Of a DNA stretch of 64,000 nt, positions 1 to 64,000 are shown piece by piece. The translations under genes and the position numbers were made by a program. The notes under the pieces were generated by a model. The model was not told the DNA's origin and did not search any database. It saw only the letters and a program-made list of their open reading frames with translations. Every line of letters begins with the position of its first letter. Position 1 is the first letter of the stretch. The stretch is from the NCBI GenBank assembly GCA_937872925.1, contig CALMUT010000371.1, positions 1-64,000 of the forward strand. Direction: 5' to 3'. Origin of the DNA: an uncultured Myxococcales bacterium. GTDB taxonomy: Bacteria; Myxococcota_A; Polyangia; Polyangiales; Polyangiaceae.

Positions 1-75
1 TCGATCACACTAGCCTTTATCCGTTACGACCGGCCCGACTTCCGAGCGAGGGTGCCGAAACACGTCCAGGGGCGT

Positions 76-127
76 GGCTTTCGAGTCTGGCTTTCGAGTC
101 CGGCTTTCGAGTCTGGCTTTCGAGTGG
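76..127. repeat. Four tandem copies of a 13-bp unit upstream of thiD
   Basis: Four adjacent 13-base copies (76-88, 89-101, 102-114, 115-127) share the core GGCTTTCGAGT and differ only in the last two bases. They lie just upstream of the thiD start region. The unit is too short and has no spacers, so this is a minisatellite and not CRISPR. Whether it binds a protein is unknown. Confidence 0.9.
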
Positions 128-128
128 G

Positions 129-147
129 GGGCGGTACTATACCGCCC
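129..147 (+). promoter_or_regulatory. Perfect inverted repeat with a -10-like core, at the thiD start
   Basis: GGGCGGTA, CTA and TACCGCCC form an 8-bp perfect inverted repeat with a 3-base centre, ending two bases before the thiD ATG. TACTAT at 135-140 resembles a -10 hexamer, which would place transcription initiation at or next to the ATG. It could be an operator over a leaderless promoter or a hairpin. No Shine-Dalgarno sequence is visible. Confidence 0.45.
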
Positions 148-149
148 GC

Positions 150-962
150 ATGCTGGGCCGCGTGCTTGTGGTTGCTGGGTCGGACTCTGGAGGGGGAGCC
201 GGGATCCAAGCGGATATCAAGACCATCACGATGCTGGGCGCATACGCCGCGACGGCGGTCACTGCGCTTACGGTTCAGAATACTCGGGGCGTCTTGGACG
301 TCATGCCCGTGCCGCCGGCCTTCGTGAGCGCGCAGATGGACGCAGTGCTCTCGGATATTGGCGCCGACTGCATCAAGACGGGCATGCTTGGCAGCGCGGA
401 GGTCATCGATGCGGTCGTGCGCAGCATCGAGCGTCGCGGTCGCAACACGCCGGTCGTCGTCGATCCGGTCATGGTCGCCAAGGGCGGTGCCGCGTTGCTT
501 GCGTCCGACGCGGTCAGCGCCGTGAAGTTGCGTCTCGTGCCTCTCGCGGCGGTGGTCACGCCGAACGTGCCCGAAGCGGAAGCCTTGACAGGCCTTAGGA
601 TCACGAATGTCGAGGAGATGGGGCACGCAGCCGACTTGCTTCTCGCCATGGGGGCGAGCGCTGTGCTGATGAAGGGTGGCCATCTGGAGGGCAGCCAAGT
701 GGTTGATATTCTCCGCACCGCGGACGGAGAACAGACCGTGCTCCAGGCGGATCGCATCGACAGCCGCAATACCCACGGTACCGGTTGTACTCTCGCCTCG
801 GCACTGGCGGCGGGGATCGCCGATGGCTTGCGACTGAGCGACGCCGCGATACGCGCCCACGACTACGTGCAACGCGCGATCATGCTCGCGCCGGGTTTGG
901 GTACCGGCCACGGGCCCTTGCACCATGGGCACCCCCTTGAGACGCCACGGAGGGAAGCGTGA
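150..962 (+). CDS. thiD: Hydroxymethylpyrimidine/phosphomethylpyrimidine kinase
   Basis: ThiD phosphorylates HMP and then HMP-P to HMP-PP, the pyrimidine half of thiamine diphosphate, in the cytoplasm. The 270-residue protein has the usual family length. Its N-terminal AGSDSGGGAGIQAD block (residues 9-22) is the HMP-binding signature of the ribokinase-like ThiD fold, and THGTGCTLASA near residue 213 is the anion-hole/active-site motif, with Cys213 equivalent to the conserved cysteine. The ATG at 150 gives a normal ThiD N-terminus. The stop overlaps the next gene by four bases (GTGA), so the two are probably co-translated. No TPP riboswitch is seen in the 149 upstream bases; a palindrome lies there instead. 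Confidence 0.95.
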   Translation: MLGRVLVVAGSDSGGGAGIQADIKTITMLGAYAATAVTALTVQNTRGVLDVMPVPPAFVSAQMDAVLSDIGADCIKTGMLGSAEVIDAVVRSIERRGRNTPVVVDPVMVAKGGAALLASDAVSAVKLRLVPLAAVVTPNVPEAEALTGLRITNVEEMGHAADLLLAMGASAVLMKGGHLEGSQVVDILRTADGEQTVLQADRIDSRNTHGTGCTLASALAAGIADGLRLSDAAIRAHDYVQRAIMLAPGLGTGHGPLHHGHPLETPRREA

Positions 963-1861
963 CCGTGTCGACCGTGGCCCCCGAGGTGCCGGACAATCAG
1001 CGCGCCACCGGACCGACCCGCCTGCGCTTCGAGGACCTTGCTCAAGACGGCCGCTTGCGCCTCGAAGGCGTGTGGCCTCCCATCGGCCCGATCCTGTGGG
1101 GCCGCATGGACATTGCCGCATCTCTGGCGCGACTAGGGGAGCAGGGCGTGCGCGCGGTGTTGACCCATGTCGTGCTCGACGGCACCGACGAACCACTGAG
1201 CGTGCGGAACCGGGCAGAGACGGAGGTTTGCTACCGTCTGGGGCACACCGTGGGCGAAGACGGCGCCGTGAATCGATTGATTTTCGATACCTGGTTGCAG
1301 ATTGCTGGGCCTCGGGGCGTGCCCGGCGCGCCGGGCATGCCGTCGGATGGCCCCAAGGTTGTTGCTGCCCGCGGCTACGGGCAGCACGTGCTGACGAAGC
1401 CAGCGGCCAAGCCGGGGCAGCACCGCGTGCTGCGTCTTGATGACGAGGCGCTTCCTGCTGTGCCAGAGCGCCGAACCCAGTGGATCCATCCCGAGCCGTT
1501 GCTGGCGCTTCCGGCCGGGACTACTCCGCTGGATCCGGCTCCCGTCCTGGACGCCACGCCCATCGTGTTCGGGCTCTGTCACACCGACGGCAATCAGCAC
1601 GTGAATTTCCTTGCGTACCCCCGCATGGCAGAAGAGGCGGTCTTGCGGCGGTTGCACCAGCTGGGCAAGGACGCAAAGCTGCTGGCTCGGCGCGCAGAAA
1701 TCGGCTACCGCAAGCCATGTTTTGCCGGACAACGCGTGTGGCTTCAGGTGCAATGCTTCGCCCATGAACGCGGTCTCGGAGCCGTCGTGGGTTTCTTCGA
1801 CCAGGCGCCGGCGGAGCCGGCTCTGCGTCCGTGCTGCGTCGCCCGGTTGTTTTTCGACTGA
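959..1861 (+). CDS. Hotdog-fold (thioesterase-like) protein
   Basis: This 300-residue protein has a motif near residues 205-220, HTDGNQHVNFLAYPRM, that matches the D-x-N-x-H-V-N-x3-Y pattern of 4-hydroxybenzoyl-CoA thioesterase and acyl-ACP thioesterase hotdog domains. The length suggests two hotdog units in tandem, with the recognisable catalytic-type motif in the second. Substrate cannot be told from the sequence; acyl-CoA or acyl-ACP hydrolysis is the family expectation. The GTG start at 959 overlaps the thiD stop, which supports translation coupling. A role in thiamine metabolism is not implied by the family and would be speculation. Confidence 0.6.
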   Translation: MTVSTVAPEVPDNQRATGPTRLRFEDLAQDGRLRLEGVWPPIGPILWGRMDIAASLARLGEQGVRAVLTHVVLDGTDEPLSVRNRAETEVCYRLGHTVGEDGAVNRLIFDTWLQIAGPRGVPGAPGMPSDGPKVVAARGYGQHVLTKPAAKPGQHRVLRLDDEALPAVPERRTQWIHPEPLLALPAGTTPLDPAPVLDATPIVFGLCHTDGNQHVNFLAYPRMAEEAVLRRLHQLGKDAKLLARRAEIGYRKPCFAGQRVWLQVQCFAHERGLGAVVGFFDQAPAEPALRPCCVARLFFD

Positions 1862-1880
1862 GCCCCAAGGTCGATCGGGC

Positions 1881-2276
1881 GTGCGCTGTCCAAGGTTCGT
1901 GGGTTCGCTTCCGGCCGGGTTCAAGTCGTTGCGTGGATGGCTGCTGTTGGCCGGGCTGACGGCGCTGGTTTCCTGCACGCATCTTCCCGAGGGCAACGCC
2001 GTGCCCGGCAGGCAGCCGCCTCCCAAACCCGGCTCCAGTATCTCGCATACTCAGATGTGCCGCTGCGTCTCCTGTATGGATCCAGCGTGCTGCACCCGAG
2101 AGGCTGAAAGTGAACAGTCCGAGACCTGCAAGGAGGTCGACGGCAAGATCGAGTGTGGCCTGGAAATGAAAAGCTGCGGCCGCTGCCAGGAAGTCATGTG
2201 GCGGATCAGCGCGTCCAAAGACTGCGGCAAGACTCAGCCGAAAGACTGCTGCAAGAAAGTCGCCGCGCGTCGCTAG
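1881..2276 (+). CDS. Small cysteine-rich lipoprotein
   Basis: A GTG at 1881 (or a second in-frame GTG at 1899) begins a signal peptide with a hydrophobic core WLLLAGLTALVSC, a good lipobox with Cys32 as the lipidated residue. The mature part of about 100 residues holds 12 further cysteines in closely spaced groups (C-x-C-x2-C-x4-CC, then C-x2-C and CC near the C-terminus), with charged residues between. I recognise no family. The pattern suggests disulfide bonding or metal binding outside the cytoplasm. The frame stays open upstream to 1611, but that part overlaps the hotdog gene and lacks sense, so the lipoprotein start is preferred. Nineteen bases separate it from the gene before. Confidence 0.65.
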   Translation: MRCPRFVGSLPAGFKSLRGWLLLAGLTALVSCTHLPEGNAVPGRQPPPKPGSSISHTQMCRCVSCMDPACCTREAESEQSETCKEVDGKIECGLEMKSCGRCQEVMWRISASKDCGKTQPKDCCKKVAARR

Positions 2277-2362
2277 GCAGGTGTCCCGCTTTCGCGCCAC
2301 GCGATGATTGCAGCCGTGCGCGGTGTCGCGTATGTCTCACGCTGCTAAGCGAGGAGACCGAC

Positions 2363-3916
2363 GTGCACACCCTGAAGAACTTCGTGGAAGGACGCTGGAT
2401 CGAAGGCACAGGCCCCAAGGCAGAGCTCTGCAATCCCGCAACGGAGGAGCCCCTTGCGACCGCCAGTTCTGCGGGCATCGATGTGGCAAAGGCGCTGGCC
2501 TTTGCCCGGGACACGGGCGGCCCCGGGATCCGCAAACTCAGCTTCGCCCAGCGCGGGCAGTTGCTGGAAAAGATGAGCAAGGCGATCTACGAAGAACGTG
2601 AAAACCTCATCGAGATCGCCATTCAAAATGGCGGCAACACGCGTAGCGACGCCAAGTTCGACATCGATGGCGCGACCGCCACGCTGATGGCGTACGCGGA
2701 GCTGGGCAAGAGCCTGGGCGAAGGCCAAGCGCTTGTGGACGGTGAGCCCGCGGAGCTGGCGGGGCCTCGAATTCTCGGCTACCACCTACGGCTGCCGCGA
2801 CACGGCGTCGCGGTGCACATCGGCGCGTTCAACTTTCCGGCCTGGGGTTGGGCGGAGAAGGCGGCCTGTGCACTTCTGGCGGGCATGCCCATCTTGACCA
2901 AGCCCGCGACCGCAACCGCTTGGTTGGCGCACCGGACCGCGGAGATCGTCGTTGAAGCGGGGATCTTGCCGGACGGCGTCTTCTCTTTGTTGTGCGGGTC
3001 GGCCCGGGACTTGACGGATCATTTGGGGTGGCAGGACGTGGTGGCGTTTACCGGCGGCAGTGCAACCGGGCACACCATCCGCAGCGGCGCAGCCGTGCTT
3101 CGCGAAGGCGTACGCGTCAACGTGGAGGCTGACAGCTTGAACTCTGCGGTGCTGCTACCCGGCGCCGATGATTCGACTATCGCCTGCTTCGTGCGGGACG
3201 TGCACCGCGACATCACTCAGAAGACGGGTCAAAAGTGCACGGCAATCCGCCGTGTCTTTGTGCCCGAGGCGGACCTCGAGCGGGTGCGGGAGATGCTGAC
3301 TGCGGAGCTGCAGCGCAGCGTGGTGGGAAACCCAGCGCTGCCCGAAGTGCGCGTCGGACCCGTGGCAACCAAGACACAGCAGCGCGACGTCAACGCGGGC
3401 ATCGACAAGCTCCTCGGCTGCACTCGGATCGTGTGCGGCGACCGGGACAAGCTGCAGCCGGTGGGCGTGCCCGCTGGCAAGGGATTCTTCGTTCCGGTAT
3501 TGCTGCTCGAAGCGAAGGACTCCCTATCGGCAGCGGCCGTTCACGAGCACGAGGTGTTCGGACCGGTGGGCACGCTCTTGCCCTACGATGGCAGCGTGGC
3601 GCAGGCGACAGCACTCGTACGCAAAGGCCAGGGTGGCCTCGTCGCTTCCATCTACGGCGACGATCGCGCCGCGCTCTCGGAGTTGGTGACCGAGCTGGCT
3701 CCGTGGCACGGGCGCCTGGTCGTCGTCGACAAGAAGGTCGCGGACAAGTCGATCCCACCGGGCCTAGTGTTGCCAGTCTTGAATCATGGGGGTCCCGGCC
3801 GGGCCGGTGGCGGCGAGGAGCTCGGAGGCCTGCGCGGCATGGCGCTGTACCAACAGCGCACGGCGGTGCAGGGCAACGGGCCCTTGGTCGCGCGGTTTGT
3901 GGGCGCGGCCCGCTGA
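2363..3916 (+). CDS. PaaZ/BoxD-type aldehyde dehydrogenase
   Basis: The 517-residue protein is an NAD(P)-dependent aldehyde dehydrogenase. The catalytic cysteine is Cys292 in TGQKCTAIRR, and the cofactor-domain segment VAFTGGSATG is present. The C-terminal stretch NHGGPGRAGGGEELGGLRG is typical of the PaaZ N-terminal domain and of BoxD (3,4-dehydroadipyl-CoA semialdehyde dehydrogenase), so a CoA-linked semialdehyde is a likely substrate. There is no hotdog hydratase domain, so this is not the bifunctional PaaZ. GTG at 2363 follows a GAGGAG Shine-Dalgarno at 2351-2356; the frame is open further upstream but overlaps the lipoprotein gene. No box or paa pathway partners are in the window, so the exact pathway is unresolved. 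Confidence 0.85.
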   Translation: MHTLKNFVEGRWIEGTGPKAELCNPATEEPLATASSAGIDVAKALAFARDTGGPGIRKLSFAQRGQLLEKMSKAIYEERENLIEIAIQNGGNTRSDAKFDIDGATATLMAYAELGKSLGEGQALVDGEPAELAGPRILGYHLRLPRHGVAVHIGAFNFPAWGWAEKAACALLAGMPILTKPATATAWLAHRTAEIVVEAGILPDGVFSLLCGSARDLTDHLGWQDVVAFTGGSATGHTIRSGAAVLREGVRVNVEADSLNSAVLLPGADDSTIACFVRDVHRDITQKTGQKCTAIRRVFVPEADLERVREMLTAELQRSVVGNPALPEVRVGPVATKTQQRDVNAGIDKLLGCTRIVCGDRDKLQPVGVPAGKGFFVPVLLLEAKDSLSAAAVHEHEVFGPVGTLLPYDGSVAQATALVRKGQGGLVASIYGDDRAALSELVTELAPWHGRLVVVDKKVADKSIPPGLVLPVLNHGGPGRAGGGEELGGLRGMALYQQRTAVQGNGPLVARFVGAAR

Positions 3917-4711
3917 TCAGTCCCGGCAGAAATCCGTCAGCAGCTGGGCCGTCTGCTCGGGCATCTCTGTGGGGAAGTCGTGGCCCACGCCGGGCAGCAC
4001 CTGAAGCCGCGCGCCAGCCATGCGGCGCACGATATCCTCGGAACATTCCGGGGGGATCAGACGATCCACGTCGCCGGTGATCGCCAGCACGGGAACGCGA
4101 ATGTCGCGCAGGCGCCGCGCGGCGTCGTGCCGGGCGGCTGCCAGGAGTTGCCCAAAGACGCCGCGTCGTGTGGGCGGTTCGGAAATGGCTAACTCGGCCC
4201 AGCGCTGCGGAACTTCAGGATGCCGCGCAATGAAGCCGCGCGAAAGGATCAATGGCGCAGTCTCCAAAATCGCGCGCTCCGGCGACAGGCGCATGGCCCC
4301 GACCAAGGCGGCCACGCTCGTGTGCGGCAGCTTGGGTGCGGAAGGGCCGGCTCGCGTGCAACCCAGCACGAGACTGCGCACGCGCTTCGGATGCCTGAGC
4401 GCGACCTTTTGCACGATCATTCCACCAAGGGAAACCCCAAATACATGAGCGCTGTCGAGGCCCACTGCATCGAGGACCGCGACGGCGTCGTCGGCCATGC
4501 TGTCGGTGCTGTAGGGAGGCAGCGGCACACTGCTGCGCCCGATGCCCCGATTGTCGAAGACGACCACGCGAAAACGATCCGCCAGTAGGGAAACGATGCT
4601 GCCCCAGTGGCGAGCGGTGCGTGCCAGTCCGCGTACCATCAACAACGGAGGTGCGGAGCTCGGCCCTAGGACTTCGTAGTACAGGCGGATCCGCCCGCGG
4701 CTGGCAAACAT
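3917..4711 (-). CDS. Alpha/beta hydrolase
   Basis: This 264-residue protein has the full alpha/beta-hydrolase layout: strand-turn segment VVVFDNRGIGRS (residues 49-60), nucleophile elbow GVSLGG with Ser94, acid candidate Asp214 or Asp216 in TGDVDRLIPPE, and His244 in GVGHDFPTE. Family members include esterases, C-C hydrolases and lactonases, and the substrate is not predictable. It is the last gene of a minus-strand series tetR, diiron protein, hydrolase, and its stop abuts the stop of the convergent aldehyde dehydrogenase. The 79-base gap before it holds a TAGGCT element eight bases from the ATG, so it may also have its own promoter. Confidence 0.85.
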   Translation of the reverse strand: MFASRGRIRLYYEVLGPSSAPPLLMVRGLARTARHWGSIVSLLADRFRVVVFDNRGIGRSSVPLPPYSTDSMADDAVAVLDAVGLDSAHVFGVSLGGMIVQKVALRHPKRVRSLVLGCTRAGPSAPKLPHTSVAALVGAMRLSPERAILETAPLILSRGFIARHPEVPQRWAELAISEPPTRRGVFGQLLAAARHDAARRLRDIRVPVLAITGDVDRLIPPECSEDIVRRMAGARLQVLPGVGHDFPTEMPEQTAQLLTDFCRD

Positions 4712-4719
4712 GGTGGCGA

Positions 4720-4725
4720 AGCCTA
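4720..4725 (-). promoter_or_regulatory. Possible -10 element for the hydrolase gene
   Basis: Reading the minus strand, TAGGCT lies eight bases before the ATG. This fits a TANNNT -10 hexamer of a leaderless promoter. No clear -35 element is seen, so the call is weak. Confidence 0.25.
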
Positions 4726-4790
4726 GTGCATCGATCCCGCGGAATCGATGTGCGCGCGCGGGGCAGGCTGGGTTTTCTGGGATCTCCGCC

Positions 4791-5750
4791 TCAAGCGAAG
4801 GCCCGATCGACCTGCTGCAGGGTGCGCACGAGGCCTCGATGCACGCGTTGATGCAAGGGTGAAACGCTGTCGAGACCGCCCGGAGGGTGGATCCACTCGA
4901 CGATCTGCGGACCGTAGCCCGTGCGCGTGCTGACGACGGCTCGTGTCACGCCCTTGCCGTGGTGGTCGATCATTTCCTTCAAGATCGTGTCTTGCATGCT
5001 GGTCACACGCTGAGTCATCAGGCGTTGGTCGAGCCCGAGCTTTGTGAAGTCGTCGCGCAGGGCGAAGCCACCCGCCATGAGCAGAAGAATGCATTCCGTG
5101 TGAAAGCGTGCTGTGCGCCGGGCTTCTGCGGGGGTCATCTGGGCAATGAGCCGCGGCAGGTACAAGATGCCAAGGCCGACGTGTCGGGCTTCATCGCGCT
5201 CGAAGTAGGGCATCAGCGCGCTGAGGACGGGACACAGCTCGCGCTCTCCCAATCGATGGAAGATCACGATGGCGTTGGTCTCGAAGAGCAACTGCATGCC
5301 GACCAATTTGCAGGCTAGGGTCGGAGCCCCCAGAACCTTGCGCAGCAATCGCTTCGGGATGCCGCCGATGGCTTCTGTTGGGCCCAGTGCGTGCACGTAG
5401 CGTTGCAGTACGGAGAAGTGCCGTGCTTCGTCAAAGACCTGCGCGGTGGCGGCCAATTTTGCGTCGAGCTCTGGGATGGCAAGGGCCAGGTCGGCGCTGA
5501 TATTCCAAGCCGCCAGCTCACCCCACATCAAAATAGTGAGCACTTTCTTGAGGGAGGTGCGCAGCTCAGGATCAACATTCGCGCCCGGGGCGCCGTGCTT
5601 TTCCACGAGTTCGTCGAAGACGGCGTGGCCATCCCAAGACAGCTCGCGTGTCTTGTCATAGAGGCGGCTGAGGCGATCCGTCTTGCGCTGGGCCTCGTCC
5701 ACGGTGATCGACTCCAGCATTGCATAGGGCGGGAAGGAGCGTGCTTTCAT
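4791..5750 (-). CDS. Ferritin-like diiron protein, probable oxygenase
   Basis: The 319-residue protein carries a complete carboxylate-bridged diiron ligand set: Glu78, Glu108 and His111 (DEARH), then Glu157, Glu187 and His190 (DEARH again). Glu to ExxH spacing is exactly 30 residues in both halves, as in the four-helix core of ribonucleotide reductase R2, bacterial multicomponent monooxygenases and AurF-type N-oxygenases. The two DEARH motifs resemble the monooxygenase hydroxylases most. It is probably an oxygenase or oxidase, but no reductase or effector subunit is adjacent and the substrate is unknown. It sits 30 bases downstream of the tetR gene on the same strand and ahead of a hydrolase, suggesting one regulated unit. 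The ATG at 5750 is the only sensible start. Confidence 0.75.
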   Translation of the reverse strand: MKARSFPPYAMLESITVDEAQRKTDRLSRLYDKTRELSWDGHAVFDELVEKHGAPGANVDPELRTSLKKVLTILMWGELAAWNISADLALAIPELDAKLAATAQVFDEARHFSVLQRYVHALGPTEAIGGIPKRLLRKVLGAPTLACKLVGMQLLFETNAIVIFHRLGERELCPVLSALMPYFERDEARHVGLGILYLPRLIAQMTPAEARRTARFHTECILLLMAGGFALRDDFTKLGLDQRLMTQRVTSMQDTILKEMIDHHGKGVTRAVVSTRTGYGPQIVEWIHPPGGLDSVSPLHQRVHRGLVRTLQQVDRAFA

Positions 5751-5780
5751 GAGGGTCTCTTTTCGCTACGGTGGGTCGGA

Positions 5781-6434
5781 TCAGGGTGTGGGTTTGGAAG
5801 CTTTGGGTCGCGGGTAGAGCCCCGAGATTTCGAGCAAAGCGGCTTCGCGTGCGATAGCGCGCACGTCGACGGGGCGATCGTCGTCCAGGTACGACATCGC
5901 GATCTTTTCGAAACCACCTAGAAAGAAACGTGCGACGAAGCGCTCGTCGATGTCTCGGATCACGCCGGCCTTCTTGGCGGCGAGCAACTCCGATTCGATG
6001 GTGTTGATGACCGCCGAATCGATCTTTTGCAGGATGTCATCTACGACTCCGTCCGCGCCGCGCCCGGCACGGATCACCAGGCGCGCCGCATTGCGATCCT
6101 CGAACAGCACCTCAAGGATCGACAGAATGCGCTTTTCCGTGAACGCGACCATGGCTGCCTCGGATGGCACGAAACCCTCAGGCAGGGCGTAGGGGGCCCG
6201 GGCATCGTAGGCGCGCAGCACCTTCTCGCAGATCTCGTTGGCCAACGAGACGAGCAGATCGCGCTTGTCCTTGAAGTACTGATACAGGGTGGCGCGACCG
6301 ATGGATGCGCGGTCGCAGACCTCCGCGATGCTGGTCGCGTGGTAGCCGCGATCGGCGAAGGCGCCGAGAGCGCAATCGAGGATCTGGGCCCGGCGCTCGT
6401 CCGCCGGCAGGTAGGTGCGTTTGGAAACTGACAT
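5781..6434 (-). CDS. TetR-family transcriptional regulator
   Basis: The 217-residue protein has a classic TetR N-terminal helix-turn-helix (residues about 12-60), with ILDCALGAFADRGYHATS followed by the recognition helix around IGRATLYQYFKDK. The C-terminal ligand domain is not assignable to a ligand. It precedes the diiron protein and hydrolase on the same strand, so it probably controls their expression. A perfect 16-bp palindrome covers its own start codon, consistent with autorepression. In TetR-family systems the effector is often a small hydrophobic molecule; here that is inference only. Confidence 0.9.
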   Translation of the reverse strand: MSVSKRTYLPADERRAQILDCALGAFADRGYHATSIAEVCDRASIGRATLYQYFKDKRDLLVSLANEICEKVLRAYDARAPYALPEGFVPSEAAMVAFTEKRILSILEVLFEDRNAARLVIRAGRGADGVVDDILQKIDSAVINTIESELLAAKKAGVIRDIDERFVARFFLGGFEKIAMSYLDDDRPVDVRAIAREAALLEISGLYPRPKASKPTP

Positions 6435-6441
6435 GTCAGTT
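6426..6441. promoter_or_regulatory. Perfect 16-bp palindrome, probable TetR operator
   Basis: AACTGACATGTCAGTT is self-complementary over all 16 bases and is centred between 6433 and 6434, with the tetR ATG (6434-6432 on the minus strand) at the middle. Its position and length fit a TetR dimer site for autoregulation. Confidence 0.6.
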
Positions 6442-6588
6442 CTGTGACTCCCACCTTGCGTCCGGCGATCCCGTTGGTCAAGATGCGCTCTCCCGAATAG
6501 CGGCTATAGCTTGGAAATCATTGGAATAAATTCGCGGGTCTTCCCGCTACCCTACGCACCGGGCCAGCCGCGTGGCATAGCTGAGGGC

Positions 6589-7740
6589 ATGAGCCGATGG
6601 GGCTGGATGCTGGGTTGCTCGGCCGTCGCGCTGGCCGCGAGCTGCGGCACGGATCACAGCGTCTTGGCCAAAAAGCCCGCTGGGTCTGGGGGCACTGGCG
6701 GCGGGCACGGGGATGCGGGCTTCGACGGCAGTCCCGACGCGGCGCCTGATGTTGGGGGGGACGCGCCCGTCGAGCCGCCCGGAACGAGCGTTTTTACCCT
6801 GCTGCACGCCGTCGTGGACGCCGAACGCATCGGTTTCTGCTTCTTGCCCGTGGTCGCCGGGATCCCCGGCGCGCCTTCTGGAATGCCGCTCCCGGCCGGC
6901 GGCCTTGCCTATGGCGCCGTGCACGCGCGGACCACCCTGCCGGGCTTCGATCTGAAGACCCAAGACGTGCAACCGGTCGTCGTCGCTGCGTCGGAAAGCG
7001 ATTTGAAACAGCACGGCTGCGCGTACCTGATCACCGCGGGCACAGCCGTGGAGCTGGACGCCGGGCCCGACGCCCCGGACGCTGTCCTCGACGCGGAAGC
7101 AGGCGCGCTAGCCGATGCCAGCGCGGACGCTGCAGTGCCCGAGCCCCCGGCAATCCGCGCCCTGGCACTCCCCATCTTGCCGCAGATGACGCTGGCGTCC
7201 GGCTACAGCACGCTGCTCGCTGCCGCGGGCTGCCTCGGCGGCCCCGGCTTGGACGATGCGTCGATCCTCAGTGCCTGCGGCGGCGACTATCGTCCAGACA
7301 AGCCGACGCTACGTCCCATCGTTGCTCGCCTTTCTCGTATTGCTTCGCCAGAGCGCGTGAGTTTGCAGGGCGTAAACGCCCGCGTCGTCGACGAAGATGT
7401 CAGTATCGGGAGCGAGCCTCCCGACGGCAGCAGTCTGCCCGCCATCACCTTCGCGTATAACGTCCCGCCGGGTGCGGTCGTGCCGAAGTACCCCTATGTG
7501 CTGACGACGCAGTCACTCTTGGGCTTCCCGCTTGGGGATCCGCAGATCACGCTGTCGCCGGGGGGAGTCGTCACGCACCGGATCGGATGGGCGACGGCCC
7601 TTGCCGCAGCCGGCACCGCCGCGGTGGACAACGGGCGCGGGTACGCTGTGGTTGTGGTGGGACCCTCCGTCCACCTCGGTGTCGTCAAGTGGTGGAACCC
7701 CGTCACCGCCGTCGTGATCCCAACGGACCCACTTCCGTGA
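6589..7740 (+). CDS. Lipoprotein with Gly/Asp-rich linkers, unknown function
   Basis: The 383-residue protein starts at ATG 6589 with a short signal peptide ending LAASC (Cys19), a plausible though not ideal lipobox. A Gly/Asp-rich linker with repeated Asp-Ala (about residues 30-60) follows, then a globular part with the cysteines scattered, a second Asp/Ala-rich acidic stretch (about 155-185), and a C-terminal beta-rich domain ending in hydrophobic strands. This linker style is common in Polyangia lipoproteins. I recognise no enzymatic motif. An in-frame extension to 6511 exists but has no lipobox logic. It is divergent from tetR, with 154 bases between the two starts. Confidence 0.65.
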   Translation: MSRWGWMLGCSAVALAASCGTDHSVLAKKPAGSGGTGGGHGDAGFDGSPDAAPDVGGDAPVEPPGTSVFTLLHAVVDAERIGFCFLPVVAGIPGAPSGMPLPAGGLAYGAVHARTTLPGFDLKTQDVQPVVVAASESDLKQHGCAYLITAGTAVELDAGPDAPDAVLDAEAGALADASADAAVPEPPAIRALALPILPQMTLASGYSTLLAAAGCLGGPGLDDASILSACGGDYRPDKPTLRPIVARLSRIASPERVSLQGVNARVVDEDVSIGSEPPDGSSLPAITFAYNVPPGAVVPKYPYVLTTQSLLGFPLGDPQITLSPGGVVTHRIGWATALAAAGTAAVDNGRGYAVVVVGPSVHLGVVKWWNPVTAVVIPTDPLP

Positions 7741-7760
7741 GCGCGCGTACTGCCGGCGCC

Positions 7761-7792
7761 AACCCTTGGGTTTTGCAGTGTAATTGAGGGTT
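7761..7792. terminator. Possible terminator between convergent genes
   Basis: AACCCT (7761-7766) pairs with AGGGTT (7787-7792), and the downstream arm runs into TTTT. A smaller hairpin AACCC-TT-GGGTT with its own T-tract lies inside. It sits in the 54-base gap between the convergent lipoprotein and TPR genes. The stems are short, so confidence is low. Confidence 0.3.
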
Positions 7793-7794
7793 TT

Positions 7795-8649
7795 CTAGTG
7801 GTGCAGGGACAGCGCTGCGAGCTTGAGCTTGGCGTCGTTCGCGTGGGAACTTGATGGGAAACGTCGAAGGAACGCCCGCAACGTGTTCTTCGCGTCATTC
7901 CAAGCTTGGATGTCTATTTGGCATTCGGCCAACAAGATCGTCGCTTCGTCCATGACCTCTTTGTCCGCTGACGCTTCGGACAGGGAGAGCAAGATCGGAA
8001 TGGCTTCCCGTTGGCGCGCAAGCTGCTTGTAGGCGCGTGCCAACTGGTAGCGCGCCTGCGGCGAGTGGGCCGCATCCGTCTTGTATTTTAATGACTCACT
8101 CAGCGCTTGGGTGGCTTCGTGCCAGCGGGCTGTGCGCGCATGATCCAGTCCATTTTGGTAGGCAATCAGGGACAGTTCGTTACGGGCGCGGTCCGCGGCG
8201 TTTTCGAATACCGCGCGTTCGGTTCGTGTCAGTGGCAGTTTGGCGACTTCGTCGAAGCCCTCCACAAGTTCGCGGCGTTTGTTGTTGACGATCAGGTCGT
8301 AGTATTCCGCGGCCTGGCGCCCGGCACGGGCCGTTGCTTCCTCACGACTCAGGACGGTCTTGAGCTCTTTGTCCAGTTGCTCAAGCTTCTCTTTGGAGCC
8401 CTTATTCTCGGCACGCACGGAGTCCAGGCGCGCGTCCCACGCCAGCTTCAAGGTGATGAACAGCACGGCGACGGTCACGACGTAGGCGGCGGCACTGTTG
8501 AAGATGATGCGGCGCTCGTAGCCTTGCTGGCGCTTCGCGATGCTCTTGAGGTCCGCAGAGAGCGCGTTGACGAGGTTGTTCGTCTTGATCGTGAGCGCGC
8601 GGCTTTCCACGATCTCGCGCTTGATTTCCTCTAGGTTGTACTCGTCCAT
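7795..8649 (-). CDS. Membrane-anchored TPR protein
   Basis: The 284-residue protein has an acidic, helical N-terminus, one transmembrane helix at about residues 53-70 (SAAAYVVTVAVLFITLKLAW), a coiled-coil region (about 75-115), and a C-terminal TPR-like helical region ending with the YbgF-like motif AFLRRFPSSSHANDAKLKLA. The pattern fits an inner-membrane protein with its repeats outside the cytoplasm or a scaffold role. I chose ATG at 8649; an extension to 8739 exists but is rich in Pro/Arg/Gly and unlikely. It is divergent from efp, with 215 bases between. Function unknown. Confidence 0.7.
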   Translation of the reverse strand: MDEYNLEEIKREIVESRALTIKTNNLVNALSADLKSIAKRQQGYERRIIFNSAAAYVVTVAVLFITLKLAWDARLDSVRAENKGSKEKLEQLDKELKTVLSREEATARAGRQAAEYYDLIVNNKRRELVEGFDEVAKLPLTRTERAVFENAADRARNELSLIAYQNGLDHARTARWHEATQALSESLKYKTDAAHSPQARYQLARAYKQLARQREAIPILLSLSEASADKEVMDEATILLAECQIDIQAWNDAKNTLRAFLRRFPSSSHANDAKLKLAALSLHH

Positions 8650-8799
8650 GGTCACAGGCGTTGCCGCGCCAGGCCCGAAACACTTTCGCGGCGGGCCCCA
8701 CGGCGGGCACAGGATGGCCCGGACCCTCGCGAAAATCACCTGGTTTGGCGTAGAGGCTTGATGGACTGGGCGGACCCCGCTACACGCCTAGCCGCAGCG

Positions 8800-8847
8800 T
8801 GGGCCCGGGAGGCCCATTTCGAACGAGACCGGCCGCGTGGCGGCCGG
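8800..8847 (+). promoter_or_regulatory. Two GC-rich hairpins in the efp leader
   Basis: TGGGCC-N5-GGCCCA (8800-8816) and CCGGCCGC-GTG-GCGGCCGG (8829-8847, 8-bp perfect stem) lie in the efp leader. The second ends 17 bases before the ATG and overlaps the GGAGA that could act as ribosome binding site, so it could affect translation. Chance occurrence in GC-rich DNA is possible. Confidence 0.4.
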
Positions 8848-8864
8848 AGACGGAAAGCGTGAGC

Positions 8865-9431
8865 ATGGACAGCAGCGACATCAAAAAGGGTCTCAAGATC
8901 ATGCAGGACGGCCAGCCGTATGTGGTGATCGACTTCCAGTTCGTGAAACCGGGCAAGGGCCAGGCGTTCACGCGTACCAAGATGAAGAACATGCTGACCG
9001 GCGGCAGCTTGGAGCGAAACATTCGCTCCGGCGAGAAGCTGGAAGCCGCGGACGTTGAAGAACGAGGGCTTACGTTCATCTACCCCGACGGGGAGATGTA
9101 CCACTTCATGAACAACATCAGCGGCGAGCAAGTCGCCGTGCACAAGGATGCCGTGGGCGACGCCGCCGACTTCTTGATCGACGGGTTGGAGTGCCTGGTC
9201 ACCATCTACAAGGGCAACCCCGTCAGTGTGGCGCTGCCGCCGCACATCATCGTGCAAATCGTGGAAACGGAGCCGGGCATCAAGGGTGACACGGCCACGA
9301 ACGTGACCAAACCTGCGAAGATCTCTTCGGGAGCCACCGTTGGCGTGCCGCTCTTCATCACCGAAGGTGAGTGGATCAAGGTCGACACCCGCACGGCTAC
9401 GTATCTCGAGCGCGCCAAAGCGCCGTCCTGA
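8865..9431 (+). CDS. efp: Translation elongation factor P
   Basis: EF-P binds ribosomes stalled at polyproline stretches, enters between the E and P sites, and stimulates peptide bond formation. The 188-residue protein has the normal length and the three beta-barrel domains expected. The conserved loop PGKGQA carries Lys31, the position that is beta-lysylated, rhamnosylated (Arg version) or hydroxypentylated in other bacteria. Here it is Lys, which points to the lysine type, but no epmA or epmB is in the window. The ATG at 8865 gives the usual start; an in-frame GTG at 8859 is also possible. Polyproline stretches occur in several proteins of this window, such as DnaX and GspD. Confidence 0.95.
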   Translation: MDSSDIKKGLKIMQDGQPYVVIDFQFVKPGKGQAFTRTKMKNMLTGGSLERNIRSGEKLEAADVEERGLTFIYPDGEMYHFMNNISGEQVAVHKDAVGDAADFLIDGLECLVTIYKGNPVSVALPPHIIVQIVETEPGIKGDTATNVTKPAKISSGATVGVPLFITEGEWIKVDTRTATYLERAKAPS

Positions 9432-9443
9432 GCGGACGGGCAC

Positions 9444-9511
9444 CTTCGAGAGCAGTGGCCACTTCAAGAGCAGTGGCCACTTCGAGCCCAGTGGCTACTT
9501 CGAGAGCAGCA
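9444..9511. repeat. Tandem 18-bp repeat after efp
   Basis: About 3.7 copies of an 18-base unit (9444-9461, 9462-9479, 9480-9497, then a partial copy) share CTTCGAGAGCAGTGGCCA with a few changes. The array runs from just after the efp stop into the end of the convergent lipoprotein gene. It may be a minisatellite or a transcript 3' end element. It shares the TTCGAG core with the 13-bp array at 76-127. Confidence 0.75.
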
Positions 9512-11318
9512 GCACGCGTCCCGCGGCCGTCGTGCATGCGACTTGGCTGGCACTGTCGTTGACGGTGCAGCCGACGCCGCTGTGTTGGCCAAGCTCGTCG
9601 GCCTGCCACAATTCGGTGCCGGTCAGGCTGTGCACCAAGATGCCGAGGTGGGTTGTCGCTGCCAGGTATTTGCCGTTTGGCGAACGGGGCGTGCCGGGCG
9701 GCTGCGGTCGCAAACTTGCTTCCGCGAAACTTTGCTCAGGCCCGACCCAGGTGGCACCCAGTAGGAGCAGGGGTGCATCCGCTTTCAATCCGAGGGCGAC
9801 GGCTGCCGGGGGGACGAAACTCGCGTTGGGCCGGCAGCTCCCGGGCCTGGGCGCGAGCAAGGGTGTGGCGATCGTCTCCATGCCGCCGCCTTTTTTAGCG
9901 AAATGGAGGCTGACACTGGGTTGGTCGCAGGAATAGGCCACGTTGCTGAGTACGGCGCCGTCACTGCGTGCAATGTCTCGGGACCAGCCAGCGCTCGGAG
10001 CAGCGTCGGCTTCCAGCGCAACGGGCACACCGTCCGCGCCCAGTTGCCGCTGTCCCTCGGTCGAAAGTACCCAGAGTTTTCCGTCGGAGTCGAAGTTGAC
10101 GGCCAAAAGCCCCGGGGTGGCACTGCTCGGGACTTGGATCTTCGCGGTCTGGATCTTGGGCTGGACCACGCTCACGGCGGCAAGCAGCTTCTTCTCGATA
10201 GCCGAAGCCGCTTTGGCCGAGGGTGCGGCCACGTACCAATAGGAGCGGTCGGATGCCGCGAACGCCTCCAAGGTGTCTTTCGCCGTCAGAGCTGCCGTGA
10301 CCTCGGTGGTTGCAATGTCGTCAAGCAGCGGCTGCAGCTTGCCGCAGCTCAGCTCCGTGCCCTCTTCGGATAGCAGCCGCGCGACGCCACCCTCGGCGCA
10401 CGCCGTGACGATGAGTAGCCGTAGTGCTGCGATGTCCTGCGCTGCACTGGCCGCAGTCTTGGCGCGTCTGGCTGCGTAGCGAGCACGCCCGGCCGCGGCC
10501 GTGAACGAAGCGAGGGGCTGGGTGACGTCTCGGGCGGCACCTGAGGCGCGGTCGAGCCAAACAAACTGCGCGCGCTGCGTGCGCGTCGCGAACTGCACAC
10601 TGAGTTGCAGTGCGAGGTCGTCCCGGCCGTCTGCATCACGATCCGCCGAGTCGACCTGTACCGAAAGGGGCGCATTGGCGCCGGGATCCACGATGCGCAG
10701 AGAAGCGACCACGGGGGCGGCGCGGGTGGGGGCGAGCACCGTCAGCGAGCGTGTTGGGGCGCGGGCTAGCAGTGGGACGGAGCACTTGGCCCGTACGTCC
10801 AGGGTTGCGGTCGTCTTTCCGGTCACCGCCAGTTCGGGCTGCAGCGCGCAACCCGGTCCCGAGGGAACGTATCCGGGCAAGGTGAAGAGCCGCACGGTCT
10901 GTCCCGAGGCGTCGATGCGATATAGCTCGCCAGGCGCGGCGCCGGCGGTTGCCGGAAGCGTCCAAACCAGGGCTTCGGACTCGCCGTTGCCGTCGAAGTC
11001 GTGCAGTAGCCCACGCTCAATCAGTCGCCCTTTGGGCGCCGTGAGGTTTCGCCCTTCCAGACGCCAGCGGGCAGCGGGCGGTCGCGCGACCAGCGCTAGC
11101 TTTCGGGTCAGCGTGCCCGGGGCCGCGCCATCGGTCTGGTGGCCGCTCCCGACCGGCAGCGGCTCTTGCGCCGAGCCTGCCGGCGCGACGGAGGCAACGC
11201 CAAAGGGGGTGTAGGGTTTGTCTTCACGCTGGCAGCCTTCGCAGCCGGCGAGATTGGCGGCCAGGATGGCCAGCGTCATGAAGCGGACGCTGCTGCTGGT
11301 TGCCGCCACGCGCCTCAC
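9495..11318 (-). CDS. Large lipoprotein with VCBS/FG-GAP-like segments
   Basis: The 607-residue protein starts with GTG at 11318, overlapping the crt stop by four bases. A signal peptide ends LAANLAGC, with Cys26 as lipidated residue, followed by another Cys cluster. Segments HDFDGNGESEALV and DSADRDADGRDDLALQ have the Asp-rich calcium-binding look of FG-GAP/VCBS beta-propeller repeats; another near the C-terminus (FDSDGKLWVL) is similar. This suggests a surface or periplasmic propeller-like protein. Function is unknown. The end of the gene is spanned by the 18-bp repeat. Confidence 0.7.
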   Translation of the reverse strand: MRRVAATSSSVRFMTLAILAANLAGCEGCQREDKPYTPFGVASVAPAGSAQEPLPVGSGHQTDGAAPGTLTRKLALVARPPAARWRLEGRNLTAPKGRLIERGLLHDFDGNGESEALVWTLPATAGAAPGELYRIDASGQTVRLFTLPGYVPSGPGCALQPELAVTGKTTATLDVRAKCSVPLLARAPTRSLTVLAPTRAAPVVASLRIVDPGANAPLSVQVDSADRDADGRDDLALQLSVQFATRTQRAQFVWLDRASGAARDVTQPLASFTAAAGRARYAARRAKTAASAAQDIAALRLLIVTACAEGGVARLLSEEGTELSCGKLQPLLDDIATTEVTAALTAKDTLEAFAASDRSYWYVAAPSAKAASAIEKKLLAAVSVVQPKIQTAKIQVPSSATPGLLAVNFDSDGKLWVLSTEGQRQLGADGVPVALEADAAPSAGWSRDIARSDGAVLSNVAYSCDQPSVSLHFAKKGGGMETIATPLLAPRPGSCRPNASFVPPAAVALGLKADAPLLLLGATWVGPEQSFAEASLRPQPPGTPRSPNGKYLAATTHLGILVHSLTGTELWQADELGQHSGVGCTVNDSASQVACTTAAGRVLLLSK

Positions 11319-12091
11319 TTGCCCAGGAATTTTGCAGGGCGTTTATCCACGAATGCCTGGGTCCCTTCGCGCATATCTTCACTGCCGAAGAGTGCGCTGA
11401 AGGCGCTGGCTTCCAGCTCGTTGGCAACCACGAGGTCCGAGTCCGCTGCGCGCGCCATGACCCGCTTGCTGGCCGCGACGGCCAGTGGCGCCTTTTGGGC
11501 GATCTTCTCAGCAATGCCCCGCACGTGGCTGATGAGATCTGCTTGGGGAATGACTCCGTTGATCAAGCCGATCTTCTCCGCTTCCGGCGCCTTGATGGTG
11601 TCGCCGGTGTAGACGAGCTCCCGCGCTTTTCCGAGGCCCACGCGTCGCGCCAGACGTTGCGTGCCGCCAAAGCCTGGCATCAAGCCGAGGTTCACTTCGG
11701 GCTGGCCGAAACGCGCGTTGTCCGAGGCGTAGATGAAGTCGCATGCAAGGGCGAGCTCACAGCCACCGCCAAGGGCGAAGCCGTTGACCGCCGCGATGAC
11801 AGGGCAGGGCGCCAGTTCGATGGCGTAGCCAAGAGCGTGCCCTGCGTCGGAAAAGGCCTTCGCCTCCGCAGTCGTCAAGTCTGACATTTCCTTGATGTCC
11901 GCGCCGGCAACGAACGCCTTGTCCCCGGCGCCGGTTAGAATGGCAGCGCGCGCGCCGTTCTTCGTCAGGGTGCCGAAGGCCGCGGTGAGCTCCGCCACCA
12001 CCTTGCGTGACAGTGCGTTCAGCTTGTCCGGCCGGTTGACGGTGACCGTGACGATGCTGTCTTTTTGGTCATAGAGGATGGTTTCGTACAT
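11315..12091 (-). CDS. crt: Enoyl-CoA hydratase (crotonase family)
   Basis: The 258-residue protein hydrates trans-2-enoyl-CoA to 3-hydroxyacyl-CoA in fatty acid oxidation or butanoate-type metabolism. The crotonase signature is intact: oxyanion-hole segments AGADI and NGFALGGGCELALACD, and catalytic Glu112 and Glu132 (FGQPEVNLGLMPGFGGTQRL has the second). Length is normal. It directly follows hbd on the minus strand (21-base gap, AGGAAG Shine-Dalgarno), so the two successive steps of beta-oxidation are encoded together. Short-chain (crotonyl-CoA) specificity is likely from the pairing with hbd but not proved. Confidence 0.92.
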   Translation of the reverse strand: MYETILYDQKDSIVTVTVNRPDKLNALSRKVVAELTAAFGTLTKNGARAAILTGAGDKAFVAGADIKEMSDLTTAEAKAFSDAGHALGYAIELAPCPVIAAVNGFALGGGCELALACDFIYASDNARFGQPEVNLGLMPGFGGTQRLARRVGLGKARELVYTGDTIKAPEAEKIGLINGVIPQADLISHVRGIAEKIAQKAPLAVAASKRVMARAADSDLVVANELEASAFSALFGSEDMREGTQAFVDKRPAKFLGK

Positions 12092-12112
12092 GTTTCGGGT
12101 GCTTCCTGAAGT

Positions 12113-13009
12113 TCAACGCTCGAAGGCGCGTCCGACTTTCTGACCTTTGTCGTCATAGACGTAAAACCCGCGCCCCACCTTGCGTCCGTACCAGCCCGCG
12201 GCCACCAGGTTGCGCAGAAGCGTGGCCGGCCGGTACTTGTCATCGCCGAACTCGCGGTGCAGCACCTCGGCGATAAAGAGCAGCGTGTCCAGACCGATCA
12301 AGTCGGCGAGCTCCAGGGGGCCCATGGGGTGGTTCAGGCCAAGCTTCGCTCCCAGATCGATGTCTTCGGGCGTTCCCAGACCTTCCTGCAGCGCGAAACA
12401 CGCCTCGTTCAGGAATGGCACCAGCATTCGGTTCACTACGAATCCGGGTTGGTCCTTGCTGGTGATGACGGTCTTGCCCAGCTTTTCGGCCAGGCCGCGG
12501 ATGGTCGCTGTCGTTTCGTCGCTGGTCTGCACCCCGCGTACCAGCTCCACGAGTTTCATAAGCGGCACCGGATTCATGAAGTGCATGCCAATCACCGAGT
12601 CAGGGCGCTTGGTCTTGCCGGCGAGGCGCGTGATCGAGATGCTCGACGTGTTCGAGGCCAAGATGGCCGAAGGCTTCATGCGCTCGTCTGCGCTCACGAA
12701 GAGCGCAGTCTTGACTTCCAGATTTTCGGTTGCGGCCTCGACCACCAGGTCGGCGGATTCGATGGCCTCGCTGCCGCCAACGGGTCGGATCAGCTCCAAG
12801 GCTTGGTCGCGCTGCTCCGCGGGGAGCTTTCCCTTGTCGACTTGCTTGCCGAGGATCTTGGCGATTTTGGCTTTGCCGCGTTGGGCTTGCTCGGCGCTGG
12901 CGTCTCCCAACAGCACTTCGAAGCCCTTTTGAGCGCAGACTTGGGCAATCCCGCCCCCCATCTGTCCGGCCCCGATCACGAAAATGGTGCGAATGTCGTC
13001 GGCTGTCAT
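12113..13009 (-). CDS. hbd: 3-hydroxyacyl-CoA (3-hydroxybutyryl-CoA) dehydrogenase
   Basis: The 298-residue protein oxidises (S)-3-hydroxyacyl-CoA with NAD. The Rossmann motif VIGAGQMGGGIAQ is at residues 11-23, and the catalytic histidine is His143 in GMHFMNPVPLMKLVE. The C-terminal substrate domain includes GLNHPMGPLELADLIGLD and a conserved GRGFYVYDD near the end. ATG at 13009 is preferred over a TTG at 13045 because it puts the Rossmann motif at the usual distance. It heads a unit hbd-crt-lipoprotein and is divergent from a TPR lipoprotein 91 bases away. This is the short monofunctional form, not the FadB fusion. Confidence 0.93.
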   Translation of the reverse strand: MTADDIRTIFVIGAGQMGGGIAQVCAQKGFEVLLGDASAEQAQRGKAKIAKILGKQVDKGKLPAEQRDQALELIRPVGGSEAIESADLVVEAATENLEVKTALFVSADERMKPSAILASNTSSISITRLAGKTKRPDSVIGMHFMNPVPLMKLVELVRGVQTSDETTATIRGLAEKLGKTVITSKDQPGFVVNRMLVPFLNEACFALQEGLGTPEDIDLGAKLGLNHPMGPLELADLIGLDTLLFIAEVLHREFGDDKYRPATLLRNLVAAGWYGRKVGRGFYVYDDKGQKVGRAFER

Positions 13010-13088
13010 CGGAGGTCGAGTAGTCCCGGGCCCGGCGGCGTGCAAGCCACTGCCGCAGTCGCGGTTTTTCCCCGCGGCCCGTTCGCGC

Positions 13089-13094
13089 TAGTTT
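13089..13094 (+). promoter_or_regulatory. Possible -10 element for the TPR lipoprotein gene
   Basis: TAGTTT lies six bases before the GTG at 13101, and no Shine-Dalgarno is seen there. It fits a TANNNT -10 hexamer of a leaderless transcript. The -35 region is poor. Confidence 0.3.
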
Positions 13095-13100
13095 CGCCCG

Positions 13101-13964
13101 GTGAACCTCGTGCGTCGCGTCATCCTCATTGCCAGCCTGTCCCTGGGCCTCGCGGCGTGTGGCACGCAGCCGCGCGCCGAACAGCGCGCCGCCATGCTCG
13201 CCGAAAAAGGCCGGCTGGAAGAGGCAGAAGCGGTATTGCGCAAGCACCTTGAGTCCCACCCGAACGACCACGCGGCGCACCGACAGTTGATCCGCACCTT
13301 GGCTCTGACTGGCCGGCTCGATCGCGTTCGGGCGGAGATCGCCGTATTGGAGCAACGCGTCGGCCCGACGGATCCCAGTCCTTTGATCGAGCTGGGTCAT
13401 GCCCTCGAGCTGGCGCACCAATACGACGAAGCGCTGGAGGCCTATGATCGCGCTAGCGCGCGTGCGCCCAAGGATCCCCTTGGCCCGCGCACTGGGGGCA
13501 TGCGGGCGGCGCGCTGGGGGGAAGCGAAACTAGCCAAGCCCCGGCTGGAAGAGGCGCTGCGCCGCGATCCTAGGGACGCAAAACTGTGGCACGCGCTCGG
13601 TTTGGTTCGATTGCGGCTGGGGGACGTGAAAGGCGCCAAGCAGGCGTATCGCTCGGGGCTGACCAGCGACCCCGCGGCACTGGACAATCGCATTGGCCTC
13701 GCCACCGCTGCGCTGATGGAACGCGACGACGAAGCCGCCCTCGCGCAGTACGCGGCGATCTTGCGGGCGCGGCCCCGCTTCGCGGATGCACATTTGGGGC
13801 GCGCCTACGCGCTGTTGCGCCTGGGACGATTGGACGAGGCCGAGGCGGCGATCCTGGCTGCCGAAAAGGGCGGCGCGGCCCCGGGGGTGATCCGGCGCCA
13901 ACGTTCACTGCTCGCTCGGCTGAAAACTCGCAGGCAAGCCCCGGAAGAGCAGAAAAATCGCTGA
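13101..13964 (+). CDS. TPR lipoprotein
   Basis: The 287-residue protein begins with a signal peptide ending LGLAAC (Cys20 lipidated). Mature sequence consists of helical TPR units: about residues 24-60 (AEKGRLEEAEAVLRKHLESHPND), 90-125, 126-190 and 205-260, each with the A-x3-Y-x4-A-x2-P type spacing. TPRs of this kind usually mediate protein assembly. It is probably outer-membrane attached. It lies directly upstream of the giant TPR gene, with a promoter candidate in between, so the two may be related in function. GTG start at 13101 gives the intact signal peptide. Confidence 0.75.
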   Translation: MNLVRRVILIASLSLGLAACGTQPRAEQRAAMLAEKGRLEEAEAVLRKHLESHPNDHAAHRQLIRTLALTGRLDRVRAEIAVLEQRVGPTDPSPLIELGHALELAHQYDEALEAYDRASARAPKDPLGPRTGGMRAARWGEAKLAKPRLEEALRRDPRDAKLWHALGLVRLRLGDVKGAKQAYRSGLTSDPAALDNRIGLATAALMERDDEAALAQYAAILRARPRFADAHLGRAYALLRLGRLDEAEAAILAAEKGGAAPGVIRRQRSLLARLKTRRQAPEEQKNR

Positions 13965-13974
13965 TTTACAAGGC

Positions 13975-14003
13975 TTGTCACCCTCCGGCGCGCGGCGTAG
14001 TGT
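13975..14003 (+). promoter_or_regulatory. Candidate sigma-70 promoter for the giant TPR gene
   Basis: TTGTCA (13975-13980), a 17-base spacer and TAGTGT (13998-14003) give a reasonable -35/-10 pair. Transcription would begin near 14010, leaving a leader of about 55 bases to the ATG at 14064. The -10 is only a partial match. Confidence 0.35.
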
Positions 14004-14063
14004 CTGAGCCCCTTGCGCCGGCATGGGGCGCTCCCGCACCGCCGGCGGACACGGACGGGACCC

Positions 14064-17000
14064 ATGCATTCTGAGACGATCCGCACGGCTTTAGGGCAGC
14101 TCCAGGACGACCCCGACGCAACCGCTGCTTGGGAGGCGATGGCCTCCGCAGTGGTCGCAGACGACCGCGATCTTGAGAGCGAGGAACTGCTGAAGCTTCT
14201 GGCTTCAGCGCGGGGACAGCACGCCGATCGCGGCGAAGTGACCGCCGTCGGTCGCTTGCTCGAGCTCGAGACGCTTGCCGCCAAGGGCACAGAGCCCGAG
14301 GCGGACCTGCTTCGGGAACGGGCGCGCGTATTGCGTGAGGACCTGCTGGACGACGCTGCAGCGCGACCGGTTCTTGAGCGCCTGCTGGAGGTGGTCCCTG
14401 GGGACTCCCGAGCCAGTGAAGTGCTGGAGGAAGCCGAGACCAAGCGCCAGAAGTGGAAGGACCTGGTCTCGACCTACGCAGGCGAGGCGGAGCAAGCCCC
14501 CGACGACGTTTACAAGAGTTCGATGTTGATGCGCGCTGCCGAAATGGAACTGCGCTTCGGCGCGGACGCCGTCGAGCCCAGTGCAGTGCTCGAAAAGCTT
14601 GAACAAGCGGTCCGGTTGGACCCGAGCAACGTGCGCGCGGGTCGCATGTTGGAATTGGTCTATGGCCGCGCGGAGCGCTGGGACGATGTGGCTCCGGTGC
14701 TGGAGCGCCTGGCCGATCGCGCCGAGACGGCGACGGATCGCGTCGCCTCTGGCACGCGGCTGGCCCGCCTATACCGCAGCAAACACGGCGACGAGCAGCG
14801 GGCGGCGCGGGCCTATGAGCGCGTGCTGAAAGATCGAGCCGACCATCGCGAATCGATGGCGTTTCTGGCCGAGTACTACGAGCGCGAACAGCGCTGGGAC
14901 GATCTGGTCGCGCTGTACGATCGGGACCTGAAGAGCAAGGACCTGACCAGCCCCGAGCGTCTCGGCGACATGCTGCAGATCGCGATGCTGTATTGGAAGC
15001 GCGCTTCCCGGCCTAAAGACGCCGAGGCCTGGTTCGAGCGCATCGCCAAGATTGAGCCGACCCACCCGGGCATGTTGGGGTTTTATCGAGAGTACGCTTC
15101 CGAGCTCGGCCAAGAAGGGCGGCTGATCGAAGTTCTGCAGAACGCTCAGCGCTCCATGAAGGATGGCCCCGACAAGACGGAGCTGTCCTCGGAGATTGCC
15201 CACTTGATGGAGGGCCAGGCCGATGCCCAAAAGGCCATCGAGCAGTTCAAGGGCGTGCTGCGACAGGATCCCGACAACGTCGACGCGCGGGATGCGCTGA
15301 AGCGCCTCTATAAGCAGACCCAGGGCTACAACGCCTTGGTTGAGTTGCTGCGGCAACAGCTCGAGCGAGTGGACGCCAGCGAATATGCATCGCGCCTTGC
15401 CATCTTGCGTGAAGTCGCGGCCGTGTATCGGCAATACATCAAGAGCGACACTGCTCTGGTCTCCGTTCTCAATCAGATTGTTCAACTCGACGAGAAGCTT
15501 GACGAACACGACGTCGCGGAAGTGCGGGAGTTGGTTCAGCTTTACGAAAAGCTCGGCCGTTGGCGAGATCTGCTCACCAACCAACTGCGGCTTGCCGACA
15601 TCTGCCCCGATGCGGAGGAAAAGAAGGAGCTGTACCGCAGCGCCGCGCGGCGTTGGCTGGAGCAGTTTTCCAACGTTCAGAACGCCACTGAGGCCTACGA
15701 GGCGCTCTTGGCCGTCGATGGCACGGACCGGGAAGCCCGTGAGCGGCTCCACGAGCTGTATCGCAAGCGTCGAGCCTGGCCCTCCCTGTACGAGCTCTAC
15801 GAAAGTGAGCTTGCCGGGCTAGAGGGCGCAGCGGCGATCCCGATCTTGAAAGAGATGGCGCAGCTGGCTGCGGAGCGTCTCGGCAAAGCCGCAGACGCGG
15901 TCCAGCTATATCGGCGCATCCTGGAGCTCGATCCAGGCCGTAGCGACGTACTGGACGCTCTGGAGCGCCACGCAGAACGCACCAAAGACTGGGCCACCCT
16001 GGCGGAGGTTTTGGAACGCCGCGTCCAGCACGCAGACGATGACGAGGCGGGCTTGGCGGGACTGATCCGTCTGGGTGGCGTCTACGCGGACCAACTCAAG
16101 GATCCCGTCAACGCAACGAAGACCTGGCGCCGCGTGCTCGAACTCTCCCCGGGGCATCACCGCGCGCTGCGCGTGCTGCGAGAATCCTACCTGGAAACGG
16201 GCGATCTGGAAGGCCTCGAAGAACTGTACGGCTCCCAGGGTGACTGGGAAGGTCTTGCGGAAGTACTGAGCAACGCGGCGGACCGCACCAAGGACGATCA
16301 AGCAAAGATCGAAATGTCCTATCGCGGGGCGGCGGTCTACGAAGAACGGCTGAATGAGCCCGAGCGCGCGTTTCGTTCCTACGAGCGCATTCTCGCGACG
16401 GACCCCAACGACGTGCGCGCCGCACGCAAGCTGATCCCGCTGTACGAGAACGACGAAAAGTGGGCACGCCTCCCGGCGCTATACGAGCTATTGGCGGCGT
16501 CCGCGGAAGGTGGCGAGCAGGTCGACATCTACTGCAAGATCATCGAAATCACGTCGGGGCGCCTTTCGGATCGCAAGGCGGCGGCGGGTTATGCCGAGCG
16601 GGTCTACGGCCTGGCGCCAGAGCGCCCGGATGTGCTGCGGTTGTTCGAAGAGACAGCCCGTGCCGCCGGGGCTTTCGCGCCCTTTGTTTCCGCCTTGGAG
16701 GCGCGTCTGGCGAAGCTTTCTGCCGCTCCGCCGACGGACGAAGCGCCTCCGTCCAAAAAGAAGAAGGGCAAGAAGAAAGCGGCGGAGGTTCCGGCTGTCA
16801 GCGGCGGCGGGGACGAACAGCGCCGGCTGGAATTGATGTTGGCGCGTGCGTACCAGGACGATCTCGATCGCACAGACGATGCCGTCGCTGTCTACCGGCG
16901 TCTGCTGGATCGTGACGCACGGGATGCCGACGCGGCCGAAGCCTTCGAGCAGCTATTGCGCAAGAACGATCGCAAGGACGACCTGCGTTGGTTGCTCGAC

Positions 17001-20000
17001 CTGCGCGTGCAGAGCGCGGACAGCGACGAGCAGCGCGTGGAATTGCTGTCGGAGTGGGCCATCCTCGAAGAGGACGTCTACCAAGCACCCGAGCGCGCCA
17101 TCGCCCTACACCGGCGCACCCTGGAAGTTGCGCCAGAGAGCGCCGAGACGCTGCGCACGCTGTCGCGGTTGTTGCTTGAGGCGGCCGACGTGGAGGGAGC
17201 AGTCGAGATCATCGAGCGCCATCGGGATTTGCTTTCCGGAGAAGAGCGGGCACTGCGCGAAGTGGAGCTAGCGGAGATCTTCTTGGCGCGCTTGGAGCGG
17301 CCAGAGTCGGCGCAAGACGCAGCTGTGCGCGCCCTTGAGGTCGAACCGGGTCAGCCGCGGGCCATCGCCGTGCTCGAGAAGCTGATGGAGAACGAAGGCA
17401 CGCGCGCACGCGCTGCCGAAGTGCTGGCCGAACAGTATGCCACCGGTGGCGAAGCGCGGCGCGAAGTGCAGGCCCTCAGCGTGATGCTTGACCAGACGAA
17501 GGACGAGGAAGAGCGACGCTCGCTCTACACGCGCCTGGCGGATGTGCACGACGAGAAGCTTGGCGCATACGGCAACGCCTTAGACGTGATGCTGCGGGCG
17601 GTACGCGCCTTCCCGACGGACATGGGTTTCTGGGATCGCGCGGATTCTTTGGCGGTGCTCGCAGGGCGTCCGACAGATCTGGCGGAGGCGTTTCGCGAAG
17701 TCTTGCGTATGGAGCTCAGTCCCGAGGACCAAGTGGAGCTATGTGAACGCGCTTCACGTCTGCACGAAGACCGCTTGGGAGATCCCATCGGTGCCACGCC
17801 GTACCTTGAGAAGATCCTCGACCAAGACGCGAGTAACGAACAGGCATTCCTGCGTCTGAAAGATATCCTGACCGCCGCGGAGCGTTGGGGCGAACTAGAA
17901 GCGCTCTATGACAAGGCGGCCCGGGCCACGGACGATACCGCGCGGCGCGTGGACATGTTCGTCGAGGTGGCGCTGATCTCCGAGGAGATCATCGAAAACA
18001 CTGACAAGGCGACGCACTACTACGAACGTATCATCGAGCTCGATCCGATCCACGATGTCGCCATCCGCGCCCTCGATCGCCTCTACGCCAAGGCCGAGCG
18101 CCATGAGGATCTGGTCGGCCTGCTGACGAGACGTCTAGAGACTGCGACCGGGGACGAACTCCTAGAGCTCAAGCTGCGTCTGAGCCGGCTTCTGTTGGAG
18201 AAGCTGCACGAGCCCGACAAGGCCGTGGAGCACGTGGAAGACGTGCTGCGCGAACGTCTCAACGACTACGACGCGCGCGAACTAGCAGAGCGCCTGCTTG
18301 AGATCGGCAATCTCCGCTTGCGCGCTGCGCGCATGCTGGAGACGGTCTACGAGTCTCGGGACGAGGTGCGCGACTTGGTACGCGTGCTTCTGATCCGTCT
18401 CGAAGAACAGGACAAGGAGGCCGGAGGCGCGGACGCTTCCGCAGACCTAGACGACGATCGCCGCGACCTGCTGCGGCGCATTGCGCTGCTGCAGGACGAA
18501 CGCTTGCATGACGACGAGGGTGGCCTGGCAGCGCTGGCGCGCCTGGTGCCTGCGGACGCCCTGGATATTGATGCCCGGGAGCGTCTGCTGGAAATCGGCC
18601 GGCGCGTGGGCGCACACGCACGGGTGGCGGAGGTGCTCAGTGCGGCAGCCGCGCGCGCAGACACTCCGGGCCTCAAGGGCGAGATCTTGATGAAGGTGGC
18701 GGAGATCTACGAGACGCTTCTGAGCGACCCGGAATCTGCTGAGCGCACCTACCGTGAAGTACTGAGCCTAGACGAGTCGGATGCCGAATTGGTGTTGCCG
18801 GCGGCGCGGGCCCTGGAGCGCATTTACCTGAGCGGGGACAAGTCCGCTGAGCTCGGGGAAGTGCTGCGCGTCCAAGTCAAACTCGAAGCGGATGGCGATG
18901 CTCGCAAAGGGCTTTTGGGTCGCCTAGGCGAGTTGTGCCAATCCGTGCTCGGCGACAGCGCTGGCGCGATTGAAGCGTGGCGCATGCGCTCCGAAGAAAA
19001 CCCCGGAGACGAGTTGGCGCTGGCAGCGCTCGACCGCCTGTATGAAGAAGGCGAAAAGTGGCGGGAATTGGTGGACGTGCTGACGCTGCGGCGGGACGCT
19101 AGCGAAGACCCGGGGCTCCGCCGCAAGCTGATGGTGCGCGGCGCGACGACCCTCGCCAACAAACTCGACGCAACGTCGGACTCCATTGATGCCTGGCGCG
19201 GCGTCCTTGACGAGTACGGCCCGGACGCAGAGGTGCTGGTGGCGTTGGAGCGGCTCTACGAAAAAGCCGAACTCTGGCACGAACTCGCGGAGACCTACGA
19301 GCGCCACTTGGACATCGTGGAAGCGGATGCGGAACGCCTGGAGCTGTTGGCCAAGCTTGGACGCTTGAAGCACCGGCATTTGAGCGACGTCGAAGGCGCG
19401 CTCGAGACCTACCGGCGCGCACTCACCTTAGACAGCTCCCACGAAGCTTCCCGCGAGGCACTCGAAGAATTGCTGGACTCCGACGACAGCTTCGCGCGTC
19501 GCGAGGCAGCCGGGATCCTGCATCCGATCTATGAAGCTGATGGAGCGCACGAGAAGCTGCTGCACGTCATAGAAATCGAGATCGACGCGACTGAAGATGT
19601 CTTTGACCGCTTGAAGGGACTGGAAAAGGCCATTCAAGTCGCGGAAGTTTCCCTAAACGATTCCGCGAAGGCATTCAAACACGCGGAACGTGCGGTGCGG
19701 GTTGCTGCGGGGCATACGGAGCTAGCGCCGTGGCTGACGCACATCGAGCGGCTTGCGGAGCAGTCTTCACGTCAGGGCGACTACGTGAAGATCCTCTGCG
19801 ATGTCGTTGGGGAGATCTTCGACGGCGAAGTCCAACTGGTCGTGACGCTTCGCATTGCCGAGTTGGCACGTCACCAGCTGGCCGATCGAGAGCTTGCCCG
19901 CGAGTACTACCAAAAGGCGCTGGAGCTGCGTTCGGACGACAAGGCCGCCTTGGCCGCCCTTGAATCACTCTATGAAGAGATGGGCGACGCGCCGCAGTTG

Positions 20001-23000
20001 CTCGAGATCTTGGAGCGTCGCGCCGAGGTTGTTGACAGCGAGGACGAGCGCAAGGCGTTGATGTTCCGACGGGCGCGGCTGCTATCCGATGTTCTTTCGG
20101 ACAACGCCCGCTCCATCCAGGTGTACGAAACCATTCTCGACCTGGGCTTGGACAGCCAGGCCGTGGACTCCCTGGAATCCCTCTATACATTGGAAGAGCG
20201 CTGGCCCGACTTGCAGGAGCTCTACGTACGTCAACTCGATAGTACCGACGGCGAAGTCGCGAGCTTGCGCGTGAAGATTGCACAGGTCTCGGCGCATCGT
20301 CTCAACGACATGGGCCGCGCTTTCGAGGAGCTGGAAAGCGCCCTCGAAGAACAGAAACAACACGAGGGCGCCATCTTGGAGCTCGAAACGTTGCTCGCGA
20401 AGGCTCCCGAGGCCGAGCACCGTTCCCGCGCGGCCGCCATTCTAGAGCCGGTGTATCTGCTGCGCGCGGACTTCGACAAGGTCATGAGCGCCATCGAAGC
20501 GCGCCTGGAATTCGAACAAGATCCCTCAGAGCGTCGGGAGTTGCTTGGGCGCCTGGCCCAGCTCCACGAAGAGCAAAAAGAGGATTATCGAGCCGCCCTC
20601 GAGACCATCGCGAAACTGCTGCACGAAGATCTCGCGGACAGCGGAACTCGCGCGGAGCTCGAGCGGTTGGCGAAGGTCGCAGGCGCAGAACGGCGCTTGG
20701 CGGAAATATACGCGGCGGAGCTAGAAGACTATTCGGGCTTGGACGACACCTCGTTCTCTTTGGCCAAGCGCGCGGGTGAGCTGTTCACGTCGTTGGACGA
20801 CCTGGAACGCGGGTTGACCTACTATCGCCAGGCCCTTTCCTTCGAACCGGAGAGCACCGAACTATTCGAAGCCGTGGACGACATCCTGCGCCGCACCAGT
20901 CGCCACGAGGAACGCGTCGAGCACTACCGCAGGGGCCTCGACCACCGGTTCGAGCCCGCGGATCGCGTGGCGGCCTATCACACCATTGCCGGGCTGCTAG
21001 AAGGGGAGCTCGATCGTAAAGACGAAGCCATCGAGGCGTATCGCGCCGCGATGGAAACCGACGAAAACGACGACCAGGCTGCGACGCGGCTGACGGAGTT
21101 GTACGCGGCGGCGGAGCGCCACGACGAGCTCTCTGAATTGCTCCTGCGGCGCGCCGAGCTTGCGGCGAGCCCGGACCAAGCTGCCGAGCATCGCGTCACG
21201 CTGTCGAAGCTACTCGCCGGGGCCATGGGCGAGCCGGATCGCGCCATTGACCAACTAGAAGACGTGGTGCGTTCTTCCCCAGGGCACGCCGAGGCAGTGC
21301 GGCAGCTAGAGGCCTTCCTCGATCAGGAAGCGCACAAAGAGCGCGTCGTGGAAATCTTGCGCCCGCTGTACGAGGGCGCGGATGACTGGCGACGACTGAT
21401 CAATCTCAACGAAGACCGCTACGCCCTTGCCGACATGGCATCGGAAAAAGTCCTGGTGCTGCGTGAGACTGCGGAGCTCTGGGAAAAGCGCGGCAACGAC
21501 CTGGGGCGCGCCGAGCGCGCACTGACCGTGGCCATGGGCCTGGACCCGGACGACGGCGAGCTGCGCAGCGAGCTAGAGCGGGTCGTGGAAGCCACCGGCG
21601 AGTGGGACCGATTGGCCAGCACCTACGAATCTGCCCTGGAGAAGCATCCAGACATGATCAGTCGGCGCGACGTGCTGGCCACCCTCGCTCGCGTGCACGA
21701 CCAGCGCCGGGACGACCCCCGAGCGGCGCTGGATGCATACACGCGGCTGCGCGCGGCGGACGAAGCGGACGTCGAGCCCTTACAGAAGATGGAACAGCTG
21801 GCCACGCTGCTCAGCGATTGGAGCGTGCTGATCGAGGTGCTGCGAGCCAAAGCGGAGTTCTCCTTGGACGACGAGGAGCGCGCGAGTCTGTGGCGGCGCA
21901 TCGGTGAAGCAAAGCGCGACATGCTTGAGGATCCGGCTGGTGCCATTGCGGCGTACGAGCGGGCTCTTGAGTTGGAGCCGGATAGCGCGTTCACCGTCGA
22001 TTGCCTGATCATGCTGCGGGAAGAGCGAGAGGACGCGGAAGAGCTCGTCGACTTGTATCAGCGTCGCGTAGAGCTGACGGACGAGGACGACGCGGAGATG
22101 CGCTACGAATTGCTCGTCAGCGCCGCCAAGGTCTTCGAAGAGAAGCTGGAGGACCGTTCCCGCGCTATCGACGCCCTGAATCAGGCCCTTGCGGCGCGTC
22201 CGGACGACGAACCCGTGATTGCCGCTTTGGGCCGTCTGTACCGGGCCGAGGAAATGTGGCCGGAGCTACTCGACAATCTGCGGCTTTCCGCCAGCCGTTC
22301 CGATTCCGCTGAGGCTCGCGCGGCGCTGCGGGCCCAGATGGGCGGGATCCTCGCCGACAAGATGAGCGCTTGGGAGGATGCCCTGGAGTCCTATCGGCAG
22401 GTCCTCGACGATGTGCCGACGGACGAAAAAGCGACCCAGGCCGTGCTGGTCATTGGACGTGAGCACGAAGATTTGCGTGAGACCGTCACGCAGATCCTGG
22501 TGCCGGTTCTGACCAACAGTGAACGCTGGAACCTACTGCCGGAGGTGCTGGAAATGCGCCTCTCGGTCGAAACCGACACGGCTCAACGCGCTGAGACGTT
22601 GACGCAGATCGCGGACGTGCAAGAGACCAAGCTCGGAAAGCCGGATCTCGCCCTTGCCGCCGCGCTCCGCGCGCTTTCCGACCGCCCCGAGTCTCAGGAG
22701 CTGCACGCCCTTGCGGAGCGGCTAGCCGGTGCGGCGGACACCTGGGGCACCTACGCGGACGCTTTGGCCGAGCGGGCACAGTCCACCTTCGATCCCGATG
22801 TGGGCAAGGATCTCTACAGTCGCCTGGGCCGGATCGCGGAAGAGCGGCTGACGGACCCGAATCGGGCGATCGAAGCCTACCGTTCTGCCGTGGAACAGGC
22901 CGGGGACCAGCCGGATCTGCTTGCGCCCTTGGACCGGCTCTACGCAGCCACCAACGACGCCCAGGCACTGGCTGACATCTTGGAGCGCCGCGTGCTGGTG

Positions 23001-25403
23001 GAGACCGAGGACGAAACTCAGGCGGAGCTGTACCACCGCTTGGGGGTGGTGCAGGCGAGCGAATTCAGCGAGCCGGGCCGCGCGCTTTCTTCGTTCCGCA
23101 GCGCCTTAGAGCGAGCACCGGAGCATGCAGGCGCTATCGCAGAACTCGAAAAGCTGACGTCCGAGCGTGATCTCTTTGAAGAAGCCGCTGAAATCTTGGA
23201 GAGCGTGTACCGGCGTCAGAGCCGTACGGACAGCCTGGCAGCTCTGTACGAAAAGCGCGTCGGTTTTGCCGACACGCCCGGCGAACGCATCGACATGCGC
23301 AAGAGCTTAGCTCGCGTGCTTGAAGACGACTGCGCCGACGCCAATGCGGCGCAACGTGTGCTGCAGCAGGGGCTTGCCGACGATACGACGGATGCCTCCT
23401 TGCTCGACGACATCGAGCGCCTAGCGCAGATCACTTCGAACTGGGAGGGCGCCGCCGCGGCGCTTTCGTCCGCGCTGGAAAACGCCGAAGACATCCCGCC
23501 GGACGCCGCGCGGGATCTCGCCGTGCGCCTATCCACGTGGCAGCGCGACAAGATCGAGGATCCGACGGCCGCCGAGGCCGCGCTGGAAAAAGCATTGGCT
23601 TTCGACCCGCAGAGCGATGAAGTGCTCGTGCTGCTCGAACAACTGCAGCGTGTGCCAGGCCGGGAACAGAGCCTGGTCAAGACGCTGCGCAAACGGGCGA
23701 AGCTCAGCCTGGACGATCAGCGACGAGAGGACTTGTACCGCGAGGCCAAGGCGCTCGCGGACGGACTTTCGGACGCCGCGCTGACCGAGGAAATATTGCG
23801 GGAGCTCCTGGCGCACGACGATACAAATCTGTGGGCGCTTGCCGAACTCACGGACCTGCGGGAGCGCGCTGAAGACTTTCAAGAGACCTTCGAGTTGATC
23901 GTACGTCGCGCGGAGTTGCGCGCGCAGGGCGACGTGGTGCGTGAGCTGCGGCATCGGGCCGCCAGCATCGCCCGACTGCATTTGGAGCAGCCGGAGAAGG
24001 CCATCGAGTTGTACGAACACCTGTTCGAGGACGAGCCCACGGACGTGAAAGCGTCCACCGGTCTGCGCGAACTGTTCTTCGAAACGGAGCGATGGGACGA
24101 CTTGTCTCGCTTGCTGGAGCGCTTGACGGATCTCGCGGAGACCGACGCGGACCGCGCAACGCTCAAGGTCGAAACCGCTCGGCTGAACGTGGAACGCTTT
24201 GACGCGACGGACACCGCGATCGAAATCTTGCGCGGCGTTCTCGACGACAATGCCGGTCACGCTGAAGCCGTGGTCCTGCTCTCGGAGCTGTACGAAAAGG
24301 CAGAGCGCGATGAGGACCTGGCCGAGCTATTGTCACAGCAGATTGAGATCGCGGCCGCTGCCGAGGATCAGGCTGCGGAGCTCACCTTCCGAGTGCGCTT
24401 GGGCGAGGTGTGCGAAAACCGGCTGGAAGATAAGGCGAGGGCCATTCAGACCTACCAGTCCGTGCTTGAGCGGCAGCCCGAGCACCATGGCGCTCTCGAA
24501 TCCTTGGCGCGCCTCTACGCCGCGGAAGGCCGGCATGCGGAAGCCGGAGATGCCCTCGAGAAACTCGTGGGGCAGGCCGAAGGCGAAGCCGCGTTGACCC
24601 TGGTTTTGTCTTTGGCAGACGTGCGCCTGGAAGCGAAGGATGCCGAGGGCGTTGCCCGCGCCTTGGAGCGTGGCCTGCAATTGGAGGGGGGGCCAGCGGA
24701 GCTGCGCGCTCAGATCCGGGATCGGCTGCGCGCTCACTACGAAAGCGAGAAGACCTGGGACAAGCTCGCCGCGTTCATCGCCCAAGACGCAGACCTCGCC
24801 GAGGCCGCTGAGGACAAGGTCCAGCTGCTGCGCCGGGCGGCAGAGATCCACGTAACTCAGCGCAAGGACCCAGCTGAGGCCGCCAGCCTTTTGGCGAAGG
24901 CGAGCGCGCTCGCGCCGGATGACCGCGAGCTCATGTTGGAACTGTGCGACGCATTTAGTGCGTCTGGGCGAGGCAAGGCAGCCGCCGAGGTGCTGGAAAA
25001 GATCGTCGAGAGCTACGGCGGCAAGCGTTCGAAAGAGCTTGGAGAAATCCATCGTCGGCTGGCGGACGCATACTTGGCCGACGGGGATACGGAACGAGCC
25101 CTGACGGAACTGGACAAGGCCTTCCGTATCGAACCCGGCAATATCAGCGTGCTATTCAAGCTGGGTTCCGTCGCACTCGAGGCTGGGGATCTGAAGAAGG
25201 CACAGCAGATGTACCGCGCGCTCTTGCTACAGAAGCTCGACGCAAAGAGCCCAATTACCAAGGCCGAGGTGTTCATGCACCTCGGACAAGTGCACGAGAA
25301 GCTGGGGGAGAACAGCAAAGCGATCCAGATGTACGATCGCGCTGTTCAGAGCGACGATAGCTTGGAACTCGCGAAAGAACGCCTGGCGCAGTTGAAAGGC
25401 TGA
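14064..25403 (+). CDS. Giant tetratricopeptide-repeat protein
   Basis: The 3,779-residue protein consists almost wholly of helical repeats with a unit of roughly 110 residues, about thirty in number. A typical unit reads as A-x3-Y-x4-L-x2-D-P-x6-A-L-x2-L-x-LY-x4-W-x2-L-x2-LY, then E-x2-R-x8-R-L-A-x-L-x-E-x2-L, then D-x3-A-x2-Y. There is no signal peptide or transmembrane helix, so it is predicted cytoplasmic. A Lys-rich linker (residues about 896-907, KKKKGKKK) is the only clear break. The end has classic TPRs (VHEKLGENSKAIQMYDRA). The protein is strongly acidic and rich in Ala, Leu, Glu and Arg. Function is unknown; scaffold or assembly is the family guess. A similar repeat is used in the TPR-kinase at 57426-62747. 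ATG at 14064 is chosen over the longer frame to 14013. Confidence 0.9.
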   Translation: MHSETIRTALGQLQDDPDATAAWEAMASAVVADDRDLESEELLKLLASARGQHADRGEVTAVGRLLELETLAAKGTEPEADLLRERARVLREDLLDDAAARPVLERLLEVVPGDSRASEVLEEAETKRQKWKDLVSTYAGEAEQAPDDVYKSSMLMRAAEMELRFGADAVEPSAVLEKLEQAVRLDPSNVRAGRMLELVYGRAERWDDVAPVLERLADRAETATDRVASGTRLARLYRSKHGDEQRAARAYERVLKDRADHRESMAFLAEYYEREQRWDDLVALYDRDLKSKDLTSPERLGDMLQIAMLYWKRASRPKDAEAWFERIAKIEPTHPGMLGFYREYASELGQEGRLIEVLQNAQRSMKDGPDKTELSSEIAHLMEGQADAQKAIEQFKGVLRQDPDNVDARDALKRLYKQTQGYNALVELLRQQLERVDASEYASRLAILREVAAVYRQYIKSDTALVSVLNQIVQLDEKLDEHDVAEVRELVQLYEKLGRWRDLLTNQLRLADICPDAEEKKELYRSAARRWLEQFSNVQNATEAYEALLAVDGTDREARERLHELYRKRRAWPSLYELYESELAGLEGAAAIPILKEMAQLAAERLGKAADAVQLYRRILELDPGRSDVLDALERHAERTKDWATLAEVLERRVQHADDDEAGLAGLIRLGGVYADQLKDPVNATKTWRRVLELSPGHHRALRVLRESYLETGDLEGLEELYGSQGDWEGLAEVLSNAADRTKDDQAKIEMSYRGAAVYEERLNEPERAFRSYERILATDPNDVRAARKLIPLYENDEKWARLPALYELLAASAEGGEQVDIYCKIIEITSGRLSDRKAAAGYAERVYGLAPERPDVLRLFEETARAAGAFAPFVSALEARLAKLSAAPPTDEAPPSKKKKGKKKAAEVPAVSGGGDEQRRLELMLARAYQDDLDRTDDAVAVYRRLLDRDARDADAAEAFEQLLRKNDRKDDLRWLLDLRVQSADSDEQRVELLSEWAILEEDVYQAPERAIALHRRTLEVAPESAETLRTLSRLLLEAADVEGAVEIIERHRDLLSGEERALREVELAEIFLARLERPESAQDAAVRALEVEPGQPRAIAVLEKLMENEGTRARAAEVLAEQYATGGEARREVQALSVMLDQTKDEEERRSLYTRLADVHDEKLGAYGNALDVMLRAVRAFPTDMGFWDRADSLAVLAGRPTDLAEAFREVLRMELSPEDQVELCERASRLHEDRLGDPIGATPYLEKILDQDASNEQAFLRLKDILTAAERWGELEALYDKAARATDDTARRVDMFVEVALISEEIIENTDKATHYYERIIELDPIHDVAIRALDRLYAKAERHEDLVGLLTRRLETATGDELLELKLRLSRLLLEKLHEPDKAVEHVEDVLRERLNDYDARELAERLLEIGNLRLRAARMLETVYESRDEVRDLVRVLLIRLEEQDKEAGGADASADLDDDRRDLLRRIALLQDERLHDDEGGLAALARLVPADALDIDARERLLEIGRRVGAHARVAEVLSAAAARADTPGLKGEILMKVAEIYETLLSDPESAERTYREVLSLDESDAELVLPAARALERIYLSGDKSAELGEVLRVQVKLEADGDARKGLLGRLGELCQSVLGDSAGAIEAWRMRSEENPGDELALAALDRLYEEGEKWRELVDVLTLRRDASEDPGLRRKLMVRGATTLANKLDATSDSIDAWRGVLDEYGPDAEVLVALERLYEKAELWHELAETYERHLDIVEADAERLELLAKLGRLKHRHLSDVEGALETYRRALTLDSSHEASREALEELLDSDDSFARREAAGILHPIYEADGAHEKLLHVIEIEIDATEDVFDRLKGLEKAIQVAEVSLNDSAKAFKHAERAVRVAAGHTELAPWLTHIERLAEQSSRQGDYVKILCDVVGEIFDGEVQLVVTLRIAELARHQLADRELAREYYQKALELRSDDKAALAALESLYEEMGDAPQLLEILERRAEVVDSEDERKALMFRRARLLSDVLSDNARSIQVYETILDLGLDSQAVDSLESLYTLEERWPDLQELYVRQLDSTDGEVASLRVKIAQVSAHRLNDMGRAFEELESALEEQKQHEGAILELETLLAKAPEAEHRSRAAAILEPVYLLRADFDKVMSAIEARLEFEQDPSERRELLGRLAQLHEEQKEDYRAALETIAKLLHEDLADSGTRAELERLAKVAGAERRLAEIYAAELEDYSGLDDTSFSLAKRAGELFTSLDDLERGLTYYRQALSFEPESTELFEAVDDILRRTSRHEERVEHYRRGLDHRFEPADRVAAYHTIAGLLEGELDRKDEAIEAYRAAMETDENDDQAATRLTELYAAAERHDELSELLLRRAELAASPDQAAEHRVTLSKLLAGAMGEPDRAIDQLEDVVRSSPGHAEAVRQLEAFLDQEAHKERVVEILRPLYEGADDWRRLINLNEDRYALADMASEKVLVLRETAELWEKRGNDLGRAERALTVAMGLDPDDGELRSELERVVEATGEWDRLASTYESALEKHPDMISRRDVLATLARVHDQRRDDPRAALDAYTRLRAADEADVEPLQKMEQLATLLSDWSVLIEVLRAKAEFSLDDEERASLWRRIGEAKRDMLEDPAGAIAAYERALELEPDSAFTVDCLIMLREEREDAEELVDLYQRRVELTDEDDAEMRYELLVSAAKVFEEKLEDRSRAIDALNQALAARPDDEPVIAALGRLYRAEEMWPELLDNLRLSASRSDSAEARAALRAQMGGILADKMSAWEDALESYRQVLDDVPTDEKATQAVLVIGREHEDLRETVTQILVPVLTNSERWNLLPEVLEMRLSVETDTAQRAETLTQIADVQETKLGKPDLALAAALRALSDRPESQELHALAERLAGAADTWGTYADALAERAQSTFDPDVGKDLYSRLGRIAEERLTDPNRAIEAYRSAVEQAGDQPDLLAPLDRLYAATNDAQALADILERRVLVETEDETQAELYHRLGVVQASEFSEPGRALSSFRSALERAPEHAGAIAELEKLTSERDLFEEAAEILESVYRRQSRTDSLAALYEKRVGFADTPGERIDMRKSLARVLEDDCADANAAQRVLQQGLADDTTDASLLDDIERLAQITSNWEGAAAALSSALENAEDIPPDAARDLAVRLSTWQRDKIEDPTAAEAALEKALAFDPQSDEVLVLLEQLQRVPGREQSLVKTLRKRAKLSLDDQRREDLYREAKALADGLSDAALTEEILRELLAHDDTNLWALAELTDLRERAEDFQETFELIVRRAELRAQGDVVRELRHRAASIARLHLEQPEKAIELYEHLFEDEPTDVKASTGLRELFFETERWDDLSRLLERLTDLAETDADRATLKVETARLNVERFDATDTAIEILRGVLDDNAGHAEAVVLLSELYEKAERDEDLAELLSQQIEIAAAAEDQAAELTFRVRLGEVCENRLEDKARAIQTYQSVLERQPEHHGALESLARLYAAEGRHAEAGDALEKLVGQAEGEAALTLVLSLADVRLEAKDAEGVARALERGLQLEGGPAELRAQIRDRLRAHYESEKTWDKLAAFIAQDADLAEAAEDKVQLLRRAAEIHVTQRKDPAEAASLLAKASALAPDDRELMLELCDAFSASGRGKAAAEVLEKIVESYGGKRSKELGEIHRRLADAYLADGDTERALTELDKAFRIEPGNISVLFKLGSVALEAGDLKKAQQMYRALLLQKLDAKSPITKAEVFMHLGQVHEKLGENSKAIQMYDRAVQSDDSLELAKERLAQLKG

Positions 25404-25408
25404 GCGTC

Positions 25409-26056
25409 TTGCTGCGCTTCGCCCTAGGCCTCGTGGTGGGGCTGGTCGTCCGGCTCTGGGCGCTGACGTGGCGCGTGCGCGTTGTTGGGAGTCTGGGCGA
25501 TGCGCCGAGGGCGCGCGTGTTTGCTTTCTGGCACGGACGGCAAATGGTGCTCCTGGCGGCCCCACGGACTCGGCCTGCCGTCGCCTTGGTCAGCCTGTCC
25601 AAGGACGGCCAGTTGCAGCACGGCGTGCAGCGCATGCTTGGCGTGCGCTCGGTTCGTGGTTCGAGCTCGCGAGGTGGCGCTACGGCGCTCCGTGCACTGG
25701 TGCGCGCCTTGAAGCGCCAAGACGCCGACGTGCTGATGGCCGTGGATGGCCCACGTGGCCCCGCGCGACAAGCAAAAGCCGGAGCCGTGCGGGCAGCGCT
25801 TCGATCTGGAGCGCTGCTCGTTCCCGTCGGTTCGTGGGCTAGGCGTGCGGTTGTGCTCCGAGGAAGTTGGGATCAATTCGTAGTGCCGTTGCCCTTCACT
25901 CATGTCGTGATCGCCATCGGGCCCGCCATGGATGTCGGCGCCACCGAAGTGGACCGTCGCCGACTGGATCGGGCCATCTCAGCGCAGGATCGCCGCGCTC
26001 GCCGCGCGAGTCACGCACACAAACACGGCCAAGCCGAGGCGGAGCTGGGAGCGTGA
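25409..26056 (+). CDS. DUF374 lysophospholipid-acyltransferase-like protein
   Basis: The 215-residue protein has an N-terminal hydrophobic segment (residues about 1-20) and the motifs of the DUF374/LPLAT group: FWHGRQ with His42 near the acyltransferase histidine, VSLSKDGQL, and VDGPRGPAR. It probably transfers acyl chains to a lipid in the inner membrane, perhaps in lipid A or phospholipid modification; no substrate evidence is present. It starts with TTG at 25409, five bases after the giant TPR stop, and ends overlapping the aminotransferase start by four bases (GTGA), so the three are likely co-transcribed. Confidence 0.75.
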   Translation: MLRFALGLVVGLVVRLWALTWRVRVVGSLGDAPRARVFAFWHGRQMVLLAAPRTRPAVALVSLSKDGQLQHGVQRMLGVRSVRGSSSRGGATALRALVRALKRQDADVLMAVDGPRGPARQAKAGAVRAALRSGALLVPVGSWARRAVVLRGSWDQFVVPLPFTHVVIAIGPAMDVGATEVDRRRLDRAISAQDRRARRASHAHKHGQAEAELGA

Positions 26057-26922
26057 CCACTCTGGTGCTGGTCGACGGGACGCTGTTTGGCCCAGAGGAC
26101 GCCAAGGTCAGCGTCTTCGATCGAGGCTTTTTGTTTGGGGATTCGGTATTTGAAACCGTACGCACCTACGGCGGCCGTCCCTTTCGACTGACCGAACACC
26201 TAGAGCGGCTGCAGCGCAGCGCAGGGCGGGTATTCATCGAGTTGCCGGTTGATCTCCAGACCCTGGCGACGGAAGTACAGGCGGGTCTTTCCGCCGCAAA
26301 GAACGACGAGAGCTACATTCGCATCGTGGTGACCCGTGGCAGCGGGCCGCTCGGTCTGGATTCCGAGTTTTCGGCAGCGCCGACGCGGGTCGTGATCGTG
26401 GCGCCACTTTCGCCGCCGCCCCCGGAGGCCTACGCCGAGGGGATCCACGTCGTGACTCACCGCACGCAGCGCAACGCGGAGGGTACCGAAGCAGCGGGGG
26501 CCAAGGTTGGAAACTACTTGGTTGCCGTGCTTGCCATGCGCGACGCTCGCGCTCAAGGCGCGTCGGAGGCATTAATTGTCGACGCGTCCGGAAACGTCAC
26601 CGAGGGCGCAAGCTCCAATGTGTTCGCGTTCTTGGATGGCGGCTGGGTGACGCCTCCGGAAGACGCAGGGATCTTGCCGGGCATCACTCGCCGCACGATT
26701 CTGGACGTTTGCACTGAAGCAAGCGTGCCCGTGCGGTTGTCTCCGCTGCAGCTATCAGAGCTCGCACGCGCCGAAGAAGTGTTCGTGTGCTCAAGCATCC
26801 GCGAGATCTTGCCGGTGGTCCGCGTCGATCACAGCGACGTTGGCGGCGGCACGCCGGGCCCGCGCACCCAGCGTCTACTTCAGCTCTTTCGGAAAAAAGC
26901 CATGGAAATCATGGGCTTATGA
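26053..26922 (+). CDS. Class IV PLP-dependent aminotransferase
   Basis: The 289-residue protein matches fold-type IV enzymes: branched-chain amino acid aminotransferase (IlvE), D-amino acid aminotransferase and aminodeoxychorismate lyase (PabC). The motif VFDRGFLFGDSVFETVR (residues 21-37) is typical, the Schiff-base lysine is Lys151 (GAKVGNYL), and Glu184 lies in the TEGASSNVFAF segment contacting the cofactor. Among the three, the family cannot be settled from sequence alone. The GTG at 26053 overlaps the acyltransferase stop, so it is in the same unit. Length is normal. Confidence 0.85.
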   Translation: MTTLVLVDGTLFGPEDAKVSVFDRGFLFGDSVFETVRTYGGRPFRLTEHLERLQRSAGRVFIELPVDLQTLATEVQAGLSAAKNDESYIRIVVTRGSGPLGLDSEFSAAPTRVVIVAPLSPPPPEAYAEGIHVVTHRTQRNAEGTEAAGAKVGNYLVAVLAMRDARAQGASEALIVDASGNVTEGASSNVFAFLDGGWVTPPEDAGILPGITRRTILDVCTEASVPVRLSPLQLSELARAEEVFVCSSIREILPVVRVDHSDVGGGTPGPRTQRLLQLFRKKAMEIMGL

Positions 26923-26964
26923 GCGACGCTCTTTGCCAAGGGGGACCCGGGCCGGTCTGGCCCC

Positions 26965-26970
26965 TAAACT
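26965..26970 (+). promoter_or_regulatory. Possible -10 element for the beta-repeat protein gene
   Basis: TAAACT lies nine bases before the ATG at 26980, with no Shine-Dalgarno sequence between. It may be a leaderless promoter element. The -35 region is not convincing. Confidence 0.3.
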
Positions 26971-26979
26971 AGCGCTGCC

Positions 26980-27942
26980 ATGGGCCGCGCAATGCAATCG
27001 CTGTCGTTATTCGGCTGGCTCGTCGCGGCAGCGGCGGCGCTGCCGACTGTTTTGGCCTGCGATCTGGCGTGCGCGGAGGGGGAGAACAAACAAGGCGGCG
27101 CGTGCGTTGCGAAGTCTCTCGAGCGCTTTGACGGCAAGCCTCAAACCATGAGCGTGCCTTGGGCCGCTGGTAGCGGCGTCACGATCGAGGGCGTGCACGG
27201 CGACATACGCGTATCGCGAGGCGACAGCGCCGAAGTCGTCGTTCATTTCGAACCGTTTTCCTACCGCGCCCACGACTCAGGGAAGGCGGCCCGTCACGAA
27301 ATGGAAGACAGCTTGGTGCTGAGCGCCGAAGCGGTCAACGGCGTCACCATCAGCGCCGCTCGCGACGGAGGGAGCGATGGACTGGGCGCGCACATTCACG
27401 TCGAACTGCCGGCGGCTTTTGACGGCAGTCTCAGTGTTTCCAACGAAGGTGCGGGTAGCGTCAACCCCGGGAATACGGACGTGGAGTTCGTCGGGAGTTC
27501 ACCGAAGGTCGCAATCGCAAGCGCTGGCATCGGGGATTGCACCTTGAGGGGCGTCCCGAGCGTCGTGAGCACTACGGTGCTTTGCGGCGGCGCCGTTGCG
27601 GTCTCCGGAGTGGCTGACGACGTCAGCATCGAGACCACCGGCTTGTTTACGGATAGCGCCGTTTCGCTGCAACTCGCGGCCGTGGGCGGAGGCGCCGTGG
27701 GCGGCAGCGTCACGTCCCGCGACGGCGACTTGCTGGTGACCCTGCCGGCGACCGGAAGCTATTCTGTGACGGCCAGTTCGCCCACTTTGGGCGAGGTGCA
27801 GCTGGGAACCCCGCCGAGCGGCTGTGTTGCGGCGAGCGCGGAGCCCTGGACCGTGAGCTGTGGCGACGGCAGTCCGGAGTATACCTTCATTGCCGGCAGC
27901 GACGGGCTCGGTGCGAGCAATGTCGTCATCAACTATGAGTGA
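26980..27942 (+). CDS. Secreted beta-repeat (DUF4097-like) protein
   Basis: The 320-residue protein has a signal peptide (hydrophobic core LFGWLVAAAAALPTVLA, cut near residue 26), then a Cys-rich short stretch and a long beta-strand-rich domain with regularly spaced Val/Ile and Gly/Ser. It resembles the beta-helix-like adhesin DUF4097 fold, in which short repeated strands cover a right-handed helix. No catalytic motif is seen. It stands alone between the aminotransferase and the convergent 389-residue protein. Likely periplasmic or surface. Confidence 0.6.
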   Translation: MGRAMQSLSLFGWLVAAAAALPTVLACDLACAEGENKQGGACVAKSLERFDGKPQTMSVPWAAGSGVTIEGVHGDIRVSRGDSAEVVVHFEPFSYRAHDSGKAARHEMEDSLVLSAEAVNGVTISAARDGGSDGLGAHIHVELPAAFDGSLSVSNEGAGSVNPGNTDVEFVGSSPKVAIASAGIGDCTLRGVPSVVSTTVLCGGAVAVSGVADDVSIETTGLFTDSAVSLQLAAVGGGAVGGSVTSRDGDLLVTLPATGSYSVTASSPTLGEVQLGTPPSGCVAASAEPWTVSCGDGSPEYTFIAGSDGLGASNVVINYE

Positions 27943-27968
27943 CCCACGCGCACGCTACGGGGGCGCGG

Positions 27969-29138
27969 TCATAGGCCTTCGCTGACGTTGGCGTTGGTGT
28001 CTAAAGAGGCGGGTTCGGCCGGCTGCGCTGTAGTTGGGTTGCGCGGCACGGGAATGCGCAGGCTGCCGCCGCCCCGGGCCAACAAGTAGCTGACCGCCTT
28101 GTCGAAGAAGGCCTTGAGAAAGCCGACTTCGTGGGGCGGGTCGGTGATGAGTCCACGGCGTTCGATGCAGCCCATGGTTGCCACGACTTCGAGTGCGGTT
28201 TGCTCGCCGTCCCGGGCCAGTACGCTGACCACGCTGTCTTTCATGGCGCGCACGAGGGCTTCACGGACCTGAGGTGAGAAGTAGCGATCTGCGGCGGCTT
28301 TGATTTCCGCTTCTAGGGCTGCTTGCACCTTTGCGGCGTCCGGTTCTTCCCCCGGGGCGACTTCCATGTTCTCGCCCAGCTTGGTGAGCATTTCGTCCAC
28401 GGCAGGGCCGGGGGGAAACCAGCCAGCGAATTCCGGGAGCGAGTGCAGCTTGGCGGAGTCCATGCCGAGGTCTTTGGCGTCGTCTTCGGACAGCTCAAGG
28501 CCTTCCGCATCGAAGGGGTGGTCCGGCGCCTGGGCCGGAACGGGCTGTAGCAAGCCGTCGGCGCTGTCGACGCCCAGGGGCAGGGGACGTCCCGTCGCCG
28601 CGTGGGCGATCTTTGCCTGTGCAATGCGGTAGCGCGCCCACTCCACCGGCACCGAAACGGCTTTGTACCGGGCGCTGGGCAGTACCTTCGCGATGGACTT
28701 CTTCAGCCCGGAGTGGCTCAGCTCGGCAACTTCGACGCGCAAGACTCCCTGTTCATCGTGCACGAAGAAAAACGCCGCCTTGTAGCGACTGGTGCGCGAG
28801 CGTGTGGCAATGACCAAGAGCACGCTGCCGCTCGTATCCGGTGCCAGCATCCAAGCTTCGGTGGTTTCTGGCTCGCTCTTGGCCGCTAAGGATGCGACGC
28901 GCCCTTTTTCGGGAACTTCCACGCCGCGAGAGCGCAGCACGGACAGCCCACGTCGAGCGGCCTTGCGCACCGGACCCGCCGCGGTGTCCGCGGCTTCCGC
29001 GACGGCGGCGGCGTTGTTGTTCTTGACCCACGCCTCCACCAGCTGCACGCCCTTTTCGGGGAAGCGGCTGAGCGCGGAGAGGGCGCCGTCGGCGCCGACG
29101 GTGAGCTCGCTGTTCGGGAATTCTTGTGTGGCGTTCAT
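27969..29138 (-). CDS. Conserved hypothetical protein
   Basis: The 389-residue protein has no signal peptide or clear transmembrane helix. The N-terminal half is Ala-rich helical (TVGADGALSALSRFPEK and a repeated Ala/Val stretch), the middle has beta-rich segments (WMLAPDTSGSVLLVIATR, AAFFFVHDEQG), and a helical C-terminal part contains EALVRAMKDSVVSVLARDG. I do not recognise a family. It is last in a minus-strand group after dnaX, recR and ridA with only 22 bases to ridA. AGGAGACC just upstream of the ATG at 29138 is a good Shine-Dalgarno; an extension to 29222 was rejected as it would overlap ridA. Confidence 0.65.
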   Translation of the reverse strand: MNATQEFPNSELTVGADGALSALSRFPEKGVQLVEAWVKNNNAAAVAEAADTAAGPVRKAARRGLSVLRSRGVEVPEKGRVASLAAKSEPETTEAWMLAPDTSGSVLLVIATRSRTSRYKAAFFFVHDEQGVLRVEVAELSHSGLKKSIAKVLPSARYKAVSVPVEWARYRIAQAKIAHAATGRPLPLGVDSADGLLQPVPAQAPDHPFDAEGLELSEDDAKDLGMDSAKLHSLPEFAGWFPPGPAVDEMLTKLGENMEVAPGEEPDAAKVQAALEAEIKAAADRYFSPQVREALVRAMKDSVVSVLARDGEQTALEVVATMGCIERRGLITDPPHEVGFLKAFFDKAVSYLLARGGGSLRIPVPRNPTTAQPAEPASLDTNANVSEGL

Positions 29139-29160
29139 AGCTGGTCTCCTGGCCGCCGCT

Positions 29161-29547
29161 TCAGCGGGCGGCCTCTGCGATGGCATCGATCTCGACGCGA
29201 GCCCCTTTCGGCAACGCGGCAACTTGGACCGTGGCCCGCGCCGGTGGTTGAGCGTCGAAGTACGTGGCGTAGACCTCGCCCACCTTGGCGAAGTCGGCGA
29301 GGTCCGTGAGGTAGATGGTGGTCTTCACCACCTGTCCGAAACCGACACCGGCGGCTTCGAGCACGCCGCGGAGGTTCTGCATCACGCGATGCGTTTCCTC
29401 CTCGATACTGCCGCTGACCAGCTCTCCCGTCTTTGGGTCCAGGGGGATCTGCCCGCTCAGGAAGAGGAACCCCCCGGCCCGGATCCCCTGGCTATAGGGG
29501 CCGATGGCGGCGGGGGCGTCTTGGGTCTGGATCACGCTTCGGGTCAT
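29161..29547 (-). CDS. ridA: RidA-family enamine/imine deaminase
   Basis: RidA hydrolyses reactive 2-aminoacrylate and other enamines or imines formed by PLP enzymes, protecting PLP-dependent proteins. The 128-residue protein has normal length and the family features: GPYSQGIRAGGFLFLSGQIP near the start and the conserved PPARATVQVAALPKGARVEI block with Arg104 (the substrate carboxylate contact). It lies 55 bases after recR on the same strand. Its presence near a PLP aminotransferase and bioA is consistent with its role but may be coincidence. Confidence 0.93.
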   Translation of the reverse strand: MTRSVIQTQDAPAAIGPYSQGIRAGGFLFLSGQIPLDPKTGELVSGSIEEETHRVMQNLRGVLEAAGVGFGQVVKTTIYLTDLADFAKVGEVYATYFDAQPPARATVQVAALPKGARVEIDAIAEAAR

Positions 29548-29602
29548 CGGGCGCGAGTTATTACCCCGACTTGCCCAAGGATCAATCCCGCCCGTGCTTG
29601 GC

Positions 29603-30217
29603 TCAGGGCACGTCTACTGAGCGGCGACCGTCGATGGCGCGCCCAAGAGTGACTTGGTCGGCAAATTCGAGATCCCCGCCGTGGGGCACGCCGCTGGCGA
29701 TGCGACTGACCTGTGCCCCGAGGGCACTGAGTTCTCGCGCAATGAAGAGCGCCGTCGCCTCGCCGTCCACGGAGGGTGGCGTTGCAATGATGACCTCACG
29801 CACGCCGCCCCGCACCCGGTCTGAAAGCGCCTGTAGCGGCAACTCGTCGGGTCCGATCCCATCCAGGGGCGACAGCAGCTTGCCCAGCACGTAGTAGCGC
29901 CCGCGCATGGCGCCGCTGCGCTCGATGGCAAATAGGTCCTGTACCTTCGCGACGACGCATAGCAGCGCATCGTCGCGACGCGTGTCGCGGCAGATCTCGC
30001 AAACGGTGGGCCCCTCTGAGCTGCGTTCGGCTAGGTTGTTGCACCTGCTGCAAGGTTCGACGAGTTCGTGCAGCTGGCAAAGTGCACGCCCCAGCTCGGC
30101 CGCTAGCCCCGGGCCCGCGAACGCGAAGAACAAAGCAAAGCGCTGCGCAGACTTCTCGCCGACTCCGGGGAGGCGGCTCAGCAAAGAGACAACACGACTG
30201 AGGGGCTCGGGGATCAC
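29603..30217 (-). CDS. recR: Recombination protein RecR
   Basis: RecR acts with RecF and RecO to load RecA onto gapped DNA. The 204-residue protein has the helix-hairpin-helix region (SRLPGVGEKSAQRFA), a C4 zinc finger (Cys56, Cys59, Cys73, Cys76), and a Toprim domain with the EVIIATPPSVDGEATA segment. Length is usual. Start is GTG at 30217. It follows dnaX by 41 bases on the same strand; the ybaB gene commonly found between dnaX and recR is absent here. Confidence 0.95.
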   Translation of the reverse strand: MIPEPLSRVVSLLSRLPGVGEKSAQRFALFFAFAGPGLAAELGRALCQLHELVEPCSRCNNLAERSSEGPTVCEICRDTRRDDALLCVVAKVQDLFAIERSGAMRGRYYVLGKLLSPLDGIGPDELPLQALSDRVRGGVREVIIATPPSVDGEATALFIARELSALGAQVSRIASGVPHGGDLEFADQVTLGRAIDGRRSVDVP

Positions 30218-30258
30218 GGCAGTAACAATGTCCCTCGCTCAGCCATCGCACGCAAGCT

Positions 30259-32190
30259 TCAGCTGCTCGCGAGCTTGAGGTCCTTGATGCGGGCGCCCAG
30301 CACTTCGAGAGCCGACACCACGGCGGGGGGTTTGCGGGCGGCTTGCAACGCGCGACGAACCGCTTCTTGGCGCTCCCGTTCGTGTTGGGCGTAGACCGTG
30401 TCAGAGCCTTGTGCGCGTTTGCTGTCTTCCTCAATGTGGATGGGGACGGATTTGCCCAAGGTTCGCGATAGTGCTTCGGCCAGGGCCTCGCGTGTGTCTT
30501 TGTCGTTGGCCTGGCGTGCGAATACGTTGCCGGGCTCGTAGCCGAGCATGAGGCCCGCATCCGAAAGGCCGAGCAGGGCGGCATGCTGCAAAACTGCGGC
30601 GATCTCTGGGTGCCGAGCCGCGAGGTCGTCGAGCACCTGCACCCACACCGTGAGGGATGCGTTGGCGCTTTTGGGTTCGACGTCCGCGGGCTCTACGGGG
30701 TCGCCACGCTTGCTGCTGGCGCTGGCTTGCCGCGGCGCAGCTTCTTCACGGGCTTCAGCCGACGGCCTGCGTTCCTCCGGCGCAGCCGGGCGCGCGGGCG
30801 CGGGTTCGTTCGCTGCGGCGGCTGCGGGGCGAGGGGTCGGGGGCGCGGCGGCTGGGCTCTGGGAAGCAGGTGGGGGTTGCCTTGGAGGGTCCTCGGATCT
30901 TTCGGCGCGGGGCGTGGGATCTGGGCGTGACTCGCGGGCTCGGGGTCGGGCGCGCTCACCTGCCTGTGGCGGCTGGCCGCCGCCTCGGACCGGGGCGGCA
31001 CTGCGCCCCGCGCCCCAAAGGCGGCGCTCCAAATCGGGCAAACGGGGGGGCAAGGCGGCTACCGGGAGCAGCGGGGGCCGCCGCGACAGGCGCACGAGGA
31101 GCATTTCAAGCGCGGCACGCGGCTGCCCGCTGCGCGCCACGTCGTCAAAGGATGTGGAGAAACCTTGATGCAACCGCAGCAGATCGTCGGCGTCGGTCTT
31201 CGCCGCAAGCGTGAGCACATCAGCCGCTTCTTCGTCGGACAGATCGAGCAGATCTTTGGGCGTGGTGCAGACCTTCGCCACGACCAGATCGCGCAACAGC
31301 GCCAGGAGATCCCGTGCGACGTGAACCATGTCGAAGCCCTGCCCCGTGAGATCCGACACTACGGAGAGGCATTTGCTGGCATCTCCCGCGACTAACGCGG
31401 CCGCGATGTCATGCAAGACTTGTCGACTGGCGACACCCAAGACGCGGGCGACGTCTTGTCCGCTGAGCTGGTCGCCGCCCCAGGCGATGACTTGATCCAA
31501 AAGGCTCATGGCGTCCCGCATGCTGCCTGCGGCTTCACGCGCGAGGATCTGCACGGAGCTGTCGTCCGCCGTGATTTTCTCATTCGAGAGCACGTACTTT
31601 AGCCGGGCGGCAATCTCTTGGGTGGCGATGAGCTTGAAGTCGAAGCGCTGCACTCGGCTCAAGATGGTTACGGGGACCTTATGCACTTCGGTCGTCGCGA
31701 AGATGAACTTCACGTGGGGCGGAGGCTCTTCCAGCGTCTTGAGAAATGCGTTCCAGGCGCTCTGGCTGAGCATATGCACTTCGTCGACGATGTAGATCTT
31801 GTAGCGGTCCCGGGACGGGCGGTACGGCAGTTGTTCTTGCAGCTTGCGGACTTCGTCCACGCCGTTGTAGCTCGCGCCGTCGATCTCCCGCACGTCCACG
31901 TCAGTGCCCAGAGCAATCTCGGTACAAGCCGGGCAGCTGAGGCAGGGCTGAGCAGTGGGGCCCCTATCGGCGTCACCGCGCGCCCCGTCGGCGCCCATGC
32001 AATTGAGCGCTTTCGCCAGGATGCGCGCGCTGGTGGTCTTTCCGACTCCGCGCACGCCGGTGAAGAGAAAAGCGTGAGCAACGCGGTCGGTCTTGATGGC
32101 GTTTTCCAGGGTCTTGGCGACGTGGTCTTGGCCGACCAAGTCTTCAAAACGCATGGGGCGCCACTTCCGGGCGAGCACGACATAGGACAT
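30259..32190 (-). CDS. dnaX: DNA polymerase III subunits gamma and tau
   Basis: DnaX is the clamp-loader ATPase of DNA polymerase III. The 643-residue protein has the Walker A TGVRGVGKTTSA (residues 44-55), the four-cysteine zinc module (NCMGAD... CLSCPAC), Walker B YIVDEVHML, and sensor 1 around ATTEVHKVPVTILSRVQRFD. A Pro/Ala/Arg-rich linker spans about residues 370-505, followed by a small C-terminal tau domain with TVWVQVLDDLAARHPEIAAV. I saw no slippery heptamer in the linker, so a single product is expected. ATG at 32190 (MSYVVLARKWRP) is the standard start; upstream extension to 32529 overlaps the divergent lipoprotein and is rejected. Confidence 0.96.
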   Translation of the reverse strand: MSYVVLARKWRPMRFEDLVGQDHVAKTLENAIKTDRVAHAFLFTGVRGVGKTTSARILAKALNCMGADGARGDADRGPTAQPCLSCPACTEIALGTDVDVREIDGASYNGVDEVRKLQEQLPYRPSRDRYKIYIVDEVHMLSQSAWNAFLKTLEEPPPHVKFIFATTEVHKVPVTILSRVQRFDFKLIATQEIAARLKYVLSNEKITADDSSVQILAREAAGSMRDAMSLLDQVIAWGGDQLSGQDVARVLGVASRQVLHDIAAALVAGDASKCLSVVSDLTGQGFDMVHVARDLLALLRDLVVAKVCTTPKDLLDLSDEEAADVLTLAAKTDADDLLRLHQGFSTSFDDVARSGQPRAALEMLLVRLSRRPPLLPVAALPPRLPDLERRLWGAGRSAAPVRGGGQPPQAGERARPRARESRPDPTPRAERSEDPPRQPPPASQSPAAAPPTPRPAAAAANEPAPARPAAPEERRPSAEAREEAAPRQASASSKRGDPVEPADVEPKSANASLTVWVQVLDDLAARHPEIAAVLQHAALLGLSDAGLMLGYEPGNVFARQANDKDTREALAEALSRTLGKSVPIHIEEDSKRAQGSDTVYAQHERERQEAVRRALQAARKPPAVVSALEVLGARIKDLKLASS

Positions 32191-32324
32191 TGTCTCTGTC
32201 GCTAACAGATCGCGCGCCGCGCCTCCAGCGGGCTCGTTTCCCTTAGTTTTCGAGGAGGGATTTCGCGGCTTTCCCGCGGGTGGCGTCGCCGTTTCGGCGA
32301 CTGGTTCCAGCTGCGAAAGTCGAC

Positions 32325-32330
32325 TAGCGT
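32325..32330 (+). promoter_or_regulatory. Possible -10 element for the lipoprotein gene
   Basis: TAGCGT lies seven bases before the GTG at 32338, with no Shine-Dalgarno sequence. It fits a leaderless promoter element; the divergent dnaX start is 148 bases away. Confidence 0.3.
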
Positions 32331-32337
32331 CAACGAC

Positions 32338-33180
32338 GTGCGGCTCACCGTTCTCGCTCTGATCGCCTCCTGCGTTGCGTGCCAGCACTCCGGGCAAACT
32401 CCGGGTGCACCCGCGCCGACGCCGCAGCCGAGCACTGCGTCGGGCAAAGTGGTTCCCACCGCGGAAGCACCGTCGGATGCAGCCGCGCCACCCGCTCCTT
32501 TGGAGTTGGCCCCCCTGAGCCCGCAGCAAGCACGCGGCGCCTTTGTCGAAATTCGATTTCCCATTGCCGAACAGCGCATTCGCCAGAAGAAACTCGACGC
32601 CTACCGGGTTCGCCTAAAGAAGCAGGGCGACGGTCAGTTATGGCTCGCGCTCGACGGGCACCGCCCGCGGAAGGTCGACAGCGCGGACGGGAGCCTTCCC
32701 CTCGGCGCCCTCGTGCCGGCGGACGTCGACCTGGCAGCGGGCGCGCACTGGTTGTCGGCAACGCTAGCGCCGGAAGCGGGCGCTCCCTACGCCACAACAC
32801 AGGAGTCCCGGCAGCCGGTTGCGGCCCTGCGTTTTTGGGCCGAGGAGCGGACGGAGCGCGCGGCGCCAGCGCCGAGGGTCGTGCTGTTTCAGCCTGGGGG
32901 AACCTACAACGGCAGCGCCCCTCGCGTCATCGTGCACGCAGCGGCCTTCCATTTGCCATCGGCGGGCCTGGCGCCGGACGGATTTCGCGTGCGGGTCATG
33001 GGCGAAGGCAGGACTGGCGCGGTGAGTCTCCCGGCGGTCACTCCCCTTGAGATCCGGGATTTGCCCAGCGGCGACTTCACCATCGCCGTCGAGCTCGTGG
33101 ACCCTGCGGGACAGCGTATCGCTTTCGCTGAGCGCAGCATCGTCGTCAATCGCGACGCTCCGGTAGGGAAAGTGGAGTGA
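32338..33180 (+). CDS. Lipoprotein, unknown function
   Basis: The 280-residue protein begins with a signal peptide ending LIASC (Cys12, lipobox) followed by a Pro/Ala-rich linker (residues about 18-58). The rest is beta-rich, with the segment RVVLFQPGGTYNGSAPRVIV and a fibronectin-like look. No catalytic motif. Its stop overlaps the histidine kinase start by four bases (GTGA), so it probably belongs to the kinase operon; a periplasmic sensing partner would be one reading, but this is inference. Confidence 0.65.
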   Translation: MRLTVLALIASCVACQHSGQTPGAPAPTPQPSTASGKVVPTAEAPSDAAAPPAPLELAPLSPQQARGAFVEIRFPIAEQRIRQKKLDAYRVRLKKQGDGQLWLALDGHRPRKVDSADGSLPLGALVPADVDLAAGAHWLSATLAPEAGAPYATTQESRQPVAALRFWAEERTERAAPAPRVVLFQPGGTYNGSAPRVIVHAAAFHLPSAGLAPDGFRVRVMGEGRTGAVSLPAVTPLEIRDLPSGDFTIAVELVDPAGQRIAFAERSIVVNRDAPVGKVE

Positions 33181-34667
33181 CGTCACCGTTTTTGGTCGGG
33201 CTGGTGTCGGCCTGGGCCATCGCGCAGGTGGCCAATGGTGCTTTCTTTGCCCTGGCGTACGCCCTGGGGCGTCGCGAGCGCGAGTACTTAGGTTTTGCGC
33301 TGCTGTCCGTCGCGCTCTCGGTGATCTCTGCCGCGGTGGCGTGGACCTACGCAACGACGGATGCAGCGAGCGGGATGCAGAGCATTCGATTGGCGCACGC
33401 GGGTGGGATTGCGGGTTGTCTGTTCAATCTGCATTTCGTGCTGCGCTACGCCGGGTCCCCACGCGCGGATCGTGTGCTGCGGATTGCGTATCCCATCGCC
33501 ATTGCGTTCGCCTTGCTACTCGTCTCGGATCTGTGGTGGCAACCGGGATCCGTGCGCGCCCAGACGAGCCAAGCCTTTGGGCAACCACTACATTATTACT
33601 TGGCCACGCCGACGCTTCTCGGGTCGCTGTTCTACCCGGTGGCGGGGATCTCACTTTTGGCTACTGCTGTGGTGCTGTACATGGCGCAACGCGCCGGCCG
33701 CCGAGAGGCGCTGACGCCGCTCATGGGGGTGATCGTGGTCACTCTGGCGGCCGTCAACGACATCGCGATATCTGCGGATATGGCCGCCCTCGGCATGTAC
33801 CTCTTGCCGCACGCCTTCATGGTCTACGCCTTCGGTTTTGCGTCGTTGTTGCTCTATCGGTACGGACGGGCCGCGGGCGCACTGCAGCAGACAGCGACGG
33901 ATCTGGAGCGAACGACGGAAGAACTGCGCAACAGCTACGCTGAGCTGGAGGTCGTTCAAGTCGAACTCGAGAAGTCTAAAGAGCTCGCGACGGTGGGTGA
34001 GCTGGCGGCCGCCATTGCCCATGAAGTCCGCAACCCACTGGCGATCATCATGAACGCCGTCGCGGGGTTGCGCCGTCCCAACGTCGAGCCCGAGGACCGC
34101 CTGACCCTGCTGGAGATCGTAGACGAGGAAACGGCGCGACTGAATCGACTGGTCACGGACCTGCTCCGTTTTGCGCGACCCGTGTCGGTAAAGAAGACGC
34201 TCACGTCCTTGGTGGAGCTGGCGGAAAAGACTCGCTCCCTGGCTCAAGAGCACCGCGTGATCGTGAGTCGTCGCGAAGGTGCGCCGTCTCATGTGCTGGC
34301 GGACGCTTCGCTTTTGCGCGTCGTGATGGACAACCTCGTCGAGAATGCTTGCCACTCCATGCCCGGCGGCGGGGATGTGCATATCGTGATCGACAGCGAG
34401 ACCGGCGCTGGGCAAGAGCTCGCGAAGGTTGTCTTCACGGATACGGGCCAAGGCATGAGTCAGGAGGTTCTGGCGCGGGCCCTGGATCCCTTCTTCACGA
34501 CGCGCCCGAGCGGAACCGGCCTTGGCTTGCCCATCGTGCATCGGATCACCGAAGCACATGGAGGTTCCCTCCAGATGGAGAGCGAAATCGGATCCGGCAC
34601 GCGCGTCACCCTGCGCCTGCCCATTGGCGAGGTGGCAAAGCGCCCAGCTCCGGAAGGTGCCCCATGA
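33177..34667 (+). CDS. Seven-transmembrane sensor histidine kinase
   Basis: The 496-residue protein begins with about seven transmembrane helices (residues about 5-235), followed by a coiled coil and then a HisKA and HATPase domain. The phospho-accepting histidine is His282 in AIAHEVRNPLAIIMNA. The N box is DNLVENACHSM, the G boxes are DTGQGMSQ, PFFTTRPSGTGLGLPIV and SEIGSGTRVTL. The kinase core is of the NtrB type. The ligand sensed by the membrane part is unknown. It overlaps both the preceding lipoprotein and bioA. The nearest regulator gene is the NtrC-type at 36918, on the same strand after bioA and two small genes, a reasonable partner. Confidence 0.9.
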   Translation: MTSPFLVGLVSAWAIAQVANGAFFALAYALGRREREYLGFALLSVALSVISAAVAWTYATTDAASGMQSIRLAHAGGIAGCLFNLHFVLRYAGSPRADRVLRIAYPIAIAFALLLVSDLWWQPGSVRAQTSQAFGQPLHYYLATPTLLGSLFYPVAGISLLATAVVLYMAQRAGRREALTPLMGVIVVTLAAVNDIAISADMAALGMYLLPHAFMVYAFGFASLLLYRYGRAAGALQQTATDLERTTEELRNSYAELEVVQVELEKSKELATVGELAAAIAHEVRNPLAIIMNAVAGLRRPNVEPEDRLTLLEIVDEETARLNRLVTDLLRFARPVSVKKTLTSLVELAEKTRSLAQEHRVIVSRREGAPSHVLADASLLRVVMDNLVENACHSMPGGGDVHIVIDSETGAGQELAKVVFTDTGQGMSQEVLARALDPFFTTRPSGTGLGLPIVHRITEAHGGSLQMESEIGSGTRVTLRLPIGEVAKRPAPEGAP

Positions 34668-35956
34668 AGCGCGACGAGATCGTGGCTTTGGACAAGCGCC
34701 ACGTCTGGCACCCGTATACAGCGATGGCCGAGTACATCGAAAACGAGTCGCCCCTCGTGATCGAGCGCGCCGAAGGAAGCCGCCTGGTGGACGCCGACGG
34801 GCGCGTTTTCTTGGACGGGAACGCTTCCTGGTGGACGGCTGTGTTGGGCCACCGGCATCCGCGACTGGTGGCCTCGCTCCGTGCGCAGTCGGAACGGCTC
34901 TGTCATACGGCCCTTGCCGGCATGACGCATGCGCCCATTGCAGAACTCTGCGCAGAGCTTTGCCAGGTCGTGCCCGCGGAACTGCCGCACTACTTCTTCA
35001 GTGACGACGGCTCGACCGCCGTCGAAGTGGCGATGAAGCTCGCGCTGCAGTACTTCGCACAGAACGGCGAACCGAAGCGCACCCGCTTCATTGCTCTGGA
35101 CGGCGCTTTTCACGGGGACACTCTCGGCGTTACGGCCCTCGGCGGCGTCGAGGTATTCCGCCGCCCCTTCGCGTCCGTCTTGCTCGACTGTGTGCACGTG
35201 CCCAGCGCGAGCGACGGATTCGAGCGTGCGTTCACGGCGATCGAAGGCATTGTCGCGGAGAACGCCGAAAGCGTCGCTGCGATCGTGCTCGAGCCCATGG
35301 TGCAGGGCGCCGCGGGTATGCGCGTCTACGCCGCGGAGTACTTACGCCAGATGCGCGCCCTCGCCGACAGACACGGCATCTTCCTGGTTTTCGACGAGGT
35401 CTTCTCCGGCTACGGCCGTACCGGGCCGATGTGGGCGCATCAACATGCGGGCGTCGTGCCCGACATTTTGTGCACCGCCAAAGGCTTTTCCGGTGGCATG
35501 TTTCCCATGGCGGCCACCTTCGCCAGTCGGCAGATCTTCGACGGATTCTTGGGAGCGCCCGATCGGGCGTTCTTCTACGGGCACACCTTCACCGGGAACC
35601 CCCTGGGCGCGACCATCGCCGCGGAAGTGCTGCGGGTGTTTCGCGACGAAGACGTGCTCGCCCGCGCCGCAACGAAGGCGCAGCGTATCGCGCAAGCATT
35701 TGCGGACATGCAGTCCCTGCCGGGGGTGCGGAGCGTGCGCAGTCTGGGCATGATTGGCGCGCTCGATCTTGAGGGGGACGATGGCTACCTGCAGCGGTCC
35801 GGCTGGCGTGTGTACGAAGCGGCGCTCTCCCGCGGCGCCTATCTGCGGCCCTTGGGCAATGTTGTGTACGTGGCGCCCGCGCTGAATATTCCGGACGCGG
35901 ATTTGGAAGAACTCCTGGGCATCATGCAACAGAGCGTGGTGGCGGCCGCACGCTGA
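34664..35956 (+). CDS. bioA: Adenosylmethionine-8-amino-7-oxononanoate aminotransferase
   Basis: BioA converts KAPA to DAPA in biotin synthesis using S-adenosylmethionine as amino donor and PLP as cofactor. The 430-residue protein has the family start (DKRHVWHPYTAM), PLP contacts FDEVFSGYGRTG, and Schiff-base Lys273 (CTAKGFSGG). The ATG at 34664 overlaps the histidine kinase stop (ATGA). No other bio genes are in the window, so coupling to the kinase is unusual. Subfamily assignment rests on the N-terminal tryptophan-containing motif and length. Confidence 0.88.
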   Translation: MKRDEIVALDKRHVWHPYTAMAEYIENESPLVIERAEGSRLVDADGRVFLDGNASWWTAVLGHRHPRLVASLRAQSERLCHTALAGMTHAPIAELCAELCQVVPAELPHYFFSDDGSTAVEVAMKLALQYFAQNGEPKRTRFIALDGAFHGDTLGVTALGGVEVFRRPFASVLLDCVHVPSASDGFERAFTAIEGIVAENAESVAAIVLEPMVQGAAGMRVYAAEYLRQMRALADRHGIFLVFDEVFSGYGRTGPMWAHQHAGVVPDILCTAKGFSGGMFPMAATFASRQIFDGFLGAPDRAFFYGHTFTGNPLGATIAAEVLRVFRDEDVLARAATKAQRIAQAFADMQSLPGVRSVRSLGMIGALDLEGDDGYLQRSGWRVYEAALSRGAYLRPLGNVVYVAPALNIPDADLEELLGIMQQSVVAAAR

Positions 35957-35982
35957 GGCTTCCCCCCGCGCCCTGGCGTGGT

Positions 35983-35988
35983 TAACCT
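35983..35988 (+). promoter_or_regulatory. Possible -10 element for the ferredoxin gene
   Basis: TAACCT lies eight bases before the ATG at 35997, in the 40-base gap after bioA. No good -35 is seen. Confidence 0.25.
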
Positions 35989-35996
35989 GCCTGAAG

Positions 35997-36350
35997 ATGG
36001 CAAAACGCAAGCGCTACCTCTTTGTGTGTGTGAATCGGCGACCGGACGGCGCGCCCAAGGGCTCCTGCGCGGCCAGGGGCAGCGAAGCGCTGCACGCGCG
36101 TTTGAAAGAGATGCTCAAAGAGCGCGGGCTCGCGCAAACCGAGGTGCGCGCCTGCCACAGCAGTTGCCTGGACACCTGTTGGGTCGGCCCCACCATTGCC
36201 GTGGAACCAGACAACTATTTCTATGGCAATGTGACTCAGGCGGACCTGGAAGAGATCGTCGACGCGCTAGAGAAGGGCGAGCGAGTCGAGCGGCTCGTGC
36301 TGTCCGACTCGGACTTCACGGAACCGAAGCATCTGAAGCCGGGCTCATGA
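35997..36350 (+). CDS. Thioredoxin-like [2Fe-2S] ferredoxin
   Basis: The 117-residue protein has the cysteine pattern of thioredoxin-fold [2Fe-2S] ferredoxins: Cys11, Cys24, then Cys53, Cys57 and Cys61 (RACHSSCLDTC). It resembles the NuoE-type/Shethna-like small ferredoxins. Probable role is electron transfer in the cytoplasm, partner unknown. It overlaps the next gene by four bases (ATGA), so the two form a pair. Confidence 0.8.
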   Translation: MAKRKRYLFVCVNRRPDGAPKGSCAARGSEALHARLKEMLKERGLAQTEVRACHSSCLDTCWVGPTIAVEPDNYFYGNVTQADLEEIVDALEKGERVERLVLSDSDFTEPKHLKPGS

Positions 36351-36772
36351 TCCGGCGAATGCCCTTCGAGCAGACATTGCTCGGGAGCTATCGCTTGGGG
36401 GAGACGCTCCAGGAGCGGGCTTTAGAATTGAATTTGAAAGCGCGAGCCCCCGGGCTGGGCATGTTCGGCGCCAAGCCTTTGACCGTCACCGGGAGCGTCT
36501 TCGCTGATGGCTTGGCCTCGCGACGCATGCTGACAGGGCGCGTCGACCTGCGACGATTTTCGACGGGGGCGGGCGCGTACACGCTGGACTTCGAAGCGGA
36601 CGACGGCCGCGCGTTGCGTCTGAGCCTGCATCGGGTTGGCAGCCTTCGCACACCACTGTTTTCCTTCAGCCGATTCGTGGGCCAGCTGCTCTCGGCAGAT
36701 GGGACCGAGCTCGGTCAGGTGGAGTTGCGCGTCGATCTGCGCCGTACCCTGCGCCGCTGGTTAGTGATGTGA
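36347..36772 (+). CDS. Hypothetical beta-rich protein
   Basis: The 141-residue protein starts with ATG at 36347 over the ferredoxin stop. It is beta-rich with alternating hydrophobics and several conserved-looking Gly and Leu residues (TGRVDLRRFSTGAGAYTLD). No signal peptide. I do not recognise the family. Coupling to the ferredoxin suggests a shared role. Confidence 0.6.
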   Translation: MIRRMPFEQTLLGSYRLGETLQERALELNLKARAPGLGMFGAKPLTVTGSVFADGLASRRMLTGRVDLRRFSTGAGAYTLDFEADDGRALRLSLHRVGSLRTPLFSFSRFVGQLLSADGTELGQVELRVDLRRTLRRWLVM

Positions 36773-36833
36773 TGGTGTTAAATATACGAAATAATTGTAA
36801 AAGTAGTCGCATATTGCCTTTGTGTCCTATGTG

Positions 36834-36865
36834 AGACATGTTGTCTGTATGCATGACATAGTGTC
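36834..36865. promoter_or_regulatory. Two inverted repeats GACA-N3-TGTC in an AT-rich leader
   Basis: AGACA-TGT-TGTCT (36834-36846) and GACA-TAG-TGTC (36855-36865) are centred 20 bases apart, about two helical turns. They lie in a notably AT-rich stretch (36773-36870) ahead of the NtrC-type regulator. This fits a tandem operator, possibly for autoregulation. Confidence 0.45.
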
Positions 36866-36917
36866 TGAGCCCTGCGACAATTCGTCTGATGCGCCCAAGC
36901 CCCGGGAGGTGACGCCC

Positions 36918-38270
36918 GTGCCGCCGCCGGCGGACGCCGTCACCGTGCTCGTCGTGGACGATGAGCCGAGCAACGTGGAGAGCTTGCGCAAGATCTTTGA
37001 ACGGGAAGGCATGCGGGTGTTGACTGCGGATGGTCCGAAGAACGCCCTTGAGCAAGTGCGCACGCACCGGATCCAGGTGGTGCTCACGGATCTGATGATG
37101 CCGGGCATCAATGGCGTGGAGCTGCTGCGTGCCACCAAAGAAGTCGCGCCGGATACTGAAGTGGTGTTGATGACGGCCTACGGTACTGTGGAAACCGCGG
37201 TGCAGGCCATGCGTGAAGGGGCATACGACTTCGTAGAGAAGCCTCTCAAACGCATGACGATCGTGAAGACCGTGCGAAAGGCCGCAGAGCGGCAGTCCCT
37301 CCTGGCCGAGAACCGCTCGCTGAAGGAAGAGCTCAAACTGCTTACGGCCCGCGAAATCGTGGGGCAGAGCACGGCGCTGCGCCACGTGCTGGACGTGGCC
37401 AACCAAGCCGCGCCATCGACGGCCACGGTGCTGATCTTGGGAGAGAGCGGGACCGGTAAGGAGCTTATCGCGCGCTACATCCACAGCAAGAGTGCTCGCG
37501 CCTCGGGGCCCTTCGTTGCGGTCAACTGTGCCGCCATTCCCGAAAGCATTCTGGAAGCCGAGCTATTCGGCCACGAACGCGGCGCGTTCACCGGCGCCGT
37601 GGCGCGCAGAGAGGGACGCTTTGCGAAAGCGGCTGGAGGCACGCTGCTGCTCGACGAAATCGGCGAGCTGTCGCCAGCGGTGCAGGTAAAGATTTTGCGC
37701 GTACTGCAGGAAGGTGAGTACGAGCCCGTGGGTGGCAATACCGTCAAGGCTGATGTGCGCATCGTGGCCGCCACGAATCGAGATTTGATCCAAGAGGTTG
37801 AAGCGGGCCGCTTTCGCGAGGATCTGTACTACCGACTCAACGTCATCGCCGTGACCGCTCCCGCCTTGCGTTCGCGCCGAGAAGACATTCCCTTGCTCGT
37901 CGACCACTTCTTGGGCGTGTACTGCAAGAAGAACGGCCGAGCGCGCTTGGATGTGTCTCGGGACGCCATGCGCAAGCTCATGGAATACGGCTGGCCCGGC
38001 AACGTACGAGAGCTAGAGAATGTCGTGGAGCGCGCCGCGGTCCTGTGCCGCTCCGACGTGCTGGGCATCGAGGACTTGCCGGATGCCGTCGCGCAGGCCA
38101 CTGCGCGGTCGCCTAGCGCGTTGACCTTCGCCATCGGCACCCCCCTGGCGGACGTCGAGCAGCGCATGATCCGGGAAACCTTGGCCCACACGGACGGGGA
38201 CAAATCCCTGGCAGCACAGCTGCTTGGGATCTCCGCTCGCACGATCTACCGCAAGTTGGGCGAGGAGTAG
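36918..38270 (+). CDS. NtrC-type sigma-54-dependent response regulator
   Basis: The 450-residue protein has a receiver domain (residues about 9-125) with phospho-acceptor Asp58 (VVLTDLMMPG), an AAA+ domain with Walker A GESGTGKE, the sigma-54 contact loop GAFTGA, and a C-terminal Fis-type helix-turn-helix (SLAAQLLGISARTIYRKL). It activates sigma-54 RNA polymerase. The GTG at 36918 follows GGAGGTGA, a perfect Shine-Dalgarno, by five bases. Alternative starts are ATG 36849 and GTG 36822, but these would place the operator-like repeats inside the coding region. The histidine kinase at 33177 is a likely partner. Confidence 0.9.
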   Translation: MPPPADAVTVLVVDDEPSNVESLRKIFEREGMRVLTADGPKNALEQVRTHRIQVVLTDLMMPGINGVELLRATKEVAPDTEVVLMTAYGTVETAVQAMREGAYDFVEKPLKRMTIVKTVRKAAERQSLLAENRSLKEELKLLTAREIVGQSTALRHVLDVANQAAPSTATVLILGESGTGKELIARYIHSKSARASGPFVAVNCAAIPESILEAELFGHERGAFTGAVARREGRFAKAAGGTLLLDEIGELSPAVQVKILRVLQEGEYEPVGGNTVKADVRIVAATNRDLIQEVEAGRFREDLYYRLNVIAVTAPALRSRREDIPLLVDHFLGVYCKKNGRARLDVSRDAMRKLMEYGWPGNVRELENVVERAAVLCRSDVLGIEDLPDAVAQATARSPSALTFAIGTPLADVEQRMIRETLAHTDGDKSLAAQLLGISARTIYRKLGEE

Positions 38271-38349
38271 CCGGCGCCTCGGTGGGGCGCACTCTGCCCG
38301 CCGGCGCGCCGCGCAGAATCTTCGCGCTGCCTGGCAACGAGCGAAGCGT

Positions 38350-38355
38350 TACTCT
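38350..38355 (+). promoter_or_regulatory. Possible -10 element for the polyphosphate kinase gene
   Basis: TACTCT lies six bases before the ATG at 38362 and no Shine-Dalgarno is present. It fits a leaderless promoter; -35 weak. Confidence 0.25.
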
Positions 38356-38361
38356 GGGCCA

Positions 38362-39864
38362 ATGTTCGAGACGGCGGAGCTACATCGAAAGCTGAGCAAA
38401 GAGGAGTACGTCCGGCGCAGCGAAGCGGTGCGCACCCGACTGCTTCAGTTGCAGCACCGCCTCGTCGATCATCCAGAGTTCAGCGTCGTCGTGGTGATCG
38501 GCGGCGTCGAAGGCGCCGGCAAGGGCGATGTGCTCAACCTGCTGTTTGAGTGGATGGACGCCCGGCACCTGCTCACCCACGCCTTCGGTCCACCCAACGA
38601 GGCAGAGGCGGAGCGTCCGCGCTACTGGCGCTATTGGATGGCCTTGCCTCCGAAGGGCAAGGTGTCCGTGTTTCTCGGCTCTTGGTACACGGAGCCGATT
38701 GTGCGCCGGGTGCTGGGAACCAGCACGGATGCGGAACTCGACTTCTCTATGCAGCGCGCGGCGGATTTCGAGCGTGGGCTTGCCCAAGACGGCACCCTGG
38801 TCGTCAAGTTCTGGATCCACATCAGCAAAGCCGAGCAGAAACGACGCTTCAAGAAGCTCGCCAAGTCCAAGCGCAATGGTTGGAGAGTGACGAAAGAGGA
38901 TTGGAAACGCCACGAACACTACGACGAGTTTCGCAGCGTCTGCGAACGCGCCATCCGGCATACCAGCACCGGTCTTGCGCCCTGGACTATTGTGGAGGGT
39001 ACCGACGCTGCGTACCGCAACGTAGCGATTGCCGAGCACCTGGCGGAGCGTATCGAGGCGCGCCTTGACGCCGCCGAGCAGCCCGTCACGGCCACCCCCG
39101 CCAGCGCAGACGAACCGGATCCCGACACGATCCTGGATACCCTCGACCTATCCCGGAAGCTGGGGCGCAAAGAATACGCGCGCCAGGTGGAGGAGCTGCA
39201 AGCACGCCTCAACGGATTGAGCCGCAAGATCGCCAAGAAGAAGCTCGGGCTGAGCCTGGTATTCGAGGGCTGGGACGCCGCCGGAAAGGGCGGCGCGATC
39301 CGACGCATCACCCGGGCCCTCGACGCCCGACACTATCGCGTGATCTCCGTCGCCGCGCCGACAGATGAAGAAAAAGCCCACCACTATATGTGGCGCTTTT
39401 GGCGCCATTTGCCGCGACGCGGACACACCACAATCTACGACCGCAGCTGGTATGGACGGGTATTGGTGGAGCGCATCGAGGGTTTTGCGACCCAAGACGA
39501 GTGGACCCGGAGCTACAAGGAGATCAACGACTTCGAGGAACAGCTAGTGGAGCACGGGATCGTCGTCGTGAAGTACTGGCTGCACATCAGTCGCGAGGAG
39601 CAACTCGCCCGTTTCGAATCGCGTCAGCGTGAGGCGTGGAAGCACTACAAGCTCGGGCCGGAGGACTTTCGCAATCGCGAAAAATGGAACGCCTACGAAG
39701 GCGCGGCGGGAGAAATGATCGAACGCACCAGCACGGAGTTTGCCCCTTGGGTCTTGGTGGAAGCTGAAGACAAGCGCTACGCCCGGGTCAAAGTCCTGGA
39801 GCAATGCTGCCAACGCATCGAGGCAGTGCTCGCCACCGGCGACCGCAAACCCAAACGCCGCTGA
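38362..39864 (+). CDS. pap: Polyphosphate:AMP phosphotransferase (two PPK2 domains)
   Basis: PAP (class II PPK2) uses polyphosphate to turn AMP into ADP. The 500-residue protein holds two PPK2 domains. The first (residues about 40-240) has a Walker A GGVEGAGKGD at 47-56 but a degenerate Walker B region (LGSWYTE). The second (about 275-490) has GWDAAGKGG at 304-312 and YDRSWYGR at 360-367, the catalytic set. This matches the known class II layout, in which the C-terminal domain is catalytic. No ppk1 or ppx is in the window. ATG at 38362 is chosen; an upstream extension to 38224 overlaps the regulator. Confidence 0.93.
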   Translation: MFETAELHRKLSKEEYVRRSEAVRTRLLQLQHRLVDHPEFSVVVVIGGVEGAGKGDVLNLLFEWMDARHLLTHAFGPPNEAEAERPRYWRYWMALPPKGKVSVFLGSWYTEPIVRRVLGTSTDAELDFSMQRAADFERGLAQDGTLVVKFWIHISKAEQKRRFKKLAKSKRNGWRVTKEDWKRHEHYDEFRSVCERAIRHTSTGLAPWTIVEGTDAAYRNVAIAEHLAERIEARLDAAEQPVTATPASADEPDPDTILDTLDLSRKLGRKEYARQVEELQARLNGLSRKIAKKKLGLSLVFEGWDAAGKGGAIRRITRALDARHYRVISVAAPTDEEKAHHYMWRFWRHLPRRGHTTIYDRSWYGRVLVERIEGFATQDEWTRSYKEINDFEEQLVEHGIVVVKYWLHISREEQLARFESRQREAWKHYKLGPEDFRNREKWNAYEGAAGEMIERTSTEFAPWVLVEAEDKRYARVKVLEQCCQRIEAVLATGDRKPKRR

Positions 39865-39883
39865 GGCAAGTGCCGCCCCCACA

Positions 39884-39930
39884 AAAGAGAAACGCTGCGC
39901 CGGGATTTCCGACGCAGCGCCCACCTCTTT
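39884..39930. terminator. Bidirectional Rho-independent terminator
   Basis: CGCTGCG (39893-39899) pairs with CGCAGCG (39913-39919), and the flanking AAAGAG (39884-39889) pairs with CTCTTT (39925-39930) with internal mismatches between. The A-rich and T-rich arms suit termination from both sides, and it lies in the 78-base gap between convergent genes. Confidence 0.6.
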
Positions 39931-39942
39931 GTTTCGGTTTGC

Positions 39943-41805
39943 TTATTTCAGCTTCTTCGCCGTGATGGTGACGCTGGTGCCTGGCGTCTTGCTTCGCGCG
40001 CGCACGAAGTAAGTGCCGCCTTCGAATGCCACGTCGGTGGTGCAGGTCTGGTTCGACGTGCCGGCGGTGACGGACTTGCAACCGAAGCTGTAGACCGTCG
40101 GGTTCTTGCCCTTGCGTACGTACAGCTCGGCGCTGCCGCTGCCGCTCATGGTCACCTCGAGCTTCTTGTAGCCCTGCTCGACGTTCAGCGAGCCGTACTT
40201 GGACGCCCAGGTTGTGCCCGTCTGGCGCACGGTGACGTTTTCGAGGACGGTGACTTCTTCTTCCACCAACGGCTGCGCGGCGGCTTCTTCGTTCAGCGCT
40301 TTGACCTCGGCGTAGGTGATCAGGCCGCCAGCCATGGCGCTGCGCGGGTTGCCCGTGGACCACCAACCGAAGTCGGGATGGTCTTCGCGGCTCGAACCGA
40401 CCCATTCGCCTCCGAGGATCTTGGCGTCTTGGTCCGTCTCCACGATGTACTTGTAGTGCTTCGTGGTGGCGTAGCTGGTCAGGGCCTTGTCCACGTGGGA
40501 TGTCTTCGCTGGCTTGGACTCGGTGATGTAGACCAGGTCCATCTCTACGTAGAAGAAGCGCTTGGCTTGCGTGTTGTACACGTAGTCGCCACCGGCGCCG
40601 GCAGTTGCCAGAGACAGCTGCACTTTGCTGGTCTGCGCGTAGCCTTCGACCATGTAGTGGACGGTTTCGCCGGCAGCGAGCGTCACGACGCACTCCTCGT
40701 TGGACGTGCCACCGTAGGGGCGGCAATCGTAGTCCGAGGTCGTGGGCGCGGTGCCCTTCTTGATGTACAGGTCCGCGTCGCCGGTTCCGCTCAGTTTGAT
40801 GGTGTATTCACCCGCGGCGGTCGCGGTGTACTCGCCCAACTTCTGCTCGCTCTTGGTCACGTCCACGGTGTCGAGGAGCGGCTCGAGGGAAACGTTGATC
40901 CCGAGCATGTTGATGGCTTCGTCTTTGGTGATTTCTTTCAGCCCGCCGTCCACCGGGTTGGTGACTTTGTAGCTGTAAACCGGCTGATTCCAGACTTGCA
41001 GGTCGAAGGTGGCGTCGATCACGAAACCTTGTTTGCGCAGGCCGAGCATGTTCGTGGCCAGCACGTGCCAAGAGCCCGCGTTCATGTCACGGCACTCCGT
41101 GGCTTCCAGGCGACCCGTCGGGTCCGTGATCGGATCCTGCTTGTTGCAGCGACGCGACAGGAATTTGGTCGGCACGTCGGTGTACAGCAGCGTCATCAGA
41201 CCTTCGAGATCACCGGGATGGAAGGTCACGCCGTTTTTCGTGACTGGATTGATCGGCGCCTTTTCGACCAGGGCGTAGGGCGCCCAGCCGTGACAAATGC
41301 CCCACCAGGTGGGAATGCAGCGCCCGGTGGTCTCACCCTTGGGGATGGCGCAGGAGCCGTCGTCGCCGGTGCATTCGCCGCCGCCTTGGGTGCAGCTCTT
41401 ACGACCCGTTGCGGACTTGATGCCGTGGTTCTCACTTATCTTGGTGGGTACGTTCGGCTTGTTAAACGCCGTGGCGTACTTCTCCGCCGGCGACGATCCC
41501 GCGCCGTCCCACTCGTAGTTTAGATTGTCGCGGTAGGTCGCCCAATAGTCCGCCGGGATCGGCACCTGGCCGTTGCCCGCGATGGGCAGCTGGTGCACGA
41601 AGTACGAAAAGTTGGAGTCGACGTAGGCCGGGTTGTTTGCCGAGTCCCAGGCGTCGAATTTGCCTTCGCCATCGGGCCCACCCATGTCTTCGGGCTCAAG
41701 GTCCGAAGTCGGCGTCTGCGTCGGATCGCCATCGTCGGATCCGGAGCAAGCTCCGAGGAAAAACGCACTGCTCGCAATGAAGAAAACGCTAGTTAGCTTT
41801 CGCAT
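39943..41805 (-). CDS. Transglutaminase-like lipoprotein with two PPC domains
   Basis: The 620-residue protein has a lipoprotein signal peptide (AFFLGAC, Cys20) and an acidic linker. The central region (about residues 85-290) resembles the transglutaminase 'elicitor' family (Phytophthora GP42 type): WWGICHGWAP with Cys171, SWHVLATNML with His247 and FVIDATFDLQVWNQP with Asp264, a plausible Cys-His-Asp triad. Two C-terminal beta domains (about 315-410 and 535-620) resemble bacterial pre-peptidase C-terminal (PPC) domains, each with a GSGSAELYVRKG or GTGDADLYIKKG motif. It is predicted to be exported; protein cross-linking or deamidation is the family expectation. It is divergent from the type II secretion operon, but coexpression is not shown. 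Confidence 0.7.
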   Translation of the reverse strand: MRKLTSVFFIASSAFFLGACSGSDDGDPTQTPTSDLEPEDMGGPDGEGKFDAWDSANNPAYVDSNFSYFVHQLPIAGNGQVPIPADYWATYRDNLNYEWDGAGSSPAEKYATAFNKPNVPTKISENHGIKSATGRKSCTQGGGECTGDDGSCAIPKGETTGRCIPTWWGICHGWAPYALVEKAPINPVTKNGVTFHPGDLEGLMTLLYTDVPTKFLSRRCNKQDPITDPTGRLEATECRDMNAGSWHVLATNMLGLRKQGFVIDATFDLQVWNQPVYSYKVTNPVDGGLKEITKDEAINMLGINVSLEPLLDTVDVTKSEQKLGEYTATAAGEYTIKLSGTGDADLYIKKGTAPTTSDYDCRPYGGTSNEECVVTLAAGETVHYMVEGYAQTSKVQLSLATAGAGGDYVYNTQAKRFFYVEMDLVYITESKPAKTSHVDKALTSYATTKHYKYIVETDQDAKILGGEWVGSSREDHPDFGWWSTGNPRSAMAGGLITYAEVKALNEEAAAQPLVEEEVTVLENVTVRQTGTTWASKYGSLNVEQGYKKLEVTMSGSGSAELYVRKGKNPTVYSFGCKSVTAGTSNQTCTTDVAFEGGTYFVRARSKTPGTSVTITAKKLK

Positions 41806-42279
41806 GAGTCCCGCCTATTTGTGTATCCGGTCCGCCCCGGATTGGGGCGTCGTACCGCAAAGCAATGGCGTATCTTCCCACGCCCGCGCCCAGGGGCGCT
41901 AGCGCCTTGATGCGCCTGGGGACCGGGACGCTAACGCTTTGCACGACGCGAGAAGCCGCGCTTGAGGCGCGCCTCAACGGCAGTTGCGCCGACGCTTACT
42001 TGGGTGCGCGACAGGAGGTCGTTGAAATTGTTCCGCTTTGCCATGGGGCGCGGGCCTCGGCTTCGGGGAGGTCGGCCGCAACCGCGGCGGCGCGCCAGTG
42101 AGAATGGAATGACACTTTGTCAGGGCGTGCCCCGGATCGACCGGGTTTCTGTCAGGATGGCGCCGTCTACGCAAACAAGTTCAAAGATTCCGCGCGTTTT
42201 TGCCCATTGACCCCTGGCACGGGTTTCGCTCTAAGGAGTCCGGCTCACTCTACCTCGACTGAACGGAAACCTAGTTCTC
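41806..42279. other. 474-base intergenic region without a gene
   Basis: This gap lies between the divergent transglutaminase lipoprotein and the gsp operon. I see no convincing gene: short open frames inside it have no codon or protein features. It holds the sigma-54-like promoter at 42215-42230 and must hold the lipoprotein promoter. It is the largest non-coding stretch in the window. Confidence 0.7.
42215..42230 (+). promoter_or_regulatory. Probable sigma-54 promoter of the gsp operon
   Basis: TGGCACG-GGTT-TCGCT matches TGGCACG-N4-TTGCW with one mismatch in the -12 element, and the GG and GC pairs are at the right 12-base distance. Transcription would begin near 42241, about 40 bases before the GspC start. 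A sigma-54 activator is encoded about 4 kb away (36918). Confidence 0.5.
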
Positions 42280-43275
42280 GTGCCCATCGACGCTCTGCTC
42301 AAAAAGTACTTCACGGTCGTGATCCTCGGATTGGTCGCGATGATGGCGTACTTCCAAGCTTCGGGCACCACGGAGCTGTTCGGGGCGGCGCTGTCCGTTG
42401 ACGAGAAGCTGCTGGCGTCCAAGCCGAAGAAGTCGGCGGACGTGGCGGCCCTGCTGGCGGCTCAATCGGCCGGTCGCTCGAAGAGTGCCGAGCCGATCCT
42501 AGCGCGCAATCCCTTCGATTCCGTGACGGGCCCGCTCAACGCAAAACCCCTCGAGGTGCCCGAGGACCAGGGCTCTCAGGTCGATACCTCGAACCCCCTC
42601 GCCGCGCCCCGTTGCAGCAGCACCCGGGTGAGCATCGTGACCGAGTCCGCGGATCCACTGTGGTCGATCGCAGCGCTGCAAGGCCCCGGCGAGTCGAAGC
42701 CGGCTATCCGTCGCGCCGGCGACCAGATTGGCAACGTCGAGGTGGCGTACATCGGATTCAACCCGGTGGAGGCAAGCCCCGCGGTTTGGATGCGTGAGGG
42801 CTCGAGCCTGTGTCAGGCCCTGCTCTTTGCGCCTCAGCCCGCTGCCCAGCCCGCTGCCGCGCCCGCAGCGCCAACGCCGGCTGCGGCCCCCCCGAAGCGC
42901 GGAGGGCCCTCCAAGGTGCCCGACGACATCGCCAACAAGATCCAGAAGATCAGCGAGACCGAGTTCAACGTCGACCGGTCTGTGGTCGACAAGATCTTGG
43001 AGAACCAGGCCGAACTGATGCGTTCCGCACGCATCGTGCCAGAGCAACAAGCCGGCAAGGTGGTTGGCATTCGGATGTTCGGCATTCGCCCGGACACGCT
43101 ACTGGGCACCCTTGGATTCCAGAACGGCGATCGTCTGGAGACCATCAACGGATTCAACATGGCAAGTCCCGAGAAAGCCCTCGAGGCCTACGCCCGTTTG
43201 CGCACGGCCAGCAACCTCAACGTGAAGGTGAACCGGCGCGGACAACCGATGAGCATCGACTTTCGCATCAAGTGA
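42280..43275 (+). CDS. gspC: Type II secretion protein GspC
   Basis: GspC links the inner-membrane platform to the outer-membrane secretin. The 331-residue protein has a short cytoplasmic start, one transmembrane helix (about 11-28), a homology region (about 75-190) with a NPFD motif, a Pro/Ala-rich linker and a C-terminal PDZ domain (about 220-331, GIRPDTLLGTLGFQNGDRLETINGF has the PDZ loop). Start is GTG at 42280. Its stop overlaps the GspD ATG by one base (TGATG). It is first in the operon, 50 bases after the sigma-54-like promoter. Confidence 0.88.
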   Translation: MPIDALLKKYFTVVILGLVAMMAYFQASGTTELFGAALSVDEKLLASKPKKSADVAALLAAQSAGRSKSAEPILARNPFDSVTGPLNAKPLEVPEDQGSQVDTSNPLAAPRCSSTRVSIVTESADPLWSIAALQGPGESKPAIRRAGDQIGNVEVAYIGFNPVEASPAVWMREGSSLCQALLFAPQPAAQPAAAPAAPTPAAAPPKRGGPSKVPDDIANKIQKISETEFNVDRSVVDKILENQAELMRSARIVPEQQAGKVVGIRMFGIRPDTLLGTLGFQNGDRLETINGFNMASPEKALEAYARLRTASNLNVKVNRRGQPMSIDFRIK

Positions 43276-45818
43276 TGAACATGACCCGCAGACTGCGATT
43301 CCAAGCCACGAGTGTGGCCCTTGTCCTATCGGCCTTTGGTGTGGGTGCGCTCGCGCAGCAAGCGCCGCCCATTCGCTCGAAGCCTGGCGCCGTGACGCCG
43401 CGCAATCAGCTGAAGCAACCCGCGCGCCCCACGCCGCGGCCCCCTGCGGCGCCGCCCGACCCTGATAAGCCCCCGCCGGGCGCCAAGGGAGCGCTGCCGG
43501 AGAATATGGATGCGATCGCCAAGGCGACGGACATTCCCTTCAAGGCCAAGCCCATGGGCCACAAGGTGAAGTTCAATTTGCAAGACGCGGATCTTGCGGA
43601 GTTGGTGAACCACATCAGCGGAATGACCGGGAAGCGCTTTATCTACGGTCCCAAGGTCCGTCAGATCAAAGCCACGGTTGTGTCGCCGTCGCCGATCAGT
43701 CTGGCCGAGGCGTATCAGGCGTTTCTGTCCATTCTGGAAGCCAACGGCATGACCGTGATCCCGCACGGACGCTTCTTGAAGATCGTGGACAGCGGCGGCG
43801 TCGTCGGCAACGCCACGCCGGTGTACTCCCGAGGCGCGCCAGTCCCGGACGTGGATCGGTTCGTCACGCGCTTATACCGCTTGAAGTATGTGTCCGCGGA
43901 AGAGGCCAGCCAGCTGCTCACGAAGTTCAAGAGCAAGGAAGGCGACCTGAGCGTGCACAGCGCGGGTCAGCTCTTGATCATGACGGACACCGGTTCGCAG
44001 ATCCGGCGCATGATCCGCATCATCGAAGAGGTAGACGTGGGCGGCGCCGGCAGCCGCATGTGGATCGAACCCGTGCACTACGGGTCAGCCACGGAGATGG
44101 CCAAGCGCATCAACGAGCTGTTCGAGCTTTCTGGCGGCCAGCCCGGCCAGCCCGGCGGGGGCGGTTCCGGTGGCCTCAACAAAGTCATTGCCGACGAGCA
44201 GACCAACTCGCTCATCGTCGTCGGTACCGAGGACTCGTACCTGAAGCTACTAGAGCTACTGAAACGCATCGACACCCAGCCGGCGGCGGAAGGCCGGGTG
44301 CGGGTGTTGCCCTTACAGCACGCCACGGCCGAGGAGCTCGCCAACGTGCTCAACCAGATGCTCACGGGGCAGGCAGCGGGCCAACCTGGCCAGCCAGCAG
44401 GGGCTCCTGGCGGAACCGGCGGCGGCATGTTCGAGGGTCAGATCAAGGTGATCCCTGACAAAGCCACCAACTCGCTGATCATCACGTCTTCGGGACGTGA
44501 CTACGCCAACATGCGCGTGGTGGTGGACCGGCTGGACATGGCGCGGCGCCAGGTGTTCATCGAAGCGGTGATCATGGACGTGAACGTGAATCACGCGAAT
44601 ACCCTCGGTGTCTCGTTCCACGGTGGTGCGACTTCGAATCTGGGCGGCGGCAGCGACACGCTCTTTCTCGGCGGTTTCGAAGCCGGGAACTCCCTGTCCT
44701 TTCCGGCAAACCCGGACTTGCTCCAGGGCGTGGCGCTTGGCGCTCGCGGACCGGAGCTGGCGGGGACGAGCAACCTGCTGCCCACGGGTCTTTCGATCCC
44801 GGCCTTTGGCATCGTGCTCAACGCACTGGCCACCAGCGGCGACGCGAACGTGCTGTCTACGCCACACATCTTGGCCACGGACAATACCGTCGCGGAGATC
44901 AGCGTTGGGCAAAACATCCCGCTTCAGACGAATATCGGTGGCAGTTCGGGAGCGCTTCCGTTCCCCATCCCGGGTGCGCCGGCCGGCGCGAACCCCCTGC
45001 AGTTCTTGGGTGGCGGTGGTTTCAATGCCCCGCGCCAGGACGTGGGCACCAAGATCAAGGTCACGCCTCATATCAACGAGTCCAATCAGGTTCGTCTCGA
45101 GATAGAGCAAGAGATCAGCGAGGCCGGCGCCAGCGCTGGCGAGTTAGGCGCGGTCTCGATCACGAAGCGCACAGCCAACACGACGGTGGTGGTGGACGAC
45201 CAACAGACCATCGTCATCGGCGGCTTGATGCGCGACAGCCTGCGCAAGACCCGGCGCAAGGTACCGGTCCTGGGGGACTTGCCGGTGCTGGGCTTTCTAT
45301 TCCGCCACTCCACTGAAAACATGGAGAAGACGAATCTGCTCTTGATCCTGACGCCCACGGTCATCACGAATCAGGCCGACCTGCGAAAGATCTTTGAGCG
45401 CAAGATGCAAGAGCGCCAAGAGTTTCTGGACCGCTACTTTGTTTTCTCGGGTCAGGATTGGAAACCGCCGCGGGACTACTCGCGCACCAATGGCCTGGTG
45501 GAAGACATCCGACAGGCCTACATGCAGCTCGACGAACGCGTGCGCTTGGAAGAAGAGGCCTCGCCCACCAGCAAGAAGGAGCACAAACCTTCCGAGCCCA
45601 TCGAGCTGCCCCACGTGGTCAAGCCCGGCGGCGCCGGAGCAGCGCCTCCTCCAGCTGCCCCGGCCACGCGTCCTCGGCCGCGGCCGCGGCCACGGCCCCG
45701 CACCAACCCCGCGCGTCCGACCACGCCGCGTCCCGCACCCCGCCCGCGTACGGAGCTGGCGCCGGCCATCAACATCAACCCCGTCGCGCGCAGCGTGAAC
45801 GCAGAACGGGTGGAATAG
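43275..45818 (+). CDS. gspD: Type II secretion secretin GspD
   Basis: GspD forms the outer-membrane channel. The 847-residue protein has a signal peptide (cleavage after GVGALA), a Pro-rich linker, N0-N3 domains (about 85-440, with Gly/Pro-rich loops QPGQPGGGGSGG and QPGQPAGAPGGTGGG inside the N domains) and the C-terminal secretin domain, including VPVLGDLPVLGFLF, the secretin signature. The last 100 residues hold an Arg-Pro repeat tail (about 770-830) beyond the secretin core. No pilotin gene is seen here. The start ATG 43275 overlaps the GspC stop. Confidence 0.95.
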   Translation: MNMTRRLRFQATSVALVLSAFGVGALAQQAPPIRSKPGAVTPRNQLKQPARPTPRPPAAPPDPDKPPPGAKGALPENMDAIAKATDIPFKAKPMGHKVKFNLQDADLAELVNHISGMTGKRFIYGPKVRQIKATVVSPSPISLAEAYQAFLSILEANGMTVIPHGRFLKIVDSGGVVGNATPVYSRGAPVPDVDRFVTRLYRLKYVSAEEASQLLTKFKSKEGDLSVHSAGQLLIMTDTGSQIRRMIRIIEEVDVGGAGSRMWIEPVHYGSATEMAKRINELFELSGGQPGQPGGGGSGGLNKVIADEQTNSLIVVGTEDSYLKLLELLKRIDTQPAAEGRVRVLPLQHATAEELANVLNQMLTGQAAGQPGQPAGAPGGTGGGMFEGQIKVIPDKATNSLIITSSGRDYANMRVVVDRLDMARRQVFIEAVIMDVNVNHANTLGVSFHGGATSNLGGGSDTLFLGGFEAGNSLSFPANPDLLQGVALGARGPELAGTSNLLPTGLSIPAFGIVLNALATSGDANVLSTPHILATDNTVAEISVGQNIPLQTNIGGSSGALPFPIPGAPAGANPLQFLGGGGFNAPRQDVGTKIKVTPHINESNQVRLEIEQEISEAGASAGELGAVSITKRTANTTVVVDDQQTIVIGGLMRDSLRKTRRKVPVLGDLPVLGFLFRHSTENMEKTNLLLILTPTVITNQADLRKIFERKMQERQEFLDRYFVFSGQDWKPPRDYSRTNGLVEDIRQAYMQLDERVRLEEEASPTSKKEHKPSEPIELPHVVKPGGAGAAPPPAAPATRPRPRPRPRPRTNPARPTTPRPAPRPRTELAPAININPVARSVNAERVE

Positions 45819-45820
45819 CG

Positions 45821-47590
45821 GTGGAGCAGCGCGCCCTCGGCAATATTCTGATTCGCCGTGGCGTCGTGGCGCCGGAAGCCCTCGAACCCCTTTACGTGCA
45901 GCAGCGTGAGCGGGGCACGGGGCTGGTGGAGCTTCTGGTTCAATCCAAGGCTGCCAGCGAAGCCCAGGTGGCCCGGGCGTTGGCGGAGGAATGTGGGCTG
46001 CCCTACGTCGAGCGGATCGACATCGACGCCGTGCCGCTTTCGACGGCCACCATGCTGCCCATTACCTATGCCAAGAACCACAAGCTCTTGGTGGTGGCGG
46101 AGACGGACGAAACGGTCGACGTTGTCTGCGGCGACCCTCTAGACACCGACGCCCTAGACGATGTGCGCGCCACCTTCGGCAAGTTGGTGGTCACCCACGT
46201 GTCGGCGCCGGACATCGTCGTGGACGCGATCAACCGAGTCTACGAGCGCCAGGACACCAGCAGCGAGCTCGAAAGCGACGAGGAGATCCGAGACGACAAC
46301 GAAGTCGATATCTTGGAGTCTGACGAAGACGCGCCGATCATTCGTTGGGTGAACGGCCTGTTTTTCAGTGCCGTGAAGGAGCGCGCCAGCGACATTCACA
46401 TCGAGCCGGAGGAAAAAGAGGTCGCGGTGCGTTTCCGTATCGATGGCCAGCTTTATGTCGCACGGCGCGCCAGCCGCCAGTTCCTATCCAGCGTGGTGGC
46501 CCGCGTGAAGATCATGGCTGGCCTCAACATCGCGGAGAAGCGCCTACCTCAAGACGGTCGCATTTCTCTGCGCATCGCCGGCCGCAGTATCGACGTGCGT
46601 GTCTCGACCATTCCGACCAGCCGCGACCACGAGCGCATCGTGATGCGTCTGCTGCACAAGACGAACATTCTGCTCGACCTGAACGAGCTCGGCTTTGCCG
46701 AGCGCGACTACCACGTGATGAGCTCGCTCATCAAACGCCCCAACGGCATCATCTTGGTGACTGGGCCGACTGGTAGCGGCAAGACGACGACGTTGTACGC
46801 CTGCCTGAATAAGATCAACCGGCCGAATATCAACATCCTGACCGCGGAAGATCCGGTCGAATACGAGATCCAAGGCATTCACCAGTTGCCGGTGCAGCCG
46901 AAGATTGGCCTGACCTTCGCCGGCGCTCTGCGCGCCTTTTTGCGCCAGGATCCGGATGTGATCATGGTCGGGGAGATCCGCGATCGCGAGACGGCGGAGA
47001 TCGCCATTCACGCATCCATGACGGGTCACTTGGTGCTGAGCACCATCCACACCAACGACGCAGCTGGCGCGGTGACTCGCTTGGTCGAGATGGAGATCGA
47101 GCCCTTTTTGGTGCGGTCTACGGTCGTGGGGATCTTGGCCCAACGCCTGGTGCGCATGCTGTGCCGGGAATGCCGAGAGCCCTACGAGGCGAGCGCCCAC
47201 GAACTGTCCCAGCTCGGCATCGATCCGGAGCGCACGCGTTGGCGCGACGCCCGCAAGTTGTCGAGTCGGTACGAAGTGCACGGCGTGCCTTATGATCCCG
47301 TGGGGTGGCGTGGCCCAGGCATGCCCACCTTGTATCGAGCCAAGGGCTGCGACGCTTGTGAGAACAAGGGTTTTACGGGACGCGGCGGCATCTATGAACT
47401 CTTGGTCATGGACGACGATGTCGGCGGCCTAGTGCTCAAGAGCGCGGACGCGCAATCGATCAAGCGCGCCGCCCGCGCCAACGGCATGGATACGTTGCGG
47501 GACGATGGAGCGCGTAAGGTGCTGCTCGGCGTCACCACAGTCGAAGAAGTCGTCGCTGCCACACAGGAGGACATCGTCGTCGACGAGTGA
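45821..47590 (+). CDS. gspE: Type II secretion ATPase GspE
   Basis: GspE is the cytoplasmic hexameric ATPase driving pseudopilus assembly. The 589-residue protein has an N-terminal GspE_N (MshEN-like) domain (about 1-145), a Walker A GPTGSGKTTT with Lys321, an Asp box, a Walker B GEIRDRETAEIA, a His box (TGHLVLSTIHTND) and a zinc-binding Cys4 module (CRECREP ... CDACENKGF) near the C-terminus. GTG start at 45821 lies two bases after the GspD stop. Standard GspE length is about 500-600. Confidence 0.95.
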   Translation: MEQRALGNILIRRGVVAPEALEPLYVQQRERGTGLVELLVQSKAASEAQVARALAEECGLPYVERIDIDAVPLSTATMLPITYAKNHKLLVVAETDETVDVVCGDPLDTDALDDVRATFGKLVVTHVSAPDIVVDAINRVYERQDTSSELESDEEIRDDNEVDILESDEDAPIIRWVNGLFFSAVKERASDIHIEPEEKEVAVRFRIDGQLYVARRASRQFLSSVVARVKIMAGLNIAEKRLPQDGRISLRIAGRSIDVRVSTIPTSRDHERIVMRLLHKTNILLDLNELGFAERDYHVMSSLIKRPNGIILVTGPTGSGKTTTLYACLNKINRPNINILTAEDPVEYEIQGIHQLPVQPKIGLTFAGALRAFLRQDPDVIMVGEIRDRETAEIAIHASMTGHLVLSTIHTNDAAGAVTRLVEMEIEPFLVRSTVVGILAQRLVRMLCRECREPYEASAHELSQLGIDPERTRWRDARKLSSRYEVHGVPYDPVGWRGPGMPTLYRAKGCDACENKGFTGRGGIYELLVMDDDVGGLVLKSADAQSIKRAARANGMDTLRDDGARKVLLGVTTVEEVVAATQEDIVVDE

Positions 47591-48822
47591 CCGCCATGGC
47601 CGTGTACGAATACAAGGGCATCCAGATCGGCAGCGGTAAACCCGCCAAGGGTTACCGCGACGCCGACAACGTCAAAGCGCTCCGGGCCGCGCTGCGCCGT
47701 GAAGGCATTCTGCTGACCCTGGCCACCGAAGAGAGCGAGCGCAAGGCCAAGAAGACCCGCGACATCGACCTGTTGGCGTTCTTTCGTCGTCCCAGCTCCG
47801 CGGACATTGCGGTCATGACGCGGCAGCTCGCCACGCTGGTGCGTGCGGGGGTGCCGCTACTCGACTCCATCCAAGCGTTGACGGAGCAGGTTGAAAAAGA
47901 GTCCCTGGTTCGCATCTTGAGCACCGTGCGGGAGAGCCTCAACGAGGGCACGGGTTTCGCGAAGAGCCTCGAGGCGCACCCCAAGGTCTTCCCACCGCTG
48001 TACGTGAATATGGTCGCTGCCGGCGAAGAAAGCGGCACGCTGGAGAGCGTCCTCGAGCGCCTGGCGGACTTCATGGAAGGGCAAGCGCGGCTCAAGGGCA
48101 AGGTGCTCGGCGCGCTGGCCTATCCGGTGCTGATGACTTTGATTGGCGCCGTGCTGGTCAGCTTTCTAATGGTGGCGGTCGTGCCGAAGGTCACCAGCAT
48201 CTTCGACAACCTGGGTCAGGCGCTGCCTTGGTACACCTCGGTGCTCATCTTCGTCTCGGACGTGCTCTCAGGCTACTGGTGGCTGATCTTAATGTTGATG
48301 ACGATCGGTGGCTTTGGATTCCGCCGCTGGCACAGCACCAAAGAGGGCAAGCTGAAGTGGGACTCGATGAGCCTGCGCTGGCCCATCTTCGGCCGACTGA
48401 ACCAGTTGGTGGCGCTGTCGCGTTTCGCGCGCACCCTGGCCACCCTTCTAGCCAGCGGCGTGCCGCTGCTCAAGGCCATGGAGATCGGGCGTAACGTGCT
48501 CGGTAACGTGCGCCTAGAAGGCGTCGTGACCGAAGCGATTGGCTCGATCCGCGAAGGCGAGAGCATCGCCGAGCCCCTGAAGCGCAGTGGGCACTTTCCG
48601 CCCATGGTCACGCATATGATCGCCGTGGGTGAGCGCACCGGACAGCTGGAAAACATGCTCGAAAACGTCGCCCGGGCCTACGAGTCCGACGTGGAGACTC
48701 GCGTGGCCGCGCTGACCAGTCTGCTCGAGCCGCTGATGATCGTGCTCTTGGGCGGCATCGTGGGCTTCATCGCCATGGCGATCCTGATGCCGCTCATCCA
48801 GATGAATCAGATGGTGCAATGA
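47587..48822 (+). CDS. gspF: Type II secretion inner-membrane platform protein GspF
   Basis: GspF is the polytopic platform protein. The 411-residue protein has the two repeated cytoplasmic GspF domains (about 70-180 and 275-390), the first with MTRQLATLVRAGVPLLDSI and the second with FARTLATLLASGVPLLKAM, and three transmembrane helices (about 180-205, 225-250 and 380-405). GTG start at 47587 overlaps the GspE stop by four bases. Confidence 0.95.
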   Translation: MTAMAVYEYKGIQIGSGKPAKGYRDADNVKALRAALRREGILLTLATEESERKAKKTRDIDLLAFFRRPSSADIAVMTRQLATLVRAGVPLLDSIQALTEQVEKESLVRILSTVRESLNEGTGFAKSLEAHPKVFPPLYVNMVAAGEESGTLESVLERLADFMEGQARLKGKVLGALAYPVLMTLIGAVLVSFLMVAVVPKVTSIFDNLGQALPWYTSVLIFVSDVLSGYWWLILMLMTIGGFGFRRWHSTKEGKLKWDSMSLRWPIFGRLNQLVALSRFARTLATLLASGVPLLKAMEIGRNVLGNVRLEGVVTEAIGSIREGESIAEPLKRSGHFPPMVTHMIAVGERTGQLENMLENVARAYESDVETRVAALTSLLEPLMIVLLGGIVGFIAMAILMPLIQMNQMVQ

Positions 48823-49241
48823 TGATGCTCCGGCGCAGACGAGGTGGCGAAAAGCGCATCTTCTTCCCCTGGGAAGGACGCAGCGGCATCAGCCGCGCGG
48901 TGCGCATGGGCCGCTTGCGTCCCTTCCTTCTGGTGGCGGGCGTGCTGGGCTTTATCGTCGTGGTGGGAGTGCGCGAGCGGCATCGCGCCGGCGTGCGTCA
49001 GACGCGCGCCACGCTGCTGGATGTGCGCGGCGCAGTGGACACCTACATGGCTAGCAATGACGGCGGCTGCCCGCCGAGTCTGGATCGGGCGCTGGAGGCA
49101 GTTGCCTACCAGGGCAACGCCAGCGACGCCTGGGGGCGTTCGGTGCGCCTGTCATGCCCTGGCAAACGAGAGGGCGAGCTTTATGATCTTTCGAGCGATG
49201 GTCCCGATGGAAAACCTGGCGGACTCGATCGCATTCGCTGA
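48819..49241 (+). CDS. GspG-like protein without a prepilin cleavage site
   Basis: This 140-residue protein overlaps gspF by four bases and immediately precedes gspG. It has a basic N-terminus, one transmembrane helix (about 34-51, PFLLVAGVLGFIVVVGV), and a C-terminal part resembling GspG: a helical segment ATLLDVRGAVDTYMASNDGGCPP, a SDAWGRSVRLSC segment like the DPWG of GspG, and YDLSSDGPDGKPGGLD. The prepilin motif G-F-T-L-x-E is absent, so it is not a substrate for the peptidase. It may be a membrane-anchored platform or regulatory part of the pseudopilus. I know of no named family for it. Confidence 0.65.
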   Translation: MMMLRRRRGGEKRIFFPWEGRSGISRAVRMGRLRPFLLVAGVLGFIVVVGVRERHRAGVRQTRATLLDVRGAVDTYMASNDGGCPPSLDRALEAVAYQGNASDAWGRSVRLSCPGKREGELYDLSSDGPDGKPGGLDRIR

Positions 49242-49253
49242 ATGAGGAAAACG

Positions 49254-49688
49254 ATGGAACGACACACACAGCTTCAACTCCTTCGCCTGCGCCGCTTGCG
49301 TCGGCTCTCGCGGGGCGTGACCTTGGTCGAGGTTCTGATCGTCGTGGCAATCATCGCGATGATCGCCGGTGGCGTGACGGTATTTGCCTTGCCGAAGTAC
49401 CGCGATGCGCAAAAGACCACTGCAGAAACAGGCGCGCGGGTGATCCGTCAGGCCGTGCAGGGCTGGCAGGCGACCAACAACGAAATCAGCTGCCCCACCA
49501 TCAGCCAGCTGGTGCAGGAAAAGCAGCTCGACCCAGGTGCCAACACCAATGACCCTTGGGGCACGGCCTACTCGCTCAACTGCACGGAGGACGACGTGAT
49601 CGTCAGCTCCGCGGGGCCCGACAAGAAGAAGGGCACGAAAGACGACATCCGCGTGCCCAAGGGCGCAACGGAGTCTGCCGAGGAATGA
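49254..49688 (+). CDS. gspG: Major pseudopilin GspG
   Basis: GspG is the major subunit of the type II pseudopilus. The protein (144 residues from ATG 49254) has a long basic prepeptide ending LSRG, then VTLVEVLIVVAIIAMIAGGV, with Glu at +5; residue +1 is Val, not Phe. A C-terminal part has the typical NDPWGTAYSLNC and SAGPDKKKGTKDDI motifs. GAGGAAA at 49245-49250 fits as Shine-Dalgarno for ATG 49254; ATG 49242 (adjacent to the preceding stop) is the alternative. The C-terminus ends in an acidic GATESAEE tail. Confidence 0.9.
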   Translation: MERHTQLQLLRLRRLRRLSRGVTLVEVLIVVAIIAMIAGGVTVFALPKYRDAQKTTAETGARVIRQAVQGWQATNNEISCPTISQLVQEKQLDPGANTNDPWGTAYSLNCTEDDVIVSSAGPDKKKGTKDDIRVPKGATESAEE

Positions 49689-50410
49689 ATATGACTTGGA
49701 CTTCGATGCAGCATCGCTGTGCGCGCTCCGCCGCGCGAGGGCTCACCCTCGTCGAAGTCCTGGTCGTCGTGGCGCTGATTGCCGTGCTGTCCGGAGCCGT
49801 GGTGATCGGCTCAGGCTCTCTTGCCGGGAGCCGACAGCGCGCGGCGGCGACGTTGATCTTGTCTGGGGTGCGCTTGGGCGTGACCCGCGCGAATACCACG
49901 GGGCGCCCGGTGCGCATGGTCTTCGACCTGGACAAACACCGCGTGCACCTGGAAGAGAGTGCGGGGCGCAGCATGCTGCGCGAGAAGGAAGAAGTCAGCA
50001 CCGGCGGCGGCGCCGAGGCAGCCACCGAAGCAGAAAAGGAAAGCCGCGCCGAAGCCGACCGCATTCTCAAGGGCCCCCAGGCGCCGCGGGCGAAGTTTTC
50101 TCCGGTCAAGCAGTTCGGTTTCGACAGCAACGAAGCGGGCGGCCGCGCCCTGGGCAGCGGCATCGAATTCGGCGAGGTGCAAACCGAGCATGACGAAGCG
50201 CCGCGCAAAGAAGGCCGCGCCTATCTCTTCTTTTTCCCCGGCGGCGGCACCGAGCGCGCTGCGATTCAGATCCGCCAAAAGGGCGAGCGCGAAGGCGTCA
50301 CGGTGCTGGTCAGTCCGCTGACGGGGCGCGCAAAGATCCAGCGCGGCAACATCGCCCTCGAAGCGCCGCGCATGGACGAGACTTTTGGCCAGCGAGGCGA
50401 AGAAGAATGA
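49685..50410 (+). CDS. gspH: Minor pseudopilin GspH
   Basis: GspH is a minor pseudopilin. The 241-residue protein has the processing site ARG|LTLVEVLVVVALIAVLSGAV near the N-terminus, a helical stem and a beta-rich globular part. A charged Glu/Ala-rich insert (about 105-140) and long acidic C-terminal part make it longer than most GspH proteins (about 170-200). ATG 49685 overlaps the GspG stop; ATG 49691 is a possible alternative. Confidence 0.85.
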   Translation: MNMTWTSMQHRCARSAARGLTLVEVLVVVALIAVLSGAVVIGSGSLAGSRQRAAATLILSGVRLGVTRANTTGRPVRMVFDLDKHRVHLEESAGRSMLREKEEVSTGGGAEAATEAEKESRAEADRILKGPQAPRAKFSPVKQFGFDSNEAGGRALGSGIEFGEVQTEHDEAPRKEGRAYLFFFPGGGTERAAIQIRQKGEREGVTVLVSPLTGRAKIQRGNIALEAPRMDETFGQRGEEE

Positions 50411-51105
50411 CCCAGGGGCATCAGCGCCGCCGCGGCTTCACCTTACTAGAGGTGCTGGTGGCGATCTCGATCCTGGGCATGGGCCTGACGGTGATCTTGT
50501 CGTCTCAGGTAGGGCTCTTCTCCAGTGCCCAGCGCGCACAGAACCTCAGCGTTGCGACGGGCCTGGCACGCTGCAAGATGGCCGAAGCGGAGCTGAAGCT
50601 GATGCAAGAAGGCTACCCGCTGATCGATCAGAACGACGAGGGCCGCTGCTGCGACGATGAAGACACCAAGGGCTTTCGCTGCAAGTGGCAGACCCAAAGC
50701 GTGAAGCTACCGGAGCCCAAAGGGCTGTCGGATTTGGGCGGCGATGGCGGCCTCGACGACCAGAGCGGGCTCGGCGCCCTGGGAGCGCTTCAGGGCGTGC
50801 AGTCGGGCGGAGCCTCTGCCCTCACGGGTGACGGCGGCATCGCGGGCTTGGGCGGGCTGTTGACCCAGGCCGCCGGCGGTGGCGCCCAGGGCATGGCGCC
50901 GCTGGTGATGGGCATGGTCTATCCGGATCTGAAGCCCATGCTCGAGGCCAGCATTCGCAAGGTCAACGTCACGGTGGTGTGGAAAGAGGGCTCGCGCGAA
51001 CGCGAATTCTCCATCACCCAGTACATTACAAATCCCACCCAAGGTGGCCTCGACCCCAACGCGGCCAAGGGGCTCGAACAGCTGGAGGATCAGCTGCCAC
51101 CATGA
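50407..51105 (+). CDS. gspI: Minor pseudopilin GspI
   Basis: GspI is a minor pseudopilin of the tip complex. The 232-residue protein has the processing motif RRRG|FTLLEVLVAISILGMGLTV, a helical stem and a Cys-containing region (RCCDDEDTKGFRCKW). A Gly/Leu/Ala-rich insert of about 50 residues (DLGGDGGLDDQSGLGALGAL onwards) separates it from the C-terminal beta domain, so the protein is roughly 100 residues longer than usual. ATG 50407 overlaps the GspH stop. Confidence 0.85.
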   Translation: MTQGHQRRRGFTLLEVLVAISILGMGLTVILSSQVGLFSSAQRAQNLSVATGLARCKMAEAELKLMQEGYPLIDQNDEGRCCDDEDTKGFRCKWQTQSVKLPEPKGLSDLGGDGGLDDQSGLGALGALQGVQSGGASALTGDGGIAGLGGLLTQAAGGGAQGMAPLVMGMVYPDLKPMLEASIRKVNVTVVWKEGSREREFSITQYITNPTQGGLDPNAAKGLEQLEDQLPP

Positions 51106-51839
51106 CCACGCCCACGCTTTCGCGGCTGTCCCGCGCCACTCGAGCAAGGCTCCGGGGTTTCACCTTGGTGGAGCTGCTCGTCGCCATTTCCATCTTGGCG
51201 ATGATCAGCGTGCTGATCTACTCGACCTTCGCCAGCATGAAGCGCAGCCGCGAGGGCCTCGAGCGAGTCAACGATCGCTACCGCGAGGGACGCCTGGCCA
51301 TGGCGCGCATCACTCGAGAGCTCTCGAGTGCGTTCATTTCGCTGCACACACCCATCGATCAAGCATTGGCCCCCAACCGCACGGCCTTCAAAGGCACCAC
51401 CGGCACGCCGGCGGATCGCGTGGATTTTACGGCGTTCGCCCATCTGCGCATCGATCGCAACTCCCACGAATCGGATCAGGCGGAGGTGGGCTACTTCGGT
51501 TCGTCGAATCCCGCCAAAGACGGCACCACGGACCTAGTGCGGCGCCTGTCCACGCGGATTGACGGTGAGCCGGACCGCGGCGGGCGCATCGACGTCCTGG
51601 CCACGGACATCGATCTATTCGATCTGCAGTACCTCGATCCCTTGACCGGTCAGTGGGTCGAAACTTGGGACACAACCCAAGCGATTGGCCAGAAGGACCG
51701 TCTGCCACTGCAGATCCGGGTGATTTTGGTGATGAACGGTGGCCGCCGCAGTGGGGCCGGCCGTGGCATGCAGCCCGTGCGATTCACCATGAAGGTGGCG
51801 ATGCCCATGCAGCGCCCGTTGACCTTTGCGACCCAATGA
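51102..51839 (+). CDS. gspJ: Minor pseudopilin GspJ
   Basis: GspJ belongs to the pseudopilus tip. The 245-residue protein has LRG|FTLVELLVAISILAMISVLI near the N-terminus with Glu5, then a helical stem (SMKRSREGLERVNDRYREG) and a beta domain. The length is typical. ATG 51102 overlaps the GspI stop and precedes gspK by overlap. Confidence 0.88.
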   Translation: MTTPTLSRLSRATRARLRGFTLVELLVAISILAMISVLIYSTFASMKRSREGLERVNDRYREGRLAMARITRELSSAFISLHTPIDQALAPNRTAFKGTTGTPADRVDFTAFAHLRIDRNSHESDQAEVGYFGSSNPAKDGTTDLVRRLSTRIDGEPDRGGRIDVLATDIDLFDLQYLDPLTGQWVETWDTTQAIGQKDRLPLQIRVILVMNGGRRSGAGRGMQPVRFTMKVAMPMQRPLTFATQ

Positions 51840-53311
51840 CACGTGCACTCCGACAGCTCCTGAATCGTTGCCGGCGCAAGGCGTCGCCGGCGCAGCTGCG
51901 CACGCGTCGTCGGCGCCGTCGCAGTCGCGAGCGCGGAGTGGCGCTGATCATGGTGTTGGGCGCGCTGACGATTCTGGCGGTGATGCTCGCGGAGTTCCAG
52001 GACGAAACTAGCGCAGAGCTGGGGAGCGCGTTGTCCCATCGCGACGCCGTGCAGGCGGAATACGCGGGGCGCAGCGCGGTGAATCTCTCCCGGCTCCTGA
52101 TCGCCAGCGAGCCGACCATTCGCAAAGCGCTGGCGCCGCTGTTCTTGCTGATGAAGCAGGGGCCGCCGCAGATCCCGGTATGGGAATTCGCAGATCGCGT
52201 GCTCGGCGCGTTCAACAACGCGGAAGGCGGCGAGGCCTTCAAGTCCCTGGCGGGCGTGGACATCCAAGAAGGCGAGAATCTGGGTTTCGACGGTGCGGGC
52301 TTCGAGGTGCGCATCATCGACGAAGACTCGAAGATCAACCTCAATGTGGCCGCGCGGGGCGACGCCTTTAGCCAGGCGCGTTTGGCCCAACAGCTGATCG
52401 GTCTTTTGACCGGGCCGCAGTACGACCCGCTTTTTGAACATCGGGACAGCGACGGCCAGTTCTCGGACCGCCAGACGATTTGTTCTGCCATCGTGGATTG
52501 GGCCGATCCGGACCAAGACGGCTATCCCTGCGATCCCCACTCCGGCACGGCGCAGCAGGCTGGCGCCGAGGACTCGTTCTATCAACTGCTCAAGAAGCCC
52601 TACCCTCGCAAGAACGCCGCCTTTGACAGCTTGGAAGAGCTGCATATGGTGCGGGGCATTGGCGACGACTTCTGGAGCACCTTCATTGATCCGGATCCCG
52701 ACAAGCCAGAGAAGCGAGTGGTGACGGTCTGGGGCCAAGGCAAGATCAACGTGAACACCGCCAATGGCCAGACCATCTTGGCGGTGGTGTGTGGCGCTGC
52801 CACGCCAGGCACGCCGGTGTGTGCCGACCCTGCCGAGGCCGCGAAGTTCCTGACGGCCATGACCATGGTGAAAGGCTTCACGGCCGGCGCGCCCCTATTT
52901 GGCTCCACGAAGGCGTTTTTGAACGCTCTCAAGGGTCGCGGCATGTTTGGCAAAGTGCTCGAAGCGCTTGCGATGAAACCGGTCACCCTGCTGAGCGAGT
53001 CCGAGTTGGCCAAAGCCATCACCACAGAGAGCAAGGTTTTCAGCATTTACGCCACGGGTGTGGTCAAGATCGGCAAGCGTGAAACCCGGGTGCGGGTGCA
53101 CAGCGTGGTGGACTTCCGCGGCGCTCCGGTGGTGACGCAGAACTCCGCCCTTGGGCTGCTCGCCGGGCTGGCTCCGGGCGCGCAGCCACCTGCGGGACAA
53201 GACCCGGCAGCGGACGAAACCAAGCTGCCCGAGGGTGCGACGGAATCCGCGATTCCATCGGCGTTTCAACCCGGCCCAGGTGGCACGGTCATCTATCATC
53301 GTATCGACTAA
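51836..53311 (+). CDS. gspK: Minor pseudopilin GspK
   Basis: GspK caps the pseudopilus tip. The 491-residue protein has a basic prepeptide and RERG|VALIMVLGALTILAVM; like most GspK proteins it lacks Glu5. The long globular part has the expected two-domain layout with an acidic DWADPDQDGYPCDP loop (calcium-type) and the INVNTANGQTIL segment. It is longer than typical GspK (about 330), due partly to a C-terminal extension. A GATESA stretch lies near the C-terminus. ATG 51836 overlaps the GspJ stop. Confidence 0.9.
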   Translation: MTRALRQLLNRCRRKASPAQLRTRRRRRRSRERGVALIMVLGALTILAVMLAEFQDETSAELGSALSHRDAVQAEYAGRSAVNLSRLLIASEPTIRKALAPLFLLMKQGPPQIPVWEFADRVLGAFNNAEGGEAFKSLAGVDIQEGENLGFDGAGFEVRIIDEDSKINLNVAARGDAFSQARLAQQLIGLLTGPQYDPLFEHRDSDGQFSDRQTICSAIVDWADPDQDGYPCDPHSGTAQQAGAEDSFYQLLKKPYPRKNAAFDSLEELHMVRGIGDDFWSTFIDPDPDKPEKRVVTVWGQGKINVNTANGQTILAVVCGAATPGTPVCADPAEAAKFLTAMTMVKGFTAGAPLFGSTKAFLNALKGRGMFGKVLEALAMKPVTLLSESELAKAITTESKVFSIYATGVVKIGKRETRVRVHSVVDFRGAPVVTQNSALGLLAGLAPGAQPPAGQDPAADETKLPEGATESAIPSAFQPGPGGTVIYHRID

Positions 53312-53340
53312 GCTGGGCGAAAGGCTGCTACAGGACAGGC

Positions 53341-54840
53341 ATGGCACGTTGGGTAGGCATAGACATTCGGGCATCGCACGTACGCGCGGTGTTGCTGCGC
53401 ACGAGCTATCGCAAGGTGGCGATCGAGCAGATGCTGGAAGTGAGCCTCGCCGAAGTTGCAGATCTCGACGCGGCGTTGCGCGCGGTGGCGTTGCCCCTCA
53501 TGCAGCAGGGTGAGCCCTTCGCCATTGCGGTGGAAGGAGAGCAGGCGTTTATCCACCGCTTGACGCTGCCTTCCACGGCGCTCAAGCAGCTGGCGGAGGT
53601 ATTGCCTTTCGAGATTGAGGCGAATGTGCCCGTGGCGTTGGATGACCTGGTCCACGACCATCGCCTGCTGCGCCGGGACCCGAAGGCCGAGCACGTCGTG
53701 GTCATGACCGCCGCCGCGCGCAAGGCGCAAGTGCGTGCACGCATCGATCACATCAAGGTGATTTTGGGTGCTGAGCCTGAACGCGTCGGCGTGGGCACGT
53801 TGCCCCTGGCCAATCTCGCGTCGCTGTGTCCGCAGCTGGCCGTGGCGGGCCCCGTAGCCGTCGTGGACCTGGGCGGGACCCGCACCGAAGTCGTCTTGCT
53901 GAGCCATGGGGAGCCCGTTTTTGCCCGCACCCTCAGCCGCGGCGTGGCGGGATTGCCCGAAAGCGCGTCTGCACTCGCTGCAGAACTGCGACAGACCTTC
54001 GTGGCTTGGCTAGCGCACGAGGGAGATCCCGTCGAAAGCATCTTCTTGGTCGGGGCGGGGGCGCACGCGCCGGGGGCCGAGAGCTATTTGGCGCACGAGC
54101 TTGGCATCGCGGTGCAGCAGCTGCCGCCCCTGGCCTTCGAACAGATCACCGACGACCAAAGCCAGAGCGTGCCGCGTTTCGCCAAGGCGATCGCCCTGGC
54201 GCTGGGCTTGGCCGGCCGCGGCCACGATTTGGACTTGCGTCAGGGGGGCTTGTCTTTCCAGCGCGGCTTTGGGTTTCTCAAAGAAAAGGTTCCGCTGCTG
54301 ACCGGCTTGGGGGCGGCAGTTTTGATCAGCTTTGCCTTCGCTACCTGGGCTGAGATGCGCGCGCTTTCAAGAGACGAAGAGACACTGACGAAGGCGCTGA
54401 GCGCGCTTTCCAAGGAAGTCTTGGGGCAGCCCGCAGAGACCGCCGAAGAAGCGCAGACGCTTCTGGAACGGGCCAAAGGCCTCGAAGAAACCGACCCGAT
54501 GCCCCATATGGACGCCTACGACACTATCGTCGAGCTCTCCACGGCCATTCCCATGAGCATCACCCACGACATCGAAGATTTCGACATGCAGCGTGGGCAT
54601 TTGAAGCTCAGTGGGGTGGTGGGGTCCACCCAAGACGCCCAGCAGATCGCGACGGCTTTGAAGGAAGTGAAGTGCTTCGAAGACGTGAAGATTTCGAAGA
54701 TCACGCAGGTCGTCAACAGCGACCGCCAAAAGTATGTGCTGGAGCTCGACGTGCGCTGCCCCGAAGACGCGCCGAAAAAGAAGAAGAAGAAGGCGGACGG
54801 TACCGGCGATAGTCCGGAGACCGAGGAGTCGAGCCAATGA
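53341..54840 (+). CDS. gspL: Type II secretion protein GspL
   Basis: GspL connects GspE to the platform. The 499-residue protein has a cytoplasmic actin-like (PilM/ASKHA) domain (about 1-315, with VAVVDLGGTRTEVVLLS), one transmembrane helix (about 318-336, LLTGLGAAVLISFAFATWA), and a periplasmic ferredoxin-like domain. A basic PKKKKKK and acidic tail ends the protein. It follows gspK by 29 bases (the only real gap among the gsp genes) and overlaps gspM by four bases. Confidence 0.9.
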   Translation: MARWVGIDIRASHVRAVLLRTSYRKVAIEQMLEVSLAEVADLDAALRAVALPLMQQGEPFAIAVEGEQAFIHRLTLPSTALKQLAEVLPFEIEANVPVALDDLVHDHRLLRRDPKAEHVVVMTAAARKAQVRARIDHIKVILGAEPERVGVGTLPLANLASLCPQLAVAGPVAVVDLGGTRTEVVLLSHGEPVFARTLSRGVAGLPESASALAAELRQTFVAWLAHEGDPVESIFLVGAGAHAPGAESYLAHELGIAVQQLPPLAFEQITDDQSQSVPRFAKAIALALGLAGRGHDLDLRQGGLSFQRGFGFLKEKVPLLTGLGAAVLISFAFATWAEMRALSRDEETLTKALSALSKEVLGQPAETAEEAQTLLERAKGLEETDPMPHMDAYDTIVELSTAIPMSITHDIEDFDMQRGHLKLSGVVGSTQDAQQIATALKEVKCFEDVKISKITQVVNSDRQKYVLELDVRCPEDAPKKKKKKADGTGDSPETEESSQ

Positions 54841-55430
54841 GCCTCGCGGAGCGCATCGACCGACTCGAACCCCGGGAGCGCCGCTTGCTGGGGATCCTGG
54901 GCGTGGTGGTGGTGGTGCTCGGGGTCGTGCTGGTCCCAGTCAGCGTCACCGCCTACCTTGCGAGCCAGCGCTCGGACGTACGGGAGCTGAAGGCCGCCAT
55001 CGACGACATCCAGGCCGGCCGCGCCCAAGTCGAACGGCGTGCCCTAGAGAAGAAGCAGGTGCTCGAGCGTTACCAGAAGCAGGCGCCGGCCATGGCCAGC
55101 CTGCTGGAAAAACACGCCAACGAAGCCAAGCTGGAGATCCCGGAGAGCCAGGATCGCGCCATGGTGCCCCACGGCAAGAACTACGAAGAGCGCTCCACGA
55201 AGATTGTCTTCCGCAAGGTGGGCATGCTCAACCTGGTGAAGTTCATGGAAAGCGTCGAGCAGAGCGGCCATCCCGTCAGCATCTCGCGCTTGAACATCCG
55301 CAAGCGGGGCACTGAGCAAGATAGCTTCGACGTGGAGATGGTGGTCAGCGCTTTTGACCGCAAGGAAGAGCCGAAAAAGAAGAAGGCCCGCAGCGGCGAC
55401 GCCACCGAGTCTGCGGAGGGTTCCGAATGA
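54837..55430 (+). CDS. gspM: Type II secretion protein GspM
   Basis: GspM pairs with GspL in the inner-membrane platform. The 197-residue protein has one transmembrane helix (about 18-42, LLGILGVVVVVLGVVLVPVS), a coiled coil (about 45-95), and a small ferredoxin-like periplasmic domain. The C-terminus has a KKKK run followed by DATESAEGSE. ATG 54837 overlaps the GspL stop; it overlaps gspN by four bases. Confidence 0.88.
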   Translation: MSLAERIDRLEPRERRLLGILGVVVVVLGVVLVPVSVTAYLASQRSDVRELKAAIDDIQAGRAQVERRALEKKQVLERYQKQAPAMASLLEKHANEAKLEIPESQDRAMVPHGKNYEERSTKIVFRKVGMLNLVKFMESVEQSGHPVSISRLNIRKRGTEQDSFDVEMVVSAFDRKEEPKKKKARSGDATESAEGSE

Positions 55431-56473
55431 ACCCGCGGCTCAAGAAGATCCTGATCGGCGCGTCCTATCCGCTGTTCTATCTGACCGTATTCGTCCTGTT
55501 TTGCGTCGCGACCTTTCCCTACGAGCGGCTCAAGGACCGCGTGGAGGCGGAGTTCAACGCGCGGCAGCCTGCGGGCACCGGGACGCGCCTGGCCATTGAG
55601 GACATGTCCGGCTATTTCATCAGCGGCATCGAGGCGGACAACGTCACCATGACGACGCCGCAGCCCGCGGATGAAGACGGCAAGGCCGTGGAGCCCAAGG
55701 TCGTCACCATCGAACACGTGCACGCCCGGGTATCTTTGCTGCGTTTGATTGCAGGAACGACTCACGTCAACTTCGGCGCGGACGCGTTCAGCGGCACCAT
55801 TTCCGGGCATACTTCGGATGCCGGTGGGGATCGCGTGATTGAGCTCGAGCTCGAAGGAGTGGACGTCGGTAGCTTGCCGACCGTCGCCCAGGCCGTTGGC
55901 CTGCCCATGACCGGTGCGCTTACGGGCAGCGTGCAGCTGCGCTTGCCGGAGAGCAAACTGTCCAAAGCCGAAGGCAAGATCGAGCTAACAGTGAACGACC
56001 TGTCCGTCGGCGACGGCAAGGCCAAGATCCGCAACACCATCGCGCTGCCGAAGCTGTCCGCCGGGGATTTGGAGCTCGTTGCAGAAGCATTGGATGGCCG
56101 GTTGAAGGTGGAAAAGCTCAATACCAAGGGCAAAGATCTGGAGCTCATCGCCGACGGCAACGTGCGATTGCGTGACCCTTTCGAGCAAAGCCTGGTCGAG
56201 ATGTCGATGCGCTTTTCTTTCACCGACGCCTACAAGAACAAGAACGACATCACCCGCGGACTCTTCGGCGCCCCGGGCTCGAGCATGCCCGGGCTCTTCG
56301 ACCTGGATCCAAAGAACAAGAACGCAAAGCGTCCGGACGGATTCTACGCCTGGCGCATCACGGGTCCGTTTTCGCGCATCGACGCTGATCCCGTCTCCGC
56401 CGGTGGCGGCGCCCGACCCGGCAACCTAGGCCTCAGCCCCGCCGCCCGGGGCGCCCGCGGCTTCTCTCCCTGA
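55427..56473 (+). CDS. gspN: Type II secretion protein GspN (delta/Leptospira-type)
   Basis: The 348-residue protein has an N-terminal signal anchor (about 9-30), followed by a long beta-rich periplasmic domain resembling the lipid-handling AsmA-like or GspN fold (HARVSLLRLIAGTTHVNFGAD, ALTGSVQLRLPES, LELVAEALDGRLKVEKL). It is the last gsp gene and ends in a disordered Gly/Ala/Arg-rich tail. In known systems GspN is dispensable or has a poorly known role. ATG 55427 overlaps the GspM stop. Confidence 0.85.
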   Translation: MNPRLKKILIGASYPLFYLTVFVLFCVATFPYERLKDRVEAEFNARQPAGTGTRLAIEDMSGYFISGIEADNVTMTTPQPADEDGKAVEPKVVTIEHVHARVSLLRLIAGTTHVNFGADAFSGTISGHTSDAGGDRVIELELEGVDVGSLPTVAQAVGLPMTGALTGSVQLRLPESKLSKAEGKIELTVNDLSVGDGKAKIRNTIALPKLSAGDLELVAEALDGRLKVEKLNTKGKDLELIADGNVRLRDPFEQSLVEMSMRFSFTDAYKNKNDITRGLFGAPGSSMPGLFDLDPKNKNAKRPDGFYAWRITGPFSRIDADPVSAGGGARPGNLGLSPAARGARGFSP

Positions 56474-56594
56474 CGCGGCGAAGGCCACCTCGCCAGCGAA
56501 GTGAGCCGCGCCCAGTAGTTGCACGCGCCGGCGGCGCGCCGCACAATCTCGCGGTGGCAATGCGAGTCGTGGCGCACACGCCGAGGAACACGGC

Positions 56595-57215
56595 GTGATG
56601 CCGAGGCGCCGGTTACGCGGTGCGGTCGAGCCGATTGTACTTGGCAGCATCGCGCTGCTCGCGACTGCCGCGGGCTGCGGCGGCAATGTCGACGACGACA
56701 ATGCTGCGGGTGGCTCGAGCGGCGGCAAAGGCGGTGTCGCTGCGGGTGGCTCGAGCGGCGGAAAGGGCGGCACATCCGGCACCGCCGGCGGCGCGTCTCC
56801 GTGTGCTGGGAAGAAGTGCGGCCAGCCTTGTTTGCCGTGTACAAGCGGCACTTCGGGCTGCAAGGAGGGCCGTTGTAGCCAGTCGGGGGAGTGCACGAAC
56901 GCGCTCGTGCTTTGCGTTGCATGCGAGGAAGCGTCGGACTGCCCTCCACCGCCGCCGGTCTGTAGCGAATGTCCGGATGGAATAACTTGGTGCGCGGGCG
57001 TCGAATGCGAATTCGGCGCTTGCGTGCCCTTCGCTCCGGATTGCGGTCCAAGTCCCGGTTACGATCCCTGCGCCGGAGGGCACTGCGGCTCTCCATGCCA
57101 GCTGTGCAACCCAATCTTGTCCAGCTGCATCGAGCCGCCGGGATCAAGACGCTGCTTCCCACTGCAGGGTAATGAACACGAGTGCAAGCTGGGCGTACCG
57201 GCGTGCCCACGCTGA
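56595..57215 (+). CDS. Cys-rich lipoprotein with Gly/Ser linker
   Basis: The 206-residue protein has a signal peptide ending ATAAGC (Cys28 lipidated), a Gly/Ser/Lys linker with two tandem 12-residue copies (GGSSGGKGG type, DNA period 36 bases at 56703-56774), and a Cys-rich mature part with regularly spaced C-x2-C pairs (CGQPCLPC, CVACEEASDC, CSECPDG, CGSPCQLC). This resembles EGF-like or metallothionein-like disulfide modules of Myxococcota surface proteins. GTG at 56595 with GAGG upstream is preferred over ATG 56598. Confidence 0.65.
   Translation: MMPRRRLRGAVEPIVLGSIALLATAAGCGGNVDDDNAAGGSSGGKGGVAAGGSSGGKGGTSGTAGGASPCAGKKCGQPCLPCTSGTSGCKEGRCSQSGECTNALVLCVACEEASDCPPPPPVCSECPDGITWCAGVECEFGACVPFAPDCGPSPGYDPCAGGHCGSPCQLCNPILSSCIEPPGSRRCFPLQGNEHECKLGVPACPR
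56703..56774. repeat. Tandem 36-bp repeat within the Cys-rich lipoprotein gene
   Basis: Two copies of a 36-base unit encode the 12-residue sequence AAGGSSGGKGGV/T. They make the flexible linker after the lipid anchor and differ by a few synonymous or third-base changes. Confidence 0.8.
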
Positions 57216-57391
57216 TCGACATCGGTTCGTCACCGCCCTCGGTCGCATCGCGCGCGAATCACCGAAGTATCCCGCCGACCCAAGTCCCGCCCGGCCTCGC
57301 GCAGCGCTGGCTGCAACGAGAAATGGAGTTGTAGACTCTGTGCTGGCGCGGGCGCAGCCAGTGCGAGCAAGGCTTTGGGGGGGACCGCGGA

Positions 57392-57406
57392 GGCGCCGCA
57401 GGCGCC
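57392..57406. terminator. GC-rich inverted repeat after the convergent genes
   Basis: GGCGCC-GCA-GGCGCC lies between the convergent Cys-rich lipoprotein and TPR-kinase genes. It could stop transcription as a GC hairpin, but there is no T-run, so the call is weak. The rest of the gap (57216-57425) shows nothing else. Confidence 0.25.
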
Positions 57407-57425
57407 GACGCGAGGGGGGGCACCC

Positions 57426-60400
57426 CTAGCTGTCGACGGCGATCTTCAGCTTCTGGCGGAGCTGGAAGTACTGTTCGCTGACCGAGAAGAGCACCAACTC
57501 TTTGATGCGCTCTTGGCCGCCGACGACGCTGGAGGCTTCGTCGGAGGCCTTGATGATCTCCGCGGCCGTTTCCAAGTCGTGGGCCAGGAGGAAGCCAGCG
57601 CGATCCGCGGTGAGGTCCACGCCGGCCATCCAACGCTTCAGGTCCAGGGCTGCCCCGGACTGCAGCAGTTTGGAGACGATGCGTGCGAGTTGGTCTCGCG
57701 CCGCGCCCTGCAGGTTGGCGTTCAAGGCCGCCGAGGCTTCGTTGACCGGACCTTCGAGCTCTCCAGCGATGGGGAACTGCGGCGCGATCAGCTTGATGGC
57801 CGCAAAGAGCCAGGACTTGAGCCCGGTGCCGCTTGGCACAATTTGCCGCACGTACAGCCCGGGGCGGTAGTACGAGAGGTGCCGCCCCGCGATGAACGCG
57901 GCAGCTTGCGGCGGCACGTCGGCAGCCAGCGCCGCCATGCCCAGCACTAGGGCCGGGCGATAGGAATGCAAGAACGAGAGCCCACCCGGATCATTGGTAT
58001 TCTGGAAGGTGGGTGGCGGCTCCATGCCGAAGACCCCTGCGGAGTAGTACAGGGTCTGGCTCATGGGGTAGGGGTGCCGCGTCAGGTCGATGGCGTAGCG
58101 CGGGTCGAAGCCGAGCTGTTCGAAGGCTTGACCCCGTGCCGCCAGGATGGCGGGCTCGATCAGCGCGAAGACGCTGGTGAGGAGCGGATCGGCACCGGCG
58201 TGCATCAGCTGCGTGATCCACTCTTCGTCGGAGAGCGCTTCGGCTGCTGGCGCCGCAGACTCCGCGCGCATGCGCTTGAAAAAACGCTCTTCGTCGGGCT
58301 CGGCTAGGTTCAGCACATACAGCGCCTGGCACAAGTTCCAGGCCGCGTCTGCGCGCTTCACTTCGGTATAGAGGCGGCGCAGGAGCTTGTAGGATTCCGG
58401 TCGGTACGGGTTCTGACGCATCAACGCGTGTTGAGACGTCACGGCCTTCTCGAGATACTTCTCGGGATCCCGCGCATACATCTCGCCCAGGTGTTCCGCA
58501 CGCGCACGGTTTTCGGGCTCCAGGGTCTGCGCGGCTTCCAAGGCGTCAATTGCACGGTCCGGCCAGTTGAGGTGCTTCTCGTACAGTTCGGCGAGCTCCA
58601 AGAAAGTCTCCAGCATGACCTTCTTGTCCTTCTCTGCGGTGGCGTGTTCGAGTTTGCGCTGAAGTAGCTTCTCGACGCCGCGATGGTCGCCTTTGTCTTT
58701 GCGCAGCTCGATCGCTTCGGACAGTGCCTTGTCAGCCTTGGGGTCGAGCTCCAGCACACGGCCGTAGAACTCCAGGGCTCGGTCGACGTCGCCCATCTGA
58801 CGGGCACAGACAATGGCCGCGGTCTGCAGGTACTTCGCACGCTGCTTGGGCTCTTCGACGAAGTCTGCCAAGCGCAGCACAACGTCCACCAGCTTGCCCC
58901 AGTCCTTTTCCTCGCTGTACAGCTGCATCAGCTTGGTCAGAAGCCGGCGATCTTCCGGCTTCTCTTCCAAAGCAGCCACGTAGCTCTTGGTGGCACGGGT
59001 GCGGTCGTTTAGGTGCTCGGACGCAATGTCGCCAATATCGATCAAGAGGTCCGCACGCTGATCCCCATCGGCGATATCCAGGTGGCGGGTCTTGATCTTG
59101 ATGGCGCCTTCCCAGTCGCCTTTGCCGGCGCATACACCGGCGAGCGCCTCTAGGGGCAGCGCTGCGGACGGATCCAAATCGGCGGCTTCTTCCAGGGCCT
59201 TTTGCGCTTCGTCCCAGCGCTCGCAGCGGCGCAGGGCTTCGCCATAGCGAGCTAAGGACAGCGCCTTGTCTTTGGCTTTCAGCTGCTTTCCGAAGCGCTC
59301 TAGGTAGTCTTTGTAGAGGTCAACGGCGCGTGCAGGGGCGCCGTTCTCGAAGGTGACCTGAGCGACGCGGCCGAAGGCTTCCATGTCCTCGGGTGCGATG
59401 CGCAGCAGGGTGTCCATCGGCGCAAGTGCGTCCTCGGTGGACCCGCTCTGGGTCAACGAGTCCACATAGCGAACCAGCACGCGTACTGCGTCTTTCTTTT
59501 CGAGGCTCTCTGCGCGTCCTGCCAGCGCGCCAAAGTGCTTTGCGGCTTCGAGCAGTCGGCCGCTTTCGAATGCCAAGTCGCCGAGCAACATGAGCCCGTG
59601 GATGTTGGTGGGGTCGAAAGAGATCGCGCGCTTAGCGGCTTCCTCGGACCGCTTCGGGTCCTTGAGCTTGTCCCGCAGTAGCATCGCCAGCTCGCCGGCT
59701 AGCTTGGACTTGGCGCGATCGCCGTCAGTGCGTTCAAGCTCGCGCTCCAACAACTTGATGGCGGCGTTCACGTCTCCCCGAGCGAGATACGCTCCGCGCA
59801 AGGCGGCGGAGGTGCCAGCGTCACCGGGGTTGGCATCCAGCGCCAGCTTGTAGCGCTCGATAGCGCGATCCCGATCGCCGCGGCCTTCGAGTAGTCTGGC
59901 TGCGCGCAAGTACTGTTCAGCCTTGGCCTCCGGCGTACCGGCCTTCTCGGCCAGGGCGTCGATCGCCGATAGCGCCGCGTCCGCGTCGCCCGCGGTCTCC
60001 CGTAGCCGAGCCAACGCTTCCAGGGCCCCGGCGTGTTCGGGATCGAGCTCCAGGGCTTTTTCGTAGGCCACGGTGGCGCGGTCGGTGGCACCGACCTGCT
60101 CCATCAGCACGCGGCCCAGGGCCAGCGTGAGCTCTAGCTGGTGTGCGGGTTCGGCGACCAACTTGATGTGACGCTCGTACAGACCCGCCACGTCTTCCCA
60201 GCGATCGAGGGCGCGGTAGTGCCGCACCAGGGCAGAGAGTGCGCCTTCATGCGCGGAATCGATCTCCAGAATCGCTTCCCAGGCGGCCGCTGCCTTTTCG
60301 TGATCGAGGAACTCTTCGTCCTGGATCCCTGCAATGCGCTCCCAGAGCGTGATCTTTTGCCGTGGCGTCGCGGCCAGCTGGATCTGCTTTTCCAAGTTGG

Positions 60401-62747
60401 CTGCCAAGTCCTGGAAACGGCCCAGCTTCGCGAGCACTCGGTCGGCCCCGCGCAGGGCATCGAGGTTGTTGGCGTCCGCCGCCAGCACGGCGTCGTAGCG
60501 ACGCATGGCTTCCCCATCGTCTTTGAGCCGCGTTTCGTAGATCTCTGCCAGATGGCACAGCACCCGGGATTGGTCCTCTCCGCGAGAGGCATCCGCGCGC
60601 CGTTCGAGCAGCTTCACGTATTCCCCGAAGTCTCCACTGCGCTCGTAGATCTTCGCCAGGGCGTCACTGGCGCGCTGGTGCCCCGGGTCTTCGGCGAGAA
60701 CCTGTTGGTACAAGTCGCGCGCGCGACCCGCGTCGCTCATTTGCACTTCCAGGATTTCCGCGGCTTCGGCCCGGAAATCTCGGCCGCGTTCGGGGGTCGG
60801 CGCGGCGTCTGCGCGGCGTGTGAGCACCAGAACCAGCTCCGGCCATTGCTGGGCCTTGCGATAGATTTGGGTCATGCCCTCGAGGGCCTCGTCGTTCGCG
60901 GGATCCGTGCCGATCACGGCCTGGTAGCAAGGCAGTGCCAGATCGAGACGCGCCACCTGGTCGCCGTACCAGTGACCCATGCGATTGAAGAGCGCGTTCT
61001 TGGCTTCTTGTGGCAGGTCGTCTTGTAGCGTGGCCTCGGCGCAGGTCGAGAGCACCTCGCCCCAAGTCTCCGGCTTCGCCAGTCGTTCGATCTCTTCGGC
61101 GTAGCTGCTGTCTTGGGGCGCTTCGGTGAAGGCCTGGGTGTACGCCACCAGCGCTTGATCCTTGTCGTCGAGTTCAGCCGCGTACAGGCGACCAATTTCA
61201 GCGAGGGCACGGGCGCGTTCGCCGCGGCTTTCCGCCTGCTCACTGCGCGCCAGCAGCATCTCGACGAGTTCTTCGAATTTGCCGAGTTGCTTGCGCACGT
61301 CTTCGAGCGCCGTCAGCGCGATCTCGTCGCTGGGGTCGAGCTCGACTAGCAACGCATAGGCCTGTTCCGCCTTCTCGGCGTCCTTGGCAGAGTGCTCGTA
61401 CAAACGCGCTGCACGGAACAAGAGGCCCTTCTTGGCTTCGCGCTTTTCCTTGCTTTCCGCGATATCCAAAGTGTCCGCGGCCATCGAAAAGGCCTCGGCG
61501 ACCCGCGCCGCGTCGGCGCCTTCTTCGACTGCGGCTTCCAATGCAATCGCGGCATCGTCGTCTTCCGGATCCGTCACCAAGGCGCCGATGCGGGAGTCCA
61601 GCTCCGCGTCCGTGATCTTCTTTTCTTTCCGCTGGACGGACGCGCGGCCCATGATCTCCAGGGCTTCGAGCAGCGCGGTGGCGTCCTTGGGTCGCTTCTC
61701 GGGGTCCTTGTCCAGCATCGACTGCACCCACTCGTCGATGTCCTTGGTGACCCAACCCCGGGGCGCAACGCTGCTCGGCGCAGGCGCCTGTTCCGTCAAG
61801 TGGCCGATGGCCGCCTTGATGGCGGTACCATCTCCGAATACGGGCTTGCCCGTGAGGATTTCGAAGAGCAGCGCGCCAAAGGAGTACACGTCGCTTTGGG
61901 GCGACGACGCCATGCCGCGGATCTGCTCCGGGGCGACGCTCTTCGGAGAACCAACGGTGGAAAACAGCTCGTTCTGGCCGTTGGCGCTGACCTTGGCGCG
62001 TGCCCGGAGGCGATCGGAGCCTGCGTCGAGGATGACGAGGTTCTGGCTGCCGTCGGGCTTGCGGAAGACGACGATGTTTTCGAGCCGGAGATCCCCGTGG
62101 GACAGGCGGCGCGCGTGGATGGCGCTGAGCGCCTCGAGCATGGCCTTGAGCAAGGGCCGCGCTTCGTTGATGTGCATGGGCCCTGTGCGCGCGATGCGCA
62201 CGGCCAAGGGCTGTCCGTCAACGTAGGCGTGGCTGATGGCGATGCGGTCGCCAATGGGGCCCGCATGGAGCTCCTTCGGCAGGCCGGGGTGAGCGATGGT
62301 GCCGACCAGGCGGCTGACGGTGAGGAACCGATGCAGGCCGCGCAAGTCGCGGGTTGCCTCGCGACGCAGCACCTTGATGCGATGGTCCGCGTCTCCCAGC
62401 CTCGCGAGGTAGGAGATGGCTAGACGCCCTTCGCCCAGTTTGCGCACGATCGTGAAGTCGCCCAGGGTGGCTCCACTGCGCAGCTCTTCATCGAAGGGCA
62501 GCCCGTTGACTCGGATCTGTCCGATCTTCGGATTCACCTCGGGCTTCGAAGCCAGCAGCGCGTCGCAGAGTGCTTCGACCGCGTCGACCTCGGCGCAGTG
62601 ATCGGTCAGCGCTTTGGCAAAGGAGCCCTTCGCCGCGGTGCCACCCACTTCATCCGGGTCGAAACCGAGCACGCTGCGTGACATTTGCAGGAGCTCTTCG
62701 AGTTCGAACAGGCGCTCTAGTTCGGCGCGAAGTATCTCGATGGACAT
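57426..62747 (-). CDS. Kinase-like/TPR fusion protein
   Basis: The 1,773-residue protein has three parts. An N-terminal Ser/Thr-kinase-like domain (about 93-365) has a weak G-loop (LGEGRLA), Lys125 at the ATP-lysine position, catalytic loop HGDLRLEN with Asp219 and Asn224, DAG (Asp241) in place of DFG, and APEQ with Glu274. Key residues remain but HRD is HGD and K is R, so activity is uncertain. Then about 1,100 residues of TPR-type helical repeats of about 110 residues follow, similar in style to the giant protein at 14064. A C-terminal 290-residue domain contains YYRPG and DLTADRAG segments reminiscent of M48 peptidases but with no HExxH. ATG 62747 is the start. No signal peptide. Confidence 0.85.
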   Translation of the reverse strand: MSIEILRAELERLFELEELLQMSRSVLGFDPDEVGGTAAKGSFAKALTDHCAEVDAVEALCDALLASKPEVNPKIGQIRVNGLPFDEELRSGATLGDFTIVRKLGEGRLAISYLARLGDADHRIKVLRREATRDLRGLHRFLTVSRLVGTIAHPGLPKELHAGPIGDRIAISHAYVDGQPLAVRIARTGPMHINEARPLLKAMLEALSAIHARRLSHGDLRLENIVVFRKPDGSQNLVILDAGSDRLRARAKVSANGQNELFSTVGSPKSVAPEQIRGMASSPQSDVYSFGALLFEILTGKPVFGDGTAIKAAIGHLTEQAPAPSSVAPRGWVTKDIDEWVQSMLDKDPEKRPKDATALLEALEIMGRASVQRKEKKITDAELDSRIGALVTDPEDDDAAIALEAAVEEGADAARVAEAFSMAADTLDIAESKEKREAKKGLLFRAARLYEHSAKDAEKAEQAYALLVELDPSDEIALTALEDVRKQLGKFEELVEMLLARSEQAESRGERARALAEIGRLYAAELDDKDQALVAYTQAFTEAPQDSSYAEEIERLAKPETWGEVLSTCAEATLQDDLPQEAKNALFNRMGHWYGDQVARLDLALPCYQAVIGTDPANDEALEGMTQIYRKAQQWPELVLVLTRRADAAPTPERGRDFRAEAAEILEVQMSDAGRARDLYQQVLAEDPGHQRASDALAKIYERSGDFGEYVKLLERRADASRGEDQSRVLCHLAEIYETRLKDDGEAMRRYDAVLAADANNLDALRGADRVLAKLGRFQDLAANLEKQIQLAATPRQKITLWERIAGIQDEEFLDHEKAAAAWEAILEIDSAHEGALSALVRHYRALDRWEDVAGLYERHIKLVAEPAHQLELTLALGRVLMEQVGATDRATVAYEKALELDPEHAGALEALARLRETAGDADAALSAIDALAEKAGTPEAKAEQYLRAARLLEGRGDRDRAIERYKLALDANPGDAGTSAALRGAYLARGDVNAAIKLLERELERTDGDRAKSKLAGELAMLLRDKLKDPKRSEEAAKRAISFDPTNIHGLMLLGDLAFESGRLLEAAKHFGALAGRAESLEKKDAVRVLVRYVDSLTQSGSTEDALAPMDTLLRIAPEDMEAFGRVAQVTFENGAPARAVDLYKDYLERFGKQLKAKDKALSLARYGEALRRCERWDEAQKALEEAADLDPSAALPLEALAGVCAGKGDWEGAIKIKTRHLDIADGDQRADLLIDIGDIASEHLNDRTRATKSYVAALEEKPEDRRLLTKLMQLYSEEKDWGKLVDVVLRLADFVEEPKQRAKYLQTAAIVCARQMGDVDRALEFYGRVLELDPKADKALSEAIELRKDKGDHRGVEKLLQRKLEHATAEKDKKVMLETFLELAELYEKHLNWPDRAIDALEAAQTLEPENRARAEHLGEMYARDPEKYLEKAVTSQHALMRQNPYRPESYKLLRRLYTEVKRADAAWNLCQALYVLNLAEPDEERFFKRMRAESAAPAAEALSDEEWITQLMHAGADPLLTSVFALIEPAILAARGQAFEQLGFDPRYAIDLTRHPYPMSQTLYYSAGVFGMEPPPTFQNTNDPGGLSFLHSYRPALVLGMAALAADVPPQAAAFIAGRHLSYYRPGLYVRQIVPSGTGLKSWLFAAIKLIAPQFPIAGELEGPVNEASAALNANLQGAARDQLARIVSKLLQSGAALDLKRWMAGVDLTADRAGFLLAHDLETAAEIIKASDEASSVVGGQERIKELVLFSVSEQYFQLRQKLKIAVDS

Positions 62748-63007
62748 GGTGTTCGCTTGGTCCTTGGTGATGCGGAGGGATTGCGCGGAAATGAAGGCGT
62801 CTATTCGAGTCCCCGCGCGCAGCTGCGCACGCTCGACAGGGCTCCCACGCTGAGGGGCTCGCATGATAGCCAAACGCGGGGCCGATTCCATACCGCTTCG
62901 GAGTCCGCCGACGCAATGTGTAAGTATCGGAAATGGAAGGGCTTTTGTCGCTGTTTTTGCGTGGGATTGGGCCCAGGGCAGCTCCCCGTGGCAGGCTGGG
63001 CTCCCTG

Positions 63008-63301
63008 ATGCGTGCCCGACAGGTCCTATTAGAGCGTGCTTTGCCGCTTTCCGTCCTCGCCCTGGCGCTGGTTTCCGTGCCCGTTCTCATCCTGTCGCCT
63101 ACGGGCTTTTCCCGCCTGGAAACCCTGAGACATGAGCGCACAAAGGCCGACCAAGAGGTGGCGGACCTCTCCGCGCAGGTGGACGAACTCCGCGCAGAGG
63201 TGGAACGTATCAAGCGGGACCCGGCGGCTGTGGAGCGGGTGGCGCGGGACGAGCTTGGCTTGATCCGCCAAACCGAAGTCGTGTTTCAGTTTCGGGAGTA
63301 G
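63008..63301 (+). CDS. ftsB: FtsB/DivIC-like septum protein
   Basis: The 97-residue protein has a short basic N-terminus, a transmembrane helix (about 11-30, LPLSVLALALVSVPVLIL), then a coiled coil (about 36-75) and a short C-terminal part (VARDELGLIRQTEVVFQF), the layout of FtsB/DivIC. It acts with FtsL and FtsQ in cell division; those genes are not adjacent. The start ATG 63008 is chosen because it keeps the basic-hydrophobic order. The gap 62748-63007 holds no gene and presumably divergent promoters. Confidence 0.75.
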   Translation: MRARQVLLERALPLSVLALALVSVPVLILSPTGFSRLETLRHERTKADQEVADLSAQVDELRAEVERIKRDPAAVERVARDELGLIRQTEVVFQFRE

Positions 63302-63316
63302 ACTCTTCGAAGCTGG

Positions 63317-64000
63317 ATGACGACGGAGCTCGGTAAGAAGCTACTGCTCGCTGAGCATGTGAATAGCCGCACGCTGGAAAGCGCGCTGTTCGACGCAGTC
63401 GACAAGCGTATCGCTTTGGTGCAGTCCCTCGCTGCGCGCGGGCGCGACGTTACCGCCATCGTCAACGAGGAGCTCGGGCGGAGCGATCTGGAGCTGCTGA
63501 ATTCAGCGACCGTGCACCCAGAGCTTGCACGGGAGCTTCCCGCCGGACTGTGTCAGCGCCTGCTGGCGTTTCCCATCGGTCGCCATCCAAGCACCGGCGT
63601 CGTGAGCGTCGCGGTGGTCGATGCGTTCGACACACACGCTGCTCGTGAAATCTCGTTTCACTTGGAAGCACCGGTACGTCGCTATCGCATCAGCCTGGAA
63701 CAGTTTTCGGCCGCCCTGGAACATTGGATCGACGAACTTGAGGCGGGTGCCGGTGGCCACACCCCCGCGTTCGGCACTGTGCTTGCGCGGCGCAAAAGCG
63801 TACCGCCGGTGCGGTTTTCGCTGCCGCCGCGGGTGGAGCGTTGGTCCGGCACGCCGCCTCCGCGCATCACCGAGAGCGAGCCGCCGCCATCCCAGCCGAT
63901 CCCGTTGGTCAGAAAGACGATGGAGGCCGCGAAGCGCCCGCGCAAGGACACCAACCCCGGCGTTGGCTCCGTTGCCCGCCCGCTGCTGGAAATCGACGCG
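63317..64000 (+). CDS. Protein with GspE N-terminal (MshEN-like) domain, partial
   Basis: The reading frame starts at ATG 63317, 15 bases after ftsB, and is open to the window end (228 codons). The first 150 residues resemble the GspE_N/MshEN domain (LGKKLLLAEHVNSRTLESAL, VNEELGRSDLELLNSATVHPEL, LLAFPIGRHPSTGVVSVAVVDAFD), which can bind cyclic di-GMP in some family members. A Pro/Arg-rich low-complexity stretch follows. The C-terminal part is missing, so an ATPase or regulatory fusion cannot be judged. Confidence 0.65.
   Translation, partial: MTTELGKKLLLAEHVNSRTLESALFDAVDKRIALVQSLAARGRDVTAIVNEELGRSDLELLNSATVHPELARELPAGLCQRLLAFPIGRHPSTGVVSVAVVDAFDTHAAREISFHLEAPVRRYRISLEQFSAALEHWIDELEAGAGGHTPAFGTVLARRKSVPPVRFSLPPRVERWSGTPPPRITESEPPPSQPIPLVRKTMEAAKRPRKDTNPGVGSVARPLLEIDA

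Follow-up and report, generated by a model that had tools for sequence, protein, structure and literature searches.

The window analysed here, a stretch of 64,000 nucleotides from an uncultured Myxococcales bacterium (contig CALMUT010000371.1; “the order” below is the GTDB order Polyangiales), contains a type II secretion system (T2SS) operon whose genes, gspC to gspN, are arranged as usual. Except for gspF, gspG and the PilN-like part of gspL, which were checked, the operon genes were named from their position and translation. A further gene, called X here, lies between gspF and gspG, and the features of the locus are the following:

47587..48822, + strand: gspF, platform protein (open reading frame, ORF; kept upstream of X in relatives)
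48819..49241, + strand: X, prepilin-less GspG paralogue, 140 amino acids (ORF; Pfam T2SSG match; homologues sited between gspF and gspG)
48858..48875, + strand: cytoplasmic motif IFFPWE, residues 14-19 of X (homologue alignment)
48915..48971, + strand: predicted single transmembrane segment of X, residues 33-51, with no Glu5 and no following Pro (hydropathy and counts; model helix 21-79)
49068..49157, + strand: region of X bounded by two Cys, C84 and C113 (invariant in X, at matching places in GspG)
49119..49229, + strand: GspG-like head core of X, residues 101-137 (T2SSG profile match; fold match)
49242..49688, + strand: gspG, major pseudopilin with the canonical prepilin motif RGVTLVEV (N_methyl, 29 bits; TIGR02532, 23.6 bits)
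49691..50410, + strand: gspH-like minor pseudopilin (prepilin-type start in the translation; name from position)
50407..51105, + strand: gspI-like minor pseudopilin (prepilin-type start in the translation; name from position)
53341..54840, + strand: gspL-like gene with a PilM-like cytoplasmic part and a PilN-like part, whose product is a candidate partner for PWE (PilN match; position and order)

As read from the window, X is an ORF of 140 codons that starts with ATG. In agreement with the earlier note, which had placed it between gspF and gspG and overlapping the former, the gspF stop codon (48822) overlaps the start of X by 4 bp, and the stop codon of X directly abuts the gspG ATG at 49242 (although the true start of gspG may be the second ATG, at 49254). 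The gspL-like protein matches the PilN domain (PF05137) at 54535-54744 with 22.4 bits, just below the cut-off of 22.8. The possibility that X substitutes for a missing core gene was rejected, as ORFs fitting gspC to gspN are all present in order; consequently, X must be regarded as an additional gene. Convergent with the end of the operon, the minus strand encodes (57426-62891) a protein of 1821 amino acids that reads as a Ser/Thr kinase with long TPR-type repeats after the kinase part.

Several observations place the head of X in the GspG family. The Pfam family T2SSG (PF08334) matches residues 101-137 with 25.6 bits (cut-off 21), while the neighbouring true GspG reaches 20.0 bits against the same profile. 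With the NCBIfam GspG model (TIGR01710), X scores 24.3 bits, below the cut-off of 88.85, as does the adjacent genuine GspG (31.5 bits). At E≤1, X matched nothing besides GspG-type families in Pfam and NCBIfam, and T2SSG was the sole match in Pfam, so that neither the PilN domain (PF05137), nor the families of the minor pseudopilins GspH-K, nor any differently named T2SS family was found. Additionally, a profile-profile comparison (hhalign) of 50 X homologues with 30 GspG sequences gave a probability of 98.9% (E 2.7e-17, 90 columns, 28% identity). The AlphaFold2 model of X, built from the family alignment (pLDDT 89.4), consists of one long helix (residues 21-79, with the membrane segment at about 33-51) and a small GspG-type head. 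With this model, Foldseek ranked GspG structures at the top, none of them reaching an E value of 0.001, and structural alignment with the best GspG structures gave Z values of 9.8-10.1 (for instance, an rmsd of 1.8 Å over 86 residues with 3fu1), compared with at most 5.7 for non-GspG pilins.

The head of X also has conserved characteristics of its own. Exactly two periplasmic Cys residues are found in 50/50 X homologues, and this pair, C84-C113, probably forms a disulfide; the invariant head positions are C84, P85, D103, W105, C113, S126 and G128. By contrast with GspG, where D134 and D135 (two Asp that we take to be calcium ligands) are invariant in the C-terminal loop, this loop reads GLDR in most of the window protein's own family and has DDN or other endings elsewhere. 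Taken together, the assignment of the head to the GspG family is strong. The earlier note had described a single-helix protein of 140 residues whose C-terminal part resembles GspG; the length and the resemblance hold, now with profile and predicted-structure comparisons behind them, but the helix does not stand alone, since the model adds the small head.

In addition to the head, GspG proteins are characterised by their prepilin signal, which the earlier note had found missing from X. This absence extends to the whole family: the canonical prepilin core is present in 0/50 X homologues vs 30/30 GspG, and the proline that follows the membrane helix in 27/30 GspG is present in 0/50. X has no N_methyl or prepilin match in Pfam or NCBIfam, while the neighbouring GspG does, and neither a signal peptidase I site nor a lipobox was seen by eye in the X of the window. 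Moreover, the best hydrophobic segment contains Arg or Lys in 43/50 homologues. The N-terminus is basic (mean charge +6.4), more so than the region after the membrane segment in 47/50 sequences, and, following the positive-inside rule, X is predicted to be oriented N-in, with a cytoplasmic tail and a periplasmic head.

These characteristics bear on the possibility that X is a minor pseudopilin, built into the filament either uncleaved or after non-canonical processing. From residue 22 onward, the model of X aligns with PulG in its filament form, and GspK, which lacks Glu5 and is still incorporated, provides a precedent. However, the prepilin core is missing throughout the family, charged residues interrupt most of the hydrophobic segments, and the basic tail of 30 residues would presumably need to sit in the filament core, which makes this option very unlikely.

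The tail contains a short conserved motif that the earlier note did not mention. Its consensus is (I/V)x(F/L)PWE, followed by basic residues; exact PWE occurs in 46/50 X homologues (P in 47/50, W in 49/50 and E in 49/50), and most of the neighbouring N-terminal positions are variable. Residues 1-20 have no regular structure in the AlphaFold model, as would be expected of a linear motif that becomes folded upon binding its partner. When the genome was searched for other proteins with the same tag, two further DNA matches appeared, neither of them at a credible protein start. The conservation of PWE fits the idea, put forward in the earlier note, of an adaptor at the platform. In any case, the motif cannot be indispensable everywhere, because X genes outside the order, as well as those of genus g13 inside it, keep the head and lack PWE.

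Regarding its distribution, 54/59 relatives have a match, and the arrangement gspF-X-gspG recurs in almost all of those examined. In a survey of the order, 135/144 genomes had a match, 130 of them at more than 100 bits, the level at which X was counted; GspG itself scores about 70 bits or less. The presence of the gene in related operons, which the earlier note had left to be checked, is thus the rule in this order. The dN/dS of X is 0.02-0.30, similar to that of GspG (the lower values come from pairs near synonymous saturation), and, by this measure, X is under purifying selection. In a tree of the heads, X forms a clade apart from GspG (UFBoot 91, or 88 when L058 and L061 are included), adding phylogeny to the domain, profile and fold evidence for the GspG derivative among pseudopilins that the earlier note had suspected. 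X-like genes without PWE are found in three class-level genomes outside the order (L058, L061 and L062, the last with an unresolved placement in the tree), while others have only GspG. As the head alignment has 79 columns, the duplication can be dated only roughly, early in the class.

Beyond these genomes, viral contigs contained no relatives of X, and a search of genome contigs for X alone returned one match (contig QJWJ01000431.1). At L023:5001-5867, X and GspG share one open frame of 289 amino acids, in which the GspG prepilin motif is now internal; this could be either a natural fusion or the result of a lost stop codon together with an internal start.

One genome of the order, G126, is 99% complete and has gspF directly followed by gspG, which is a secondary loss and indicates that X can be lost. 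A gspE-gspF fusion in this genome was considered and rejected, as the long frame is only a GC-rich open frame. The loss in G126 agrees with a decaying, functionless gspG duplicate, but that reading is contradicted by the retention of X across the order and by dN/dS values well below 1, and the age of the clade and the conserved new motif also argue against it; we consider it extremely unlikely.

Duplication of gspG is not restricted to X. In other classes of the phylum, there are T2SS operons with gspG duplicates located 3′ of gspG that lack Glu5 or the whole prepilin signal. The heads of L074 (86% identity to its own GspG), L135 (69%), L136 (72%) and the first copy of L139 (71%) each resemble the GspG of their genome far more than they resemble the remaining copies, which points to at least four duplication events independent of X. 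L102, L138 and the second of the two extra copies of L139 are more diverged. A mixed tree of the duplicates with sequences from the window gave no resolution, being too short, so the evidence for this independence consists of the identities between heads and of the L074 pair (UFBoot 99-100). Some young duplicates may be decaying copies, and the genomes are drafts; even so, unless a non-polymerising GspG head has some use, the repeated loss of the signal would be difficult to account for.

Other arrangements were also observed. L137 has two tandem gspG genes between gspF and gspH, both with a normal prepilin motif. L079 (G000:C9:20276-20386) encodes a T2SSG-domain protein of 107 amino acids (24.8 bits) with a possible lipoprotein signal, far from its own T2SS operon. 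The locus L049:4893-5303 (G053) is not part of a T2SS operon and encodes a GspG head, close to the genome's own GspG, that is attached to a membrane segment of non-prepilin type.

What such a head could be used for may be explained in diverse ways. For instance, X could be a negative regulator, that is, a GspG mimic which cannot leave the membrane and which, by capping the assembly site or competing for it, limits pseudopilus length or stops idle assembly. A head of the same type without Glu5, proline or cleavage agrees with this role, a loop ending in DR or DN instead of the DD of GspG would suit a subunit unable to pack normally, and the repeated independent origin beside gspG fits the recruitment of dominant-negative copies. 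However, X is tightly coupled within the same operon and is probably made in amounts comparable to those of the platform; in the absence of tuning, such amounts would poison assembly. A regulatory role also does not in itself explain PWE. Such a function seems unlikely.

It is also conceivable, although quite improbable, that X is a periplasmic adaptor on the substrate or secretin side, GspC-like in its role, whose head binds cargo or GspD/GspC and whose membrane segment is only an anchor. The invariant positions sit in the head, and the extra head of L138 has a lipoprotein-like anchor (IAGC), so that one anchor may do as well as another. By contrast, within the order the conservation of the PWE tail almost equals that of the head, and the tail lies on the wrong side of the membrane for this function.

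The reading that we tentatively prefer is that X is a platform-resident, non-polymerising paralogue of GspG that works as a base anchor or loading adaptor. The identity of X is strong; its mechanism is what we infer. X is an old copy of GspG that is apparently no longer cut and built into the filament and, as it is kept by nearly the whole order, it probably belongs to the secretion machine as a fixed, so far undescribed component. Because it would remain uncleaved and has neither Glu5 nor the helix-breaking proline of pilins, X would stay in the inner membrane, outside the filament. Its cytoplasmic tail would bind the soluble face of the platform through PWE, the candidates being GspE, the loops of GspF or the PilM-like domain of GspL, while its head would offer a GspG-like surface that holds GspG subunits, or hands them over, at the base of the growing pseudopilus. 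The family and fold, the absence of processing, PWE, the charge pattern, the retention across the order and the recurrent duplicates elsewhere make this adaptor possible, if far from assured; the loss of X in G126 and the lack of PWE in g13 and outside the order speak against it. In a more specific proposal, which is rather doubtful, X would be a new T2SS component that uses a trick similar to that of PilN: its PWE tail would fill a groove of the PilM-like GspL domain, or one of GspE, and the permanently membrane-bound GspG head would be coupled to the ATPase ring as a template or gate for pseudopilus assembly, such heads having been invented several times in the phylum.

How GspG subunits pass from the membrane onto the platform, and how the ATPase is coupled to it, has yet to be settled for type II secretion and type IV pili. 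A natural, conserved and apparently non-polymerising GspG with a cytoplasmic handle would be a ready-made probe for the loading site. Additionally, automatic annotation based on T2SSG may well call such genes a second GspG.

A second, unprocessed GspG was neither described nor named in the searchable papers, a set that leaves most subscription journals outside its scope, and X is best compared with four known systems. In type IV pili, the N-terminal INLLP motif of PilN binds PilM. Like PilN, X is bitopic, with a short hydrophobic-Pro motif, a basic stretch and a membrane segment; unlike PilN, it has no PilN domain and its head is GspG-like, and the PilN of its own genome reads INLLPQKR, without WE, where X has (I/V)x(F/L)PWE. 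The resemblance of the tails is a lead only. GspL of the T2SS is described as a natural fusion of PilM and PilN (PMC6325625).

The mitochondrial GspG of jakobids and heteroloboseans is likewise a GspG head anchored in the inner membrane (PMC8134430). Its maturation is open, processing in the matrix or by another peptidase having been proposed instead of the prepilin peptidase, and the proposal is that the protein, once matured, is assembled into the pseudopilus (PMC8134430), while X coexists with a normal GspG. The extra gspG copies of L074, L102, L135, L136, L138 and L139 share with X a GspG head, a site adjacent to gspG and the lack of Glu5 or of the entire prepilin signal, but they lie 3′ of gspG, have a separate origin and lack PWE. 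Finally, X shares with the major pseudopilin GspG the head domain, the fold, the gene neighbourhood and the Cys pair of this class, and differs from it in the lack of a prepilin leader, cleavage site, Glu5 and proline after the helix, in its long basic tail with PWE and in a C-terminal loop that ends in DR or DN rather than DD. The head of X is therefore a known domain, and what is new, being undescribed in the searchable papers, is the combination of features and its fixed place.
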